This document shows positions 1 through 64,000 of a DNA stretch of 64,000 nt, in pieces. Position numbers and translations under genes: made by a program. The DNA lies in assembly GCA_947184155.2 (NCBI GenBank), contig CAMXCT020005135.1, positions 355,657-419,656 on the forward strand, read 5' to 3'. This DNA is from Cladocopium goreaui (Eukaryota; Sar; Dinophyceae; Suessiales; Symbiodiniaceae). Each line of letters begins with the position of its first letter. Position 1 is the stretch's first letter. The notes beneath the pieces are model-generated. The model searched no databases and was not told the DNA's origin. It was given only the letters and a program-made list of their open reading frames with translations.

Positions 1-2660
1 ATTCTGAAGGGGTTGTATCTCGCAGCAAGCGCTGCTGCACATTGGGAACCTCGTATTCAGCGCAAGTGCAAAGGGTGGCATTGCGTGATTGGTCCGCAGA
101 AGATACCAAGAAGCCAGTAATGTAGCAATGTAGAAGTGGAACTTAGATGTTCTTGTAGTTTTCACTTGCAACATGCGGAGCTGAGTGGAACTGCCACAAT
201 TGCAGCGGAGAGGCCAAGCCGTCAAACACACACGAGAGGCCCAAGGCGCACATGCCTTAGCACCCCTGGCGCATCTGGTATCTATCTTGGGTATCTACCT
301 TGGAGATCTTTGGAGTAGATTGCAAGATTGGAGGATTGTTTTTTTTTTTGCTGGTCCATTTTTTGTGGTGTTTACGATGCAAAATCCTCCATTGCTTGTT
401 CTCGATCAGCCTCTGCTATGCAGAAACCAAGCTACCCAGTGCCACTTGTGACGAAGTTGTGCTCACGCTGGCCTTTGGGCTGTAAGAAAAGAAGGCAGTT
501 CCAGCCTGGGTTGAAAACACATTGCTGCTGCCACTCACAGTACGGTACCACAAGAGATTATATATTGTATATAAATACATCATATATATATATATACGGT
601 ACTATTGGCTGTAGTATATATAATATATACATATCTATGATACGGTACCACAAGAGATTATACATATATACGGTACTCACAGTACATCCCCAAAGAAAAC
701 ATCAAGAGAATCTGGCCAGTGCAAAGCTGGCGGAGTCTGTTCGAAGCTTGAAAGCCTGTCATGCAAGCCTGGAGCCGCATGATTGTGACAGTCAGTTTCT
801 GTCAGGTATCGAAACAAATATTGATATGAAATAGTATAAATCAATACAAACCACAAGCTGGTATTGAGTTTGCCAGCTGAGATACACATAGCAGGATAGC
901 AGCAATATAGTCCACTGCCTGCGGGCGCGGTCATTGCAGAGTCTTCAACAGGGTTCTTTGCATGTCGTCTCCCCGAACATCATTGTTGGGGGGTAATCAG
1001 CATTTGATCATCGAAAAATGATCCTTCATCTCATCATCAAAACGTGGAAGTTTCAGAATTTAAATCCCCTACAGTACAATAATCTAGAATCAGAATTATT
1101 GATTGAATAGCTATTGTTGATTTATATTGTTTATCTCTCCACTAAATGCCCATTAAAAACGGGAACATAGAGACCCTGTAACCAACAGCTGTCCTGAAAG
1201 TACCTGGAGTTGCCCAGAAGCCCTGAGATCAACATCGTTGGCATCCTGAGACGAACAGTGGCGAAATGCCAACGTTGGAGTGCTTAACCAATAGTAGGCT
1301 TAACCAATAGGTATTTAACCAGACATTATTCTCTATGAATTTGGGTTTTAACGGACTTAAATTAAATGTTAAGACCCAAACTAGATGACGGTTTTGAGCG
1401 GAAAATTGGGATTTACACCAAATCTATCGCTCTTTTAATGATGATCAACCAATGTATTTGGGGGGCGCCCTATTTCTGGACAACCCCATAAGACATAGCA
1501 TACGGTCACCAGCACGGAAAGAACTTGTGTTTTTTCTTAAGACAAGCTCGGTCCAAGACGCTTGCTCGGTCTACGTGCCAAATGATTCGGATACATTCTA
1601 CTGCTTGTCTGCAGTGTTTTACATGACCTGTATCGATAAACATAGACTCATATCTGACATTTCATGATATAGTATCCATCTTTAGCCCGGCAATCAAGTG
1701 CAAACTATGCATGCCATTGTTCTCTTTAGATGGCTGCAGAATTATCACCAGAAAACTGACGATATCAAGCTTCAACTTGCTGGACTTGGCAACGATCTTC
1801 AAGGAAAACTCCACGTAGTGGGTCGAATATTGCGATAGGCTATTTGATAAGAACCTTAGTCTTTGCACCAATTCAACTCCTGACTTGGATTAAGGTTGTA
1901 GGAGATTTTTGCACCCAAGGTGACAAACACGTTGACAACCACGCCCATGAACAGAAATGGATCAGTCACAGGGTGTTAATTGAACCTTGGCGTTGATGCG
2001 CATGCTTGAAAGGATATGTCAGTCACCAAAGCAGTGCTAACAGATCCAAGTCACACCATTGCGGAGATGGCTACAAACCTCGGAAAATCGCGGGCGACCA
2101 TAATGGGAATGGCAAGCATGCAAATGTTGCCATTGGAAAAATGGCATGTCGATACAAAGAAAGATGCGCTAGCCGCACCTCTCTATGTCAAGATTGGGAT
2201 CACCCCCGGTCTTCAGAGAACTACTGTATCGTCCTTTTGGGGACTGCCATGACGACAGCATAGCTCCAAGTAGCGGCCACCAGCTTCGTTGTGAGAGAGC
2301 CGTAGAACGTCGCAGGAGTGGCACCAGAGCACAAAGTCCGAATTGCACGGCAACGCTCCACAGGGTGATGCCTGATATCCAGCATTTTCAGTTGATTTTC
2401 GTACCCCAAGAAATTGGAGGACTTCCCTGGGTGTTCGAATGCCATCTTAAATTCCTCGAGGTGCCCATGTAAGACAGTGAAGGTTAAAATCGGGAACTGG
2501 TTGTTGTGACACCAAATTTCACTTTCAGTATTTCTTCCATTCCTCTATTCTCACGCCTAGAGACCAAATCCCCCATGTTTAAGGTGACACGTATTTCTAC
2601 AACCTTGTAGACGTTGAGATTTTTGTTGTCACCGCACATGGATAGTATAGGTGGGGGGGT
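1..2660. other. No supported gene; AT-rich and weakly open DNA
   Basis: I see no convincing gene here. At 541-680 there is AT-rich sequence with two copies of a short unit reading acggtaccacaagagatta about 100 bp apart, joined by TATA runs. A minus-strand open segment at about 2,250-2,430 reads like an exon (it contains GYENQLKMLDIRHH) but no splice partner could be checked. The rest is unremarkable intergenic or intronic sequence. Confidence 0.5.
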
Positions 2661-2695
2661 ACGGGTGGAGTGGGGTACGCAGTGCTAATAACGCG

Positions 2696-2995
2696 TGCCA
2701 TGTACGCTTGCGGAACTACGCGTCAGTGCTACGTTGATGTAACGTTCTTGCACGCTTGCACATCTACGCAGTGCTACGTTGATGTAACGTTCTTGCACGC
2801 TTGCACATCTACGCAGTGCTACGTTGATGTAACGTTCTTGCACGCTTGCACATCTACGCAGTGCTACATTGATGTAACGTTCTTCCACGCTTGCGAAACT
2901 ACATCATGCTACGTTGATGTAACGTTCTTGCACGCTTGCGGAACTACGTCATGCTACGTTGATGTAAGTTTCTTGCACGCTTGCACTAAGACGAA
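2696..2995. repeat. 45-bp minisatellite, about 6.5 copies, open on both strands
   Basis: A 45-bp unit with the core ctacgttgatgtaacgttct repeats head to tail; the first copies are nearly identical and the later ones diverge. Because 45 is a multiple of three, the plus strand reads as a 15-residue repeat (CYVDVTFLHACTSTQ) and the minus strand is open too (units like RRCASVQERYINVAL). Openness on both strands argues that this is repeat arithmetic rather than a gene. Confidence 0.85.
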
Positions 2996-2999
2996 AGTT

Positions 3000-5900
3000 G
3001 CAGGAACCCAACAAATTGATCGTTGTTGGAACCACCTCAAAAATTTTTGCCCCAGTCAGATGAAGAACCGCACTGGCCCAACCATCAATGCTAGAATCTG
3101 GGATAGAATCTATCAGTGGATCTATCGTCACAACATGTCTAAGTGAGACATGACATGACGACCACATGCGAGATGGAAAAAAAAGGCTCTTGAAACTTTC
3201 GTCGTCTGATGTAGAAATTGGCCATTGAAAAAATGACAAAACGTGAGGCGTTTTGGCACATGGATGTCAAAAACACACGGTTGTGTAAATCCGTGTTACC
3301 ATGTTTAAGCGTTGCCAACTATTCCAGGGATTGCTTCCATCTCAAGCTGATGTTGTGAATCCTCAACTAAACCAACAACCCATTTTTCTGGTAATTCGTG
3401 TCCTTAGCTTCTCATGTACAAGGCATATCAACCATCCCCTGGCTTTAAAAACAACATCAATGGCCAGGTTGCACGATGCCAAGCCGAGCCACTCTTGGGA
3501 ACCCCTGGTATGGTCACCAGGGCTTCGTTCAACGCTTCAAAGGTCACATGACACGCGAAAAAACCAACCACCAACAGCCACAGCGGAGCCATGCAGAGCC
3601 ATGCGGAGCCATGCAGACCGCGGACTCAAGCCATACAGCAGAAGTACACCAGGTGGTTTTGTCATGGACGGCAGACACTTTTCCACACTCTGCCAATGCT
3701 TTGCCTCGTCCTGATCCCACGGCGGAAATATGCGGAAATTGTTGCGACACTCGAAATGCGAAATGGCGCAGCTCCCATCCCCTGGCCTGCTCACTGTCGG
3801 AGCTCCCCTGGAGGCTTCAGCACCGTGGACCAGGCGAACGTCAAACGAAGCTTGCCTGGAGACCTTTCCTACGTTTTCCTCCGTTTTTCTTCCAACAAGT
3901 CAAATGCTCATAGATGCACAGTAGGTGTCGTATCGTTTGTTGCCACTGGAGCGAGGATGAAGAATCATCAACAGGTTTTCCCAAGCGCAGGATTTCATCT
4001 GAAGTTTCATCCTTCGCTTGGCCTGCAACTGTTCTGCCCAGGGTCGCCAAGGCTCCAGCTGACCTGTCATCTGCAGAATTAAATCCTCATCAGAGGGTCG
4101 CTTTGGTCGCTTTATGCTGTGTTTGGATATCGTACAAATATGCTTTGCCTGGCTGTTCGGTTCCCATCTTTGGATATATTCTTGCTTCAATTTTCTCGGT
4201 CTGGGGATTTGGCTGCACTTACTTTGCCAACCTCCAGGATTGGAGAAGCAAAGCCAGCGAAAGGGTGCCTGAAAGATAGATCAAATGACCAGACCAACTT
4301 CAAAGGACGCGTGGTGACCAAGAACCACGAACCCAACATCCAAAACTGTGTCTGGTAAGAGAAGGATGTAAAAGACATCCTCCAACCTAAAAGCCTAGAA
4401 AATCTGGACCCGGAAAAGGATACTGATTCCACACAAACAGGCATATCCTGTGTACATGTGAATGCGGCGCACTCCCTCTCTGCAATTCTTCTCACATAAA
4501 AAAAATGGTAGAAAATGGAATGAACGATGTTTTCAAGAAATAGACGACTTGTATTACATAGCCCAATAAAATGCAATCGGAAGAACAAATAGTGGGATGG
4601 ACAATGCTAGGCTCACCAACAGGCCTGCATGGCAAGTAGACTCAAAAGGCATCGCCAAAGAACCTGCACGGATTGGAAAAGAATGTACCGGTTAAAGGTG
4701 GAAATTCTGCTGGGAGTTCTCCATGGCTTGATCCATATGATCCATACCCAAAACAAATCCGGAGTTCATTTCCACGAGAATTTGATGGCCTAGGAACCGA
4801 AGATGCTTTTTGTGGAAAGAAACACTTCCCAAAATGGCATGACAAATCTATGGATTTTATGGCCTCTGTTTTACAGCACTTCATGCCAAGTTGGGCCAAG
4901 GTGGTTCCTAGTTGCACTGATCCTTGGATGCAGAGTTGCTGTTCACTTCGTGGAAGATTGACTGTCTTGACCTTGCATCTAGCATTGTGAAGCATCGAAT
5001 CGAGTCACTCAACATCTGATAGGTTTTGCTTTGCCGTTGTAAATGATGTGTAGCAGTGCGCATGCTTGCACTGCTTGTGCTATCCTGCCAAAAAGCCAAA
5101 CCACCTCCAACTCTACAGTGTGACCATTGCCATGTTATCAGTCACATGCAAATGCAGTGACTCTGCAGTCAGGCCATTCAACGTTTCTGCTGCCTATGGT
5201 ACAAGGCGCTTTCTGGCTTAATTCCCTAACCTATCGAGCATGCTTTGTTGGTATCCCCATAAAACAGTACTGTACTGTTACACGTTTCTATTCAAGGTCC
5301 TGAAGCATTGCTAACATCACTGGTAACAAAACAGTCCAGGCAAGATCCAGGTCCAACATTGCGCACTTTTTGATCCGCAGGTCCCTATTCAGAAGCTCGG
5401 TGGGTACGGATCAAAATTGACCTCCAGGCTGTGATGGTGAGTGCAACAACCATGAAGATCCATAAAGTGGGTTGTGGGTCTTCAATTTCGATCCATACCC
5501 AGCCAATAGTCTGGTCGTTTCACCCGGCCCGTTGGAGTACGGGCTTCCTTGGGCTTGATGAACCGTTGACCAACTTGCAACTACTTCGTTAACACCGGGC
5601 CAGCCACACGGAGAGCTTTCAACACGAAACAGCCCTGCTAAGTTGGCCAAGCAGGCCAAGAAGAGTCAAAAGAAGCCCACAAAACACGAACATCTGTACC
5701 CAATGCCCCAACAGCTTCAAAGCTAGGAACACCTATCGGCCTATCGAGAATACTCACATGCTGGTGCGTCCTGCTTGGCCAAATTCCTCCGCAATTCAAA
5801 CAGCAAACTTACCAAGGGTCCCACCTGCAACTAAGATGCTGGCATAGAATGTGACAAGCGAACAGAGGAGATCTTTCAAAGGTTCGATTTCAATACAATT

Positions 5901-6200
5901 ACTCACTGCAATAGCAGGTGTTTCAGGTCTGCAAATGGATGGTAACCGATCCCTTCAGCACACTTGACTTACAGATACTTACAGTAGGTATTACAACAAG
6001 ACCTCATGGCCAGTTTCCGCTCCCAGTGCAGCGCAGATCTGGGGATTGGACCTGCTATCACAGTCATGCAGCGCTACATTTTAAGCGCTCAGCCATACTT
6101 GTCACGATACCTTCAGCGTTGACACATGCCATGCGCTGAAGAGTTTGTCTGTCAAAGCACCGTAGAGCAGAATCGAAGAGCATCATTTGATTATATTTGG
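3000..6200. other. No identified gene; one weak plus-strand open segment
   Basis: The best open stretch is on the plus strand at about 4,673-4,990. It has protein-like composition (WLDPYDPYPKQIRSS, KHFPKWHDKSMDF), but the complementary strand is open as well and no splice partner was found. A small AGCCATGC-type repeat lies near 3,590-3,615. Nothing else is supported. Confidence 0.3.
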
Positions 6201-7375
6201 AGTACTAGAAGCTACTAGCGTGCGCTTCAAAGTACGAGTACGACAGAATTAAAGATGAGACGCAAATTCCCAAGATAACTTGCGGTAACATGCATCGCAT
6301 TCCTGTGAACCAACTTGTGGCCGCATTGAAATAAAGGAATTTGAAGCAAGACCATGCGGCTGGCCCAATTACCTGTTGCAAGGGTGCCCTTTGCCCAGGA
6401 GCTTGATAATAGAAAGATGAGCACCCTGTCATCTTGTCACCAAACCCCATTGGGTGCCCCATCTTTGCAAGCATGGCATCTCTCTCACGTCCAAGGCGAT
6501 CAAACTCCTAGGCAAATCTGATCAGCAGTAAATGCCACTATGGAGGTTGGAACCATTGGAAATGGTATGAAATGGTACACCCACCAATAAGCCACCCCCC
6601 AAATTTTAGCAGCCATGAGCGGAATAAACCATCCTCAATTGAGTGGATTGTTTTAAGGACAGGGTTTGCCACATTACATAACTACAACCTTCGACAAAAG
6701 AAACGGCACCCTCCACATGAATATGCCATGCGCTGCCTCCAGTGGAGAAAGGGTGAGGTACCCAAAATCCGTCCAAGTCCACCCCAAGCTCCTCAAAGGC
6801 CCGTAAGGCTGCAAGGGCATTTTCTTGCTTGCGCCTTACCTGCCAGGCTGATCCTCAAGGCCTGAAACCTGAACATGACGCCAGCCAGGGGAATTCCCAA
6901 TGCAACCACCAAGAACATGTTTAAAAATGTTACCAAATGGGTGAAATGTGTGGGACATGTTCCAAATGGCATCTTGATTTCATGAAGGATAACCATCTTC
7001 ATTTTATGCCAAAATCATAGAAAACAACTCCGGAATTTCACAGGGCCTCCGGATCGTCCGCCTAGCATTGACATGCGAGGTCCAGAGCAGTAGTTCTTTC
7101 ATGACAACCTCTTTCGCAACCTCGTGTTTTTCCCACCTCCTTACAGGCAAAAATATGGTGGATGCTCACCCACTTCCTCTTGGGCATTGATGAAACGCCC
7201 AGCATCTCGCACCTCCTCATCCGTGTCCTTGGATCTGCCGTGTGCCAAGTTCACCCTCTGCTTCAAACCTGCTGGTCGGTTCATAGAAGTTTTCCTATTG
7301 AATTGATGCAGTGTCCTCATTAAAATCATTAAACCATTAAAACTAGTGAGAAAATTGTAAAAATATTTTTTCACA
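6200..7375 (-). other. Candidate exons of an unidentified membrane protein
   Basis: Three minus-strand open segments look exon-like. One at about 7,150-7,310 is hydrophilic (RSKDTDEEVRDAGRFINAQE) and is followed by a GTGGGT donor. One at about 6,840-6,960 contains a membrane-like stretch (NMFLVVALGIPLAGVMFRF) and ends before a GTAAGG donor. One at 6,205-6,474 has two hydrophobic stretches. They could be parts of one transporter-like gene. I could not confirm the phase between them and do not recognise the family. Confidence 0.3.
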
Positions 7376-7594
7376 ATCCACCCGGGATTTTAGGCACTCA
7401 GATGACCTGTATGACTTGCTTGGCCAAGGCGCTGAAAGGCTATCAAGTTGAACCACATCGGACTTGGTTCGAAGTGGCTCCGACCTCTGAATTAGAATCC
7501 GACGCAAAAATCTCCCGATGTTTCCAGGATGGTATTCCGATGCTCCGGCATGTGCCTGTGTGTACATGCATGCGTGTGCGTGTTTGTGCATGTG

Positions 7595-7655
7595 TTTATA
7601 CATATTGATATATATATATATATGTATGTATATGTGCGTGTGTGTGTGTGTGTCT
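7595..7655. repeat. TA and GT microsatellite
   Basis: A run of alternating TA (with TATG interruptions) passes into a GT run. The minus-strand segment just to its right (7,425-7,530) reads as a candidate exon; see the finding on its likeness to an exon near 18.5 kb. Confidence 0.85.
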
Positions 7656-7917
7656 GTTATCGAGAGAAGTTTAGAAGTCAAACTTCCGACAACATGGACA
7701 CTTGGAAAAGCAGAGGTGCGAAGAATCAGAGAAAGGGGAAGAAAGAGGATCAGAGAAGAGAAAGAGTCGGAAGAAAGAAGATGCAGGTTTCTCTAAAAAA
7801 AGTAGAAAAGTCGCCAAACACTGTGTTTTTCCAATGATTTGTGGCTCCAGAGGGTCGAAAAGTAGGCTCGCTAAAGCAGCGGGTGCGGAGCCAGCTGGCC
7901 AGATGAGAGATGAAAAA

Positions 7918-8160
7918 TCGCACGCCGTTGTGGCGCGAAGCACATTTCCAAGTCAAAATGCTGAAAACATCTCAACATCGGAGCACTTTTGGAAAATGCA
8001 ATCTGGGAAAAGTGCACGCCGTTGTGGCGCGAAGCACGTTTCCAAGTCAAAATGTGCAAAACACCAGCTTCGGAACAATTTAAGAAAGTGCGATGTTCAA
8101 AAGGTGCACGGCGTTGTGGCGCGAAGCGCGTTTGGAAGTGAAAATGCTAAAAACACCACA
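7918..8160. repeat. Three imperfect copies of a ~93-bp tandem repeat
   Basis: The core cgttgtggcgcgaagc recurs at about 7,925, 8,020 and 8,110. Each copy is followed by a version of ttccaagtcaaaatg, and the third copy is the most diverged. Plus-strand openness through the array (7,702-8,187, K/E/R-rich at its start) is probably incidental. Confidence 0.8.
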
Positions 8161-8394
8161 TGGACGTTAAAGCTTCATTTTGTGTGACAGGCGCAAGGGA
8201 TTCTGCGCCCTGCTAAAAGTGATTTTAAAAAAAAAAAACGTTAAGGTTTTGTAGCGGTTTCAACAACGTTGGCAGGCGTGAGACATTTGAAGAGGATCTG
8301 CAAAGATGCATGTCGCGTGGCAAGCGCACTACAAGAGACACATGAGTCAGACATGTTAGGTCATGTGTGGTCAGATGGACAACGACAATCATAA

Positions 8395-8460
8395 CAATCA
8401 CAACAACAACAACAACAATAATAACAATAACAATAATAGTAATAATAATAATACAGCACA
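8395..8460. repeat. CAA/TAA trinucleotide microsatellite
   Basis: CAA repeats grade into ATAATAATA repeats over roughly 65 bp. The low-complexity peptides on both strands here are not proteins. Confidence 0.9.
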
Positions 8461-8899
8461 AATACAAACCCAAATACAAATGCAGCTACAAATGCTATCT
8501 TTACCTCAATAATTCTGCAAAACCTTGGGCCCTTGGGGCATCGCCGATGTGCGAAGCCCTACAACAACCAGCCGGCTTCTCCGGCTGGCTTTCGTAGTAT
8601 TTGGAAAGACACAAACATAGGACAGAGGTAGTCGCTTGAGGTTGAGTTGGCCGCAGTCACTGACATACCCGATGCCGCCCCCATGCCTGAGCTCGCTGTT
8701 TCTATAGAGTGAGTTGGCAGATCTTGGCACATCTCGGCTATATCTACCACGGCTTGGCCGTGGAGAAAACGGTGGCAGCATCTCCCAACCCGAGATCCAA
8801 CTGCGTTGCGAAAATCTCTGGGGACCAAGATGTCACGGATGTAACGAATGTCACGGATGAGGGTCAAAAAAAACAGCTATGGAGGATGATCATGTCATC

Positions 8900-10160
8900 T
8901 CTGTTTGGGATATTCAGGGACCAAGTGCTAATCAGATTTATCCATATTTATCCCCCACTTCAACTGTGGCACATTGCCTAACAATATCACATCATTGCCA
9001 CTGTCTTGGGACTTCTGGAAATATAGTGTTCTTCCTGAGGTCCACCAAAGATCATCGTATGTTCAAAAAAAATTGACGCTTTCAAGCTCCACTACATGGA
9101 CAGCTGAACAGCTGTCGCTCAAAGGTTGCAGGGCACCCATGTTTGCACATGAAACAACAGCGACAATTTCAGGAATTGGTCATGGCTGTGGCCACGTGTT
9201 GATTCTCTGCAAGTTCAAAAATGTCCGTGATGCCTTTCACTCCTGGAAGGAATCTCTGATGGCTCCTTCCATGAGTTATATACGCTTTACAGTCATTCTC
9301 CGAAACAAACTCAAACCAAGCAATGGGTCCCAGGATCTTGGGAATCCATCTCTTTCTGTAGCGCATCTTGTGCCTGCGAAGTGTCAGGGGCCCTTCCCCA
9401 AAATGTTGCTGCACTGCAAGCTCTTTCAAATAGCTGGCATTTTTTGTCCTCACATCAACCTATTCCCGCATTGCTAGATTTCAACTGAGCCCACCTTCCG
9501 CTTCACATACCGTGCAAGGGAGTACTGCATCTCCTGCCGGTAGACAAAAATATTCAAGAACTAAAAATTATCAGTCAGCTTTTGCTTTTTTGATGCTAAT
9601 ATGCACTTCAAAGCTGCATCTGATTGCATCATTGTTTGTGTGTGCAGGTGCGCCAGTGGAAGCACGTGAGCAAATGCACCTGCCAACCCTTCCACACTGA
9701 GTAGCCAGCGAAAGCAATCCGTTCAGCCAGGATGGCAACCCCCATCCCACTCCTCAATGTGCTTCAGCTGATCTCGCAGTTTGGCCTCACTGGGGAAATG
9801 GAGGCACCCCACGTAGGAAGGTCATATACCGCCCTTTGCCATAAATTCATATATATATATAATTAATATAATAATATATAACATCTTCCTTGGGAGTATG
9901 GCCCCCCATACCCCTGAAATTGTTTATGATGGTTTGTGATTGGGTAAATGTGGTGTGCTTCACTACTCGTCTTGACATATATGCCTGTGACATGCATGGG
10001 CGTTTGCAGTAGCCAAGCCCTTTCCCGTTGCTCGCAAAGTGGTAGACTGCCTCGCTTCAGCGCCAGCTATGTGGATGGTGCGCAGCTTAGAGTACAAAGC
10101 TGGGTGTGGTTGGAATTACACCATCTACACCATCTACACCATCCATTTCCAGAGGTTGTC
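8900..10160 (-). other. Candidate exons downstream of the channel gene
   Basis: On the minus strand, exon-like segments follow the last assigned channel exon: about 9,735-9,800 (EAKLRDQLKHIEEW, helical and charged, after a CCCCAG acceptor), about 9,480-9,533 (EMQYSLARYVKRKVG, after a CGGCAG acceptor) and 9,169-9,453 (contains IAWFEFVSENDCKAYI). They may be the C-terminal exons of the channel or belong to a separate gene. Junction phases were not resolved. An AT run lies at 9,845-9,885. Confidence 0.3.
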
Positions 10161-10259
10161 TATCCTTCCAAGTCGCATTTTGCTGCGCCAGTGCGAAAAG
10201 ATCAACAGATCGGGCGGGGCCATGAAGTTGTATACATCGTTCAGTGAAATCTTTCAAAC
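10160..10259 (-). CDS. Channel exon: C-terminal tail after the EF-hands
   Basis: Acceptor CTCCAG|GT completes the second EF-hand. Reads LKDFTERCIQLHGPARSVDL, then FALAQQNATWK. The C-x-Q-L-x-G-x-A-x-S-V-D pattern is typical behind the EF pair in dinoflagellate channels. The exon end is approximate; a GA donor after the Trp-Lys codons is possible. Beyond it the frame runs into a GATGGTGTA repeat. Confidence 0.7.
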
Positions 10260-13200
10260 CTGGAGCCACTGCCATTGCCGGTCCTAAAGTCACCCCTGTC
10301 TAGTCATTCCTTCAAACTCCTGTCGTTCAAACCGGTCCTCATCTAGAAAGGGGGGAACATCTTGTAGATGCATGTTCACACCATCTATACTATCTATACT
10401 GTGCAAACCTTGCACATCTGTGCATGGTCTAAATCTCTGCATTCATCCGAAGAAAAGGCAGAGACCTCGAAATCCACTCAAATATGATCTATTTCCGTGG
10501 GGGTGGCGAAGTCTTCACCGATTTAGTACCTTGCAGCAAACCCACCGGAATGATCGGCCCGATTTTACTTCAATGAGAACAAATTCCGCCGTCAACCTGA
10601 AATCATCGGCCGTATCGCATTTGCCCAGCTCTGACTCAATCATGGTGGAAAGTCTGGCCAGATTGAATCTGTCCATTCCCAAAGGGTGAATTTGTGAAGG
10701 GGATGCGGTCAAACAAATCTTGAGAGACCGCAAAATGATTTCAATAATTTCATTCCTTTCAAAGTTTTTAAATATGTCTGACTGCACTGCATGTACTGCA
10801 GATCAAGACACTGATAACATTGTCACCATCTGCATCCAGACTCGCAAAGAGGGTCCACGCATCTGCTGCACCCATCTCAAGCGACTCAAAGAAAGCCCGA
10901 ACTGCTTCCTCAGTTGCGCTAAGTTCCGCAAAGTTGTCAGGGATTGATTCGAATTGGTGTCGGAATAGCCGGTAACAGATGGTAGCAGCCTTGAGGCGTG
11001 TCGTTTAGGTCAACTAAGGATCTGGACTCCAATGCAGCAGAGCCTCATCGTTAAAATGCTTCTCAAATTCTGCGATCGTGATCATTCCAAGCCCCAGATC
11101 GTCTATTCGGAAAAAGAGGTTGGAAACCAGCTCTTTGAAATCCTTCTTGGTTTGAAGCAGCGAATGGATGACCATCTCCTTAGCAGCAAATCAACGCCAT
11201 CAAAATCAACCAATTTTTCCACGACACAGGACAGGAAAGCAACAGTCAGGCCACTTACGACAAGATTCATGGTCTCGCTCGGCTGCTTTGATGGCTGAAT
11301 GACAGAACACGCCTCGGCTAAGGATGCAATGTGTGAACTTTGATCTGAACTGCCCCCAAATAGACAGCGCAGAGCGAGGGGGCAGCCACAGCAGCAGCCA
11401 CAGCAGCCCACCACGAAAGCACGCCATGAACACCGAGGGCAAAGGCCCAACGGGAACAAACGACTCCATGGTGTCGGGAGGCCAAGGCGCCCAGACCACA
11501 CCAAAGGTGCAAACAGCCCAGCGAAAAACCAACCAACACCGCAAAAAGGAAACCAAGGGGGCAAAGACCCAAACAAACCAAGCCAAACCCAGAGGGGAAG
11601 CCCAGGAAGACAAGGCAACCCCAAAGAGTGAGCAAGTGGGCAAGACCAATAAACCGGAAGTTGACTAGGACCATGATTCAAACAAGCACAAGTCATGGAT
11701 GGACAAGAGACCAAAGCGTCTCTTGCACATGAACCAACCAACCATGCACAGCATCAATGTCACAAACTTGATTTGTAACGACCCAACCACACCGAGAAGA
11801 CAAATACTCGGCAGGTTTAGGAATGTTAGAAGGGCGACGAGGACATGATCAAACGTGCCAAGTTCAGTGCAACCATCCCAAATGCACATGGTGGAAGGAC
11901 GATGAGGCATCCGACCACCAAGAGCAGCAGGAGAGAAAGTGGCACCACAAGCCAAGGTCCTGGCTTCCGCACAGGAAGCAGCAAACTTACGGGTAGCATG
12001 CCAGTCAATCCGACGAAAACATCATGAAAGCAGTCAAGCTGAGCATCCCGTCGCTCAGACGCCATGTGACGACGCAGGCACCAAGCAAGCCAAGCATCTC
12101 GAACAGCATGCTGACGCTGACCAATGTCACCAGCAGAAGAAAGATCCAAACGGCAGCCCGAATCAGAATGAGTCCACGTCCATTCAGCCGTCCGGTCCCA
12201 GCCATATGAGGCCAACCAAGAATCAAAGGCATGAGCGGGAGAGCCGCGACAGGTAGACCAAGTCAAGGCACGAGACCTTTGCAAGCGAGAAAAAATCCCC
12301 ACGAGTTGGGTGGCAAACAGAACATCAAGATGCATGCTGCATGCCCCCGCCAAGCAAGGCAGCACGCAACCAAACCGACGCAGCACGAATGCGACCACTT
12401 CCAACATGCACCAAACTCCACAACTTTTTAGACGAAGTCAACGGGGTGGCGCGAGCGATCCAACCATAGGCAACTTTAGCAACAGCAAATTGTCTACATG
12501 CACGCATGTAACTTTCAAAAGGAAGGCGAGCAAGCAAGCAAAGTAACGGTCTTACAACAAGGGTCGACTAAGGATGCAGAATTCAAATTGGAACAACGTC
12601 AAATTCGAAGGTCGCTGGGTTTGCTCAAATGATTCCATGGGATTTTTTATATTCCCTTATAAAGCCCTTACATAGGCCTTATTATCATATATATGTATAT
12701 ATATATTATATATATAATATGGTAGGTAGCTCCAATTTAGGTTCCTGAAATGGCCATTGAAATAACTGACCTCAAAGCTAGCGTGGTTAGGTACACAACA
12801 TCACCAAATGTGTGGTTCCTTAATGCCCACTTTCTGACCTCGTTTGCGCAGAAAACAACCTCTATTCAATAACTCTATTCTCTTGCGAAAGACGCTAAAA
12901 GCAATGCTTTGGCAATGCATCTCCTCTATGTAGTGCGTCTATGTATCCAAAACCAAGCGCTGTATCTTGTACTGCCTTTCATCCTCTCCTAATCTAGTAT
13001 ATACAATCCAACTCAAGGATCTCCACACGTTTTGCTATGAAGGGAGCATCTTGATTGCCACACCTCTCATGTCTTGAAACCCTCCTGGACTGCAGCTTTG
13101 CTTCCAGTCATGACGTTCAACACGGCGAAGCCTGGCCACAGAAATCCCCACGACGACATGATTTCAGCCAAGGTTGCCACAGACATGTTGTTTTCTCCTT

Positions 13201-16200
13201 TTGCCTTTTTATGCAGCTGAGAAGCTATTGAACGCAATGTACAGGTAGAAGAGCCAAATCCAAATGTCGCCCACCGGAAGCAAAGTATCTACTGCTTCAC
13301 TCCAATCAAGACCATTCGAGATTGAACGGAATAACGTGCCCATGGAAGCCTCATTTCTGTGACAGTGGCCAAGCTGCCAAAAATCAATCATTCTCAGAAA
13401 ACCTCTAGCTGCAAGCAAAACTGATCTCCACACCGAGACACAGAAACTGATCCAAAATGCTTTTGTGGGCTCAGTGGATCATTGGCATTGCCCTCACGCA
13501 AATAGTCCAGGCAAGCATCTGTGAACAGTAGCCCAAACACGTACCTCCGCAAAAACCATTTGTTTCTTGGCATGTGTTGCAACCCTTGAGACAATTTGAG
13601 ACATACACAGCACTTAAGCGATCCACTCAGGCGGCTAGTAAGCAATCTGTTTCCTGGCAGATGATCACCGTTTCTTCTTCTGCATCTACTTCTACTTCTT
13701 CTACTTCCACTGTTGCGAGTATGAGGATGACTACGACCCCCGACTACGACGGCTACTATGACCACTACGACTACTACGACTGCTCCTAAAACTCCTTCTC
13801 AACTAAAAAATGACTCACATCGGGAAACCATACAATCCATACAACACATATTTTGCCAAATGCCTTTCAGCAAGGCACATCATGAGTACCAGCAAAAGCA
13901 TGGCCCACACGAAAGATTTGGTGGTGTCGACGAGGCAGTGCATCAAAGTCCGCAGCGGTCGAACATATTGCCTGCATCAATGGATTGGAAATGCTTGGAA
14001 TATTGGAGCAAATGGGAGCAAATCAGAGCAAGATACAAGAAAACTCAACAAAAACCTTGGTGTGGGGACTGCATGGGGTTGAAAAGAATGCTCTCATCAA
14101 AATCATGGATTCGATCTTGCCCTTTCTTTCCCAAATGCGTAGCGAAGGATTCCCGTTTTTGACCATGGACGATAATGCGATCCCTCAACAAATGGAAATC
14201 AACCAAAGGAAGTTTGGCCGAAGCTACACCACTCGAAGAACTCGCAAGACGCGGGCCAACCGTGTGATCTTGACAAGTCGAAACAGTCGCAGGTTGCTAT
14301 TGCTAAGTCCATTAGCACCCTCCAGCTCCTTGGTTCAGAGGGTCAGGCGGTCCAGCACCATACTCTATTGTATCGGAATTCCATCATCACATCAATCACT
14401 GCAAAGACCTTGTGATCCCAATCTTGCGCTTGCGCATCACACAATCTGTCTGCCTTGACAAGGAACATTTTAGACAGGGCACTTCTTGCAAATCAAAAGG
14501 CGTGAGGTCACCATCCACAGTACACTACCATTGCTTCTGTTTTATTGTGCCCAAATTTTACTTTCTCACAGAAAAACACTGGCAGCTCTTGCAGGCAAGG
14601 ATCGAAGAGGCTGAAAAGGAGTTCAATCCATGTGGATGTCACCACAAAGACATCTAACCTTGCAGAGCCAGGGTTTCTAAGAAAGTGATACCCAGCTGGA
14701 ACAATCCCAACGAGGAGTCGCTCACCAGAAATGAGGAAAACACGAAGCCTGAGGCGGCGACCAATTCCAACCCCAGCCAGGTGCGCAAAAATACGGAGTG
14801 ACGCCGCTGGCCACCAATCGCAAAAGCACTTCCAGAAGGAACACCACAGCGTAAACCATATTGACCTTGGATCACAATCATATCAAATTTGCACTACAGG
14901 CAAGAATCCCGTTGTTTTCTTATGTTTTCTTGACAAATCAACTTGTCCAAAACACGTCTGTACAAGCAGTGCACAAAGAGGGTGCATTTCACCACTGTGT
15001 GCCGCTTTATGCCACTCCAAGACCTTCTATGTCAGGAGCAGGCCACTTCACGTCGATTCATTCCACTCCAGGACTCCAAGATTCTTTGAATCACAAGCCT
15101 GCTGCTTCTTCAGGCCGCTCTGGGACGACTTTTTATTCCAAATCAGGAGTTCGCCACGTTGTGCCACTTCATGACTCTCTACATCACAAGTCGGCCGCTT
15201 CATGCCACTTCCTACCACTTGAAAGTGAAATCCACACCTCCAGGCCTCAATGCACCTTGAAGCTTGGAGGGGCAAGATTGCGGAGGTATTGTACAATGAT
15301 CGCGCCACACTAGGATTGTCTGTCCTGACCACTGACATTGTCTGTGCCACTTGGGCTGGTCCAGGACTTGCGGGTTCAGCTCTGGGCGAGCTAAGTTGAC
15401 AGCTAGGAGGACTGCGCCAAAGAGAAAGTCAGAAACTAACGAAGGATAAAAAAGGGTGATTGGGAGCATGCTTGCAGCTGGCAGGGAACCCGCCCCACCC
15501 TAGCCCGCGACGTGGCAGCAACCATAGCATCAATATGTGCACAAACGCAAGAGAAGATCTGACAGCTTAGCATCAGCTATATGTGGAAGTCCAAGAGAAG
15601 ATCTCGTAGCGTAGCGTCACGTACAATGCAAGAAAAATGTGCTAGCATAGCATCAATAAATCAAGCAAGTGTGCAAGTGCAAGAGAAGATCCCATTGCAT
15701 AGGCATAGCACCAAGTATGTGTGCAAGTGCAAGAGAAAATCTCACAGCGTAGCATCAAGTATGTGTGCACGTGCAAAAGAAGATCTCATAGCAAAGCATC
15801 AAGTATGTGTGCAAGTGCAAGAGGATTTCTCATTGCATGGCACCAAGTACGCGCGCAAGTGCAAGAGAAAATCTCAGTGCCTGAGCATGAGCGTTGTTCT
15901 CTCACCCCACCTTACCCCACCCTACCCCGTCGCACCCTAGCCAAACCCTGTAAATCCACGTGTAAAGGCCATATCACGCCTCCATGCCTGTATGCAAAGT
16001 TAAGAACAAATTGCGCATGTTTACCCTGTCGGGTCAAACAAGAAACAGTCAGCGCCACCCATGGGAACAAACATTTGGAGTTGTATGTCAGACAGGAAAC
16101 ACCCTTTGAAACAACCGGGAAAGAAACTCCTGAATGCAAAAGGCAAGCGACAGCAAAGAATGTTTCCTGTTGGCTCTCAATCCTGTGTGGGTTTGTCGAA

Positions 16201-17315
16201 GTCATCTCCAGTTGCACTCCCAGATAAACAGAGTTGGAAAAAATCCTGGAATCGGCAGCCTAGCAACCTCTGGGTAACGCTGGAAGTCTAGTTGTGACTT
16301 AGGCCCTTCTTGCCTCTGACTGTTTGGCTAAACTGTTGGTATATGTTGGTATCCACACACTTTATTTCAGGAATCATAAGCCGGAGGTGGTTCCAAAGTT
16401 CCTGCTACAGGAAAAAACAACCTTTTGAAATATGTATATACATACATATATATATATACACACATCAGCTATACAATTTATGTATATACATTACTATACA
16501 TTATGAATCATTATTATGAAATTATATGAAAGTGTACGTGCTTGCAGCCAGCATCATCAAAGCGAAGAGCAGGTCGCAGCTATTGGATTTCACCACCATG
16601 GCACATCTTCTTTGAAATTCGGAACAGTACGTCGGCTCGTCCAGACTACCAGAACCAACCACATCGCTTGATGACATCATCATCTGCTTCTTAAAATGGT
16701 CCACCCTGGAACCTTGACGATGAGCCAAATCATAGCTGTTGAGGCCAGCCTCTGAATCGATGTGTCCCACATTTTGGCCGCTTTCCGCTGGCGATCGAGA
16801 CAACGTCGAATCCACCTTCGGTTGAAGAGAAATTACTTGCGGCATTCCCAAGTCAGAACTTTCCTTGGCAGGCAGCGGTTCTTGACAGGAACAGCTAATT
16901 CACAAGACACCTGCTACTGCTACCTGTAAAGCGCCAAATTCACAGAAGAGAAAAAATATAATGAAAACTCAATCTGAAGGAAAGCTTCAGACTTGGGATC
17001 TGATTCTTTGCGACTCACAGGCAGTGAACCTCCTGAGTCAAGCGCTGTCTTATCATCCACCTCTGGCGGGTCAAAACCAAGCTTTCGTTGTGGGAGGTTG
17101 GGCGACGAGGATGCCATCTGCAAGGCAGCAAAAGGGTCCTCTTTGGTGAAAGCGCGTGAGAGCCGTGAGAGCTTGGAACTCTGGGAATGCAAACGTGAGA
17201 GCTTGGATCCTGACCGCACTGCAGAGAAGCTCTTCTCCTTCTCCATGCGGCGCCCAAAACTTTCCAGCCGCGAGTCCAACTGCATCAGGAGATCTTGATG
17301 CTGCTCCTGAATGAC
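10160..17315 (-). CDS. Single-domain voltage-gated cation channel with C-terminal EF-hands (multi-exon gene)
   Basis: This gene would encode a plasma-membrane, voltage-gated Ca2+/Na+-type channel. Exons read from the minus strand: 17315-17019, 16863-16538, 14865-14762, 14328-14228, 13971-13879, 13544-13448, 13349-13226, 13131 to about 13105, 11178-11044, 10908-10812, and 10259 to about 10160. They supply in order a cytoplasmic N-terminus, S1, S2, an S4 with seven basic residues every third position, S5, a pore loop, S6 and two EF-hands. Acceptors are uniformly AG|G; donors are GT or GC. Only one six-helix domain is seen, as in single-domain eukaryotic channels of algae and in BacNaV, unlike four-domain animal CaV/NaV. 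Unresolved: the S1-S2 loop, the S3 exon, the stretch after S6, and both gene ends. The family call is firm; ion selectivity is not known. Confidence 0.85.
10812..10908 (-). CDS. Channel exon: second EF-hand, first part
   Basis: Acceptor ACTGAG|G, donor GTGTCT; 97 bp. Reads EAVRAFFESLEMGAADAWTL, then a loop beginning DADGDNVIS that is completed by the next exon as LKD. Acidic residues at loop positions 1, 3, 5 and 12 fit Ca2+ binding; Asn replaces the usual Gly at position 6. This matches the C-terminal EF pair of protist single-domain channels. Confidence 0.85.
11044..11178 (-). CDS. Channel exon: first EF-hand
   Basis: Forty-five codons in phase 0 between acceptor GCTAAG|G and a GC donor (GAG|GCTCTG). 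Reads EMVIHSLLQTKKDFKELVSN, then a loop RIDDLGLGMITIAEFEKHF. Loop positions 1, 6, 8 and 12 (D, G, I, E) fit an EF-hand, but positions 3 and 5 are Leu, so Ca2+ binding by this hand is probably weak or lost. Confidence 0.85.
11340..12540 (-). pseudogene. Degenerate LINE-type retrotransposon fragment in a channel intron
   Basis: On the minus strand the C-terminal part of a non-LTR polyprotein can be followed through three frames. About 12,537-12,330 contains ESYMRACRQFAVAKVAYGWI. About 12,400-11,950 contains RSRALTWSTCRGSPAHAFDS and AGDIGQRQHAVRDAW. About 11,950-11,770 contains the zinc-knuckle-like CIWDGCTELGTFDHVL. The frame changes are frameshifts, so this copy is dead. A G/T-rich tail (A/C-rich on the plus strand) follows to about 11,340. 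Plus-strand K/Q-rich peptides here are shadows. It lies wholly between the S6 and first EF-hand exons. Confidence 0.7.
13105..13131 (-). CDS. Channel exon: end of S6
   Basis: Acceptor GGCCAG|GC, phase matching the GC-donor exon before it. The peptide FAVLNVMTG is the conserved cytoplasmic end of S6 (F-A-V-x-N-V-x-T-G). The exon end is uncertain: a GA donor right after ACTG is possible. A segment near 12,900 reading VFRKRIELLNR might continue the protein, but its phase was not established. Confidence 0.65.
13226..13349 (-). CDS. Channel exon: pore loop and S6
   Basis: Acceptor AATGAG|G. Reads ASMGTLFRSISNGLDWSEAV, then DIWIWLFYLYIAFN. The S-I-S-x-G-x-D-W segment is the pore helix and filter region seen in dinoflagellate channels; the Asp-Trp replaces the Glu-x-Trp of animal CaV. 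The exon ends at a GC donor (A|GCTTCT), which restores N-S-F-A-V on splicing. Confidence 0.88.
13448..13544 (-). CDS. Channel exon: end of S5 and extracellular turret
   Basis: Acceptor GCGGAG|G, donor GTTTCT; 97 bp. Reads YVFGLLFTDACLDYLREGNA, then a turret ending KHFGS. Y-V-F-G-x-L-F-T is a common S5 ending in protist channels. Phase joins the previous and following exons exactly. Confidence 0.85.
13879..13971 (-). CDS. Channel exon: S4-S5 linker and start of S5
   Basis: Acceptor ATGCAG|G, donor GTGCCT; 93 bp with phases matching both neighbours. The peptide reads YVRPLRTLMHCLVDTTKSFV followed by the hydrophobic WAMLLLVLMM. The V-R-P-L-R-T-L pattern at the S4-S5 junction is conserved in voltage-gated Na+/Ca2+ channels. 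Confidence 0.85.
14228..14328 (-). CDS. Channel exon: S4 voltage sensor
   Basis: The peptide contains LRLFRLVKITRLARVLRVLR. Arg or Lys falls at every third position seven times in a row, the hallmark of an S4 voltage sensor. Acceptor CCAAG|G. The donor GTAGCT leaves phase 2, which is completed by the first base of the next exon, extending the helix into the S4-S5 linker. Confidence 0.9.
14762..14865 (-). CDS. Channel exon: transmembrane segment S2
   Basis: After acceptor CCAAG|G it reads NMVYAVVFLLEVLLRLVASG and continues to GWGWNW. The Y-x-x-x-F-x-x-E-x-x-x-R pattern with the W-x-W-N motif behind it is the S2 signature that includes the gating-charge-transfer acidic residue. The end is placed at a GTCGCC donor; an alternative GTGAGC donor lies 36 bp downstream. 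S3 should follow. A segment reading VFAVIDVMMEF (14,408-14,364) resembles S3, but the 35-bp gap to the S4 exon is too short for a normal intron, so S3 stays unresolved. Confidence 0.75.
15535..15895. repeat. Imperfect ~46-bp tandem repeat in a channel intron
   Basis: About seven diverged copies of a unit with the core gtgcaagtgcaagagaa followed by a version of gcatcaagtatgt. It lies in the long intron between the S1 and S2 exons. Plus-strand openness with Ala-Ser-Val-Gln repeats is a by-product. Confidence 0.8.
16430..16525. repeat. TA/TACA microsatellite
   Basis: An AT-rich run of tatata and tacata units directly next to the S1 exon donor. It is probably part of the intron. Confidence 0.75.
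16538..16863 (-). CDS. Channel exon: N-terminal linker and transmembrane segment S1
   Basis: Begins after acceptor CCAAG|G in phase 0, matching the preceding exon, and ends before a GTACAC donor. After a hydrophilic linker it reads RRCAMVVKSNSCDLLFALMM. The stretch from VVKSNS into the hydrophobic helix is typical of S1 in voltage-gated channels. The following 1.7-kb intron should hold a small exon for the S1-S2 loop, because this exon ends in phase 2 and the S2 exon opens in phase 0; I did not find it. Confidence 0.75.
17019..17315 (-). CDS. Channel exon: cytoplasmic N-terminal region
   Basis: Ninety-nine codons, phase 0 at both ends, bounded by acceptor GTGCAG|G and a canonical GTGAGT donor. 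The peptide starts VIQEQHQDLLMQLDSRLESF, a helical, probably coiled segment. A Ser/Lys/Arg-rich stretch follows (SKLSRLHSQSSKLSRLSRAF), then a linker rich in prolines and acidic residues. Such N-termini are usual in dinoflagellate channels; no domain was recognised. The next intron is 155 bp. Confidence 0.7.
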
Positions 17316-17566
17316 CTGCACGGGGACACAGAGACTCAATATGATGCGATTCCTGGAGAAATGCAACAACTGGATACAACTGGCTGCTTGCAGGCCAGGC
17401 AAAAAGGATCCAAAGGCATCGAGTCTATTGAGCAAAACTCAACGAAAACATGAGAACATGGCGCATTGGCTGTATCATGTCGTATTAAACCGGCATGATC
17501 GACAAACAAGTCTCGTACTGCAGCCTTCTCAATCAGGTTCGGCAGAGACCCCAGAGAAAATTGGAC

Positions 17567-17602
17567 CTCCTCCGCGCTTTCATATCTACTTTCGGAGTCC
17601 AT
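17567..17602 (-). CDS. Possible first coding exon of the channel gene
   Basis: An ATG at 17,602 starts the peptide MDSESRYESAEE. It is followed by a possible GTCCAA donor in phase 0, which would join the next exon at 17,315 in frame. The donor is weak and other N-terminal exons may exist upstream, so this is only a suggestion. Confidence 0.25.
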
Positions 17603-20600
17603 TGCTTGGACTCACAGTTTCTTTGTTTGAAAGACCATATATATGTTACCTATGTTGTAGCTTCCTCTGCGATGCAAAGGTCCTTTATCTGCAACAACAA
17701 TGAACTTACAACCTGGATCAACCTGGTATAGCTAAGGCTCCACACTGCAACGGCTGTGCAACTTAGTTGAAGACTGCTGGTCATATATCTGTCAACTGCA
17801 TTTCTTCAGCAGAACTTTGAGCCACAACTGTCTCTTGTGCACCCAAGGCATCTGGTGGCTGGACAATTGAAAGGAGCACTCAACTGCTCAACTGAATGGT
17901 CTCAAGCAGGAAACGTTCTCATGCTTCTGCCGTTGCAAGGTCCGTTTCAAGTTTCAAGGCTAGACCAACTCCACCTGTTGTTCAAGGAATGACCTGTTCA
18001 GCACATGTACATCATGCTGGTTGGCTCATTTTCTACTCAAACTTTCTGAAATTGACAGGGAAAATCGGAAATAGGTAAAACATTTTTCTCATGATCGACT
18101 TCCCGTGGCTGATCTCTTCGCCAGCCAAGCAGTCTCATCCCTGGGTCCACGGACACCTTCAAAGGTTCGTCCTTTTTAGAACTGCAACTAATGGGGCAGA
18201 ACGGGGTTCCAAGTTGGTCCAATGCCCAATCAACATCACTCAATCAGGTAAGCTAATAACCCCCTAAGAAAATGAATCGACAAGGATTTTGAATCATTTG
18301 GAATCAATCCCAACTGTTTCAGATTGTTGTGCGTTGTCGAAATCACATGGTAGGAATTCTATGAACCTGCTTGGATTTGGGAAGTTTGCCCCTTGCACCT
18401 CTGAGTCATCCAGGGTGTCCAGATACACCACGTCCGAGCTTGTCCGGATGGGTTCGCGTTTGGGCCTGACAATCAAATGCGGATTCAACCCAGAGCAGTA
18501 AATGGAACTGACAGAGCCTTGGACAAACAGTCTTGCAAGCAGATGGGGCATTGGAATGCATGGTGTCATCGATTAGTGGTCTGAGAGAACTAAAGAGTAT
18601 AAATGCGCGCCAAGCAAGGTGATTTCCACCCCTGGAAAAAATGACCTTCAATCCTCGACAGTTCTGTTTTCAAGAACTTGCCTGATCCTGCAACAGCACA
18701 AACTACGAGAGGCAACTACTTGTCACGCAAGGCGCTTTCTGGAGAAGTCATCAGTCCGTGCTGGCAACATCTTACAACTGGTCACTCATGGAAAAAAATA
18801 GAACTTTGGTCAAGCACGCTTCAGAGGCCCTACCAGCAAAGACATGCGCAAGACTGGTGTGTGTGTGTGTTTTGCTTAGCAGTGTTGCTTTTGCTGTCGC
18901 ACTTGTTACAATGGTCAAGGACAGGTTTTGCTGTCATCGAAGAGCACAAATTGCATGGTACGCATGGCACTCTTGGGTTGGACCTTTTCCGCATGAGGGT
19001 ACCAGTGACGGTCATCTGTGTCACCAGTGGAAGTCCTGGTCCCAAAAACACTGAGGCACTTCTGGGTTTTGCACATCTCTGCAATGCGCTTCCTCTCTTT
19101 TTCCATTGCCTTGCATGAATTGTGCAAGAAACGGCATGACACAAACACAACTTAGGTGGCCATATCCTGGATTATACTCAACAATCTGATTTTTAGATGC
19201 GTCTTGCACATGGGGTGCCCCCCAATCAAGGCGGCACCAGAGCGTTAGCCCCTTCTATAAAGCAAATAGCGCTTATAACGCCACTGTGATGATCAAGGAC
19301 AACAAGTGACAGAATAGACAGTGCCTCTCTGGTCTCAGCCTCAACTTTGCGGAGAGCATCCTGAGGTCAGGTCAATCGCGCTGTCAAGTACCGTCAGAGA
19401 CTGAGTCTTGCAGTTTGGAAAGAAATTCGATGAGTCTGTGGAGGTTCTGCGAACAGTGCACTTCACACCTTGGACCTCTGTATGCATGACTTGTAAGTAC
19501 TATTGTGGCCGAGCCACAAGAAAAAAACGAAAACGAAACATGTCCTTTCTTCCAAATGGTGAAATCTTGCGATACTACCTGTCATGTCAAGCTTCTTTGT
19601 GCCCAAAAGTTTGAAGCCAAGCAGCCAGATTTCTCCTCGGCTTTTGAGGGAGCTGCGCCAACAGCTGACGACCCCGCTCCTGAGCCGAAATGAAAAAAAG
19701 TAGAATCTCACCTGGAGTATTAGATATACATCATATATATATATACACATTATATACACATAAATATCATATATAATGTGTCATATGTAAATAATATTAA
19801 ATTACCCATGATTTACCCCATATCAATATATACTTGGAGTATCATAGAGGATTTTTCTGCAAGAAACAGATGAGGAAAGTGATCTACATCTTCCATACTG
19901 AAATATGCTATGAAGGGATATGGTCCTAAACTGTCCTAAAGTGGCAAAAAATGAGTTTGCAAATATCAGGCAATCGAGGATGGGAGACGTTATTGGTTTT
20001 TCACATTTTTTCCATCAGTATATTCTTTAATTGTTTCGGGATGCACTCCAGAGCACATGCATTGGGTCCTTATTCGGTCAGCATTAGAGATATTCATGGA
20101 CAGAACGGGTTTCTTCAACAGCCATCTCCCCCGTTGTAAGATGTTGGAACTGCAGTGGGCCACGTTTGCGAAAGTTCTCTCAATCTGAGATGTCTGGCTG
20201 GATCAAAGCGGAGCTCACGATCACCTGCATTCACTACAGGGCAAGAGTATGTTTCATCCATAGATGCCCCAGGTTGCCTTTTTCTCCATAGCAATGGTGG
20301 AAGTGGATTGGATTTGCGTACAGCGGGTGATGCTCACTCGGCTATATCTGCAAAACACCGTTGAATCCATCCTGCCGGCCCGGTGATGCCTTCTGGAAGC
20401 GAAACCCGATGGTAGTCCGAGTCGGCAGGGATCTAAGTTCGTCAGAAAAGCCCAAAGTGGACGCAAATCTGCGAATTCATTTATGGAGGGTGTAATGGGA
20501 TTTGATAGAATTTAATGGGACTTACTGGGATTTGATGGGATTTCATTGGATATCATGGAATTTCATGATCCCAGGAATCAAAAACTGAATGTGAACTTGA

Positions 20601-21329
20601 AAATGTTCAGGTACCTCGGCCTCTCTGGGCAGCAGACTTCCTCAAAAGAACGCTCCTCGCCACTTGGGAACACTGCACAAACTTCTTGTAATTTTGCTCA
20701 ACCCATCCTGCAGTTTAGGCCACAATTTTTTACTTCACACACTGTGACACACCCATAGGTTTTCACTGAGGGGATTCATCAAAACCTATGAACCCGTCTC
20801 GGGCCTTCACCTTGGGTTCTTCCTTGGCAGCTCTCAAGACCTGGCACTGTCGATCATCGGATTGGGGGAGTGAAAATTCAAAAAGACACGTTAGTGGAAA
20901 ACAAGACATAAAGAAACTATTCAAGTAATCCCTTATCAATTATACATCATTTCTGTGGCTGTTGATCATTTCCCATATGAAATAGACATTTTCTGTGGCA
21001 GTTTGGGTCCCGTTGTGGTCTCATCTGCCCATCCAGTTGGAGTTTTCACATTTTTGACCATGGCGGACCTCGTCCCAACCATCTTGCTGGCACATCTGCC
21101 CATAGTCCTAGCCATGAATTTCCAGGCCTTCAAATGCTACACCCAAAAGTCCCCTTCGATGAGAGTCCCAGTCTTTAGCAGTTCGTTCTACCATGTTTTA
21201 TCATTCAACTCGGCAATCCAGCCAGTCTCCAGTTCGCTAAGCATTTTAGCAGCTGTGGATCCAGTCCTTTTCCAGCTGCTGGAAAAACTCCTGGACAAAT
21301 CGACATGAGCCATGATCAAAATGGCATTA

Positions 21330-21500
21330 CGATGACTACTATTACAGTACTACTATTACTACTATTACTACGACTATTAGTACTCTATTTCTATCAATCT
21401 TAGCCATTACTAGTACTCTTGCTATTACTATTGCTACTACTGTTACTTTTACTCTTACGAGCACTATTCCTGTGATTGTTACTATTATATACTTGTTTAA
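21330..21500. repeat. ACT-type trinucleotide microsatellite
   Basis: Degenerate TACTAT/ACTATT runs over roughly 170 bp. The valine/isoleucine-rich peptide on the minus strand is a by-product. Confidence 0.85.
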
Positions 21501-21539
21501 CTGATCCACGAATCTGTCAATCATGACTGCATCAAGAAC

Positions 21540-21709
21540 GAAAAAATATTATAAAATGTATACATATATATATATATATTATATATATGAGGAGAAATAT
21601 AGGGAGACGAAGGAGAGAAGGAGAGGATTATATGATATGAGATTTATATATACTTATGATTATATATAGATATTATATATATATAGTATCTATATATATA
21701 TATTATATA

Positions 21710-21748
<39 letters not shown>

Positions 21749-21835
21749 TTTATATTATATATTATATATTATATATTATATATAAACATATTATATAACT
21801 ATATATATATTATATAACTATATAATGTCCGAAAA
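21540..21835. repeat. Long TA-rich microsatellite
   Basis: Nearly 300 bp of TATATA with TTATATATTA variants, interrupted by a short GGAGA-rich patch, and ending in a poly(A) run at about 21,831-21,846. Confidence 0.9.
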
Positions 21836-24800
21836 AAAAAAAAAAACAGCAGAATATATGTAACGTACTGGGAAGTTTTACTTGTAGCACCGTCTACAGC
21901 ATCGTTGCGTTGCTCTCCTCGTTTCGTTTTGCTGCGTCAATCGCTTCTGCAGCTTCCTTGCAGGGTCATATGTTCTTTGCTAGGGTAAAGGGATGCCTTT
22001 GGGACAACACTTTTGGGAAAGAGAGATGGCAAAAAAGTGACTTTTAAAAAGGTCGTTATCATCATCAACATCAGGAAGAATAAGAGCCAAAACCAAAACC
22101 AACACGCAATCTGTGCCACCATGCAGGCAGAGCAATAAGAATTAAAATCATTCACCGGAAATTCCGATGCTCCAAATGCTTCCACAAGAAACATGAAGAA
22201 ACTGTTTTGCCCCGAAAATTGCACTGATTCCAGTTGCTTGCCCTTAGAGTCCTTACAAATCCTTACAGTCTTTACTTTACGGTGACCTATGAGGTCCTCC
22301 TCACGACCGATTTGATCAAACTTGGAGTAGCCGAAGTTGTCCACCAGGATTTTGTCCACTGGGACCTTGGGCATCTGACAGGTCTTTTTCCACGGTCCCC
22401 TTTGCTTATGCTAATCCTAAACCCACACATTACATCATATTATAATCATAGTACACATCATAATCATCATAGTACACAGATCACGGGCACATTAGGCCTG
22501 ACTGCTGATCTTTGGCAGCTCCTTCGGCTCCTTCTTGGGGCCACCCTGCAGCAACCTGACACTAGGTCTGCCAGAGACCAGCGTCAGCCGAAACGTTGCA
22601 GAAAATCCAGTACTGAGGTAAGAAAGAGAACTGCCCAAGATCAATCGCCAAGTCACAGCTTCATGGACTCCCGAACTTTGGCTCTGGCATCTGGTGGCCG
22701 GACCCCTTTCAGCAGGCGTGAGACTTTGGGACCACGTCAGACCAAGGACTCACCCCTGAGAAGTAAAAATATGCCACCTGCTACCACCACCATTTCTGGA
22801 AAATGCTGGAACGAAGGCTCAACGCTTTCGGTGGAGACTACCCAGACACCTGGTGCCCCTTGTGCGTTCTTGTCATGTCAGCGTTTAAATAGTTGAAGAA
22901 AGCGTCGAAACTTCAACATCTTCAATTGTGCATGACTAAAACGCCAGGGAGCCTGCCTAAACTGACAGGAACATTCCCTGCAAGGCACCTGCCGTTTCTG
23001 CCATAGCCATGACGTGTTGCAACGGTCGTTTTGCGGCTTGGTAAATTGGGCACAGCTCTAATACACCGCGTTATGAGGAAGCTTTGTGGACGCGAGGCAG
23101 TGTCAAACAATATCTGTTTTGGATGTCTCTGCAGAAGTGGGATGCAATGTCCAGGCGCATCTAGAAAGACTGTGTGAAATTGCTTAAAGGTGGTGAGCAA
23201 ATCGTGCATGTGGCTTTTGTTTGCAAAGACTTCGGCATGACAAAGAACAATTAGAAGCACCACGCTTTGTAGAAAATAGGACCACGCACTTTTGGCAACA
23301 ACATATCGGGAGAAAAGCGACTTGTCATGTCATGTTCAGGGAGCAGTCAAATTATGTCAAATTACCCTGCTTGGAGTCTGTGTTTTGAAACTATCAAGTG
23401 CAAGGCTGCACATACATTCAGCCCTTTATCTTCCTTCACGATGAGTGCAAGCAGTGCAAGTTCATCAACCCTCGACCCACCTGGTCACTAAGCTTTGATC
23501 GAAAAAAACGCAGCACCGGTAAACCTTTTCTAGGCCGCTTCGCTTGTGAAAGGCCTGACCCTGGTCGCCCAACGACTGTCACGCTGGAACCAGCTGAGCA
23601 TCAGAATACCTTCGGCAAGGATGAGTTGGGCAAAAAGCTGTCGGTCTATAACTTGATATAACTTGGAATAACTGGAACTTCAAAGACGTTTTGCCCAGCA
23701 GGCCAGCTTGGCTCAGCTGGTGTGACTTGGTCGTGCATTCGCAGGGCTGCATGATGTTTGAAAGGGTGCACCTACTCCAAGTCCTAAGCTTCATAGTCGC
23801 TTATCTGATGCAACTTTGCAGAACGGGTGACTTTTCATGACTTTTCATTCCTCCAAAATTCCCAGAGACTTCCCATCCCATTGCCTTTCCGGGTTGCCCC
23901 AGGTTTGCCTGGCAGCGTTGCGATTGTGGGCTCAAGGCCACCATCCATGACCGCAACTCACAGCGACCATCGGCAATGTGTTGCACCTCCTCAACACGCT
24001 CGCCAGGATGTCTGAAAAGACAACTGGTACCTTTGCCCAGCGCCCAGAGGATGTAGATGGCTTCCAAAAAGGATAGCAAAACGAGTTCTGGAATTAGCCA
24101 TGCACATGATGATAGCGTTGCCATTGCGTTGCCAACAATTCGGGATCTGTTTGTCTGTTTGGTATCCCCCAGGCGTCTGTGACCTCAGCTGGGTCCACCA
24201 GACGAGTACAGCTGGCGCCCTGGTTGCATTCTTGCAGCTTGAACTTGGCACGAACACGCCTGGCTTGGCGGCCCTTGACAACTGGCCAGTGTTGGAGATT
24301 CCAACAGAAAGCTCGGGGGTAGATCACTTTGATCACTTGCCATTGGAAATTTTAAGATTGTGAACCTCGCTTGGTTTCGCTCCTCCTCAACCGTCCAAAC
24401 TTGGCAGCTGCACATTTCCTCCTCGGGATCCATGATGTGAGCCTTTTCCAGATGCGGAAGGCCACAATCAAGTGGCTGTACCATGGCAAAGGACAACCCC
24501 CTTACTAAAATCGTTGATGATTTGATAGTATACAAATGTACACAGTCTAGCGCAAAACATCGCAAAACCATACAACATCATACAGCTGACACGATTTTTC
24601 AGAATTGTTCGCTCCATTCACCATGATTTCAAACTCCTGGCAGGTTACCTCCTGGCAGGTTCCAATTAACATGCAGCCCATGGCTTCATGAGGCACAGAT
24701 AGGCACAGTGGGGGCCTCTGGACAGGTGCTGCCACGATCGCATCTGGCCCAGCCTGGGATCGACTACGACTGGAAATGGAATATATACATAATATATACA

Positions 24801-25014
24801 TAATATACATAATTAATATACAAATATTTATACGATTCCCAACAAAATGTCAATGTTGATCTTCAAAGAACTTCAAATACTCAACAAGAACGATGGCCTT
24901 TGTTGTGCAAGGCAGAGACTGACGAAAGCTGGGATGCCAAGCAAAGGTACTGTACGCAGACGCGGCCCCCTTGAGGATTAGAGGTCGCTGGTGTTGGGAT
25001 CCTTGGCCAATTGC

Positions 25015-25080
25015 GATGAGTTGACTGAGTGGCTGCAGATGGAAACCGATGAGTTGACTGAGTGGCTGCAGATGGAAACC
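25015..25080. repeat. Perfect 33-bp tandem duplication
   Basis: Two identical, adjacent 33-bp copies beginning gatgagttgactgagtggct. The length preserves frame on the minus strand, giving an 11-residue duplication (FPSAATQSTHR) in an open segment. Perfect identity implies a recent event. Confidence 0.95.
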
Positions 25081-26339
25081 CGTTTGAACCAGTAGAAAAT
25101 GGACGTCTCCAAACCACTTGGTTTTGTCTTTGAGACATAATCTGGTGACTCTTCATATATTTAGATCATCCAATCTATCAGATTTCTTGACTGGGAATTC
25201 CTCAAAGTTGCAGCACCACAGAAGAATACACTAAATCCATCTAAATCCAAGACTGTCGTTTGAAGAAAAGATTCAAATAAAAATAGCATACACAGCATAC
25301 ACAGCATACACCACTTTTGAATTTTTGGAGTGGATTGCCCATTGTGGGTCTGCTCGGTCTACACGGAATTCCCTTACGCTGCCGGACGGAGCATTGATGG
25401 ACGGCCGAAGCCCAAGAGCTGGGGCAGAGGGTGGCCTTGACTCACCAACGGAAAACAGCGGAAAACAACGGTGAGCAACGGAAAAGAATCCTCATGCTCA
25501 ATGCCATGCTTTGCGAGGGAATCATCATGCTTCCTGTCTTGCTTTGGACAGTTCAATAGGAACATGGTGTATCTGGCACTGGAGCGCCAAACTCTTAGTT
25601 TTCACACAGAGCGTGTGACGTATGCCAGTCAGTGAGAAAACGAACGCTGGATCCTTCTGAGCATGACACGTAAAGGTCGACTGCTTCGGCAGGACATTGA
25701 AGCCCAATGCTGCAGCAGCCGCCACACCTGCCTGAACAGAAGGCTGTTGGAAGGCTGTTGGAAGGCTGTTGGGCAGACGCTTTGTTGCTTTGCTGAGCTT
25801 CTTTGCTCAGGTCTCTTTGAACGTCTTCATATCATCCCAGTCTTTAAAGTCACTCTAATAATTCTAATACATTTCACGCCGAAACCTCTGCTAGCTCGAC
25901 ACTGAGTCAGCACCTGTGCTGTCGTATCTTTTGCTTTGCGGGCCTCCGGGCCAGCACATGGACCAATCATCTCAATGTGAACCAGTCAGCAAACACCCCA
26001 AGCAGGGGGCCATAAGATCCATAAGCCCATGGACCAGGACAGCTTGTAGACTTGCAAACTTCTGCCGGGGCATTCTGTTAGATTGGAAGCAAGAGTTTCT
26101 TGTGGCTAATCTCTGGCGATTGACCCTCGTCACCTGCACTGGCACTGGAGGTGGAGCCGACCTGACGGAATGCATCTGAGAGGTGCCAATTGGACACCAC
26201 TCATGGCACTCACGGCATCCAAGGCGATTGTGCTACAAGAAAGCCGTTGAGTTGCAAGAGTAAGGGATTCAAAATGTCAGAATGGAGTAGGAAATCAAAA
26301 CACTCGGTGCGATCCAAGTTTTAAAGGAATCGAGTATAA

Positions 26340-26624
26340 CAACTTTAAATCCTTCAGAGTCCCACCAGCACACTGAGAGCCAAGCAGATCGGTCGCGGTA
26401 GTTTCTTCTTTGTCTGCTTTTTCTTTCTCCTTCTCCTTATCCTTGTCCTTCTCCTTGGTTTCCTTTTCCTTGATCTCCTTTTCTGTAGTCTCTGTTTCTT
26501 TGCTTTCTTTCTCCTTGTCCTGGGTTGCCTCTTTGGCATCCTTCTCCTTGGCTTCCTTCTTTCTCCTCCTCTTGTCCTTCTCATCAACAATCTCAACCTG
26601 ATGGAATCTCTTGGGCCAGTGCAT
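26340..26624 (-). CDS. Candidate exon: highly charged Lys/Glu-rich segment
   Basis: Open on the minus strand, with a patterned, strongly charged peptide (KEKESKETETTEKEIKEKET) expected to form a single helix or coiled coil. It opens with FHQVEIVDEKDKRRRKKEAK and ends near ATDLLGSQCAGG. The complement would encode an implausible Ser/Phe/Leu repeat. It could be an exon of a cytoskeletal or RNA-binding protein; function unknown, and splice partners were not found. Confidence 0.45.
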
Positions 26625-26649
26625 ACATTATGAATTCGATTGAAATTCG

Positions 26650-26940
26650 AGCTTGAGATTCGCCTATATAATATAATACGTATATGATTACATGTAAAAT
26701 AATACAATATTATATATATATGTGAAATATGTTCAATGTGTATAACATAAATACATATAATATAAATATAATATATATATAATATATAAATATATATAAT
26801 ATAAATATATATAATATAAATATATATAATATAAATATATATATAATATAATATATATATAATATATATAAATATATAATACAAATATACACATATTTGC
26901 AACATAAATATATATATATCTAACAATTATATATATATAT
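26650..26940. repeat. AT-rich microsatellite
   Basis: About 290 bp of ATATAATATAAATATA-type sequence, ending where the TIR-like sequence tcaccgacag begins. Confidence 0.9.
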
Positions 26941-27393
26941 GGTCACCGACAGAATTATGGAAAAAAATAAAACGTTCAACTTAGACAGGCGGCGCCTGCG
27001 TCCGATTTTTCCATAATTGGATTTTTCCCCATAAGGGTTCAAAATATCCCGGAAGTGATCCGAACCTTTTTTTTTTCCATAATTCTTGGAGGTGGCCATT
27101 ATTTCCATAATTGATTTTTCCTGTAAAATCAGGGGGCTAGGGCAGATTGACCGGTTTTTCCATAATTATTTTTTCCATAATTATTTTTTCCATAATTATT
27201 TTTTCCATAATTAATGTTTGGGGCTCCACCTGTTGGACATGTCATGGATCCACAATTCAAACCCCTTTTTTTGGGGGGTTATGGAAATATGTATGCAAAT
27301 GCAAGTATGTAGTATCAACCCAATTGGTGGCTTGGCAAAAGGATACATCCCGCATATGTATGTACGTACAACAATGAGTTTTGGTGGTGCAAT

Positions 27394-27602
27394 TGTATAT
27401 CAATGGAAGACTTAGGGGCATATACCAGATCTTTAGACACATATTTTCTATAATTCAATATTCCCCCTTAAAATGCATTCAAATTGCGAACATCACATAA
27501 TATTATGTATATCAATGGAAGACTTAGGGGCATATACCAGATCTTTAAACACATATTTTCTATAATTCAATATTCCCCCTTAAAATGCATTCAAATTGCG
27601 AA
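27394..27602. repeat. Near-identical ~97-bp duplication
   Basis: A block starting tgtatatcaatggaagactt occurs at 27,394-27,490 and again at 27,505-27,602, separated by about 15 bp. The copies differ at only a few positions (for example ctttagac versus ctttaaac), so the duplication is recent. Confidence 0.95.
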
Positions 27603-27617
27603 TCGATGGACATACAG

Positions 27618-27757
27618 TCACCGACAGAATTATGGAAAAAAAAATAATTATGGAAAAAATAATTATGGAAAAAAAAAAGGTTCGTAACTTTTCTATCATA
27701 GACAGGCGGCGCCTGTAAATTGAAACGTTTTTTGTTTTTCCATAATTCTGTCGGTGA
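27618..27757. mobile_element. 140-bp MITE-like foldback element
   Basis: The ends are perfect inverted copies of tcaccgacagaattatggaa with adjoining A/T runs. The interior is AT-rich and carries the GGCGCC palindrome, and there is no coding capacity. Flanks are AT-rich, so no target duplication can be called with confidence. Confidence 0.75.
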
Positions 27758-28090
27758 TTGTAATATATATATATAATACACATATATATATAATATAAAT
27801 ATATAATATAAATGTAATATATATATATAGTATAGAAATATATATAGTATAGAAATATATGTACGATATAAATATATAATGAATATAATATTTTATACTA
27901 TACTATACATAGGTAATGTCAATACCCCTTTTGCTTTTGTGTAACCGTCCGTTTTAGGAAGGGAGGTTGGGGCATGGGAATGACCAACATGGCCAAGGTC
28001 TGTGACACCGCACCACAGGCGGCTCACGGCGTCTTTGGCGCTTGGTGCCTCAAAATTAGCCCCCAAAGTCACCATGCTGAGTGCAACAAA

Positions 28091-28200
28091 AAATGGGTTT
28101 GTCTGAAAATAGTGTACCCCTACACCCAATGGTTAATGATCATTATCCCTACTAAATGGCTATAATTGGGGGTATACCCCATTTTCAGACATACCCAAAT
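28091..28200. mobile_element. ~105-bp hairpin element
   Basis: Left arm gggtttgtctgaaaat and right arm attttcagacataccc are inverted copies with one mismatch. Just inside them, gtgtacccc and ggggtatac are also inverted. This is MITE-like and non-coding. It sits just right of a short plus-strand open segment (about 27,974-28,090). Confidence 0.7.
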
Positions 28201-31200
28201 CAGTGATCAGTGAAATTGAAAGCTGAATCGGCCTGTGTCAGCTTTGGTTTCCACTTTTTCGATCGCTTGTGGTGACACCTCGCATGCCACCACCTCACAG
28301 ACTGGTGCTGGTTCGATCCATCAAGTTGGTCACTTTGTTGGTGTCCGGTGTCCACATTGGAGTGTGAAACATGCTTCCTTTCAAAGTGACCCTCTAAACT
28401 GGTGGTCTGGGGGCCGCTAATTTCGAAACCTCTGGCAATTATGTGGCAGGTTGGGGTCATTGTCACCCTTCATGACATCATATGACATCATATGACATCC
28501 ATAGATATCCATGATTCCAGTCGTCAGGTTTATCACTAGCCTCATCGTCATCATCATCGTCAAGGATGTCGAGAGCCTCACCAGTGGCACAGCTCCGTGG
28601 CATTCCGACCAATACGTCCGATACGTCCGATACGTGCTAGGCGAAGAAGCTGAAAATGCAGATTTGCTACTGATAGATCTTCACAAATCAGGGATCACAG
28701 TGTATGGTGAGGGTGAGGTTCAGACCAGTTTGAAAGCATTTGATTCGATTTAAATTTAAGTTTTAGTGATCTAGAGTTCTGACCCTGCTGCTTCGGTCAT
28801 TTGGAAAAGGCAGCTTTTCCCATTCATAGGATTGGGTGGGAGAATATCTGCTCTATCTTCGCAGAGTCAACCACCTGCAAGCTGCCACCACAAACCTGGT
28901 ACGACTGAAATCTATTTCTGAGCCAACTACAGCTGCCGCTGCCAGAGCCTCCATGAGTTGCAACTCTGTCACTCAAATCTGATAACATGGAAGGTCCGCA
29001 ATTGATTGCTGGGCACACCAGGCCTTGATGCTTTTGTTCGGCTTTGACGAAAAATGCAAAGGCATGCTCTTTCATTGAGGCACTTCAGATGATTGAGTCA
29101 CAATGAAAAAATAAAATAAAAGTAGTCATCTGAGTCTGCAAGTTGCCACTTCAAGCTGCAGCCATGAAAACGACTCTGAGCCGCTCTACCTCTTTGCCTC
29201 TGACAAGTCATATATTCATGAATCCCCAAATCCTATCCTGTCAATAGCCTGTCATACAATGGTCGACCCAAGAACCAAAATGGGATCATCCACCTGCTCA
29301 TGCAGCACGGGCACCTTGGGTGGTGCTGCGGACTTGGTCGGCAACAAAGCCTTCATCGCAGCCTGTTGAAGGCTCTCCACTACAGTAGGCTTTCACCCCA
29401 TAATGTCCAAAAATGCTCAGGAATCCTGCAAGTCATGCAAGTCATGCTCCAATGAAGTAAGTTTATCATGGAGTCAATCTGGTTGCTGAGAAGCGCAAGG
29501 CAAACTTCAAGTCATGTCAATCTTTGCGAATTCGAAGCCTCAGGATTTGCCACTTGCGCTGGGGCCTCGTGCAAGGATTCACGTTTTTTTACAGCAGTTG
29601 CTTCAACTCCCAATGGCCGGCCGCAGAGACACCAAGACTCGACCAACTCGACCAAGTCCCTGACATCTGCAGGCAGCATCATGGTCAAGCTGGGGCTTCG
29701 CGAGCGTCCACCTGCGGAACCCCTCTCTGAACATAGCTTTGCAGGAAGTATCCAAACTTCCTGAATGCCCAACACCAAGGAAAAAGTGCGGCATCACTCA
29801 AAAGCAGGATAGATCCTCGCTGGAGCATGAAAGAAAGCATAGTTGCACAAAGCGTTGGCCAAATGGGCAAACGAGCCTTTCCTGCGTTTGCTTCTACTTC
29901 GCTTTTTGATTTTTGTGACCTCTCAGATGCACAGGAATTGGCAGGAATAAAAATGCTCGATTTGTGTATCAGAGTCTCCTGCTCAGATCTGCATCCCTGG
30001 CACGGATCCAATCGCCCTCCAAATGGCATGGTCACAAGTCCAGCTTCACTTCAACCGCCCAACTGCCGCACCTCCTCACTTTCGGAAGAGCCTCTGGACA
30101 TCAGGGTGCTGGGCAAGAGGAAGCACGCTATGATCAAGCTATGTCTTGCCAGCAGACACCATCAGCCATTGCTGTCGGAAAAGATGTGGAGGCCAAGCCT
30201 TTCTTCTTCTTTTTCTTGTCCTCGATGGCTATCGGCTTGTCCTTCTTCGGCTTCCTGAGATTCTGGCTGTAAGAAGTCACCCAACTGTACATATTAGGAA
30301 CCGTCACAAGAAATCTAACCAAAATCGTCGACTTCACACAAACTCCCACCATGATCCAATCAAAATAACATGTGCATCTCCAGCAGCAAGCTGTTTGCGA
30401 GCAAGTCACTTCTCCTTCTTCTTGACCTTGCCTTTCAATCCTCCAGCAACGAAAGAATACAATCCTAAACTCATGCTGCCAATGGCTCTGACGGCTGTGT
30501 TGAAAACATTTCTCGGAAACTTCAAAGGTTTCCTTCTTTATTATTTTATCTCTGGCATGTACATAATATACCTTGGAACGCAAAGGAAAATGATACAGTC
30601 CGTAAACAGACCTTGCCTGGCTGGTGGCTTTCAATCGACTCTGCTGTCCACACCTGACACTTTAAACAAGGTTCGCAGCCAATGTTTCGAAAGAATTTCA
30701 AATGGCCAGTCTTGTGGGTTTCACTGAAAATGTGGTAGATACCCCCGACATCGCAATTTTGATGGGAAAACGATAATCCACCAGATTTTGGGTACCAAGA
30801 GATTGCTGAGTGATGCTGAGTGCGTATGGCCCCCACTTTGTAGATGTCAAACACGGCCTCTCTACACCCTACACACTCTCGAATTTGTCCAGATGGGGAC
30901 TCCATTCGAAAAAAGTGGGAGAAATCTGTCAAGCCATCCCCGCGTCCTTGACTCCAACACTGACATCGTACCTGTACCAAGACTTTGGGACTGAAGTAAA
31001 ACATGACTCACCACAGGCAATACAGCTGTGCTATGTCAGCTATGTGAACATCGACAGCCATTATCAGCTAGCACAAGAACTAATATTCTGCCCATATTCC
31101 AGAATAGCTTGGAATCTGTTGCTAAGTGACCTACAAGATCTGAGGCGCTTCTTTAACATGGTGGACCCTACAAAAAAATAAAAATAAAAAGGTGTTTTTC

Positions 31201-34200
31201 TCCACAAAAGCAGATTATTCAGATGTTTGTTGGGTGGGTACCTATTGGGGGTACTTTCTGCCCAATGCCCCAGTCGCACTGATCCAGGACCGGTCCAGCT
31301 TTGATGATCAGATTGATTCTGGAAGCGCAGATGCTGTGCCCAGCGTGTCACTAGTGGATTCACCAAAGTTTCGTACGGAACAAATCACAAAATCATGCTT
31401 TGAAAAATCCCCCAGGTCTTATAATCCCCCTGGTTTTGGAATGTTTTGGACATCTCCAGTTGTTGGCAAATCTTGGCATTCCCAAGACTCCAACAGGTCG
31501 TTCTTCTCAACGGCCGTGGAGATCCTTATGGAAACCCAAAGAGAAACCTGGTGGATTTGGACGGAAAGTGATGGAAAGTGATCAGACATGTCGGAAATGA
31601 ACCATCTCTTGAAACCGGATGGGTCCAAGATTTTTTCTCGCAAAATCGAGGATGATCACATTTTGGGGGTCAAATCCAATATTGTCATACTTGGGGGGAA
31701 TGAACATTCACAACTCCCACAACTCCCACAACTCCCAGCCATTTTTGGTGCTCACCAGGGGTCAAAAGACCGCCCCAACGGACGAAACACCAAGGGACTG
31801 CGTGAGCGGGACGCATTTCTTCGCCGCCAGGATTCGCAGCTCCTTGACCTGGGAAAATTCATGGTGGATTCATGGTGGATTCATGGGGAATACAAACGGA
31901 ACATTCATGGGACATTCGGGGATAACGGGGAATAGTCATGGTGATTATACTATGTTATACATTTTTATACATTTTTATACATTTTTATACATGTTTATAC
32001 TGCTAATCATGGGGATAATCAACAAGCAACATGGCCGCCGCCGCTGTGCAGTTCTCAGAGTGCAGCCGAGAGTTTGCCCAAGATCTCCCATTCATCCTTC
32101 GCACAGGGTCAATGCTCCCAAGGAATCTGGATAAAATACGGAATTCTCAACTGGTCCAATGCGAGACCAGCTGGCCAAAGGGTACAAAATGGAGCAAAAT
32201 GGATCAAAATGGCTGCAATATGCTGCAATACATTGTATTTTTGAAACTTCATCTGACCTCAGCTGTCACTTCCAGTGTTCCCCCCGATCCCGCCTGCTTT
32301 TCCGTAAGCTTTCCCATCAACTTATCAACCCATCAGAACTACTGTCATCCCATTGGAAGCCAATGGAGATCGGAATCAGCTACGATTCTGCTGTGCTATT
32401 TGTATCTATTTGTCATGTGAAAAGATTACAAACCGCTAAAGTAACCAAACACTCTGAAGAGTTTTTAAGAATCTTCTGGATCTGTCTCAGCAGCTGTGGG
32501 TAGTTTAGTGCTAGTTCAAGGCTGAGTTCGACGCGGGGCAAAATAACTTTCTCTCTCTCTCTCTATCTCTCTCTGTGTTTGTTTTGCAAAAACTCTGCCA
32601 AAGGAAAGCATGCCTGTTCCAACCAGTCAGTGATCATTGTCTCAATCTGAACTCCAATCAGTGGACTCAAGTTGACTTGCCCCTCTTGTGTATTCCGTTC
32701 ATTCCATTTGCGTTCGTATCCACAGCTATACCTTTAGCTGAGCCAGCAACGGCTCCAACGCAAAGGTCTCGGCTTTAAGGCGCTCTTCGCAGTACCGAAG
32801 CGTAAGTTGATGCTTTGGATGGCGACTTTTCGCTGCGGCAGTCTCAGTCCAGGAAAAGGAATCCTTTTCAAGGTCCTTTTGCACCCAGAAACTTTGAAGG
32901 GAAACAAAGCTCTTCAGCTGCAAATACACAGAAAGTCAGTAAGATCCTCCAAGAATGATTGCCTCACGATGACAAGAGCTGAAGCAGAGGTTGTTTGATG
33001 TCTCCTTCTGTATTTGATTGAGTATCCCTTCATTGTGTGAAAAATGGCAGTTGAAAGGAATGCCGGCTCAACCTCAGCAGTCTTCTTAGGGAAGCCTGCA
33101 GCAATCGTGACTTTCTTCCATCTTCTCCGATGTTTCTTTTCCGTCATGGAGTCTTTCCGCCGGCAACAAAAACATGTTCAAGCGAAGTGCATCCAGAGAC
33201 TTCTTTCAAGTAGAGGAGAGGCAACAAATGTTCCAAGTGTCTGACAGTGTCTGGCCATTATGGAGAAGAGTGGCCAGAAGTGATTGCCTCCACCCCAGAT
33301 ATGGACTGCCAAAATGACAACTGTTGAAATGACATCTACTTTGGGACTTTGGCTAATTGGATGGTCCTGGATGGTCTCAACGAAAACCAACAATCTCACG
33401 GGATGCTCGACTTGTCAATCATCAAAGGTACAAAGTGCATCAAGCGCTGTAGACACCTGTACACACCCGTCACATTGACAACGTCAATGCAGTCTCCGTC
33501 CAAAAATCTGAAATGTTTTCTAGTCACATACATGTACAGACATCATGTTCCTCTATGCATCTTTGCATTGCAACCGATAGATTGGAATCACAACGTTGAC
33601 TCAGGGGCAGTCACAAGGATCAGCATTGCCCAGAATTTATGTACCCTGGGTGGCTGCAACCACGACAGCTCCCAGTCCCACTGGTAGGCTGCCAGTGCTC
33701 TTGGAAAGCTCAACCTCATGGATCTTACGGCAGCGAATAGCACAAGCAAAGACAAAATGTCACTAAGCCCGTTTTTTGCGGCAGAAACCCTCTGGAGTCT
33801 CTGTAATTCGCTTTGCGAAAAAGGACAAAGAAAATCAACAGGAGTGTGGTAAATCCGGATCCATAGAAAAGTTGATTGTGGCTAATTGTTGGGTTTACTG
33901 TACACCATAATCAAAGGTGCAAAAGTCTCCATCCGCGATGCTGGGACTATCTGCGGCACCTGCGCTTCGCGCCGCTTCCGCCGGCCCTCTCGAATTGCCT
34001 GCACCTAGATGCAGCACTGCAAACACTGACTCGATGTCGTGGGACAGGGGAGAGCTCCCCAAACGCTCAAAACAAGTTTCCCCCCTCCCTTTCGTTTCCT
34101 TCCTTTCCCTTTCTTTGCTGAAACAAAAAGCTGGTTGAGAAGAAAGTTATCAGAAGATACCTTTGATATTCTGTTGATATTTTTTCTTCTATCTGTATGT

Positions 34201-35900
34201 TTTTGCAGACTCGCGCACCGGTGTCCGGGGCTGAGGGATGCTGACTGCATGAATCCGATGCTGATGCACTTCATGGCGTTTCGCAAGGATGATCATTTCC
34301 TCTCTCTTTCGTTCCTGGCAAAGGCGGCGGAGGCAGAAAAATCTACAGAAATCCCACAGAAATCCTACACTCTCCTTCTCCCTGGCTCGGTGTCTTTCCA
34401 CAGCATCTGCTTGAGCCAGCTCCTGGAGATGATTGCAAAACCACCCCTTCTTTTTATGCATGGATAATCCGCTGAAAGCCTTAGAAACAAGCTCTTTGGG
34501 TCCCAGTTTGTGCATTGCTTATTCTACTTCCTGCATCTGATATCAGCCGTTTTTCAGCCTGCAAGAATTGTTTATTTATTTATATATATATATATAATTA
34601 TATATATATATTTCTTTTATACCCAGTTTAAGAGCATGTTTCGCTATTTACACCTCAAATATCCTCAAACCTATGACACAAGATTCTTTAAGCATGACCT
34701 GAATCCAATTCTGCAGGGGCAAATGGTAATTGGTTTGGGCCCTCGTCCTGTTCTATAACAAAGAGCTTCCGCCGATGGGCGTCCACCTTTGACAAATCTC
34801 CACAGGACTCCAGGAAGTCAAGGAAGTGAAAGGAAATACAATAATAACTAACTGCTATTGTTTGAGAAATAATAACAATAACCAGAGTCATATACGAAGA
34901 GTTACCAAGACCTGGATTTATCTCACTTCTGCCTTGAAAGGTCACTTAGGTCACTTTTCAAGTCCCACAAAGACTCATTCCAAACCATCTCACATGCCAA
35001 GTTGAGTTAATCAAAATGTGTTTGTTCTCCTGTCCATTGCACTCAAGCAATATATAGATGATGAATTTATCGTCAAAAAAATCCAGGGGCACTGAGGTGA
35101 TTTTGATCTCTCAACTTCCCAGACTGTCAGCCCTTCCTGGCCCAAAATAATGCATCGTTGTTGACCGAGGTACATCAACTGGCTTGCCATCGTTATCCAG
35201 AAAGCCAGCCGTCTGCATCACATGCCTGTGAGACTGTGAGATCTGGCAGACCAGATCCAGGAGAATTATGCGATGCATTTTGGAGCATTCACAGCAGCCC
35301 TGCCTAATGCGCGGATTCACCCAGAGGTGCCTGGCAAAAGTGCAAAGAAAGTGCCTTCATATTTCAACTGAACCAAAACTCCTTCAGGATCAGTAAAATC
35401 GAAATGAACGAACGAACAAACGAATGAATGCATGAATTTGTGGTCAAGTCTTGCAGATACTTTCCTGGACAATTTGTATCAAATAGTTTTAAAGTCAGTT
35501 TTGTGAACATGTTTTGCCATCAAGGTTTTCACAAATGAACGATAATATGCGCCCTAAATTCCAAACAATATTTTGTCGTCCATATCAACGTCTGTATTGA
35601 GACATACTCCTCCACACTGCCCAGATTTTGGATAAACATGCAAGCGTGGCTGCAAATGTTCATCAAACATTGGTTTGTACCTGAGTTCAGAAGGCCACAT
35701 CGAAGAAAACACACTGATCCCAATTATATAAGTGATTTTCTTAAACTAAGTCGAATGAATGGAAATGTGAATTTGGTCCTGATTGTCTTCTATTGCTACT
35801 CTGACACCACCTCCTTGAGCTACTATTGGTGAAAGAAAAAATAAATTCATTGTCAAATAAGTCAATGAATCCAAATAAATCCACACACAGTAATTAACAA
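28200..35900. other. Mostly unassigned; scattered candidate exons
   Basis: Exon-like minus-strand segments include 28,900-29,075 (AINCGPSMLSDLSDRVATHG), about 29,600-29,750 (MMLPADVRDLVELVESW), 30,160-30,270 (NLRKPKKDKPIAIEDKKKKK, between an AG acceptor and a GT donor) and 30,405-30,515 (NVFNTAVRAIGSMSLGLYSF, ending in a Lys-rich tail and stop, so possibly terminal). They were not joined into a gene. Simple repeats: a CT run at 32,551-32,575, atttttatac units at 31,950-32,000 and TA at 34,575-34,620. The remainder shows nothing I can support. Confidence 0.3.
32732..32917 (-). CDS. Candidate 62-codon exon, unidentified protein
   Basis: An in-frame segment between a TTGCAG acceptor and a GTATAG donor, phase 0 at both ends. 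It is hydrophilic and helical (RYCEERLKAETFALEPLLAQ near its end; SFVSLQSFWVQKDLEKDSF near its start). A further open segment upstream, to 33,147, begins MTEKKHRRRWKKVTIAAGF. No family recognised. Confidence 0.45.
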
Positions 35901-35912
35901 TTTCACTTTTGC

Positions 35913-36460
35913 TTAGGATGGCAATGATGGCCCCAATATCCACCCAAAATCATCCACGAGGAAGGTCTGACTGACCGAGGCACTCTGGAAGAGGTGCTCG
36001 CTGGGTGGAGGAATGGAAGTCCAGCTCCCGAGCACGCAAACCTTTCCTGTTTGATGTGGAAGAAGAAAACTAAAAAAACAAAAAGCAATGCCATGCGAAA
36101 ATGTTTGATGAATTCGTTTGGGGTATGTGAAATAGAATGAAAAATTAATTTTAGGATGAAATCAGTTTCACCATGGTATTGATCACCAGTCACGAAGTGA
36201 GCCTCTTCGATGGTTCCCGGAGGCCTGATCAGGAATTGTCTTGCGAATGTGTGAACCAAATTTATCACTGGTTGGTTTTGGTGTTGCAAAAAGTCAACAT
36301 TGAAAATGGAACCATTCCAAGCACTACCTGAAGGGTGGTTGGCAGGTGCATGATTATCCTTTATTTTTTCCTTCAACAAAAAATATGAAAAAACAATATC
36401 TGCCTCACCAAAATTGCAAAAATGGATCAAATTTTCGCATGATTTGTACACCCGACTTGC
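35913..36460 (-). CDS. Three phase-consistent exons of an unidentified gene
   Basis: Exons at 36460-36409, 36327-36172 and 36046-35913. Acceptors are all AG|G (TTCCAG|G, CTTCAG|G, AACAG|G) and donors are GTGAGG and GTGAAA. The phases (1 then 2, twice) close exactly. The peptide runs through SRVYKSCENLIHFCNF, NGSIFNVDFLQHQNQPVINL, RPPGTIEEAHFVTGDQYH and GKVCVLGSWTSIPPPSEHLF, and a stop lies at 35,915-35,913 (a donor shortly before it is also possible). I do not recognise the family; K-V-C-V-L-G-S-W is reminiscent of beta-sandwich carbohydrate-binding modules, but that is weak. Upstream exons are missing from this call. Confidence 0.6.
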
Positions 36461-37601
36461 CTGGAATGAGGCCATTTGTTTCCACTGCCATGGCACTTTG
36501 TGAAACAATTTTCAAAGATGTTCAGGACACATGCACCAATGCCATGTTGCAGTTTTCCGCCAAATACAGATACATGCAGACAAATCAAAATACCAATCAC
36601 ACAGTCACACAGTCACACTCAAATAATTTTTCAATTGACAAGAAACGTGACACCAATTTGTGATGTCATATGAATGGTCGATTTTTGGTGATGTAAGATT
36701 CCCATAACAGACCCAATCCATGACCTTTTGCTCTGACAAACAAAACCGGCGAAAAATCAGGTTGGAAATGAATTGCGTGCTAAACAAGTCGCAGCAAAAC
36801 CACATCCAAAAATCAACAGTTGAAACAAATAATGATTGCAAAACAATGTTTCGGGATCATCGGAGCTAACACAATCCAATTTTTTCGTGGGATCACAAAG
36901 ATTTCATGATGCCGTTCCAAGATGATGTGTTTATCCAAATTGATTCATAAAATGTGAACAACATTGTCATCAAGACATGTAAAATTTGAATGGCAAACCA
37001 CTGATACTTTTGTTAACCAGGATATTTCTGCAAAGACAGTTGGTCGGTCACAATTCGTTAAATGTATACAGGTTTTCGATTTCTGCCTTCAATTTGCGAA
37101 GACTAATTTGGGTTATATTCGGGTTTAGTGTGATTGGGATTGGGTCCGATGGTTTTTGTTGATGTGTTTCATGTGGATTCGCAACCACACAAATTCTGCA
37201 TCATGATTCTCAACAATAGATGGGTTTGTTCCCAAACCGCTGGTGCCAAAAAAACACGTGAAAATGGTTTCGACTCAACACGGGTCTTTCGTCACTGTTT
37301 TCATTTTTTTTTGCCGTATAGTTTCTTACCATCAAACAAAGTTTAATTCGCAAATTTCCCAATTGCGGATGAAAGTCCATGGTCACCCTTGTAATCGTGT
37401 CAGCCACGGAAGTAGCTACGGCAGCTGGCAGCAGGAAAAAGTAGATCACGGTAACAATCCGTGCGCGGGTGATGCAACCGACGTGCGCGAATCATTGCAT
37501 TTTTGCGGGTATGGTCATGGTTGCCCCAAGGGTCGCCAAGAATGGTCTGTGTTTCCGCGGGTGGGCCTCGATTTGGAAGAATTGTGGACAAAAACCTGCA
37601 G

Positions 37602-37879
37602 GTGGCCAACGAAAACTTGCATTTTTTTTTTGGAACCGAAAACGCCTCAAAGATGCAGTATCGGCTGAACATGCTGCGACAGGCATGTAACTGTTGTGAT
37701 CTACTGAATGTACATCAAATGGTAACTGAGTGCAAGGTGAGTCAATATTTTTCACCCCACCTCAGCTTGCATTTTCAATGCTATGCTGTTCTAATGCCCC
37801 TCAGGACTGTTCAAAGTCCATTGAATCTACATTCTTGGGGCTTCTGCGCAGTGATACAAAGTGGCACAACTGCCAATGA
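37602..37879 (+). CDS. Last two exons of a plus-strand gene, unidentified
   Basis: Exon 37602-37736 follows a CTGCAG acceptor, is 45 codons in phase 0 and ends at a canonical GTGAGT donor. Exon 37805-37879 follows CCTCAG|G and ends at a TGA. The joined peptide includes KMQYRLNMLRQACNCCDLLN and SIESTFLGLLRSDTKWHNCQ. The short intron (68 bp) and exact phases support splicing. It lies on the strand opposite the other host exons, a possible strand switch. Family unknown. Confidence 0.55.
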
Positions 37880-38037
37880 TGAGAATCCTGTGTCTCATCT
37901 TAATGACAGCATCGTGTGGTGCCAGCAGAAAATTGGTTTCTCTCACTGGTAGAGTTCTTCAAAACTCTTGCAGTTCTTCCGTGGTCTCTTCGTCAGCAGA
38001 CTCAGTAGGTGGCCGTCCATAGTGCAGCACGGCCCAT

Positions 38038-38121
38038 TCGTCTAACTTGCAGTTGGCCACGTTGAAGCATGTAAACTCAAGCAATGCACTCTGTTTTCAA
38101 CTGGGGCAGCGCAGACTGGCT
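38038..38121 (-). repeat. Split direct repeat B2 (3' end of element)
   Basis: 84 bp, identical to B1; marks the 3' end of the element. A 66-bp spacer separates it from A2. Confidence 0.95.
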
Positions 38122-38187
38122 AGGCTGCGGGTTGGCCTAGGAAGGTGAAAAGGGATGGGAAAGAGTCCAGCATTTGCTGGGGGTGGG

Positions 38188-38333
38188 CGCTTTTCAACTT
38201 CTTAAAATTAACGGCGGACCCACCGCTCCCACCCTCTTGAGAAAGAAAAGACTTCAGTCATTGAACGTGACCCGAAATCCAAGATTTCTTAACTGCATTG
38301 TGAGACAATTCGAAGACTAAAGTCTGCTTCATC
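38188..38333 (-). repeat. Split direct repeat A2
   Basis: 146 bp; the internal copy of the 5' terminal repeat A1, directly abutting B1. Confidence 0.95.
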
Positions 38334-38415
38334 GTCTAACTTGCAGTTGGCCACGTTGAAGCATGTAAACTCAAGCAATGCACTCTGTTTTCAACTGGGG
38401 CAGCGCAGACTGGCT
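38332..38415 (-). repeat. Split direct repeat B1
   Basis: 84 bp, identical to B2. It begins 7 bp after the stop codon of the RT gene and overlaps A2 by two bases (TC), forming the B1A2 junction. Confidence 0.95.
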
Positions 38416-38422
38416 TCCCCCA

Positions 38423-40111
38423 TCAACTCTGTGTTGCCGCAGTGAGGAAATTCTGTAAGTTGTTGAACCATGCCACTGCAGCACTTGACTCATCCATGCA
38501 AGGAGGCAGCAAAGGGTGTGATGCATTGCGAGATGGATAGTCACTGACATTCGCTTCTGTCGGCACTCGCGCGTACCAGGTACAAAGATTGTTCGAAGCC
38601 TCACGCTCAAGATGGTATCTCATCAGGGCAGAGGCATGAGAGCTCAAGCAAGCCCCTTTGATCAATGAAAACCTGGCACTGTCGTTGTCACCAAAACAAA
38701 TTTGTAAACCATCCTTCATTTTGTCAGACCAGAAATCCAACGCCAGAATTGATGCAGCCAACTCCAACTCATAAATGATCGTTTGCTTGACATCCGATCC
38801 AAAAAGCTGGCACACCGACGACTGTAAAGGGAATCCAAACCAGCCCACGCACTCACAAGATTCATTGAAGATAGCTGCACCTATGCCACCCTCCTTAAGC
38901 TCCGGCTCGTAAGCCGCATCCGAGAACACAAACCATTGTTGCACCGCCTTTGCAGAGACGATGCGGGGAATGCCAAGGGATAACCTTTTCATCATCACTT
39001 GAAGTCCAAAGGCAAGCTCGGGAGAAAGCTTTGCAGACCTGCTGTAGGCATGTTCCGACAACTGCTTCAGCACCAAAAGGCCTAGGCGGCCGTGTAGAAA
39101 GGAATCTGCAAAGCCCAGTTTGCCACGCAAGATAAGTGCATCCTGCTTACATAATTCTCCAGCTTGCAAAGTTGACACAATCAGTTCTTGCAGATCTTGG
39201 ATTCTTTGCTCTGTGTTGCGCACTGCAAGCACCCTTTCACCTGAGCTCGCCAAATCAAATTGTACCCCAAGCGCTTTGCAAACTGTCCCAAAGGCTGTGG
39301 CTTTTTTGCCATCCATATCAAACCTCCAACCTGTCAACATGAAAACCAGCTCCATGGAGTTTTTTGCAGACTCAACGCTTCCTGGTAGCGACGCCAGAAT
39401 GTAATCGTCGTAAAAGTTTGTCGTCAGCAAGAATAACTGACGTGTGCAAATCGTGTACAGCATCCTGGCCAGTCTAAGGAAGCTGTACACGCTATGCGTC
39501 GCTCCAAACGGCAAAGTGACAAGCTGGTATGTTTCAGGTCGATCTGTTTCGCAATTGTAAATGCAGAAGTATGAGAAGCGCAAATGATCTTCTCTGATCG
39601 GTACCTGCCTGTACGCACTTTTGAGGTCGTACGTCTTTGCGACCAGCGCACTGGCCTTTGACTCATCATTGCACCTTCTGAAGAATTCTCTGATGACCGC
39701 TGCAAATGTATCCACCATATGCAAATCAACCTTGTTGTGTGTTGATGCAGTGTCATCGATACCAGAGATCGAAAAATCGTCGATCATCCTTGTCTTTGCC
39801 TTTTGAACCAGCGGAAACCTTCGTGACACCACTCCACCTTCCGGAATGGAGTCCAGGGGCCCAATGGCCCAGCCTCGCTTCACTTCCTCCCTTGTTTCGC
39901 AAAGGAGCTGCCGATCCACCTCCAAGTCACCTGAGCTCTTACAAACAGCCAGTACTGCTTTGTTTCTCATTGGCGCCTCCTTCAGCAGCTGTGACATCGT
40001 TAGCATGCAAGGCTTGTAGAGCTCCTCAAAGACGTCACTCCGGGGTATTTCACCTGCCAAAGGTGATCCATGTCGTAGCAAGTCCAGCACGCCAGAATCT
40101 TCGTACTGCAT
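38423..40111 (-). CDS. Reverse transcriptase with RNase H
   Basis: 562 residues from the ATG at 40,111; a non-ATG extension overlaps the methyltransferase gene, so frameshifting cannot be excluded. RT motif A is TYDLKSAYRQVPI (about 160-172), motif B lies near TLPFGATHSVYSF, and the catalytic F-Y-D-D is at 233-236. RNase H residues are Asp in VFSDAAYE (398), Glu in IIYELELA (448), Asp in GDNDSA (475/477) and Asp in NVSDYPSR (524). All catalytic residues are intact. The arrangement fits DIRS-group polymerases, which lack a copia/gypsy-type integrase. It ends 7 bp before repeat B1. Confidence 0.9.
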   Translation of the reverse strand: MQYEDSGVLDLLRHGSPLAGEIPRSDVFEELYKPCMLTMSQLLKEAPMRNKAVLAVCKSSGDLEVDRQLLCETREEVKRGWAIGPLDSIPEGGVVSRRFPLVQKAKTRMIDDFSISGIDDTASTHNKVDLHMVDTFAAVIREFFRRCNDESKASALVAKTYDLKSAYRQVPIREDHLRFSYFCIYNCETDRPETYQLVTLPFGATHSVYSFLRLARMLYTICTRQLFLLTTNFYDDYILASLPGSVESAKNSMELVFMLTGWRFDMDGKKATAFGTVCKALGVQFDLASSGERVLAVRNTEQRIQDLQELIVSTLQAGELCKQDALILRGKLGFADSFLHGRLGLLVLKQLSEHAYSRSAKLSPELAFGLQVMMKRLSLGIPRIVSAKAVQQWFVFSDAAYEPELKEGGIGAAIFNESCECVGWFGFPLQSSVCQLFGSDVKQTIIYELELAASILALDFWSDKMKDGLQICFGDNDSARFSLIKGACLSSHASALMRYHLEREASNNLCTWYARVPTEANVSDYPSRNASHPLLPPCMDESSAAVAWFNNLQNFLTAATQS

Positions 40112-40131
40112 TTCCGCTAGGATCTCACCAG

Positions 40132-41265
40132 TTAATAAGATCCTCTTGCCACAGGTGGCTTGCCTGACATGTGGAGGACGCAAGGCCGCGTCTGACTGTT
40201 CTGCCAACACTCATCACTATCCACACGCAAAGACTCACCTGCAACCCCCATGTCAGAGTCTGCAGCGAAACATCCACGTAAAAAGCGTGAATGCTTTGGC
40301 ACAAGGACTGCTTGTTGTTGTTCAGTCCGCAGCTGAATTGAAGTTGCGAGCTTTCCCATAAGACCACAGGGAATGTCAGCAGGCTCTTTGGCGTAGAAGA
40401 CGGCTGTCTGTTGAAAGTCGGGCACCAAATGTGGAACTTTGGCACCTCGTGGCTGGCGACCTGCTGCAATCTGTGCATTCTTTGCTGAGAGTAAAGGATG
40501 GTCGACCATATCGTGTAAACAGTTTGGTCGCAATTGCACACCTTTGTTTGCAGCCACTTGCAACACCACTTGTACCAAAGCTATGCAGAGCTTTCGAGGG
40601 TACTGGGATTCTTCTGCTGTTGCCCATATCTTTTGGCCTTGTGCGTTTGTTGTGAATCCCCAACCAAGGTGTTTGTGAGTGCGGTCGCAAACAACGTCCA
40701 TCTGAGAAATTTCAGGAAAGGTGGCAATGATCCTTGTCCACTTGTCCCGCATTGATCCATACATGCATGCCTGAAAATCTGTAGCAAAAAGTGAATGAGC
40801 TCGCAAGAGATCCAGCACAAAGGGTATTACCCAAAGATAAGAGCCACGTGGATTCTCCATGGTGGCCAAAATACCTCGTCTCAAGCACAATGCAAAAAGA
40901 TGGCAAGTGTACCTGAACAGCTCATTTGCAATGTCAACCCTCCTGCGATCTACTGGTCCAAGCGTAGGTAATCCCATTGGATGTTCCAAAGACCTCAAAG
41001 GTTGCGGTGCAGCTGTCAGTTCGGGTCGGGGTACCTCCCGTGCCCTGCTCGTCGTTCCACAAACTGGGGCAAAGTGCACCCATAGCAAAAGAGGTGAAGA
41101 AAGCCACTCTTCTAAGAGCTCCCTGTCAGCTGCTTGCATCAAATCTAACTGATAGATTGTACTTCTTGAATTTTGCTTTCCAAACTTGTCGACTGCAATG
41201 CCACCAAGCCCATACTGCTTAGCCACTGACGTGAGGACAGCTCCACCAGCAAACACTTCAATCAT
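40132..41265 (-). CDS. DNA-methyltransferase-like protein of the element
   Basis: 377 residues from the ATG at 41,265. It has the order of motifs of a cytosine-5 methyltransferase: an AdoMet loop MIEVFAGGAVLTSVAK (residues 1-16), an acidic residue in GIAVDK (26), a Cys loop FAPVCGTTSRAR (Cys about 69), ENPRGSYLW (about 137-145, like the E-N-P/V motif) and a late YPRKLCIALVQVV like motif X. The Cys follows P-V instead of the usual P, so activity is uncertain. DIRS/PAT elements often carry a Dam-like adenine methyltransferase, and dinoflagellate retroelements with cytosine methyltransferases are known, but this diverged form in a recombinase element is not one I recognise. It might self-methylate element DNA (inference). 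Confidence 0.6.
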   Translation of the reverse strand: MIEVFAGGAVLTSVAKQYGLGGIAVDKFGKQNSRSTIYQLDLMQAADRELLEEWLSSPLLLWVHFAPVCGTTSRAREVPRPELTAAPQPLRSLEHPMGLPTLGPVDRRRVDIANELFRYTCHLFALCLRRGILATMENPRGSYLWVIPFVLDLLRAHSLFATDFQACMYGSMRDKWTRIIATFPEISQMDVVCDRTHKHLGWGFTTNAQGQKIWATAEESQYPRKLCIALVQVVLQVAANKGVQLRPNCLHDMVDHPLLSAKNAQIAAGRQPRGAKVPHLVPDFQQTAVFYAKEPADIPCGLMGKLATSIQLRTEQQQAVLVPKHSRFLRGCFAADSDMGVAGESLRVDSDECWQNSQTRPCVLHMSGKPPVARGSY

Positions 41266-41319
41266 GAATAACTGCTCAATGTGGAGTCCTTTGAAGTCCT
41301 TCTGCACATCAGGACCTAG

Positions 41320-42516
41320 TCACTTGTGCTGTTGCAACGAATGCGGTTGTTGGCACCGCGGTTCTGCACAAACATGCAATCCTTTTGGGCACCGATCCCC
41401 TGGTTTCACCGTTGATGACTGAGCGCAGCCAGCAGCTGTATTGAAAGCAAAACAAATTGGCTCATTTGCAGCAGTCTTGTAGTATTTTCCCCGTAGTTCT
41501 TGGGGCATAGGAGGTGCCTTTCCTTTGCCCCCTGCCTTTCCTTTTGATTTGCCACCATGCGACTTTCCACCCGAAGCCTGGTAAGGTGCAGGCCTGGATG
41601 GTGCTGCAGCTGTGCTCTGTATTGGTTTTGCCAAAGGGGCAAGGTACAACATGATTGCAGGGTCCAGCTTCAATGCTAGCAACGCCTCCCCAAGCGGGAA
41701 TGTTCCATCTGCTGCCTCACGTGTTGTTACACCCAACGTTGCAAGCCTTGCCCAAGCAGCTTTGTCACAACTCACGACTTGTGACAAGTTTGCACGACTG
41801 TAACCTGGTGGAACTTCGCGGTGTAGTGATTCAAATAGAAATGTCACCCAGGCATTGTGTTGCTGAAACGACATCACTCGTGCAAATGCTAAGGCGACGG
41901 CCCTTCTGCTCAATGCATAGTGCAGCTTTATCTCAGAATCAGTCTGGCAAGTCAACTTGTCATCCTGTTTAAGGATCAATGACCCTTTCTCCAACGTGAG
42001 CTCACGGGCTTTTGGAGTACCCTGAACCTCCATACTTCGTGAAATGCAAATTGCCGGCTCCAGCCATTTGACATTGTTGCTATCAAAAATTGCACAACAC
42101 TTGTCCAGCAAACTGTGGGACGGTTCAAGCTCACCACTGATTTCAAGTCCTCTGAGATCCTGACGGAGCCTTTCCATTCGCTGGGTACGTTCAGCGAAAG
42201 CAACTTTTCTGGGTTGCGTTTCATCACTCTGATCAATCTGTTGTCTCAACGTTGCAACCAGGTATGTATGAGCCTCAAAACCAAGCCTCTTCAAAGCTGC
42301 AGTCTCTGCTAAGGTCGGTGCACGGCCCAACGTATTCTGCAAGAAATCTGTCACTTCTTGGTTTTGTATTGGCTGTCCAGGCTGTCCAATCACAAATGCC
42401 AGCTTTGAAAGGCAGTCTACCTGAACTCCAGCTAAGGTTGTGACGAAACCTTGTCCCATGCCTAATCTTGCACATCTCTCCTCAAAATGCGCTGTGCTAT
42501 CAAGCAGGGAAGTCAT
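41320..42516 (-). CDS. Gag-like protein with C-terminal Cys/His zinc finger
   Basis: 398 residues from the ATG at 42,516, chosen because the upstream open extension is a hydrophobic run unlike Gag. The body is mainly helical. It is followed by an Ala/Pro and Gly/Lys-rich nucleic-acid-binding linker (GGKSHGGKSKGKAGGKGKAP), then a Cys/His cluster with C at about 355, 364, 376, 383 and 388 and H at 392 (PICFAFNTAAGCA; RCPKGLHVCAEPRCQQPH). This CCCH-like finger recurs in dinoflagellate element proteins (family knowledge). Likely role: packaging element RNA. The stop lies 54 bp before the next ATG. Confidence 0.65.
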   Translation of the reverse strand: MTSLLDSTAHFEERCARLGMGQGFVTTLAGVQVDCLSKLAFVIGQPGQPIQNQEVTDFLQNTLGRAPTLAETAALKRLGFEAHTYLVATLRQQIDQSDETQPRKVAFAERTQRMERLRQDLRGLEISGELEPSHSLLDKCCAIFDSNNVKWLEPAICISRSMEVQGTPKARELTLEKGSLILKQDDKLTCQTDSEIKLHYALSRRAVALAFARVMSFQQHNAWVTFLFESLHREVPPGYSRANLSQVVSCDKAAWARLATLGVTTREAADGTFPLGEALLALKLDPAIMLYLAPLAKPIQSTAAAPSRPAPYQASGGKSHGGKSKGKAGGKGKAPPMPQELRGKYYKTAANEPICFAFNTAAGCAQSSTVKPGDRCPKGLHVCAEPRCQQPHSLQQHK

Positions 42517-42849
42517 GTTCCTAACAAACGCGCAACGAAGCAGTGAAAAGAAAATCAAAACACATGTCATGCAACATGAAATCATCACAAAAAGCAACTG
42601 AAGTTCATGCAACTGCCGGTCAAACGTTTTTTAAATTAAAGAATGGGAAATCTTTGCAACTTTCTGCGGATTTGTTCTTTCTTTACTTGCAGCTTTCTGC
42701 ATGGGGAGCTTTCTCCACCTTGAGCCGCATTCAAATGAACATGAAATGATTTGCGGCTTTCTGCATGAACTTGTTGCAGCTTTCTGCCAACTGAGTGCCT
42801 TTGCACAATTCAACTCAAACCACTGCGGCAATCAAACTTTTTCTTCCAC
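42517..42849 (-). other. Spacer between recombinase and Gag genes with repeated motif
   Basis: Four to five copies of GCAGAAAGCYGCAA-like sequence (seen on the plus strand as tgcagctttctgc variants near 42,647, 42,688, 42,751 and 42,775) lie in the only sizeable non-coding gap of the element. A regulatory or internal-promoter role is possible but unproven. A non-ATG open extension of the Gag gene covers part of it and is hydrophobic, so it is probably not translated. Confidence 0.5.
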
Positions 42850-45204
42850 TCAGGCGGCCTGTCGCTTGGCTCTGCCCAATGCATTGTCAATCGCTCCGGT
42901 GAGCTGAGAAATTGTTCTGATTCTATTTGAGTCCTTTGGAAAACATTTCAAACACTTCGGCCAGCGCACTTTGATCTCTCTTGGCATCAACTGAAAATTC
43001 GCAGTGAGCTGAGCGCCACACGCGGCAACCTTCTGGCCATCTTTGACTCGGTGCATAATCGCACTCTTTCGGTGCTTGTAAAACTGCTGGCCCTCTGGCA
43101 CCCTGTCAACGTATGCATGGGCATCAGGCTGCTTCACATTGGCCTCATCGCTTGAGGACGTAGTGGTGTCACTTCCGCTCTCGCTGCCAGACGAGCTGTC
43201 CAGTTCAATGACACCAGTGTCCACAACCCCGAGGTCAAAAAGTGAGATGCTTGAAGCAGCTGCACAAATCTGAGCCTCATCAAGCTGCTCTTCCTTGATG
43301 CTGTCCATGTCACCTGCGACATTCACTTCCTCCATGGCTGTCTCAACAACATCCCTTGGCGCCTCCAAAACAGGCACAGGAGGGAAAGGAGTCATCGGCT
43401 GTTGTCCGACTACTCCAGGTTTTGGAGTACGAGCATATGGCGTGGCATATGGGTTTGGTGCCGTTGCCTCATCATCCAGGCCCAAACCAATCCGAACACG
43501 ATGAAGCATCATGCTCAGTTTTCTCAATGCTCGTGTCTGCAAGTACCTGCTATAGACCACCTCCGACCCTTGGAGTGCAGATGCATGGTGGCCCAAAACG
43601 GCACGCACCTCCTTGTCCAGCCCTGCCTTTGCTGCCCAGACCAGCAATGTAGTTTTCATTGAATGTGCCTTGAAGCTTTCACATCCATCTGTGCCCCTCA
43701 GGAGCAATCGCAACCATTCGGCAGCCTCCTGCGTCGTCAGAGGCCTAGCACCAAAAGATCCTCCCAGGCGCGGCGCCGGCAGCAGTGGACCCAATGGCAC
43801 ACGAAACAGATCCAGACCTGCCATCCTGTACACATCCATGAAAGTTTTGACCCATTCATCATGCGTCACACCCATCCATGGCACCACCAAAGGAAGGTAC
43901 TGTTCTCTCCTTGCTCCAATTGCCGATGTCTTGTGCTCAGCTGTATATAATGTAAGAAAGCCGTTCCTGCCTTCTTCCACAACCACATGATGGATGTACC
44001 TCAGGTCAGACCACCTTGCACGCCCATAAACGCAAATCAGCATGGCTCCAGCTCCCAACCTGTCAGTAAGGCATCCAGAGCCCTCCAAAATCTCATGAAG
44101 GCGTTGCAAGTTGCACAATTCAAGTGGTGCAGCTTGTCGAGTCGGACCCTTCTGCAGTTTCTCAATTGCAGCAAATCCCAAAAGCCTTCTTGAGTGCAGC
44201 ACCACATCAGACTCTCTCAACTCCAGGGTAAACTTCATGAATCTCACTGTTTCCAAAAAGGCAGAGGCATTTGTAAAACCACGTTCGTTTTCACGTCTCA
44301 AATCACGCAGCCAATGAAAGAAAGCCCAAACATCTGTTTCTGAAAATGGCAGGGGACTCACAAGAACTTGTTGTGCATCACTGCGCAGCTCTGCATGCCA
44401 CTTGAAATACCTCCGTAAGCTCGAGGCCCTCTTCAATAGAGTCTGTGGACTCTCGATTCCGAAACTTGCCTTTAAAGTCTCGTAGGCGCAGGCTCCGGAT
44501 GCATCTTTTTGCATATCCCTTGCCAAGATCTCTCCAACTCCGGTTGCATACCAGCTGCATGACAACAACTCCAACCATTGACCGCAAGCAAGTTCCAACA
44601 GCCGGTTTTTGTTTTCGAAATATTCCAAATCCTGTACATGTTTGACCACCTTGTCATAACATGAATCTAAAGTCTGAGTTCTAGCACCTTCAAGCGTCTC
44701 AGCTGCCGCGATCACTTGTTCCATCAAACCACTATCAGGTTCAGGCAGTTGATTCAAAGGAAGCTCCAATAAATTTGAATGCCCAAAAATTTCAGCAAAA
44801 ACTCCAGTCTCCCAAGGCAGCAAAAGATTTGAAGGCCGCTGTGCAAACTGTGAGTGATTTGCAGCTACTCCAAGCTGCCACTGTCCATGTCCAACAGTCG
44901 GCTGAGGTCCAAGCTGTGTCGCAACTGCAGCAACCTCCGAGTCACGCGCCAAACTAGGGCTTGGGCACTCAGACGCAGCCTGCTCTTTCTCAAGAGTTCC
45001 GCCGTTGTCCACTGACCAGATCACATCAGGTGACTCATGTCCGATCTGTGAAGCTTCATTGTACATGTGAGAACTGAGGGGCAAATCACTTGAAAAAGAA
45101 TCACCAACGTGTTCATCCATGGAGACATGTAACCAGTCACTAAACTGCTCCAAGCCAGCATCTTGTCCTGACTCTAAAGGTCCAGACCATCCAGCATCAT
45201 CCAT
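42850..45204 (-). CDS. Tyrosine recombinase (integrase) of the element
   Basis: Predicted to integrate a circular DNA copy of the element. From the first ATG it is 784 residues; a non-ATG extension of nine codons is open upstream. After about 200 residues of variable N-terminus and a helical core-binding region, the catalytic domain shows Arg in YGRARWSDLRYI (about 395), Lys in AEHKTS (425), His in KAHSMKTTLLVWAAKAGL (514), His in VLGHHAS (539/540) and the nucleophile Tyr in YSRYLQ (554). The second conserved Arg of the family (H-x-x-R) is Lys here (H-S-M-K). The C-terminus carries a Ser/acidic linker and a small Cys-containing module (ACGAQLTANF; WPKCLKCFP). Its position as first gene is unusual. 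Confidence 0.85.
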   Translation of the reverse strand: MDDAGWSGPLESGQDAGLEQFSDWLHVSMDEHVGDSFSSDLPLSSHMYNEASQIGHESPDVIWSVDNGGTLEKEQAASECPSPSLARDSEVAAVATQLGPQPTVGHGQWQLGVAANHSQFAQRPSNLLLPWETGVFAEIFGHSNLLELPLNQLPEPDSGLMEQVIAAAETLEGARTQTLDSCYDKVVKHVQDLEYFENKNRLLELACGQWLELLSCSWYATGVGEILARDMQKDASGACAYETLKASFGIESPQTLLKRASSLRRYFKWHAELRSDAQQVLVSPLPFSETDVWAFFHWLRDLRRENERGFTNASAFLETVRFMKFTLELRESDVVLHSRRLLGFAAIEKLQKGPTRQAAPLELCNLQRLHEILEGSGCLTDRLGAGAMLICVYGRARWSDLRYIHHVVVEEGRNGFLTLYTAEHKTSAIGARREQYLPLVVPWMGVTHDEWVKTFMDVYRMAGLDLFRVPLGPLLPAPRLGGSFGARPLTTQEAAEWLRLLLRGTDGCESFKAHSMKTTLLVWAAKAGLDKEVRAVLGHHASALQGSEVVYSRYLQTRALRKLSMMLHRVRIGLGLDDEATAPNPYATPYARTPKPGVVGQQPMTPFPPVPVLEAPRDVVETAMEEVNVAGDMDSIKEEQLDEAQICAAASSISLFDLGVVDTGVIELDSSSGSESGSDTTTSSSDEANVKQPDAHAYVDRVPEGQQFYKHRKSAIMHRVKDGQKVAACGAQLTANFQLMPREIKVRWPKCLKCFPKDSNRIRTISQLTGAIDNALGRAKRQAA

Positions 45205-45221
45205 GGCATGCCCCCCAAAGT

Positions 45222-45367
45222 CGCTTTTCAACTTCTTAAAATTAACGGCGGACCCACCGCTCCCACCCTCTTGAGAAAGAAAAGACTTCAGTCATTGAAC
45301 GTGACCCGAAATCCAAGATTTCTTAACTGCATTGTGAGATAATTCGAAGACTAAAGTCTGCTTCATC
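45222..45367 (-). repeat. Split direct repeat A1 (5' end of element)
   Basis: 146 bp, matching A2 except for one base (T here, C in A2, plus strand, near 45,339). The first gene's ATG lies 18 bp inside the element from this repeat. A small minus-strand reading frame from outside the element runs into it, suggesting the insertion broke an older frame. Confidence 0.95.
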
Positions 45368-46049
45368 ATCTGGATCGCTGACCTCGCACTGTTCTGCATC
45401 TCTATACCTTCTCAATCTCTCTGACTGGGTCTCTACATGCATCGACTCATCAGAGTCAGGGTCAGGGACTTCAGGAGTTCTGAAGATTTCTGCAAAAGTT
45501 CGCAGCAAATCCATGGTCATCTCAACTCGCTGAAGCTCCAAAAGTTTCAAGATGCACTTGTGGTCTCCTCATGGCTGTTTGAAAGGAGATTGCGTTCATC
45601 TCTTCCCAGATTGTATGTCGGTGAATTGTCATCTTCTGAAAGTTCATATTCTCATCGCTCAATGAGTTCAAAGTTTTCTCTCGATCTTGTAAGCTTGCAG
45701 TTGGCAGGTGATGCAAGCATGATTCAAGCCATCGTTGCATCTGTTGGTATCTCATTGCAGCACCTATGTTTCCAGTCTCTGTTGCGCGGCGTAGACGTCC
45801 ACGCACTCGCACCAGTGTCCATGTGACTAGGCCTTCAAGGCTTGTATATTCATGAGTCACCTGTGGTCCAATGAACGCGGTCAGAGTGTCAGGAAACAAC
45901 GGTACCTGAGCAATGTTGGGGTTCTTGTCAGAGCGCATCATGTACTGGGGAGGACCACCTTTGGGAGTCCAAAATCTATATACATTTCCAACCCCAAAAA
46001 CGGGCATCAAACAAATCGAACAATTTAATATGTCGCCCGGACTCCGCAA
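45368..46049 (-). CDS. Two open segments upstream of the element, unidentified
   Basis: On the minus strand, 46049-45522 is open (includes MRYQQMQRWLESCLHHLPTA and GPQVTHEYTSLEGLVTW), and a second frame from 45,550 continues with DLLRTFAEIFRTPEV and PDPDSDESMHVETQ, then crosses into A1 and stops. They may be pieces of one frameshifted older retroelement gene into which the recombinase element inserted. The peptide start TPKGGPPQYMMRS resembles TPRSGPPQYHEYP encoded near 53,390. No function assigned. Confidence 0.35.
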
Positions 46050-46054
46050 GAAAG

Positions 46055-46250
46055 CGCAAGATGCGCAAGATGCTGTTTTGAAATTTTTGAAGTTTTCAGT
46101 TTCAGTCGCGCTGACAAGGCGTTTGAAATTTTTGAGGTTTTTGAGGTTTTCAGTTTACTATGCAATTTACAAGATGAACCGCGGCTTTGAGATTTTTGAG
46201 GTTTTCAGTTTCAATCGCACTGACAAGGTGTTTGAGATTTTTTTGTCCAA
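46055..46250. repeat. Degenerate repeat rich in ttttgaggttttcag
   Basis: About four copies of gaaatttttgaggttttcag, with two or three copies of a following cgctgacaaggcg-type string. It is non-coding. Confidence 0.7.
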
Positions 46251-46429
46251 CGGGGACTCGGGATACTATAATACTATTAGAAGGGGTCCCAAGCAGGTGG
46301 CCACCAAGGGTCCGGCCATCATTCCCCCGAAAGCTCTTAGAATTTTAGTCCGGATCTGTTCCCAAGTCCCTGCCAAGGTACAAAGTGCCCTTCTTGTTGC
46401 ATGCGTTAGGAGTCTAGAGGGACGAAGGG

Positions 46430-47590
46430 AGGGGGAGTCCAAAAAACAAACAACGCATCAAAAGACCAAAACAAAACTGAGCAGTGCGACGCCCAATCGT
46501 GACAAAACGATCCACTGCCAACGCAAACGCAATGTCGCAGCAGAATCAGCACCTCACCCACGCCACGCTGCGAAAGCCTGCGACAACAACACCCAAACAA
46601 TCCAAACAACATAGTGCTTTGGCAAAGATGGGCAACATGCAGGCGGGGCTGGAGACATTGAATCAGCAACGGTGTTCCCCGGGATCCTGCCATGCTGTTG
46701 GACTTGCAAAAGCACTGCGGTTTGTTAAAGCCGTGCTAGTTTTGGCAAAAAAGGTCACTGCAGCAATCTCATTTTCGGGGCCGTAAACACATTAGCTTTT
46801 TGGACTCCAAGAAGTGGTCCTTCCCAGTTGCGTTGAAAGCTTTCTGCTCAAACAAAACCTTTGATCCACTTGCGTCATGCGAAGAGCTTCGTGTCTCGAG
46901 CAGCTTGTAAGGTTCCACACTGCCAAAAATGAGATTGCCACGCGCTTTTCGCTTTGGACAGGGCCATTCCGAGACTGTTTTCAATTTCTATTTTAATAGC
47001 AGGCGAGACAAAAACGGACGCGCCAAATCTACACGTTGCAGCGTGTGGCAACCCTGTTTTTGGGGTTGCGACATGACGCTCAGAACGCCTCCAGACCGCA
47101 TTTTTTTTTCCTCGAGTGTGGCCGATGTCGCACTGTGGCTCGCTCCTCGTGAGCATAAGCAGTAAAACGTCAATTTGTACAAGGACCAAAAGGGTCCGGT
47201 AATGCAGGCAAATCACAACAAACCAAACAACACACAAACCAGCCAGACGACCCGCAAATCCCCCAGCCAGACTTGCGTTTCGTCAAGAGAAACAACAAAC
47301 CAGACACACAAAAGGGGCCGGAGCCCAAACAAAAACACCCACCAAAAAGATTTGCCAAAGGACACAGTGGTTTGACCACTGCATCACTCTCAAAAACATG
47401 CGAAAATGAATTAAGAACCACGACATTCAAGAAGACATGAAGGCCTAAACAGTTTGCCTGTCTACTTTGGCATAGATATGCCGAAGCTGTACATGAGCAC
47501 GGGGCTACAACTGTGCCTCTCTCAGCGTCCTCTCAGATCAGCTTGTCCAGAAGGCCTCCATGGACAGAATCACTACTGTACAAGAAACAA
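46430..47590. other. Retroelement debris: A/C-rich tracts and a dispersed repeat
   Basis: A/C-rich tracts (46,440-46,620 and 47,180-47,360) resemble the tail behind the LINE fragment at 11.3-11.7 kb and so may be LINE 3' remnants on the minus strand. Between them, 46,636-46,830 carries a dispersed repeat containing ctggagacattgaatcagca, a second copy of which is split by the insertion at 50.8 kb. No gene is supported. Confidence 0.45.
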
Positions 47591-47591
47591 A

Positions 47592-47939
47592 TTGGGACGC
47601 ACAGAGAGAAAAAGCATGTGTTAACGCTTACGATCATGCTAGTGCGTCGCAAATCTGCTTGCAAAACATCTGCGGGCAGCAGCAAAATTTTCCGATGGCT
47701 GGCCCCACTTTTGGGTCCAAATCTGGACCCCAAAACGGGGCCCAAGCAAAGACCTAAAAGAAGGAATGAAAATGTGATCCAATTCTGGACCCCATTTTGG
47801 GGTCCATATTTGGAGCCAAAAATGGGGTCAGCCATCGGAGAATTTCGTTGCTGCCCGCAAATGTTTTGCAAGCAGATTTGCGACCCAGCAGCCTGAACAT
47901 GAATGTCAACACATACCTTTTTCTCTTTGTGCGTCCCAA
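47592..47939. mobile_element. Foldback element with ~155-bp inverted arms
   Basis: The left arm starts ttgggacgcacagagagaaa and the right arm is its imperfect inverse, ending gcgtcccaa. Both arms carry gcaaatctgcttgcaaaaca and the gcgggcagca string. The ~40-bp centre is itself rich in CCCCAAAACGGGG-type palindromes. Because of the symmetry both strands encode similar short peptides (SQICLQNICGQQ), which should not be taken as genes. Confidence 0.85.
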
Positions 47940-48599
47940 GGCCGCTTGCTACTGTCGAGGTCCCTCTATCGCAGCCATGTTTTGAACACTTTTTTCGGCT
48001 CTGTTTTAAGGGCCATGATGAAGCAGGTTTGTTGGCATTCGAGGCGCTCCGAGGCTCACCGAAGCCTGCCCGAGGCCGCCCGAGGCCCGAGGCCTGCCCG
48101 AGGCCAGGCCTCGGACGCAAAACGTAATGGCACGAGGACAAAGCGAGGCTCACGGGGACTCGAATCTATATAATACACGTCAAGACTGAATGATCTGAAA
48201 CAAAAAAACGCTGGCGATGATCACCAGCCAAGATATCCATTGCTTTTATGAAAGCCTGCAGTCCAAAATGTGGACACATGCCCTGTGTGGGACCTTAACT
48301 TCAAAGCACATGCATATTTTCGTCCCTCGATATGTTCCGTTTCTCTTGCGAAATAAAGAAGATACCATGTGGCCGCCATGGCCTCACCTCCATGTGATCC
48401 TGCATTTTTTCTCCTGTTAGTTTTTGCGCGGGCAGCGCAGAACCCCCACACCCCCGGCGGCAATGCTACTGGTGGAATGCTGTAAAGAAGCATATGACAC
48501 CTTCAGTCCATCTCACACTGACGCAGCATTGCCGCTGGGGAGCGGGGCGTCTTCAACAGATCTCTTAAAGCGGCAGGACCAATATTTCAAAAGCTTAAG

Positions 48600-49480
48600 A
48601 CCGTGGCAGGCGCAGTGCTTTGGCAGCTAACAACGCCGTCGCAGGCATAATATTTCAGAAGCAAACATGGCCACATCACAGCTTAAACCCTTTTTTTTTC
48701 CGTCCAACGCCTTCATGGCTTCCGCCAGGTCGTTACACACGTTCAATCGCGGCAAACAGGTGAATGTAGTTTACATGCAAGGCTGTCACTTGTCGAAAGC
48801 CACAAAAGTGCCGGTTGTGGACCGGTACGCAGTCCAGAAACTGTCCCAGCGAGAGAACAGACAAAAAAGCAAACCAAAAAACCACAAAGCAAAAACAGCA
48901 AAAACACACAACCAAAACAAAAACCAAACAAAAACGACAGAGAAAAGTGGGATCGCAACCAGCAATGGGAATTACATGCTTGATGACATCTTATGTGTCA
49001 TTCAGAGATGGCCCAAAACAAGAAACAACACAGAACAAGCACAAAACACACCAAAGGGCCATGTTGGTGGGTGAGAGAAGCAACAAAGCTCCATGCCGAA
49101 AACAGGGATCCCCCCAGCCAGGATCCCCGGGACATCACAGCTTAAACCCTTGGCAAGCGCAGCATTTCAGAAGTAAACAACCACACATCTCAACCTGTGG
49201 CAAATATTGCAAACAAACATGGCCACCTCACAACTTAACCCTGACACCTGCGGTACTTGACAAACAAACATGGCCACCTCACAGCTTTTCCTGGACAGCT
49301 TACACGCTAGCAGGCGCAGTAATTCAGAAGCTAACATAGCCACTACACAGCGTAAACCCTGGCAGGGGCAGTTTTTGACAAGCAAACATGGCCATCTCAC
49401 AGCTTAGCCCGAAGTATTTGACAAACAAACGTGGCCACCTCACAGCTTCAGCCGTGGCAGGCTTTAAGCTGTGGGGTGGC
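48600..49480. repeat. Minisatellite of ~55-60-bp units, interrupted by a retroposon
   Basis: Units contain acatggccacctcacagctt followed by a variable stretch and tggcaggcgcag or tttcagaag. At least six copies lie at 49,135-49,480 and one or two at 48,600-48,690. The gap between them is a retroposon insertion (next entry). Confidence 0.8.
48692..49131 (-). mobile_element. 5'-truncated poly(A) retroposon
   Basis: Flanked by identical 19-bp copies of acatcacagcttaaaccct (48,673-48,691 and 49,132-49,150). At its left edge, on the minus strand, it ends in a poly(A) run after ggcgttggacgg. The interior has the same G/T-rich tail and cgggatcc-containing sequence as the insertion at 56.8-58.0 kb, so both belong to one family. 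Other minisatellite units read acctcacagctt, so the shared acatcacagctt supports a true target-site duplication. Confidence 0.75.
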
Positions 49481-50700
49481 CATGTTTCCTTTTGAATTAC
49501 TGCGCCTGCCAAGGTTTGTGCACAGAAGCCGTGTAGTGAGTGCCACAACTGGCGGCTACACGCTCACCCTCTGTGATTTTGGCGCGACGCAGAGCGCAAA
49601 AGCGCCTGCCAGTAAGATCGGCACTTAAACGCTTCGCACTGTGAAAACAGCGATTTTTAGATGCGACCGTTTGGGCGTGTAGTACCCCACTAAACGCTCC
49701 GCGCTGTGGCCGGAGACACATTTTCGCCGTTTCCTAGCGTTGGGTTGTAATTATTTCTTTAAGATTAATATAGTTTGGAAAAAGAGCCACTACACGCTAC
49801 ACGCTGGACCTGTTTTGCTGGTTTTTTCCACGGTAAAAGGCGTGTAGTGCCACTGTCGTACTAAACGCTCACCCTCTGCTTTTTTTGTGGACGGCGCCAA
49901 TTAGCTTTCGCCTGGTCACCACACTTTGAGGCTTACCTGCGGACCAGCGGGGAAACGACCTAAACGCTCATTCTCTGCAGGTTCAGTGTCACACACGCCG
50001 TAAATACCGCACCTGCCACCAAAATCTGCACTAAACGCTGTCAGTTTTCACACCGTGACTGCTAGAAGTTTTGCACATGCCAAGCAAATCAAATCCGCAG
50101 GGGCGACAGCAAAGTTAGCGCACTTTCTGCAAGACGGGAAAAAGGCATTTGCATCCTCTGTTGCAACTCCGGTTCTCGACCATGCGAACTTGGAGCAAAA
50201 CAAACAATCTTTCAGGATGAGCCTGGCGGCGGCTTCAAAGCAGGCTTCGAGACAGCCTCGAGGCTGTAGAAATTGCAACAAAACAAAAATGTAAGGATGC
50301 GGATGAGGGATAATTTTCGAGGCAAGCCTCGACGGCTGAAATTGGAGCAAATGCACATGAATGTCCAAATTTTTAAACAGGTTTCAGATTCATTGAAAAG
50401 GGCCGTTGCAACTTTACGCGTTACATGGGCCAATGTTCCTTTTTTGTTGACCGTCTTGGCTTTTCGCTGTCCCCTCTCTCTATTTCCAAATTTGACAGCG
50501 GGTGCGGGATAAAAACTGTAGCTGTGTTCATCAGCAAAAAATACACTTTCTGGGCACCAACCCACCAACCCAGATCTGGGAAGTGTGTCAACGACATCTG
50601 TCCAATAATAAACAGCCATTCAGCAGCCAAGGACTTTAGTGTTTGGCGACAAGCCTGCTTCATCATAGCCCCGAAAAACAGGATCCAAAAAACTGTAGAA
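49480..50700. other. Non-coding; repeated 'taaacgct' motifs
   Basis: Between 49,540 and 50,050 the strings cactaaacgct, ctacacgct or gtgtagtg recur about eight times at irregular spacing, each near a short G/C-rich patch (for example ctaaacgctcaccctctg). 50,215-50,335 has several short copies of gcctcgagg. No gene is supported. Confidence 0.45.
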
Positions 50701-50814
50701 ACATGAAAGGCGGGGCTGGAGACATTGAATCAGCAACGGTGTTCTTCGGGATCCTGCCATTCTGTTGGACTTGCAAAAGCACCGCGGTTTGTTCAGGCAA
50801 GTCGGTGAGAGGCC

Positions 50815-51437
50815 CTTCAGGAAGGTACCTTAAGGGGGGAGCTTGAGAAATTGAATTTGAAGGTCTGTTGAGGAAGGCTTCGAAGCCCGCTTCAAGGTGC
50901 CTTCGAAGCCACCTTAAGGTACCTTGAGGAGGCTTGGAGGCTTTGAAGGTGCCTTAAGGAGGCTTCGAAGAATTCGCCCAAGCCCGCTTAAGATACCTTC
51001 GAAGTCTTCGGCGAAGACCCCTTAAGGTACCTTCGTCGAAGCCCCCTTAAGGCACCTTCGAAGGCTTCGAAGCCCCCTTAAGACACCTTCGAAGCCTTCG
51101 AAGCCCCCTTAAGGTACCTTAAGAGGGCTTCGGTTCCTCGTTCACCTCCCCCCTCCCCCCCGTCGCCCCTTTCGGCAAAGGCTTAGCGTACCCTTCGTCG
51201 AAGCACCCTTAAGGTACCTTCGAAAGCTTCGAAGCCCCGTTAAGATACCTTCGAAGAATTCGAAGTCCTTAAGGTACCTTAAGGCCCCCTTAACGTACCT
51301 AAAGGGCTTCGGTTCCTCGTTCACCTCCCTCCTCCCTCCGTCCCCCCTTCGGCAAAGGCTTGAGGTACCTTCGAAGTTTTCGGCGAAGACCCCTTACGGT
51401 ACCTTCGAAGGCTTCGAAGCCGCCTTAAGGTACGTTC
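50815..51437. repeat. Palindrome-rich array (GGTACC, TTCGAA, CTTAAG), left copy
   Basis: Short self-complementary words, mainly aaggtaccttcgaag and ccttcgaagcccccttaag, repeat throughout. The opening ~90 bp is nearly identical to the right copy at 52,852. The density of palindromes implies extensive foldback. Confidence 0.9.
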
Positions 51438-51444
51438 GTCGAAG

Positions 51445-52835
51445 GCATGATCTAAAATCTAATTCGCTTGCCTTCCACAATGCCATGATCTAAAATCTAA
51501 CTCTTTATTTAAACTTCCACCCCCTTCTGCCTTCCACAGTGCCATGATCTAAATTCCAACTCTTTATTTCAACTTCCCCCCTTGCCTTCCACAATGCCAT
51601 GATCTAAATTCCAACTCTTTATTTAAACTTCCCCCCTTGCCTTCCACCATGCCATGATCTAAATTCCAACTCTTTATTTACACTTCCTCCCCTGCCTTCC
51701 ACAATGCCATGATCCAAAGTCAAACGCTTTATTTAAACTTCCCTCCGCTTGCCTTCCACAATGCCATGGTCTAAAATCCAACTCTTGCTTTTAAAACTTG
51801 AGTCTAAAATCTGACTTTTTATGAACTTCCCCCTCCCTTGCCTTCCACAATGCCATGATCTAAAATCTACTGTTTATTTATAGTTCCACTCTTGCCTTCC
51901 ACAATGGCATGATCTAAAATCGAACTCTTCAAAATTTCCCCCCTGCCTTCCACCATGCCATGGTCTAAAATCTAACTTAAACTTCCCCCCGCTTGTCTTC
52001 CACAATGCCATGATCTAAATTCCAACTCTTTGTTTCAATTTCATCCCCCTGCCTTCCACAATGCCATGATCTAAAATCTAACTCTTTATTTAAACTTCCC
52101 TCCTTGCCTTCCACAATGCCATGATCTAAATTCTAACTCTTTATTTCAACTTCCCCCCCTTGCCTTCCACAATGCCATGATCTAAATTCCAACTCTTTAT
52201 TTGAACTTCCCCCCCTGCCTTCCACAATGCCATGATCCAAAATCTAACTCTTTATTTAAACTTCCTCCCGCTTGCCTTCCACAATGCCATGATCTAAATT
52301 CCAACTCTTTATTTACACTTCCCCCCCTTGCCTTCCACAATGCCATGGTCTAAAATCCAACTCTTTATTTTAAAACTTTGATCTAAAATCTGACTGTTTA
52401 TGAACTTTCCCCTCCCTTGCCTTCCACAATGCCATGATCTAAAATCTAACTCTTTATTTATAGTTCCACTCTTGCCTTCCACAATGGCATGATCTAAAAT
52501 CGAACTCTTCAGTTCCCCCCTTGCCTTCCACAATGCTTGATCTAAATTCCAACTCTTTATTTAAATTTCCCCCTTGCCTTCCACCATGCCATGGTCTAAA
52601 ATCTAACTTAAACTTCCCCCCGCTTGCCTTCCACAATGCCATGATCTAAATTCCAACTCTTTGTTTCAATTTCATCCCCCTGCCTTCCACAATGCCATGA
52701 TCTAAAATCTAACTCTTTATTTAAACTTCCCCCTCCTTGCCTTCCACAATGCCATGATCTAAATTCTAACTTTTATTTAAACTTCCCCCCTTGCCTTCCA
52801 CAATAGCATGATCTTGAAATCTAATTCTCTTGCCT
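51445..52835. repeat. ~55-bp minisatellite, about 25 units with higher-order duplication
   Basis: Units read ttgccttccacaatgccatg, then atctaaaatctaactctttatt and a C-rich stretch. Rare variants (gagtctaaaatctgac, acaatggcatg with cgaactcttc) occur in the same order near 51,800-51,930 and 52,370-52,510, showing that a block of about 550 bp was duplicated as a whole. Confidence 0.92.
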
Positions 52836-52851
52836 TCCACACGACTGCCCC

Positions 52852-53340
52852 CAGGCAGTCGGTGAGAGGCCCTTCAGGAAGGTACCTTAAGGGGGGAGCT
52901 TGAGAAATTGAATTTGAAGGTCCGTTGAGGAATGCTTCGAAGCTCCCTTAAGGTGCCTTCGAAGCCTTCGAAGCTCCCTTAAGGTACCTTCAAAGGCTTG
53001 AGCCAAGGCTTCAACGCTCAAAGCCACCTTAAGGTACCTTGAGGAGGCTTGGAGGCTTTGAAGGTCCCTTAAGGGGGCTTCGAAGAATTCGTCCAAGCCC
53101 GCTTAAGATACTTTCGAAGTCTTCGGCGAAGACCCCTTAAGGTACCTTCGTCGAAGCCCCCTTAAGGTACCTTCGAAGGCTTCGAAGCCCGCTTAAGATA
53201 CCTTCGAAGCCTTCGAAGCCCCCTGAAGGTACCTTAAGGGGGCTTCGGTTCCTCGTTCACCCCCCCCCTCCCCCCCCGTCCCCCCTTCGGCAAAGGCTTA
53301 AGGTACCTTCGAAGGGGGCTTAAGGTACCTTCGCCGAAGG
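52852..53340. repeat. Palindrome-rich array, right copy
   Basis: A direct-repeat partner of 50,804-51,437. The first ~80 bp differ at only a few positions (gtctgttgaggaaggc versus gtccgttgaggaatgc). It ends with the terminal string cacgactgccc. Confidence 0.9.
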
Positions 53341-53366
53341 GTGCTCCACGACTGCCCCGGTTTGTT

Positions 53367-54211
53367 AAAGCCGTGCTAGTTTGCACTCCAAGAAGTGGTC
53401 CTCCCCAGTACCATGAGTATCCAATCAAAAGCATAGTCCATGTTGTCAGGAAGGCAACTCCAAACCATAAACCATCTGAAGATGTGGATCCAGTCACCAC
53501 ATCCTTGCAGTTGCAAAGCCATTGCGCCCTGCAAGTTAATCATAGCCAGATGGCCGGCTCTCATCCTGATAGATCGATGATCTTCTCCTTCATTCATATC
53601 TTTCGTGGGGCTGCTCTTATGGCTGATGTCGTCAATGGTGCGCAGCATGTCATTGGCTTGATCCCTCTCATCGTCATTTGCAGCTGTGATGAAGTTCATG
53701 AAATCTGCCAGTAGAGCTCGACGTTGATTGTAAGTTTGAGCACGTGTGGTGTCTCTCTTGCATTGCATCTTCAAAACGTCGATTGCACCTCTCAAACATC
53801 CAGCCAATCATTCCCTCGGCTGAGAATGCAGGAAATCGTCAGTGTCCTCTGTGGCATTGGTGGCGATGCTTGCTGTGTCAGCGTCATCAGATCCATCTGC
53901 AAAATCAAAATTGGGCTGTCTGGTGTGCCCTTTCTGGCCTTCGTGCACTGTGACATCCAGAGTAAGTAAGCACCAAGAAGTCCAATCTATGCTGCTGTGA
54001 ACACGTACGGAATGTCCATTGTGTCGGTTGACATGGCGTCACACCCTTGGAGCTGGAGTGTGAGGCGCCTATCAAAACTCAAAGTTGTGAATTGCGACCT
54101 GAAGTTGATGCTGACTGCTGTGGAAAGTGCCTGTCGTCCTGGGTCGTCTGATCCTACCAGTTGATTTTGCACTGTGCTCCAAAGTCCAAAGAGGGACATC
54201 AGTGATTCCAC
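53367..54211 (-). pseudogene. Copia-type polyprotein C-terminus, broken
   Basis: On the minus strand, ESLMSLFGLWSTVQNQLVG (54,211 downwards) matches LESLMFLFGLW encoded at 58.1 kb just after a copia RNase H, so this is the tail of the same kind of polyprotein. It continues through SFDRRLTLQLQGCDAM, stops and shifts frame. It then resumes as NFDFADGSDDADTASIAT, an in-frame TGA, RALLADFMNFITAANDDERD, and a hydrophobic C-terminal part (RWFMVWSCLPDNMDYAFDWI). Stops and frame changes mark it as dead. Confidence 0.6.
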
Positions 54212-54545
54212 GGTGCCTAGAAATCTGACCCTCTTGGCCCAACGTAAACCAAGAAAGGTTCAATATGCTCCCAACATGGCCACCGTGAATGAACATAGAG
54301 AGGGTAGACGCGGGGCGCGGTGCCTAGAAATCTGACCCTCTTGGCCGAACGTAAACCAAGAAAGGCCCATATGTACCCAACCTGACACCGTGAATGAACA
54401 TAGAGAGGATAGACCGCGGTGCCTAGAAATCTGACCCTCTTGGCCCAACGTAAACCAAGAAAGATGCACCCAACATGGCCACCATAAATAGAAAGGGTAG
54501 ACGGGACGCGGTGCAACCAAGAAAGGACCAAAATGCACCCAACAT
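54212..54545. repeat. ~100-bp tandem repeat, about 3.5 copies
   Basis: Copies begin cggtgcctagaaatctgacc at about 54,211, 54,318 and 54,417, each followed by aacgtaaaccaagaaag and an acatagagagg-type string; a fourth partial copy starts near 54,510. It abuts the copia fragment and probably truncated it. Confidence 0.88.
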
Positions 54546-54552
54546 GGCCACC

Positions 54553-54775
54553 TAAAAACTACTACTGCGACTACAACTACAACTACAACTACAACTACTA
54601 CGACTACTTGTACTACTACTACTGCTACTACCACTACTACTGCTGCTGCTACTACTACTGCGACTACAACTACAACTACAACTACAACTACAACTACTAC
54701 GACTACTTGTACTACTACTACTGCTACTACCACTACTACTGCTGCTGCTACTACTACTACTACTGCTACTACTAC

Positions 54776-54835
<60 letters not shown>

Positions 54836-54840
54836 CACTA
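54553..54840. repeat. CTA/ACT/CAA trinucleotide array with ~95-bp internal duplication
   Basis: Triplet repeats interrupted in a fixed order (gactacttgtactac, then ccactactactgctgctgc) that occurs twice, showing duplication of a whole block. Valine- or serine-rich peptides here are artefacts. Confidence 0.9.
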
Positions 54841-56036
54841 CCACCTACCACCTACCACCTACCACCTACTACCTACTACCTACTACCTACTACCTACTAC
54901 CTACTACCTACTACCTACTACCTACTACCTACCTACTACCTACTACCTACTACCTACTACCTACTACCTACTACCTACTACCTACTACCTACTACCTACT
55001 ACCTACTACCTACTACCTACTAACTACTAACTACTAACTACTACCTACTACCTACTCTACTACTAACTCCTAACTCCTAACTCCTAACTCCTAACTCTCC
55101 TAACTCCCTAACTCCTAACTCCTAACTCCTAACTCCTAACTCCTAAACTCCTAACTCCTAACTCCTAACTCCTAACTCCTTAACTCCTAACTCCTAACTG
55201 CTAACTGCTAACTGCTAACTGCTAACTGCTAACTGCTAACTGCTAACTGCTAACTGCTAACTGCTAACTGCTAACTGCTAACTGCTAACTGCTAACTGCT
55301 AACTGCTAACTGCTAACTGCTACCTGCTACCTGCTACCTGCTACCTGCTACCTGCTACCTGCTACCTGCTACCTGCTACCTGCTACCTGCTACCTGCTAC
55401 CTGCTACCTGCTACCTGCTACCTGCTACCTGCTACCTGCTACCTGCTACCTGCTACCTGCTACCTGCTCCCTGCTACCTGCTACCTGCTACCTGCTACCT
55501 GCTACCTGCTACCTGCTACCTGCTACCTGCTACCTGCTACCTGCTACCTGCTACCTGCTACCTGCTACCTGCTACCTGCTACCTGCTACCTGCTACCTGC
55601 TACCTGCTACCTGCTACCTGCTACCTACTACCTACTACCTACTACCTACTACCTACTACCTGCTACCTGCTACCTGCTACCTGCTACCTACTACCTACTA
55701 CCTACTACCTACTACCTACTACCTACTACCTACTACCTACTACCTACTACCTACTACCTGCTACCTGCTACCTGCTACCTGCTACCTGCTACCTGCTACC
55801 TGCTACCTGCTACCTGCTACCTGCTACCTGCTACCTGCTACCTACTACCCTACCTACTACCTACTACCTACTACCTACTACCTACCTACTACCTACTACC
55901 TACTACCTACTACCTACTACCTACCTACTACCTACTACCTACTACCTACTACCTACTACCTACTACCTACTACCTACTACCTACTACCTACTACCTACTA
56001 CCTACTACCTACTACCTACTACCTACTACCTACTAC

Positions 56037-56075
<39 letters not shown>
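54841..56075. repeat. 1.2-kb heptamer array with blocks of variant units
   Basis: A strict 7-bp period is kept while the unit changes in sharp blocks: cacctac/tacctac (54,841-55,020), taactac (about 55,020-55,045), taactcc with a few slips (about 55,060-55,195), taactgc (about 55,196-55,320), tacctgc (about 55,321-55,620), then alternating tacctac and tacctgc blocks to 56,040, ending in TAC triplets. Confidence 0.93.
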
Positions 56076-56077
<2 letters not shown>

Positions 56078-56787
56078 GTCAGATAGGAGGATGATCATTC
56101 GAATTCATCCCAAACACTTGGATCAGCTTTGCAAGTTGCTTCATTTGTCAAAATTTTTGCAAAAGAGATCTCCTGGCCACAGCGAAATTGAAACTCCTGA
56201 CACCACTGAAGAGTTGAACCAACATGATGCTTCAGTGTATCGATCCTGCATTGGGATCCTCCCGTACTTGTCTCCAGATTTGCCGCAATGCCAATACGTG
56301 ATCAGATATCTTTCAACATGTGCATTGAGACCCACTCACAAAGCTATGGTGGTCTTGAAGCACCTGGTTGGCTACATAGCAGGTCACTCTGACCAATATG
56401 TTTCTTTGAAATGGAAGGGCATGCACTCAGGTTTGTTGCGCGACAAAGAATGTGAAGAACCTGTTCTGGAAATCTTCAGTGACGCAGACTGGGCTGCAGA
56501 CAGAAACACACGCAGATCTGTTTCTGGCAGTGCAATCTTCTATGGTGGATGCCTTGTCTACTCGTCTTCAAAGACTCAGAAGATAGTGTCATTGTCGAGC
56601 GGAATCTGAAACATATGCTGCCGCTTCAGCTGTCATGGATGCCATTCTCATCAGAACTATTCTTTGTTGGTTGCTCCAAGTCCGCATTCTCATGTATTTG
56701 TACTTGGATTCATCTGCAGCGCGTGGAGTCTTGTCACGTCGAGGTGTTGGAAGACTCAGGCATTTGAGCTGCAGGGTACTTTGGCTC

Positions 56788-57986
56788 TTTTTTTTCCGTC
56801 CGACGCCTTCGTGGCTTCCGCCAGGTCGTTCAACATGTTTAAGAGCATGTTGCAGTTGGGATTAATTGATTAATTAATTCACGCAAAGGCCGTCGCTGTA
56901 GTGGCCGCAAAAGTAAACTGGTGGAGGACCGATACATAGTCCTATGCACTGTCACGCTCATCCAGGAAAAAAAACGAAACACCAAAAAACAAGGAAACAA
57001 AAACCACACAAAAAACACCAAACACAAAAAGAACACAAACACACAAAACCAAAAACAAACAACCAAAAACAACCCACACCACAGAGCAGTGACGTGACAG
57101 GTACCAGTTAAAGGGTGAAAAAGATCGATTAAAGCAAGAGGTGATAGCTTAGTATCATCTCGGTGCATGCATAATGACATCTTGTGTGCCATGATGACGC
57201 AGGCCCTCAACAGAAACAAAAAGCAAGAAACGCCACAAAAACACCAGGGGCCAATTCAGAGGGTGTGGGAAGCAACACAGCTCAATGCAGAAACCAGGGA
57301 TCCCCCCAGCCAGGATCCCCGAGATCACAAAGAGCAGCCTTCACGGCATGACCTTCACCCTGACACTTTGAAGCAAACACCGACAAAGCCGGGTCGCAAC
57401 GAAAGTGGTGAGAAGAACTACCGCAGTGAAACTGGAGAGTGAAACATGGTCTAAAGTGAAAATGACAGCAAGACTACGGCACTCAGGGCACACTCAGAGT
57501 CCGCTCAGTAGTGCTTTTCCAATCATCATACTCGCAAGGGTTATCCATCTTTTTGCCACGAGCGCAGAAAGGCTCTGTGCCCTTTTCCTAGCATCAGCAT
57601 CAAAATTGCGGTTGCGGTAAGCACCACTGTGCTAGTGCTCTTGCAGGTAGTCTTCATGGGATGGGAGATTGTGCTCGTCATCAGTGCGTGGTGATACCTG
57701 CGCATTGAGTTCTTCCGATGACGTGCTGGATCCTCTGGCTGTATGATGAAGCTGTAGTATGGCTTTCTGCGCTTGGGTTACTTCGTAACTGGCAGATATT
57801 GTACAACTATCCAATATACAGCCAATCTGGCGGAGTTGGCGTATGGCCGCCTCAAGGTCATTGACCCTCTGGGATGGGATGTTTTGTATGCCTTGAAGCT
57901 TCTGGCGTGCCTTCTCTAGAAGTTTGGTGGCATCATCGACTTCGCTGGTAGTGACCTGGCACAGGGTCAGTTGGGTAATGGACTTT
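56788..57986 (-). mobile_element. 1.2-kb 5'-truncated retroposon with poly(A) and 17-bp target duplication
   Basis: The 17-bp repeat gcagggtactttggctc flanks it (56,771-56,787 and 57,987-58,003), and the host copia frame is continuous if the insert and one copy are removed. On the minus strand it begins inside a reading frame (KSITQLTLCQVTTSEVDDAT), passes a stop at 57,632, then a 0.8-kb 3' region with a G/T-rich tract, and ends in poly(A). This is the signature of target-primed reverse transcription (non-LTR machinery). The 3' region matches the insertion at 48.7-49.1 kb. Confidence 0.88.
57632..57986 (-). CDS. Partial reading frame carried by the retroposon
   Basis: The 3' end of a protein-coding frame, truncated at its start by incomplete reverse transcription. 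The peptide is helical and probably coiled (DDATKLLEKARQKLQGIQ; RVNDLEAAIRQLRQIGCIL) with an acidic end (RTDDEHNLPSHEDYLQEH, stop). It may be the end of an element-encoded protein or of a host mRNA that was captured. Not recognised. Confidence 0.5.
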
Positions 57987-58261
57987 GCAGGGTACTTTGG
58001 CTCCAAAAGTTAGTTGTTGAAAAGATGTTGCACGTCAAAGCAGTTTTGGGAACAATCAATCCAGCAGATGTTTCAACAAAACGACTTTCAATTGCCAGGC
58101 TGGAATCATTGATGTTTCTCTTTGGGCTTTGGAGCAACTCTCAAAACCAACTGGTAGGATTAGACGACCCGGGAAGAATCTTCAGACATTTTCCACAACA
58201 AGCTGCATCAACTTCAAGTCACAATTCACAACTTCGAGTTTTGATAGGCGCCTTGAGCCTG

Positions 58262-58400
58262 CTAACCCTTTTTTTCCCGTCCAACGCCTTCATGGCTTTC
58301 GCCAGGTCGTTACACATGTTCAACCGCAGCAGACAAGCTGAATTGTAATTTGCTTGTAACCTGACACCCGGGTACCGGTTGTTCAGGGTCAAGCCTGCAC
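58262..58400 (-). mobile_element. Third end of the same retroposon family (fragment)
   Basis: A T-tract followed by cgtccaacgccttcatggct and gccaggtcgttacac matches the poly(A) ends at 48.69 and 56.79 kb. The similarity fades after about 60 bp and no target duplication could be defined, so extent and orientation are tentative. Confidence 0.45.
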
Positions 58401-58404
58401 CAGC

Positions 58405-60621
58405 ATGCTACAACAGCTCATGGCATCCAACAGGTTCATTTCATTGGCGTCGCCTGACCCTGACGACTCAGATACAGACATCGAACCAACAGAGCCAACC
58501 ATCCCAGATAAAACAGGCGAGGATGTGTCAGTGGACAGTGACCAATCGGTCTACTTTGACGCCCTCGAGACAGATGATGACACTCCTTATTTCCAACAAG
58601 GAGCTGAGCCCCCCCCAAGAGAGCAGTGGGAAATTGCCGCACCTATCGATTTCTTCGATGTCCAGGGGGTCTTGCAAATAAGCCGCCAGCTTGATGAACT
58701 TTTCCTCTCGGAAAAAGAAATTGAAACTCCACTCGGCATGGACGACATCAAGCAAAGGTGGAAGTGGGCCGATGTCGGCTCTCGTCGTATGCCCCAGTCA
58801 CCCCTGACATACCCAGCCATCATGGTGGACGAAGGGAATGGAATACGACGCCCCGCAGCCAGCCAGGTCCATCACAGGACACTCTTCCAGTGGATAGTGG
58901 ACAACCTCTCATGGGTGCCACAGTATGCCACCGTTTATGTTTATGTAGACAACCGCAAACTGTCAGGCACTGATCCCCCGGCCTACTGGCCACATTTCGC
59001 ACCCTGGATCAAAGGCAGATGTACAGTTACTGGCCCCCACCGGGAGAAGACAACTGCTATCCATTTTCCCATAAATGCTGATACAGGATTGCATCAGGTC
59101 CACTATACCTGGGCTGGTGCTGCAGCCCTGGAGGCGCTGTGCCTAATGTTTCCCACTGTAAATTTTGCACTGATAGACTCTGACTGTGTGCCGACCTCAT
59201 TATTTGAGATAGCCGAATTAGTCAACCTCATGACGGACAAGGCAAGCAGAGCCGAAGCAATGCAACACAATACTATGGCCAGCTCTAGCCAGTGCCCGCC
59301 GGCAGTTCTCCTTGCCACAGAAGCAAAAGCTGAACTCAATGCCGGCTTGATCATTGTGACAGGGCATATCCCGACCGGTACAGCAGATGTCGATATGGAC
59401 CAGGCAACCCCAGATACATGCATGCCCCTGACTGCTGCCCAAGGCTCCTCCTCAAGCGATGCACCCGCCCCAAAAGCACGGCGAATAGCCCACCCTGCCA
59501 ACCGCAGATCAGCAGATGAATGGGTTACCGCACTCCATGACAGCCGAGCCAGTTTCCTAGCTACTACAGCTGTGCCAGAAGACCCCGCTGAGGCGATAAG
59601 AGGCGGGCTACTCCTCACCCCTTTACTTGGATGTAAAGCTAGAACCCCGCTTGACTGGACACATGCATGGGCAATGCTCGGCGAATGGGCTGGAGCCATT
59701 GCATTCCCTCTCCCGGAGCAAGCAGAATGGCCGCGTCACGGAGATGGCCGCTATTTACGACCGGACTTTGTCGAGCGGACCCCGCCCTTCCTTACCTGGG
59801 CGCGCCCTATATTCGAGCAAGGTGCACTCTCTCCTATGTCTGTCTTCCCAGCCGACTTCCCCATACTCTGCCTCCCAGGAGATAAATTGTTCCAAAGCAA
59901 GGAGTTAGACAAAGGGTATAGTATAGCCTGCCATTTGCAACCGCTTGCTGTGTCGCTCATAGGAGTCGATGAGGCACCCCCGCTATGGACACACCCCACA
60001 GGCTGCGATTTCGTTAGAGGGAGCAAAATAGTCGCCAAGCCACATGTCCCGCAAAAGCGCAGTCTTACCAAGACGCAAGTGTTGCTGCTTCAGAGCCTTT
60101 GGACGCCAGTGGAAGCCCCTAATTGCAACAATGACCACACACCCTGGCCCAAGACTTGCGAGACTGCCTGTGTCTTTTGCGGTCAGCAAGCGAGCCTCCA
60201 GCTCCCTACTGCCCAAATCCTCCCTCTCCTAGAAGCACTGCAACGACGACTGGGAATTGACCCTAGCAACGCATTGGCCATCAACGAAGTTCTCGCTAGC
60301 CATGCAGACCCTAAATATACTGACTGGAAAATCATTGTCATGGATAACACCACCTGGCAACTCAATGACGCTGACCCAGGGTCCCTGGACGTTCAGTGCA
60401 CTGGGTTGGGTGGAGGAGAACTCGATGAAGAATGGGATGTACTGCTGGCTTGCAAAAAGGAAGCGCATGTGTATGGGCCATCCCTCAGCAAACAGGACGA
60501 TTGGAATGCAAGGGCTGGCACAACTGCAGGAACTGCCCACACACAAGAATACTTGCTGCTGCACATAGCCATGTTTCCCATTGGTGCGCACACCTGGTGC
60601 CGTGTCTTCGTAAAACTTTGA
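58405..60621 (+). CDS. 738-residue protein, unrecognised; probably from a repetitive element
   Basis: A long intact frame from an ATG, by far the longest here without a family. The N-terminus is acidic and disordered (about 15-60). A folded region around 150-270 includes RTLFQWIVDNLSWVPQYATV, WAGAAALEALCLMFP and NFALIDSDCVPTSLFE; the D-S-D at 258-260 could be a GT-A glycosyltransferase-like D-x-D but is not proof. A Ser/Pro-rich linker (about 340-370) precedes a second folded half with a C-x3-C-x2-C cluster (TCETACVFCGQQ, about 584-594) and a C-terminus containing DVQCTGLGGGELDEEW. It sits among retroelement debris, directly behind a retroposon end, with an A/C-rich tail after its stop. A first ORF of a LINE is one possibility. 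Confidence 0.6.
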   Translation: MLQQLMASNRFISLASPDPDDSDTDIEPTEPTIPDKTGEDVSVDSDQSVYFDALETDDDTPYFQQGAEPPPREQWEIAAPIDFFDVQGVLQISRQLDELFLSEKEIETPLGMDDIKQRWKWADVGSRRMPQSPLTYPAIMVDEGNGIRRPAASQVHHRTLFQWIVDNLSWVPQYATVYVYVDNRKLSGTDPPAYWPHFAPWIKGRCTVTGPHREKTTAIHFPINADTGLHQVHYTWAGAAALEALCLMFPTVNFALIDSDCVPTSLFEIAELVNLMTDKASRAEAMQHNTMASSSQCPPAVLLATEAKAELNAGLIIVTGHIPTGTADVDMDQATPDTCMPLTAAQGSSSSDAPAPKARRIAHPANRRSADEWVTALHDSRASFLATTAVPEDPAEAIRGGLLLTPLLGCKARTPLDWTHAWAMLGEWAGAIAFPLPEQAEWPRHGDGRYLRPDFVERTPPFLTWARPIFEQGALSPMSVFPADFPILCLPGDKLFQSKELDKGYSIACHLQPLAVSLIGVDEAPPLWTHPTGCDFVRGSKIVAKPHVPQKRSLTKTQVLLLQSLWTPVEAPNCNNDHTPWPKTCETACVFCGQQASLQLPTAQILPLLEALQRRLGIDPSNALAINEVLASHADPKYTDWKIIVMDNTTWQLNDADPGSLDVQCTGLGGGELDEEWDVLLACKKEAHVYGPSLSKQDDWNARAGTTAGTAHTQEYLLLHIAMFPIGAHTWCRVFVKL

Positions 60622-61195
60622 CACACAAAGTAAGATCGCGAAAACCGCTTTCAAACCTCTCGTGCGCAAAGTAAACCCAAACCAAAACACAAACAAACGG
60701 TGGTCGTTTCGCGTTTCTGTCTGTGTCAGCTTTCCCAGGCCGTCTCACGGCGACACACTCACCCTTTTCGAACTCGCGGGTCTTGAGCCAACGTTTACGT
60801 TGGGTCATAGCAGTTCCAGAAACGATTCTACAAATCTAGACACGTGCAAAAAACAAACTTCTACGTGGCAAAAACCTAAGATTGGTTTCGTGCAGTTTGG
60901 TTCTCGTGTGGAATAACCTACAACGTGCAAAAAACCTAAAAACGGCTAACTACCAACGAAAAATGGCAACTCCGTCACAACTCTTTGTGACGGAATGAGA
61001 TGAGATCGATTAACTACATCACAATCACCTGCTAACTACAAAACAAAGTCCAAACTACGCAAGTCCACAAACTACAACTACAAAGCAACTAACAACTACC
61101 TAAGTACAAGCACAAGATCGCTACGCTAGCTATACATAGGATGATTTTTCACACCCCCTTTCGAACTTGTGCGACTCAAGTCCAAAAAACGAGTT
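60622..61195. other. A/C-rich non-coding tail region
   Basis: Downstream of the 738-residue frame: aaacccaaaccaaaacacaa-type stretches, several cgtgcaaaaaac repeats (60,840-60,950) and ctaactac strings. It resembles an element 3' untranslated region. No gene. Confidence 0.4.
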
Positions 61196-61198
61196 CAG

Positions 61199-61660
61199 TC
61201 ACTCGGCCTTGACATTTCCCATGCCATAGCAGATAGGGCATGCTAACAGCGTCATCTGCTTTGACTTCTCCGTTGTACGGCAACCTGAACAGTGATACTT
61301 CGATCCTGTTGAAGTCACAACCAACAAGGGTCCAGTCTCCGGTTGGCAAACCTGGCAATTGTCTCGGCATCGAATATGTCCATTTGGACCAGCGGCGGCA
61401 ATCAAAACCTTGCACTTCTCATTGCAGTGATACATCTCTCGGCAAAAACTCCAATAGATACGAGTACCTGGGCCTTCACCGTCAGAATCACAAGACAAAG
61501 CTGTAGAACTCTTCATAGCTGTACCTGAATTTCTTGCAGTTGTATTGCGGCTTTTGCAACATCTCGTAATGCAGCAAGCTGAAAGAATACCAGATAGAAA
61601 ACCCAGTGTATATACAAAGAATAAGAGCCAGTAGAGCTCTTCCATCTCTCCAGTGGCCAT
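61199..61660 (-). CDS. Small membrane-anchored Cys-rich protein, probable retroelement tail module
   Basis: 153 residues from the ATG at 61,660. One membrane helix near the start (LYWLLFFVYTLGFLSGILSA) is followed by a Cys-rich domain with pairs suggesting zinc binding (CREMYHCNEKC; CRDNCQVCQPE; YHCSGCRTTEKS; LACPICYG). It lies downstream and on the same strand as the Gag/methyltransferase-like frame, in a place where polymerase genes would be expected, so it may be the C-terminal end of an internally deleted polyprotein. A longer in-frame non-ATG extension exists upstream. Function unknown. Confidence 0.5.
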   Translation of the reverse strand: MATGEMEELYWLLFFVYTLGFLSGILSACCITRCCKSRNTTARNSGTAMKSSTALSCDSDGEGPGTRIYWSFCREMYHCNEKCKVLIAAAGPNGHIRCRDNCQVCQPETGPLLVVTSTGSKYHCSGCRTTEKSKQMTLLACPICYGMGNVKAE

Positions 61661-61799
61661 GGCTTGCGCGACCTGCCCACACACACACAAATGGCTGCGG
61701 AAATCCAATCAAGCTCATGCTGAAATCCATTCCAAGCAGTCCACAAACATTCCAAAGACAGTCCATCAAGGAAAGTCCAAAAACGATCCCAGAAAGTCC

Positions 61800-61945
61800 A
61801 CAAGATCATCCTCTAGATGCCTTCTAAAGACTTCTGTATCTCCGAAAGTCCAAAGATCATCCTCTCGATGTCTTCTAAAGACTTCTGCGACCTAGAAAGT
61901 CCAAAGATCATCCTCTCGATGTCTTCTAAAGACTTCTGCAACTCT
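61800..61945. repeat. 51-bp tandem repeat, three copies
   Basis: Units start aagatcatcctctcgatgtc at 61,802, 61,853 and 61,904; the first copy has two variants. A smaller 27-bp repeat (gatgacttcacaagtc, twice) follows at about 62,098-62,150. Confidence 0.9.
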
Positions 61946-62248
61946 TGCAATTCAAATTGGATTCAGAACTATACCATGCAATCGTCAGACCTCAAAGTCT
62001 CGATAATTAGATCCGACTACCCAAGCAACGCACAGGGCAACGATCAAAGAGAGTTTTCAGCCTCATGTCTTAGACATTTAAAGACCTTTCTCTATCCAGA
62101 TGACTTCACAAGTCTATCAAAACTTCAAGATGACTTCACAAGTCGTTCAAGCTATCCAAAATCTCACAAGTTCACTCATGCAGCAGACTCTTCCTTTTTC
62201 CTCAGGGAAGATCAGGCGATAAAATCAGCGTAGCTTCGACGCCATCGA

Positions 62249-64000
62249 TCACCTGAGGGCAAGTAATGCGAGCATTCGCACAAAGAATCTGGCAAATTTC
62301 CTGGAGTATTTCTCTGACAACTGAAAGTCAGAAAAGTTGAATGATGCGTGGAAATCACAAGCACAATGAAAACGCTTCTCAAGACGTTGACTAAGCTCCT
62401 CAGAACTTGACATGATCCTGAACGCTTTCTTGATGGGTAATCCTGGCAGTCCTTCAATTCCCATTGCACAAGCATGGACAACAGACCTGAATGGAATTCT
62501 GGCCTGAACAAAGGCTTGCAGCTTCGGATGAGTCCAATACCTGTTGGAATTTGGCAATTCAAAAGACATAGACAACTCGGGATGTCTTTCTACTAACCGA
62601 TCCAACAACTTTTCACAAGCGGCTAAAAGTTCGAAAAACTTTCGCTCATGCTCTGGGACTCTTTTCCCACCCGAAAAATTCTGCAATGGAGATCCACCTG
62701 TGCACGGCAATGACATGTGAACGTGACAGAACAAATGCACCTCTCCCAGCTCTCGATCAGAGGCTGATCTGGTCATCTTCAACTCCTCCATCACCTGGTT
62801 CACAAGATCTGCAACATGATTCTGTGTAGCTATCTTCTCAAGATTTCCATGAACTCCAACATAACAAGCACGGCTCTCAGCGCATGCAGCTGACAAGACA
62901 CTGGCTTTGCTGCAGGCTAGCTCAACAAAAAGACCTACCCCCCTTTCACTCTTGAAATGGGTCACATCAGCTTCTGAAGAACTTGAACCTGAAATTGCAG
63001 ACAAAACACTGGCCGTTGCTCCACCTCGAGCAGCTGCATTTGCAGTTGCTGCTGACGCTGTTGACGATGTCAACAACCTGAACAACCTCCGATTCGCTCG
63101 CATCGGAAGCTCTCCACTGCCATGACATGCTATGCAGGCTTCCATACGACGCTGGGGCGGTCTCCCTGATGTCTCAGAAGGCTCTGGCTGGGCCTCACTG
63201 GCCGGTGCCTTTGCAACTGGGGTCCTTGAAATCATAGACATACTGTACCCCGATGAAGGGCCAATTGTCTCAACTTCCAGTGCTCCTCCTGGGCCAACTC
63301 TGAATGGTCTATTGGGCGGCTCGCCCACATGCGACGCTGCTTTCGCTTCAGGGCTCTTTGGAGTAACCAAATCCACAGCTGGTGCTGCCTTTGCACCTGG
63401 ACTCGCCTTAGGCGATGTAGGCTCTCCAGATTTCGCCTTTGGAGGCGTCTTGGGTGGCGTCTTTGGCGCACTTGAAACTCTTCTTGGAGCTGGCGGCGGT
63501 GGTGGTACCTGAGGTGGAGCCGGGGGCGCTGGCGGTGGTGGTAGAGGGCCCTGGGCTGGAGAGATGGGTGGTGCCTGTGGTGGCTGTGGCCCTTGCGGAA
63601 CCCACCCCTTCGGCGGATGTGGAGGCGGCTTTGGACCCATCGCCACTGCCGCATTGCTGCTGGCCGGAAACTGGCCGCTCCTCTTCGGTGGCGTCTGAGG
63701 GGGACCCATCCCAGTCCTCTGACGAGCTCTTGGAGGGCTACCTGCGGCTGCTGGGGCCTCCTCGGACCAACCGTGGCCTCTCAGCCTCTTGTTGTGGATA
63801 CGTAGTGACTCCTGGGTCAATCCAACCTGTGAAATCGAATCACCCGGGGCAACCTCATCGCCCACAGTGGAGTCTGGCTGGTGCTGTCCTCTTGGCGTCA
63901 AAGTCACACGCCCATGAGTAAGGCTCACCCTTCGCTCCATCTCAGGGCACTGAGAGATGATATGGCCTTTTTCTCCACAATGACCACACTTCAGACCCTT
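62249..64000 (-). CDS. Gag-type zinc-knuckle, proline-rich protein with methyltransferase-like C-terminus (partial)
   Basis: The frame enters from the right edge, so its start is outside the window. It opens with a retroviral-type zinc knuckle C-x2-C-x4-H-x4-C (LKCGHCGEKGHIISQCPE, 63,994-63,941), then about 250 residues rich in Pro and Lys (PPPPAPPAPPQVPPPPPAPR). The C-terminal third is folded: LFVELACSKASVLS and RACYVGVHGNLEK look like AdoMet-binding motifs, followed by HMSLPCTGGSPLQN (Pro-Cys) and SFELPNSNRYW (E-L-P where E-N-P is usual), then CAMGIEGLPGLPIKKAFRI. It ends at 62,249 without protease, integrase or polymerase, so the element is deleted or this is a separate module. Confidence 0.6.
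   Translation of the reverse strand, partial: KGLKCGHCGEKGHIISQCPEMERRVSLTHGRVTLTPRGQHQPDSTVGDEVAPGDSISQVGLTQESLRIHNKRLRGHGWSEEAPAAAGSPPRARQRTGMGPPQTPPKRSGQFPASSNAAVAMGPKPPPHPPKGWVPQGPQPPQAPPISPAQGPLPPPPAPPAPPQVPPPPPAPRRVSSAPKTPPKTPPKAKSGEPTSPKASPGAKAAPAVDLVTPKSPEAKAASHVGEPPNRPFRVGPGGALEVETIGPSSGYSMSMISRTPVAKAPASEAQPEPSETSGRPPQRRMEACIACHGSGELPMRANRRLFRLLTSSTASAATANAAARGGATASVLSAISGSSSSEADVTHFKSERGVGLFVELACSKASVLSAACAESRACYVGVHGNLEKIATQNHVADLVNQVMEELKMTRSASDRELGEVHLFCHVHMSLPCTGGSPLQNFSGGKRVPEHERKFFELLAACEKLLDRLVERHPELSMSFELPNSNRYWTHPKLQAFVQARIPFRSVVHACAMGIEGLPGLPIKKAFRIMSSSEELSQRLEKRFHCACDFHASFNFSDFQLSEKYSRKFARFFVRMLALLALR
63947..63988 (-). other. CCHC zinc knuckle coding segment
   Basis: C-G-H-C-G-E-K-G-H-I-I-S-Q-C, exactly C-x2-C-x4-H-x4-C, in frame with the downstream proline-rich protein. 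Family knowledge: nucleic-acid-binding knuckle of Gag proteins. Confidence 0.9.

What the first reader, a model, noticed from the sequence alone, without database searches (positions are those of the whole stretch)
38038..45367. Young split-direct-repeat retrotransposon with recombinase-first gene order
The element has the A1 - genes - B1A2 - B2 layout of PAT/Ngaro elements, but its genes run recombinase, Gag-like, methyltransferase-like, RT/RNase H. In described DIRS-group elements Gag comes first and the recombinase last. All frames are intact, non-overlapping from ATG starts, and repeats differ at one base in 230, so it may still be active. This is my best candidate for an undescribed system.
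Basis: partly seen in the sequence, partly recalled or inferred. Interest (0 to 1): 0.92.

Follow-up and report, generated by a model that had tools for sequence, protein, structure and literature searches.

The report
Recombinase-first retrotransposon with leaky-stop Gag-Pol
A jumping element in what is probably a dinoflagellate genome carries its DNA-joining enzyme first instead of last, seems to make its copying enzyme by ribosomes passing a stop signal, and holds a DNA methyltransferase that the usual family searches miss; this copy is damaged, but many relatives exist.

Summary
Window 38040-45367 (minus strand, 7,328 bp) is one A1-genes-B1A2-B2 element, inserted without target duplication into a dispersed repeat; 7 of 9 fetched host-repeat relatives show the empty site. 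Nine further copies and four other families at 27-53% RT identity have the same order: recombinase, Gag, methyltransferase, RT/RNase H. The recombinase belongs to the element.

Corrections. Methyltransferase and RT/RNase H are one Pol ORF in relatives; this copy lacks 214 nt and its Pol frame is broken. Gag and Pol share a frame, separated by one UGA (UGA-CUAG in 10 of 10 close copies; UGA in 5 of 5 families): readthrough is likely, not shown. The methyltransferase has a C5-cytosine fold missed by Pfam.

The recombinase is Cre-like, with HxxK for HxxR. AAAG-loop hairpins lie between recombinase and Gag.

The order is a circular permutation of the canonical one. Shuffled recombinase/Pol order with a DNMT was reported in Symbiodinium in 2018, so I file a new variant. 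No tree with reference elements could be built.

The parts
38040..45367 (-). whole element, 7,328 bp, no target-site duplication
   Evidence: empty site in 7 of 9 fetched host-repeat relatives; terminal and internal junctions
45222..45367 (-). repeat A1 (5' end), 146 bp
   Evidence: 1 mismatch to A2
42850..45204 (-). tyrosine recombinase (YR) ORF, 784 aa, stop UGA
   Evidence: Foldseek: Cre 1pvr E 1.4e-6, prob 1.00, TM-score 0.56 by target length, 0.27 by query length; R397, K425, H514, K517, H540, Y551 invariant in 6 of 6 sequences from 5 families; no Pfam match for this protein
42656..42806 (-). row of short hairpins with AAAG loop between YR and Gag ORFs
   Evidence: 4 perfect plus 2 imperfect here; 5 or more perfect ones in each of the 9 other copies
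41320..42516 (-). Gag-like ORF from the conserved start (398 aa; upstream ATG at 42585), Cys/His-rich C-terminus, stop UGA
   Evidence: 79 homologs; start like 42516 in 63 of 78, end within 8 aa of HxxxxH in 72 of 78
41316..41322 (-). UGA-CUAG at the Gag/Pol junction, proposed readthrough site
   Evidence: UGACUAGG in 10 of 10 close copies, Pol in the same frame
40132..41319 (-). Pol, first fragment: C5-methyltransferase-like domain (homology 40204-41265) then out-of-frame tail
40112..40203 (-). shortened MT-RT linker: 92 nt here, 303-306 nt in the 9 other loci measured; breaks the Pol frame
38423..40210 (-). Pol, second fragment: reverse transcriptase and RNase H (ATG at 40111)
   Evidence: PF00078 E 3.8e-4, below its cut-off; D162 and D235-D236 invariant; RNase H D-E-D-D by eye in the 7 of 9 rows that reach it
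38334..38415 (-). repeat B1, 82 bp
38188..38333 (-). repeat A2, 146 bp; internal junction TTAGAC|GATGAAG
38040..38121 (-). repeat B2 (3' end), 82 bp, identical to B1
45368..46049 (-). 5' flank: dispersed host repeat that was hit (continues from 38039 downwards)

Best explanation
It is a damaged copy of a tyrosine-recombinase retrotransposon family with split direct repeats, probably of a dinoflagellate, with the layout A1-YR-Gag-UGA-Pol(C5-MT, RT, RNase H)-B1-A2-B2. Shown here: layout, order, insertion without target duplication, conservation across copies and families, broken Pol in this copy; fold classes rest on predicted models. Inferred: YR is translated apart from Gag; some ribosomes read through the Gag UGA to make Gag-Pol; RT copies the RNA and the repeats allow a full circle joined at B|A; the methyltransferase domain may methylate the new DNA; YR inserts the circle at short, poorly matched sites. 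The order equals the canonical gag-pol-YR order read from another point of the circle, so the likely change in evolution was a shift of the A/B junction from the YR-gag border to the pol-YR border. This copy either lost Pol after insertion or was moved by other copies; which one was not settled.
For: Order and A repeats in 10 of 10 copies (window, C2479, C494, C2146, C6137, C252, C335, C535, C6143, C202; C1986, a duplicate of the C535 3' part, not counted); same order in 4 further families (L042, L043; L055, L056). Empty site; a nested relative sits in a host copy with exact host continuity and no duplication. YR like Cre, MT like C5-MTases. Purifying selection: C2479 vs C494 dN/dS YR .062/.851, MT .026/.621, RT .044/.983; Gag window vs C494 .033/1.105. 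MT and RT in one protein in 15 of 42 MT homologs. Open frame >=950 aa at 33 of 47 near-full RT matches (from residue <=3 to >=530; list of 80 matches, 77 of 3,516 candidates scored); the window is the only one of the 47 under 600. Gag UGA in frame with Pol in 5 of 5 families. Among the 6 subfamily-A copies the 18 codons after the stop differ at codon positions 1/2/3 by 0.030.248. Two natural in-frame Gag-MT ORFs have Trp exactly at the stop (P0163, P0125). A1=A2 in C335, C6137, C252.
Against: No RNA or protein data for readthrough; reinitiation at the Met 18 codons later is not excluded. The stop-Met interval is less clearly coding than Gag: changed codons are 39 synonymous and 30 nonsynonymous within subfamily A, 11 and 16 within B, 50 and 124 between them, against 64 and 5 for the last 18 Gag codons within A. 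RT is matched only below Pfam's cut-off; YR and MT match no fitting Pfam family. Models are of middling confidence (mean pLDDT MT 77, YR 65), and Foldseek TM-scores by query length are low (MT 0.25-0.30 for the best matches, YR up to 0.27). No tree with reference DIRS, PAT, Ngaro or VIPER elements. With the window's B, no B was found in C6137, C252 and C202, and the second B only in part in C2479 and C335. In C535 the YR gene is internally rearranged. B was not seen in L056, whose stretch ends early.
Confidence: 0.85

Rival explanations
1. Pol is made not by readthrough but by reinitiation at its own Met, or from a separate trans-spliced RNA; the UGA is an ordinary stop.
For: A Met lies 18 codons after the stop in 10 of 10 close copies; 23 of 42 MT homologs are called from that Met, though gene callers do that by construction; many nonsynonymous changes in the interval.
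Against: Frame kept in 5 of 5 families, stop always UGA, Pol ORF opens directly behind the stop; third-position bias within subfamily A; Trp at the stop site in P0163 and P0125.
Confidence: 0.22
2. It is simply one of the two SymbioDIRS-Dnmt3 structures published in 2018, so the whole is already known.
For: Same repeat layout, DNMT and RT in one Pol ORF, separate YR ORF, shuffled YR/Pol order (PMC5890265).
Against: That DNMT is recognised by PF00145 and falls in Dnmt3; here PF00145 matches 0 of 30 MT proteins at E<=1, and none of the 125 listed PF00145 places (123 of 2,685 candidates scored) coincides with one of the 80 listed RT places; three contigs are shared, with places over 75 kb apart (compared by eye). 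Figure 1e and the supplements could not be seen.
Confidence: 0.25
3. Composite: YR gene of a neighbouring or nested element.
Against: Empty site spans YR to RT as one insertion; same order in 10 copies and 5 families.
Confidence: 0.01
4. UGA is a sense codon (Trp) in this genome, so Gag-Pol is one plain ORF.
For: Trp at the site in P0163 and P0125.
Against: YR ends with UGA in 10 of 10 copies; Pol ends with UGA in 6 of the 7 copies with a whole Pol ORF; 72 of 78 Gag homologs end near the site, though gene callers assume the standard code.
Confidence: 0.02

Closest known systems
SymbioDIRS-Dnmt3 (de Mendoza et al. 2018, PMC5890265; passages and sections 6, 7 read)
   Same: dinoflagellate host, A-coding-B-A-B repeats, cytosine MT with RT in Pol, separate YR ORF, YR/Pol order shuffled between two structures
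   Different: their DNMT is Pfam-recognisable and in the Dnmt3 clade; ours is not recognised. Readthrough, HxxK and hairpins are not in the parts I read. Figures and supplements not seen
PAT-like elements (PMC4157794, passages)
   Same: split direct repeats, RT/RNase H, YR, an MT domain, zinc finger in Pat1 Gag
   Different: order gag-pol-MT-YR (partly recalled), adenine-type MT (PMC3783388, passages), internal repeats elsewhere in the nematode form
Ngaro (PMC8547959, passages)
   Same: A1-ORFs-B1A2B2, Gag, RT/RNase H, YR
   Different: gag first, YR last, HxxR; no MT (PMC4157794, passages)
VIPER/TATE (PMC6681497, passages and section 6)
   Same: split direct repeats; YR perhaps not last (Gag ORF1, RT ORF3; YR as ORF2 is my inference)
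   Different: Gag first, kinetoplastids; no MT (PMC4157794, passages)
Readthrough gammaretroviruses such as MLV (recalled, no call)
   Same: Gag and Pol in one frame split by a single stop; structured RNA just before Gag
   Different: integrase instead of YR, LTRs, UAG and a pseudoknot

Membership tests
DIRS order (YR retrotransposons) | reverse transcriptase plus RNase H | tested here: met
   PF00078 E 3.8e-4 and in 7 further proteins, all below its cut-off; catalytic residues conserved; RNase H by eye
DIRS order (YR retrotransposons) | tyrosine recombinase instead of DDE integrase | tested here: met
   Cre-like model, conserved R/K/H/Y; no integrase family in the scans of its ORFs and relatives
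DIRS order (YR retrotransposons) | insertion without target-site duplication | tested here: met
PAT-like | split direct repeats A1..B1A2B2 | tested here: met
PAT-like | adenine-type methyltransferase after RNase H | tested here: not met
   C5-like model, N-terminal to RT; no Dam family at E<=1 in 30 of 30
PAT-like | gag first, YR downstream of pol | tested here: not met
   YR first in 10 of 10 copies
PAT-like | RT and YR group with PAT in trees | not testable with these tools
   no reference eukaryotic element sequences on hand
Ngaro | no methyltransferase; gag-RT/RH-YR; HxxR | tested here: not met
   MT present, order differs, HxxK in 6 of 6 sequences from 5 families and 28 of 29 rows of the homolog alignment (P0024 has Glu)
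VIPER-like | no methyltransferase | tested here: not met
SymbioDIRS-Dnmt3 | A-coding-B-A-B, MT and RT in one Pol ORF, separate YR ORF | tested here: met
   (Pol whole in 4 of 10 close copies)
SymbioDIRS-Dnmt3 | MT recognisable as DNMT by PF00145 | tested here: not met
   0 of 30 MT proteins at E<=1; 0 of 2 Pol proteins of L055, L056; no overlap of listed places
SymbioDIRS-Dnmt3 | MT in the Dnmt3 clade | tested here: inconclusive
   structural Z M.HhaI 12.8, DNMT1 12.0, DNMT3A up to 11.5: classes not separated
SymbioDIRS-Dnmt3 | YR ORF before Pol (one of two structures) | tested here: inconclusive
   YR first here; the paper's text says shuffled, its figure was not available

The most novel reading that the evidence does not exclude
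A separate superfamily of YR retrotransposons, numerous in dinoflagellates, defined by a circularly permuted order (YR-gag-pol), UGA readthrough between Gag and Pol (no YR retroelement with readthrough turned up in paper searches, whose hits I saw mostly as listings), a divergent C5-methyltransferase at the N-terminus of Pol that Pfam misses, a recombinase with Lys where the second catalytic Arg is expected, and, in this family, a tandem-hairpin signal before Gag that acts like a retroviral packaging signal.
Probability: 0.45. Interest if true: 0.78.

Novelty: new variant of a known kind. Interest (0 to 1): 0.6.

Why it matters
If right, it shows that gene order in these elements can be rotated around their circular intermediate, which is indirect evidence for the circle itself. 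It would bring retrovirus-like stop-codon readthrough into a group where my paper searches found none, and it would mean that elements counted as 'DIRS without DNMT' in dinoflagellates may carry a cytosine methyltransferase under selection that family searches do not see, which bears on how these genomes are methylated.

Tried and rejected
YR from a neighbouring element: rejected. Flanks as a host gene: the flank is a dispersed repeat; two ORFs near the element (45525-46154, 35906-36511) match no Pfam family. UGA as sense codon: rejected. Sequence searches against solved structures, YR and RT as single proteins, YR and MT as alignments, gave nothing relevant (best E 0.15). Pfam by sequence for YR and MT: nothing fitting; one YR relative had a weak DUF3504 match, E 0.019. 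Viral contigs with YR (single and alignment) and RT, prokaryote genomes with MT: no relative. Hairpins: column-wise covariation is weak (1 pair changed on both sides, in 2 of 260 cells; 131 of 500 shuffles reach the covariation score, 2 of 500 the 93.1% paired cells), because stems hardly vary and MAFFT shifts one hairpin in two rows; the case rests on one loop with different stems (GTGC/GCAC, GCAG/CTGC, GGAG/CTCC, GGGG/CCCC) and on 4 of the window's 9 such hairpins lying in 264 bp. None was found in L042 and L043; L055 and L056 were not tested. One search misplaced the Gag end in 4 rows by one codon; one search replaces its Gag part. A search for copies sharing the 214-nt deletion did not complete. 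Paper searches: 11, 33, 37, 64, 65, 66, 70, 127, 128; one of the two hits, PMC8226300, was looked at by passages and names readthrough and DIRS only apart.
Full report
Source. The window is G000:C5131:355657-419656 of an unnamed 1.17 Gb assembly. Four YR homologs are named Durusdinium trenchii, so a dinoflagellate is likely; two others bear 'Skav' tags, which I recall as Fugacium kawagutii.

Observation. The repeats are real: A (146 bp) twice with one mismatch, B (82 bp) twice without any, in the order A1 ... B1-A2 ... B2 on the minus strand. The ORFs run recombinase, Gag-like, methyltransferase-like, RT/RNase H.

Boundaries. The 5' flank is a dispersed repeat (40 scored of 746 candidates). 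In nine fetched relatives of it, the flanks of the element are contiguous: in 7 of 9 between 45368 and 38039, extrapolating over at most 13 unaligned bases (L050 and L051 look like the same locus twice), in 2 of 9 the right flank aligns only from base 108 and is 1 nt off by extrapolation. So 38040-45367 went in as one piece with no target duplication. A relative nested in the RT gene of the C335 copy shows the same clean insertion at base level. Ten of ten 5' ends have A[AT] just before GATGAAG or GGTGAAG.

Other copies. The B1A2B2 stretch has 27 matches in the genome. I fetched ten places besides the window; one, C1986, repeats the 3' part of C535 and is not counted, leaving ten copies with the window. 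All ten have A1, YR, Gag, MT, RT and A2 in this order. C535 has a rearranged YR. Four copies carry long insertions (C335, C535, C6143, C202). B was matched in 6 of 10 with the window's B, its second copy only in part in C2479 and C335; C6143 has its own identical 88-bp pair; in C6137, C252 and C202 none was found and none sought otherwise.

Other families. Two of the insertions are distant relatives (L042: RT 30%, MT 34%, Gag 29%; L043: RT 27%, MT 31%, Gag 29%) with their own A and B repeats, 99-100% identical, and the same order. Two more families, chosen by me from the RT search list at 53% and 35% identity (L055, L056), again have the same order; L055 has the full repeat set, in L056 only A was seen because the stretch ends early. 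So 4 of 4 other families examined agree; elements with another order were not searched for as such. In database proteins, one gene model has YR then Gag (P0119) and another the end of YR then Gag (P0211).

One Pol. In 15 of 42 MT homologs MT and RT are in one protein. In C2479, C494, C6137 and C252 the ORF directly behind the Gag stop is 1,036-1,046 aa; the other six close copies have a broken Pol; it is 1,032, 1,076 and 1,114 aa in L043, L055 and L056, and broken in L042. Of 47 near-full RT matches in the genome (residue <=3 to >=530), 33 lie in an open frame of 950 aa or more, 13 in 600-949, and only the window in less than 600 (the 80 listed matches are a lower bound and include near-identical ones). 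Here the MT-RT linker is 92 nt instead of 303-306.

Gag and Pol. The stop of Gag is UGA followed by CUAGG in 10 of 10 close copies, with Pol in the same frame. UGA is followed by CAG, CUU, UAU and CAA in the other four families, again in frame. Within subfamily A (6 copies) the 18 codons between stop and Met differ at codon positions 1/2/3 by 0.030 and .248; within subfamily B (4 copies) by .074.037 and .176; between them by .167.194 and .324. Changed codons are 39 synonymous and 30 nonsynonymous within A, 11 and 16 within B, 50 and 124 between; the last 18 Gag codons within A have 64 and 5. So the interval keeps its frame and a third-position bias within A, but varies more than Gag. Two database proteins run through the site with Trp where the UGA stands (P0163, P0125), and 72 of 78 Gag homologs end within 8 aa of the last HxxxxH, as here. 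UGA-CUAG as a leaky context is recalled; the one paper found with that phrase concerns readthrough in fucosidosis (listing only). Readthrough is the best reading, not shown.

Hairpins. Between YR and Gag, hairpins with the loop AAAG and different stems recur in 10 of 10 copies; many of the invariant alignment columns fall in them. Covariation within columns is weak, and two distant families lack them. A packaging or initiation signal is a guess.

Mechanism. The canonical order gag-pol-YR and this YR-gag-pol are the same order on a circle; only the A/B junction has moved. DIRS-group models use a circular cDNA inserted by the recombinase without target duplication (PMC3266345, passages), which fits the junctions here. 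In nematode PAT and Kangaroo the internal repeats also sit elsewhere (PMC4157794, passages).

Known or new. de Mendoza et al. 2018 reported Symbiodinium DIRS-like elements with A-coding-B-A-B repeats, a DNMT in Pol and shuffled YR/Pol order (PMC5890265; sections 6 and 7 read; figures and supplements not seen). That takes away the claim of an undescribed order. Not found in the parts read or in the hits of searches: readthrough in YR elements, or a Pfam-invisible C5-methyltransferase in them. The library holds only open papers.

Noticed in passing
window 54263-56606: C-rich simple repeat (GC skew -0.507 in 54001-56000) giving spurious long ORFs.
   Followed up: no
window 62252-64000, minus: 583-aa ORF running off the window with a weak zinc-knuckle match (PF00098, E 0.0033, below cut-off), possibly an LTR-element gag.
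   Followed up: partly
window 45940-46049: About 110 bp at the outer end of the flank query recurs at 16 listed places with 96-100% identity, apart from the rest of the host repeat.
   Followed up: no
L044 276-8384 (C6143): Insertion in the RT of one copy: 227-bp identical direct repeats around a 2,389-aa ORF with a zinc knuckle (above cut-off) and a weak RVT_2 match (E 0.0019, below cut-off), perhaps copia-like.
   Followed up: partly
L035/L036 (C535) and L041 (C1986): Two contigs hold the same 3' part of one element copy with the same match profile: assembly duplicate or segmental duplication.
   Followed up: no
genome G000: 125 listed places match DNA_methylase PF00145, many with identical scores, which recalls the published DNMT-bearing retrotransposons of Symbiodinium.
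   Followed up: no
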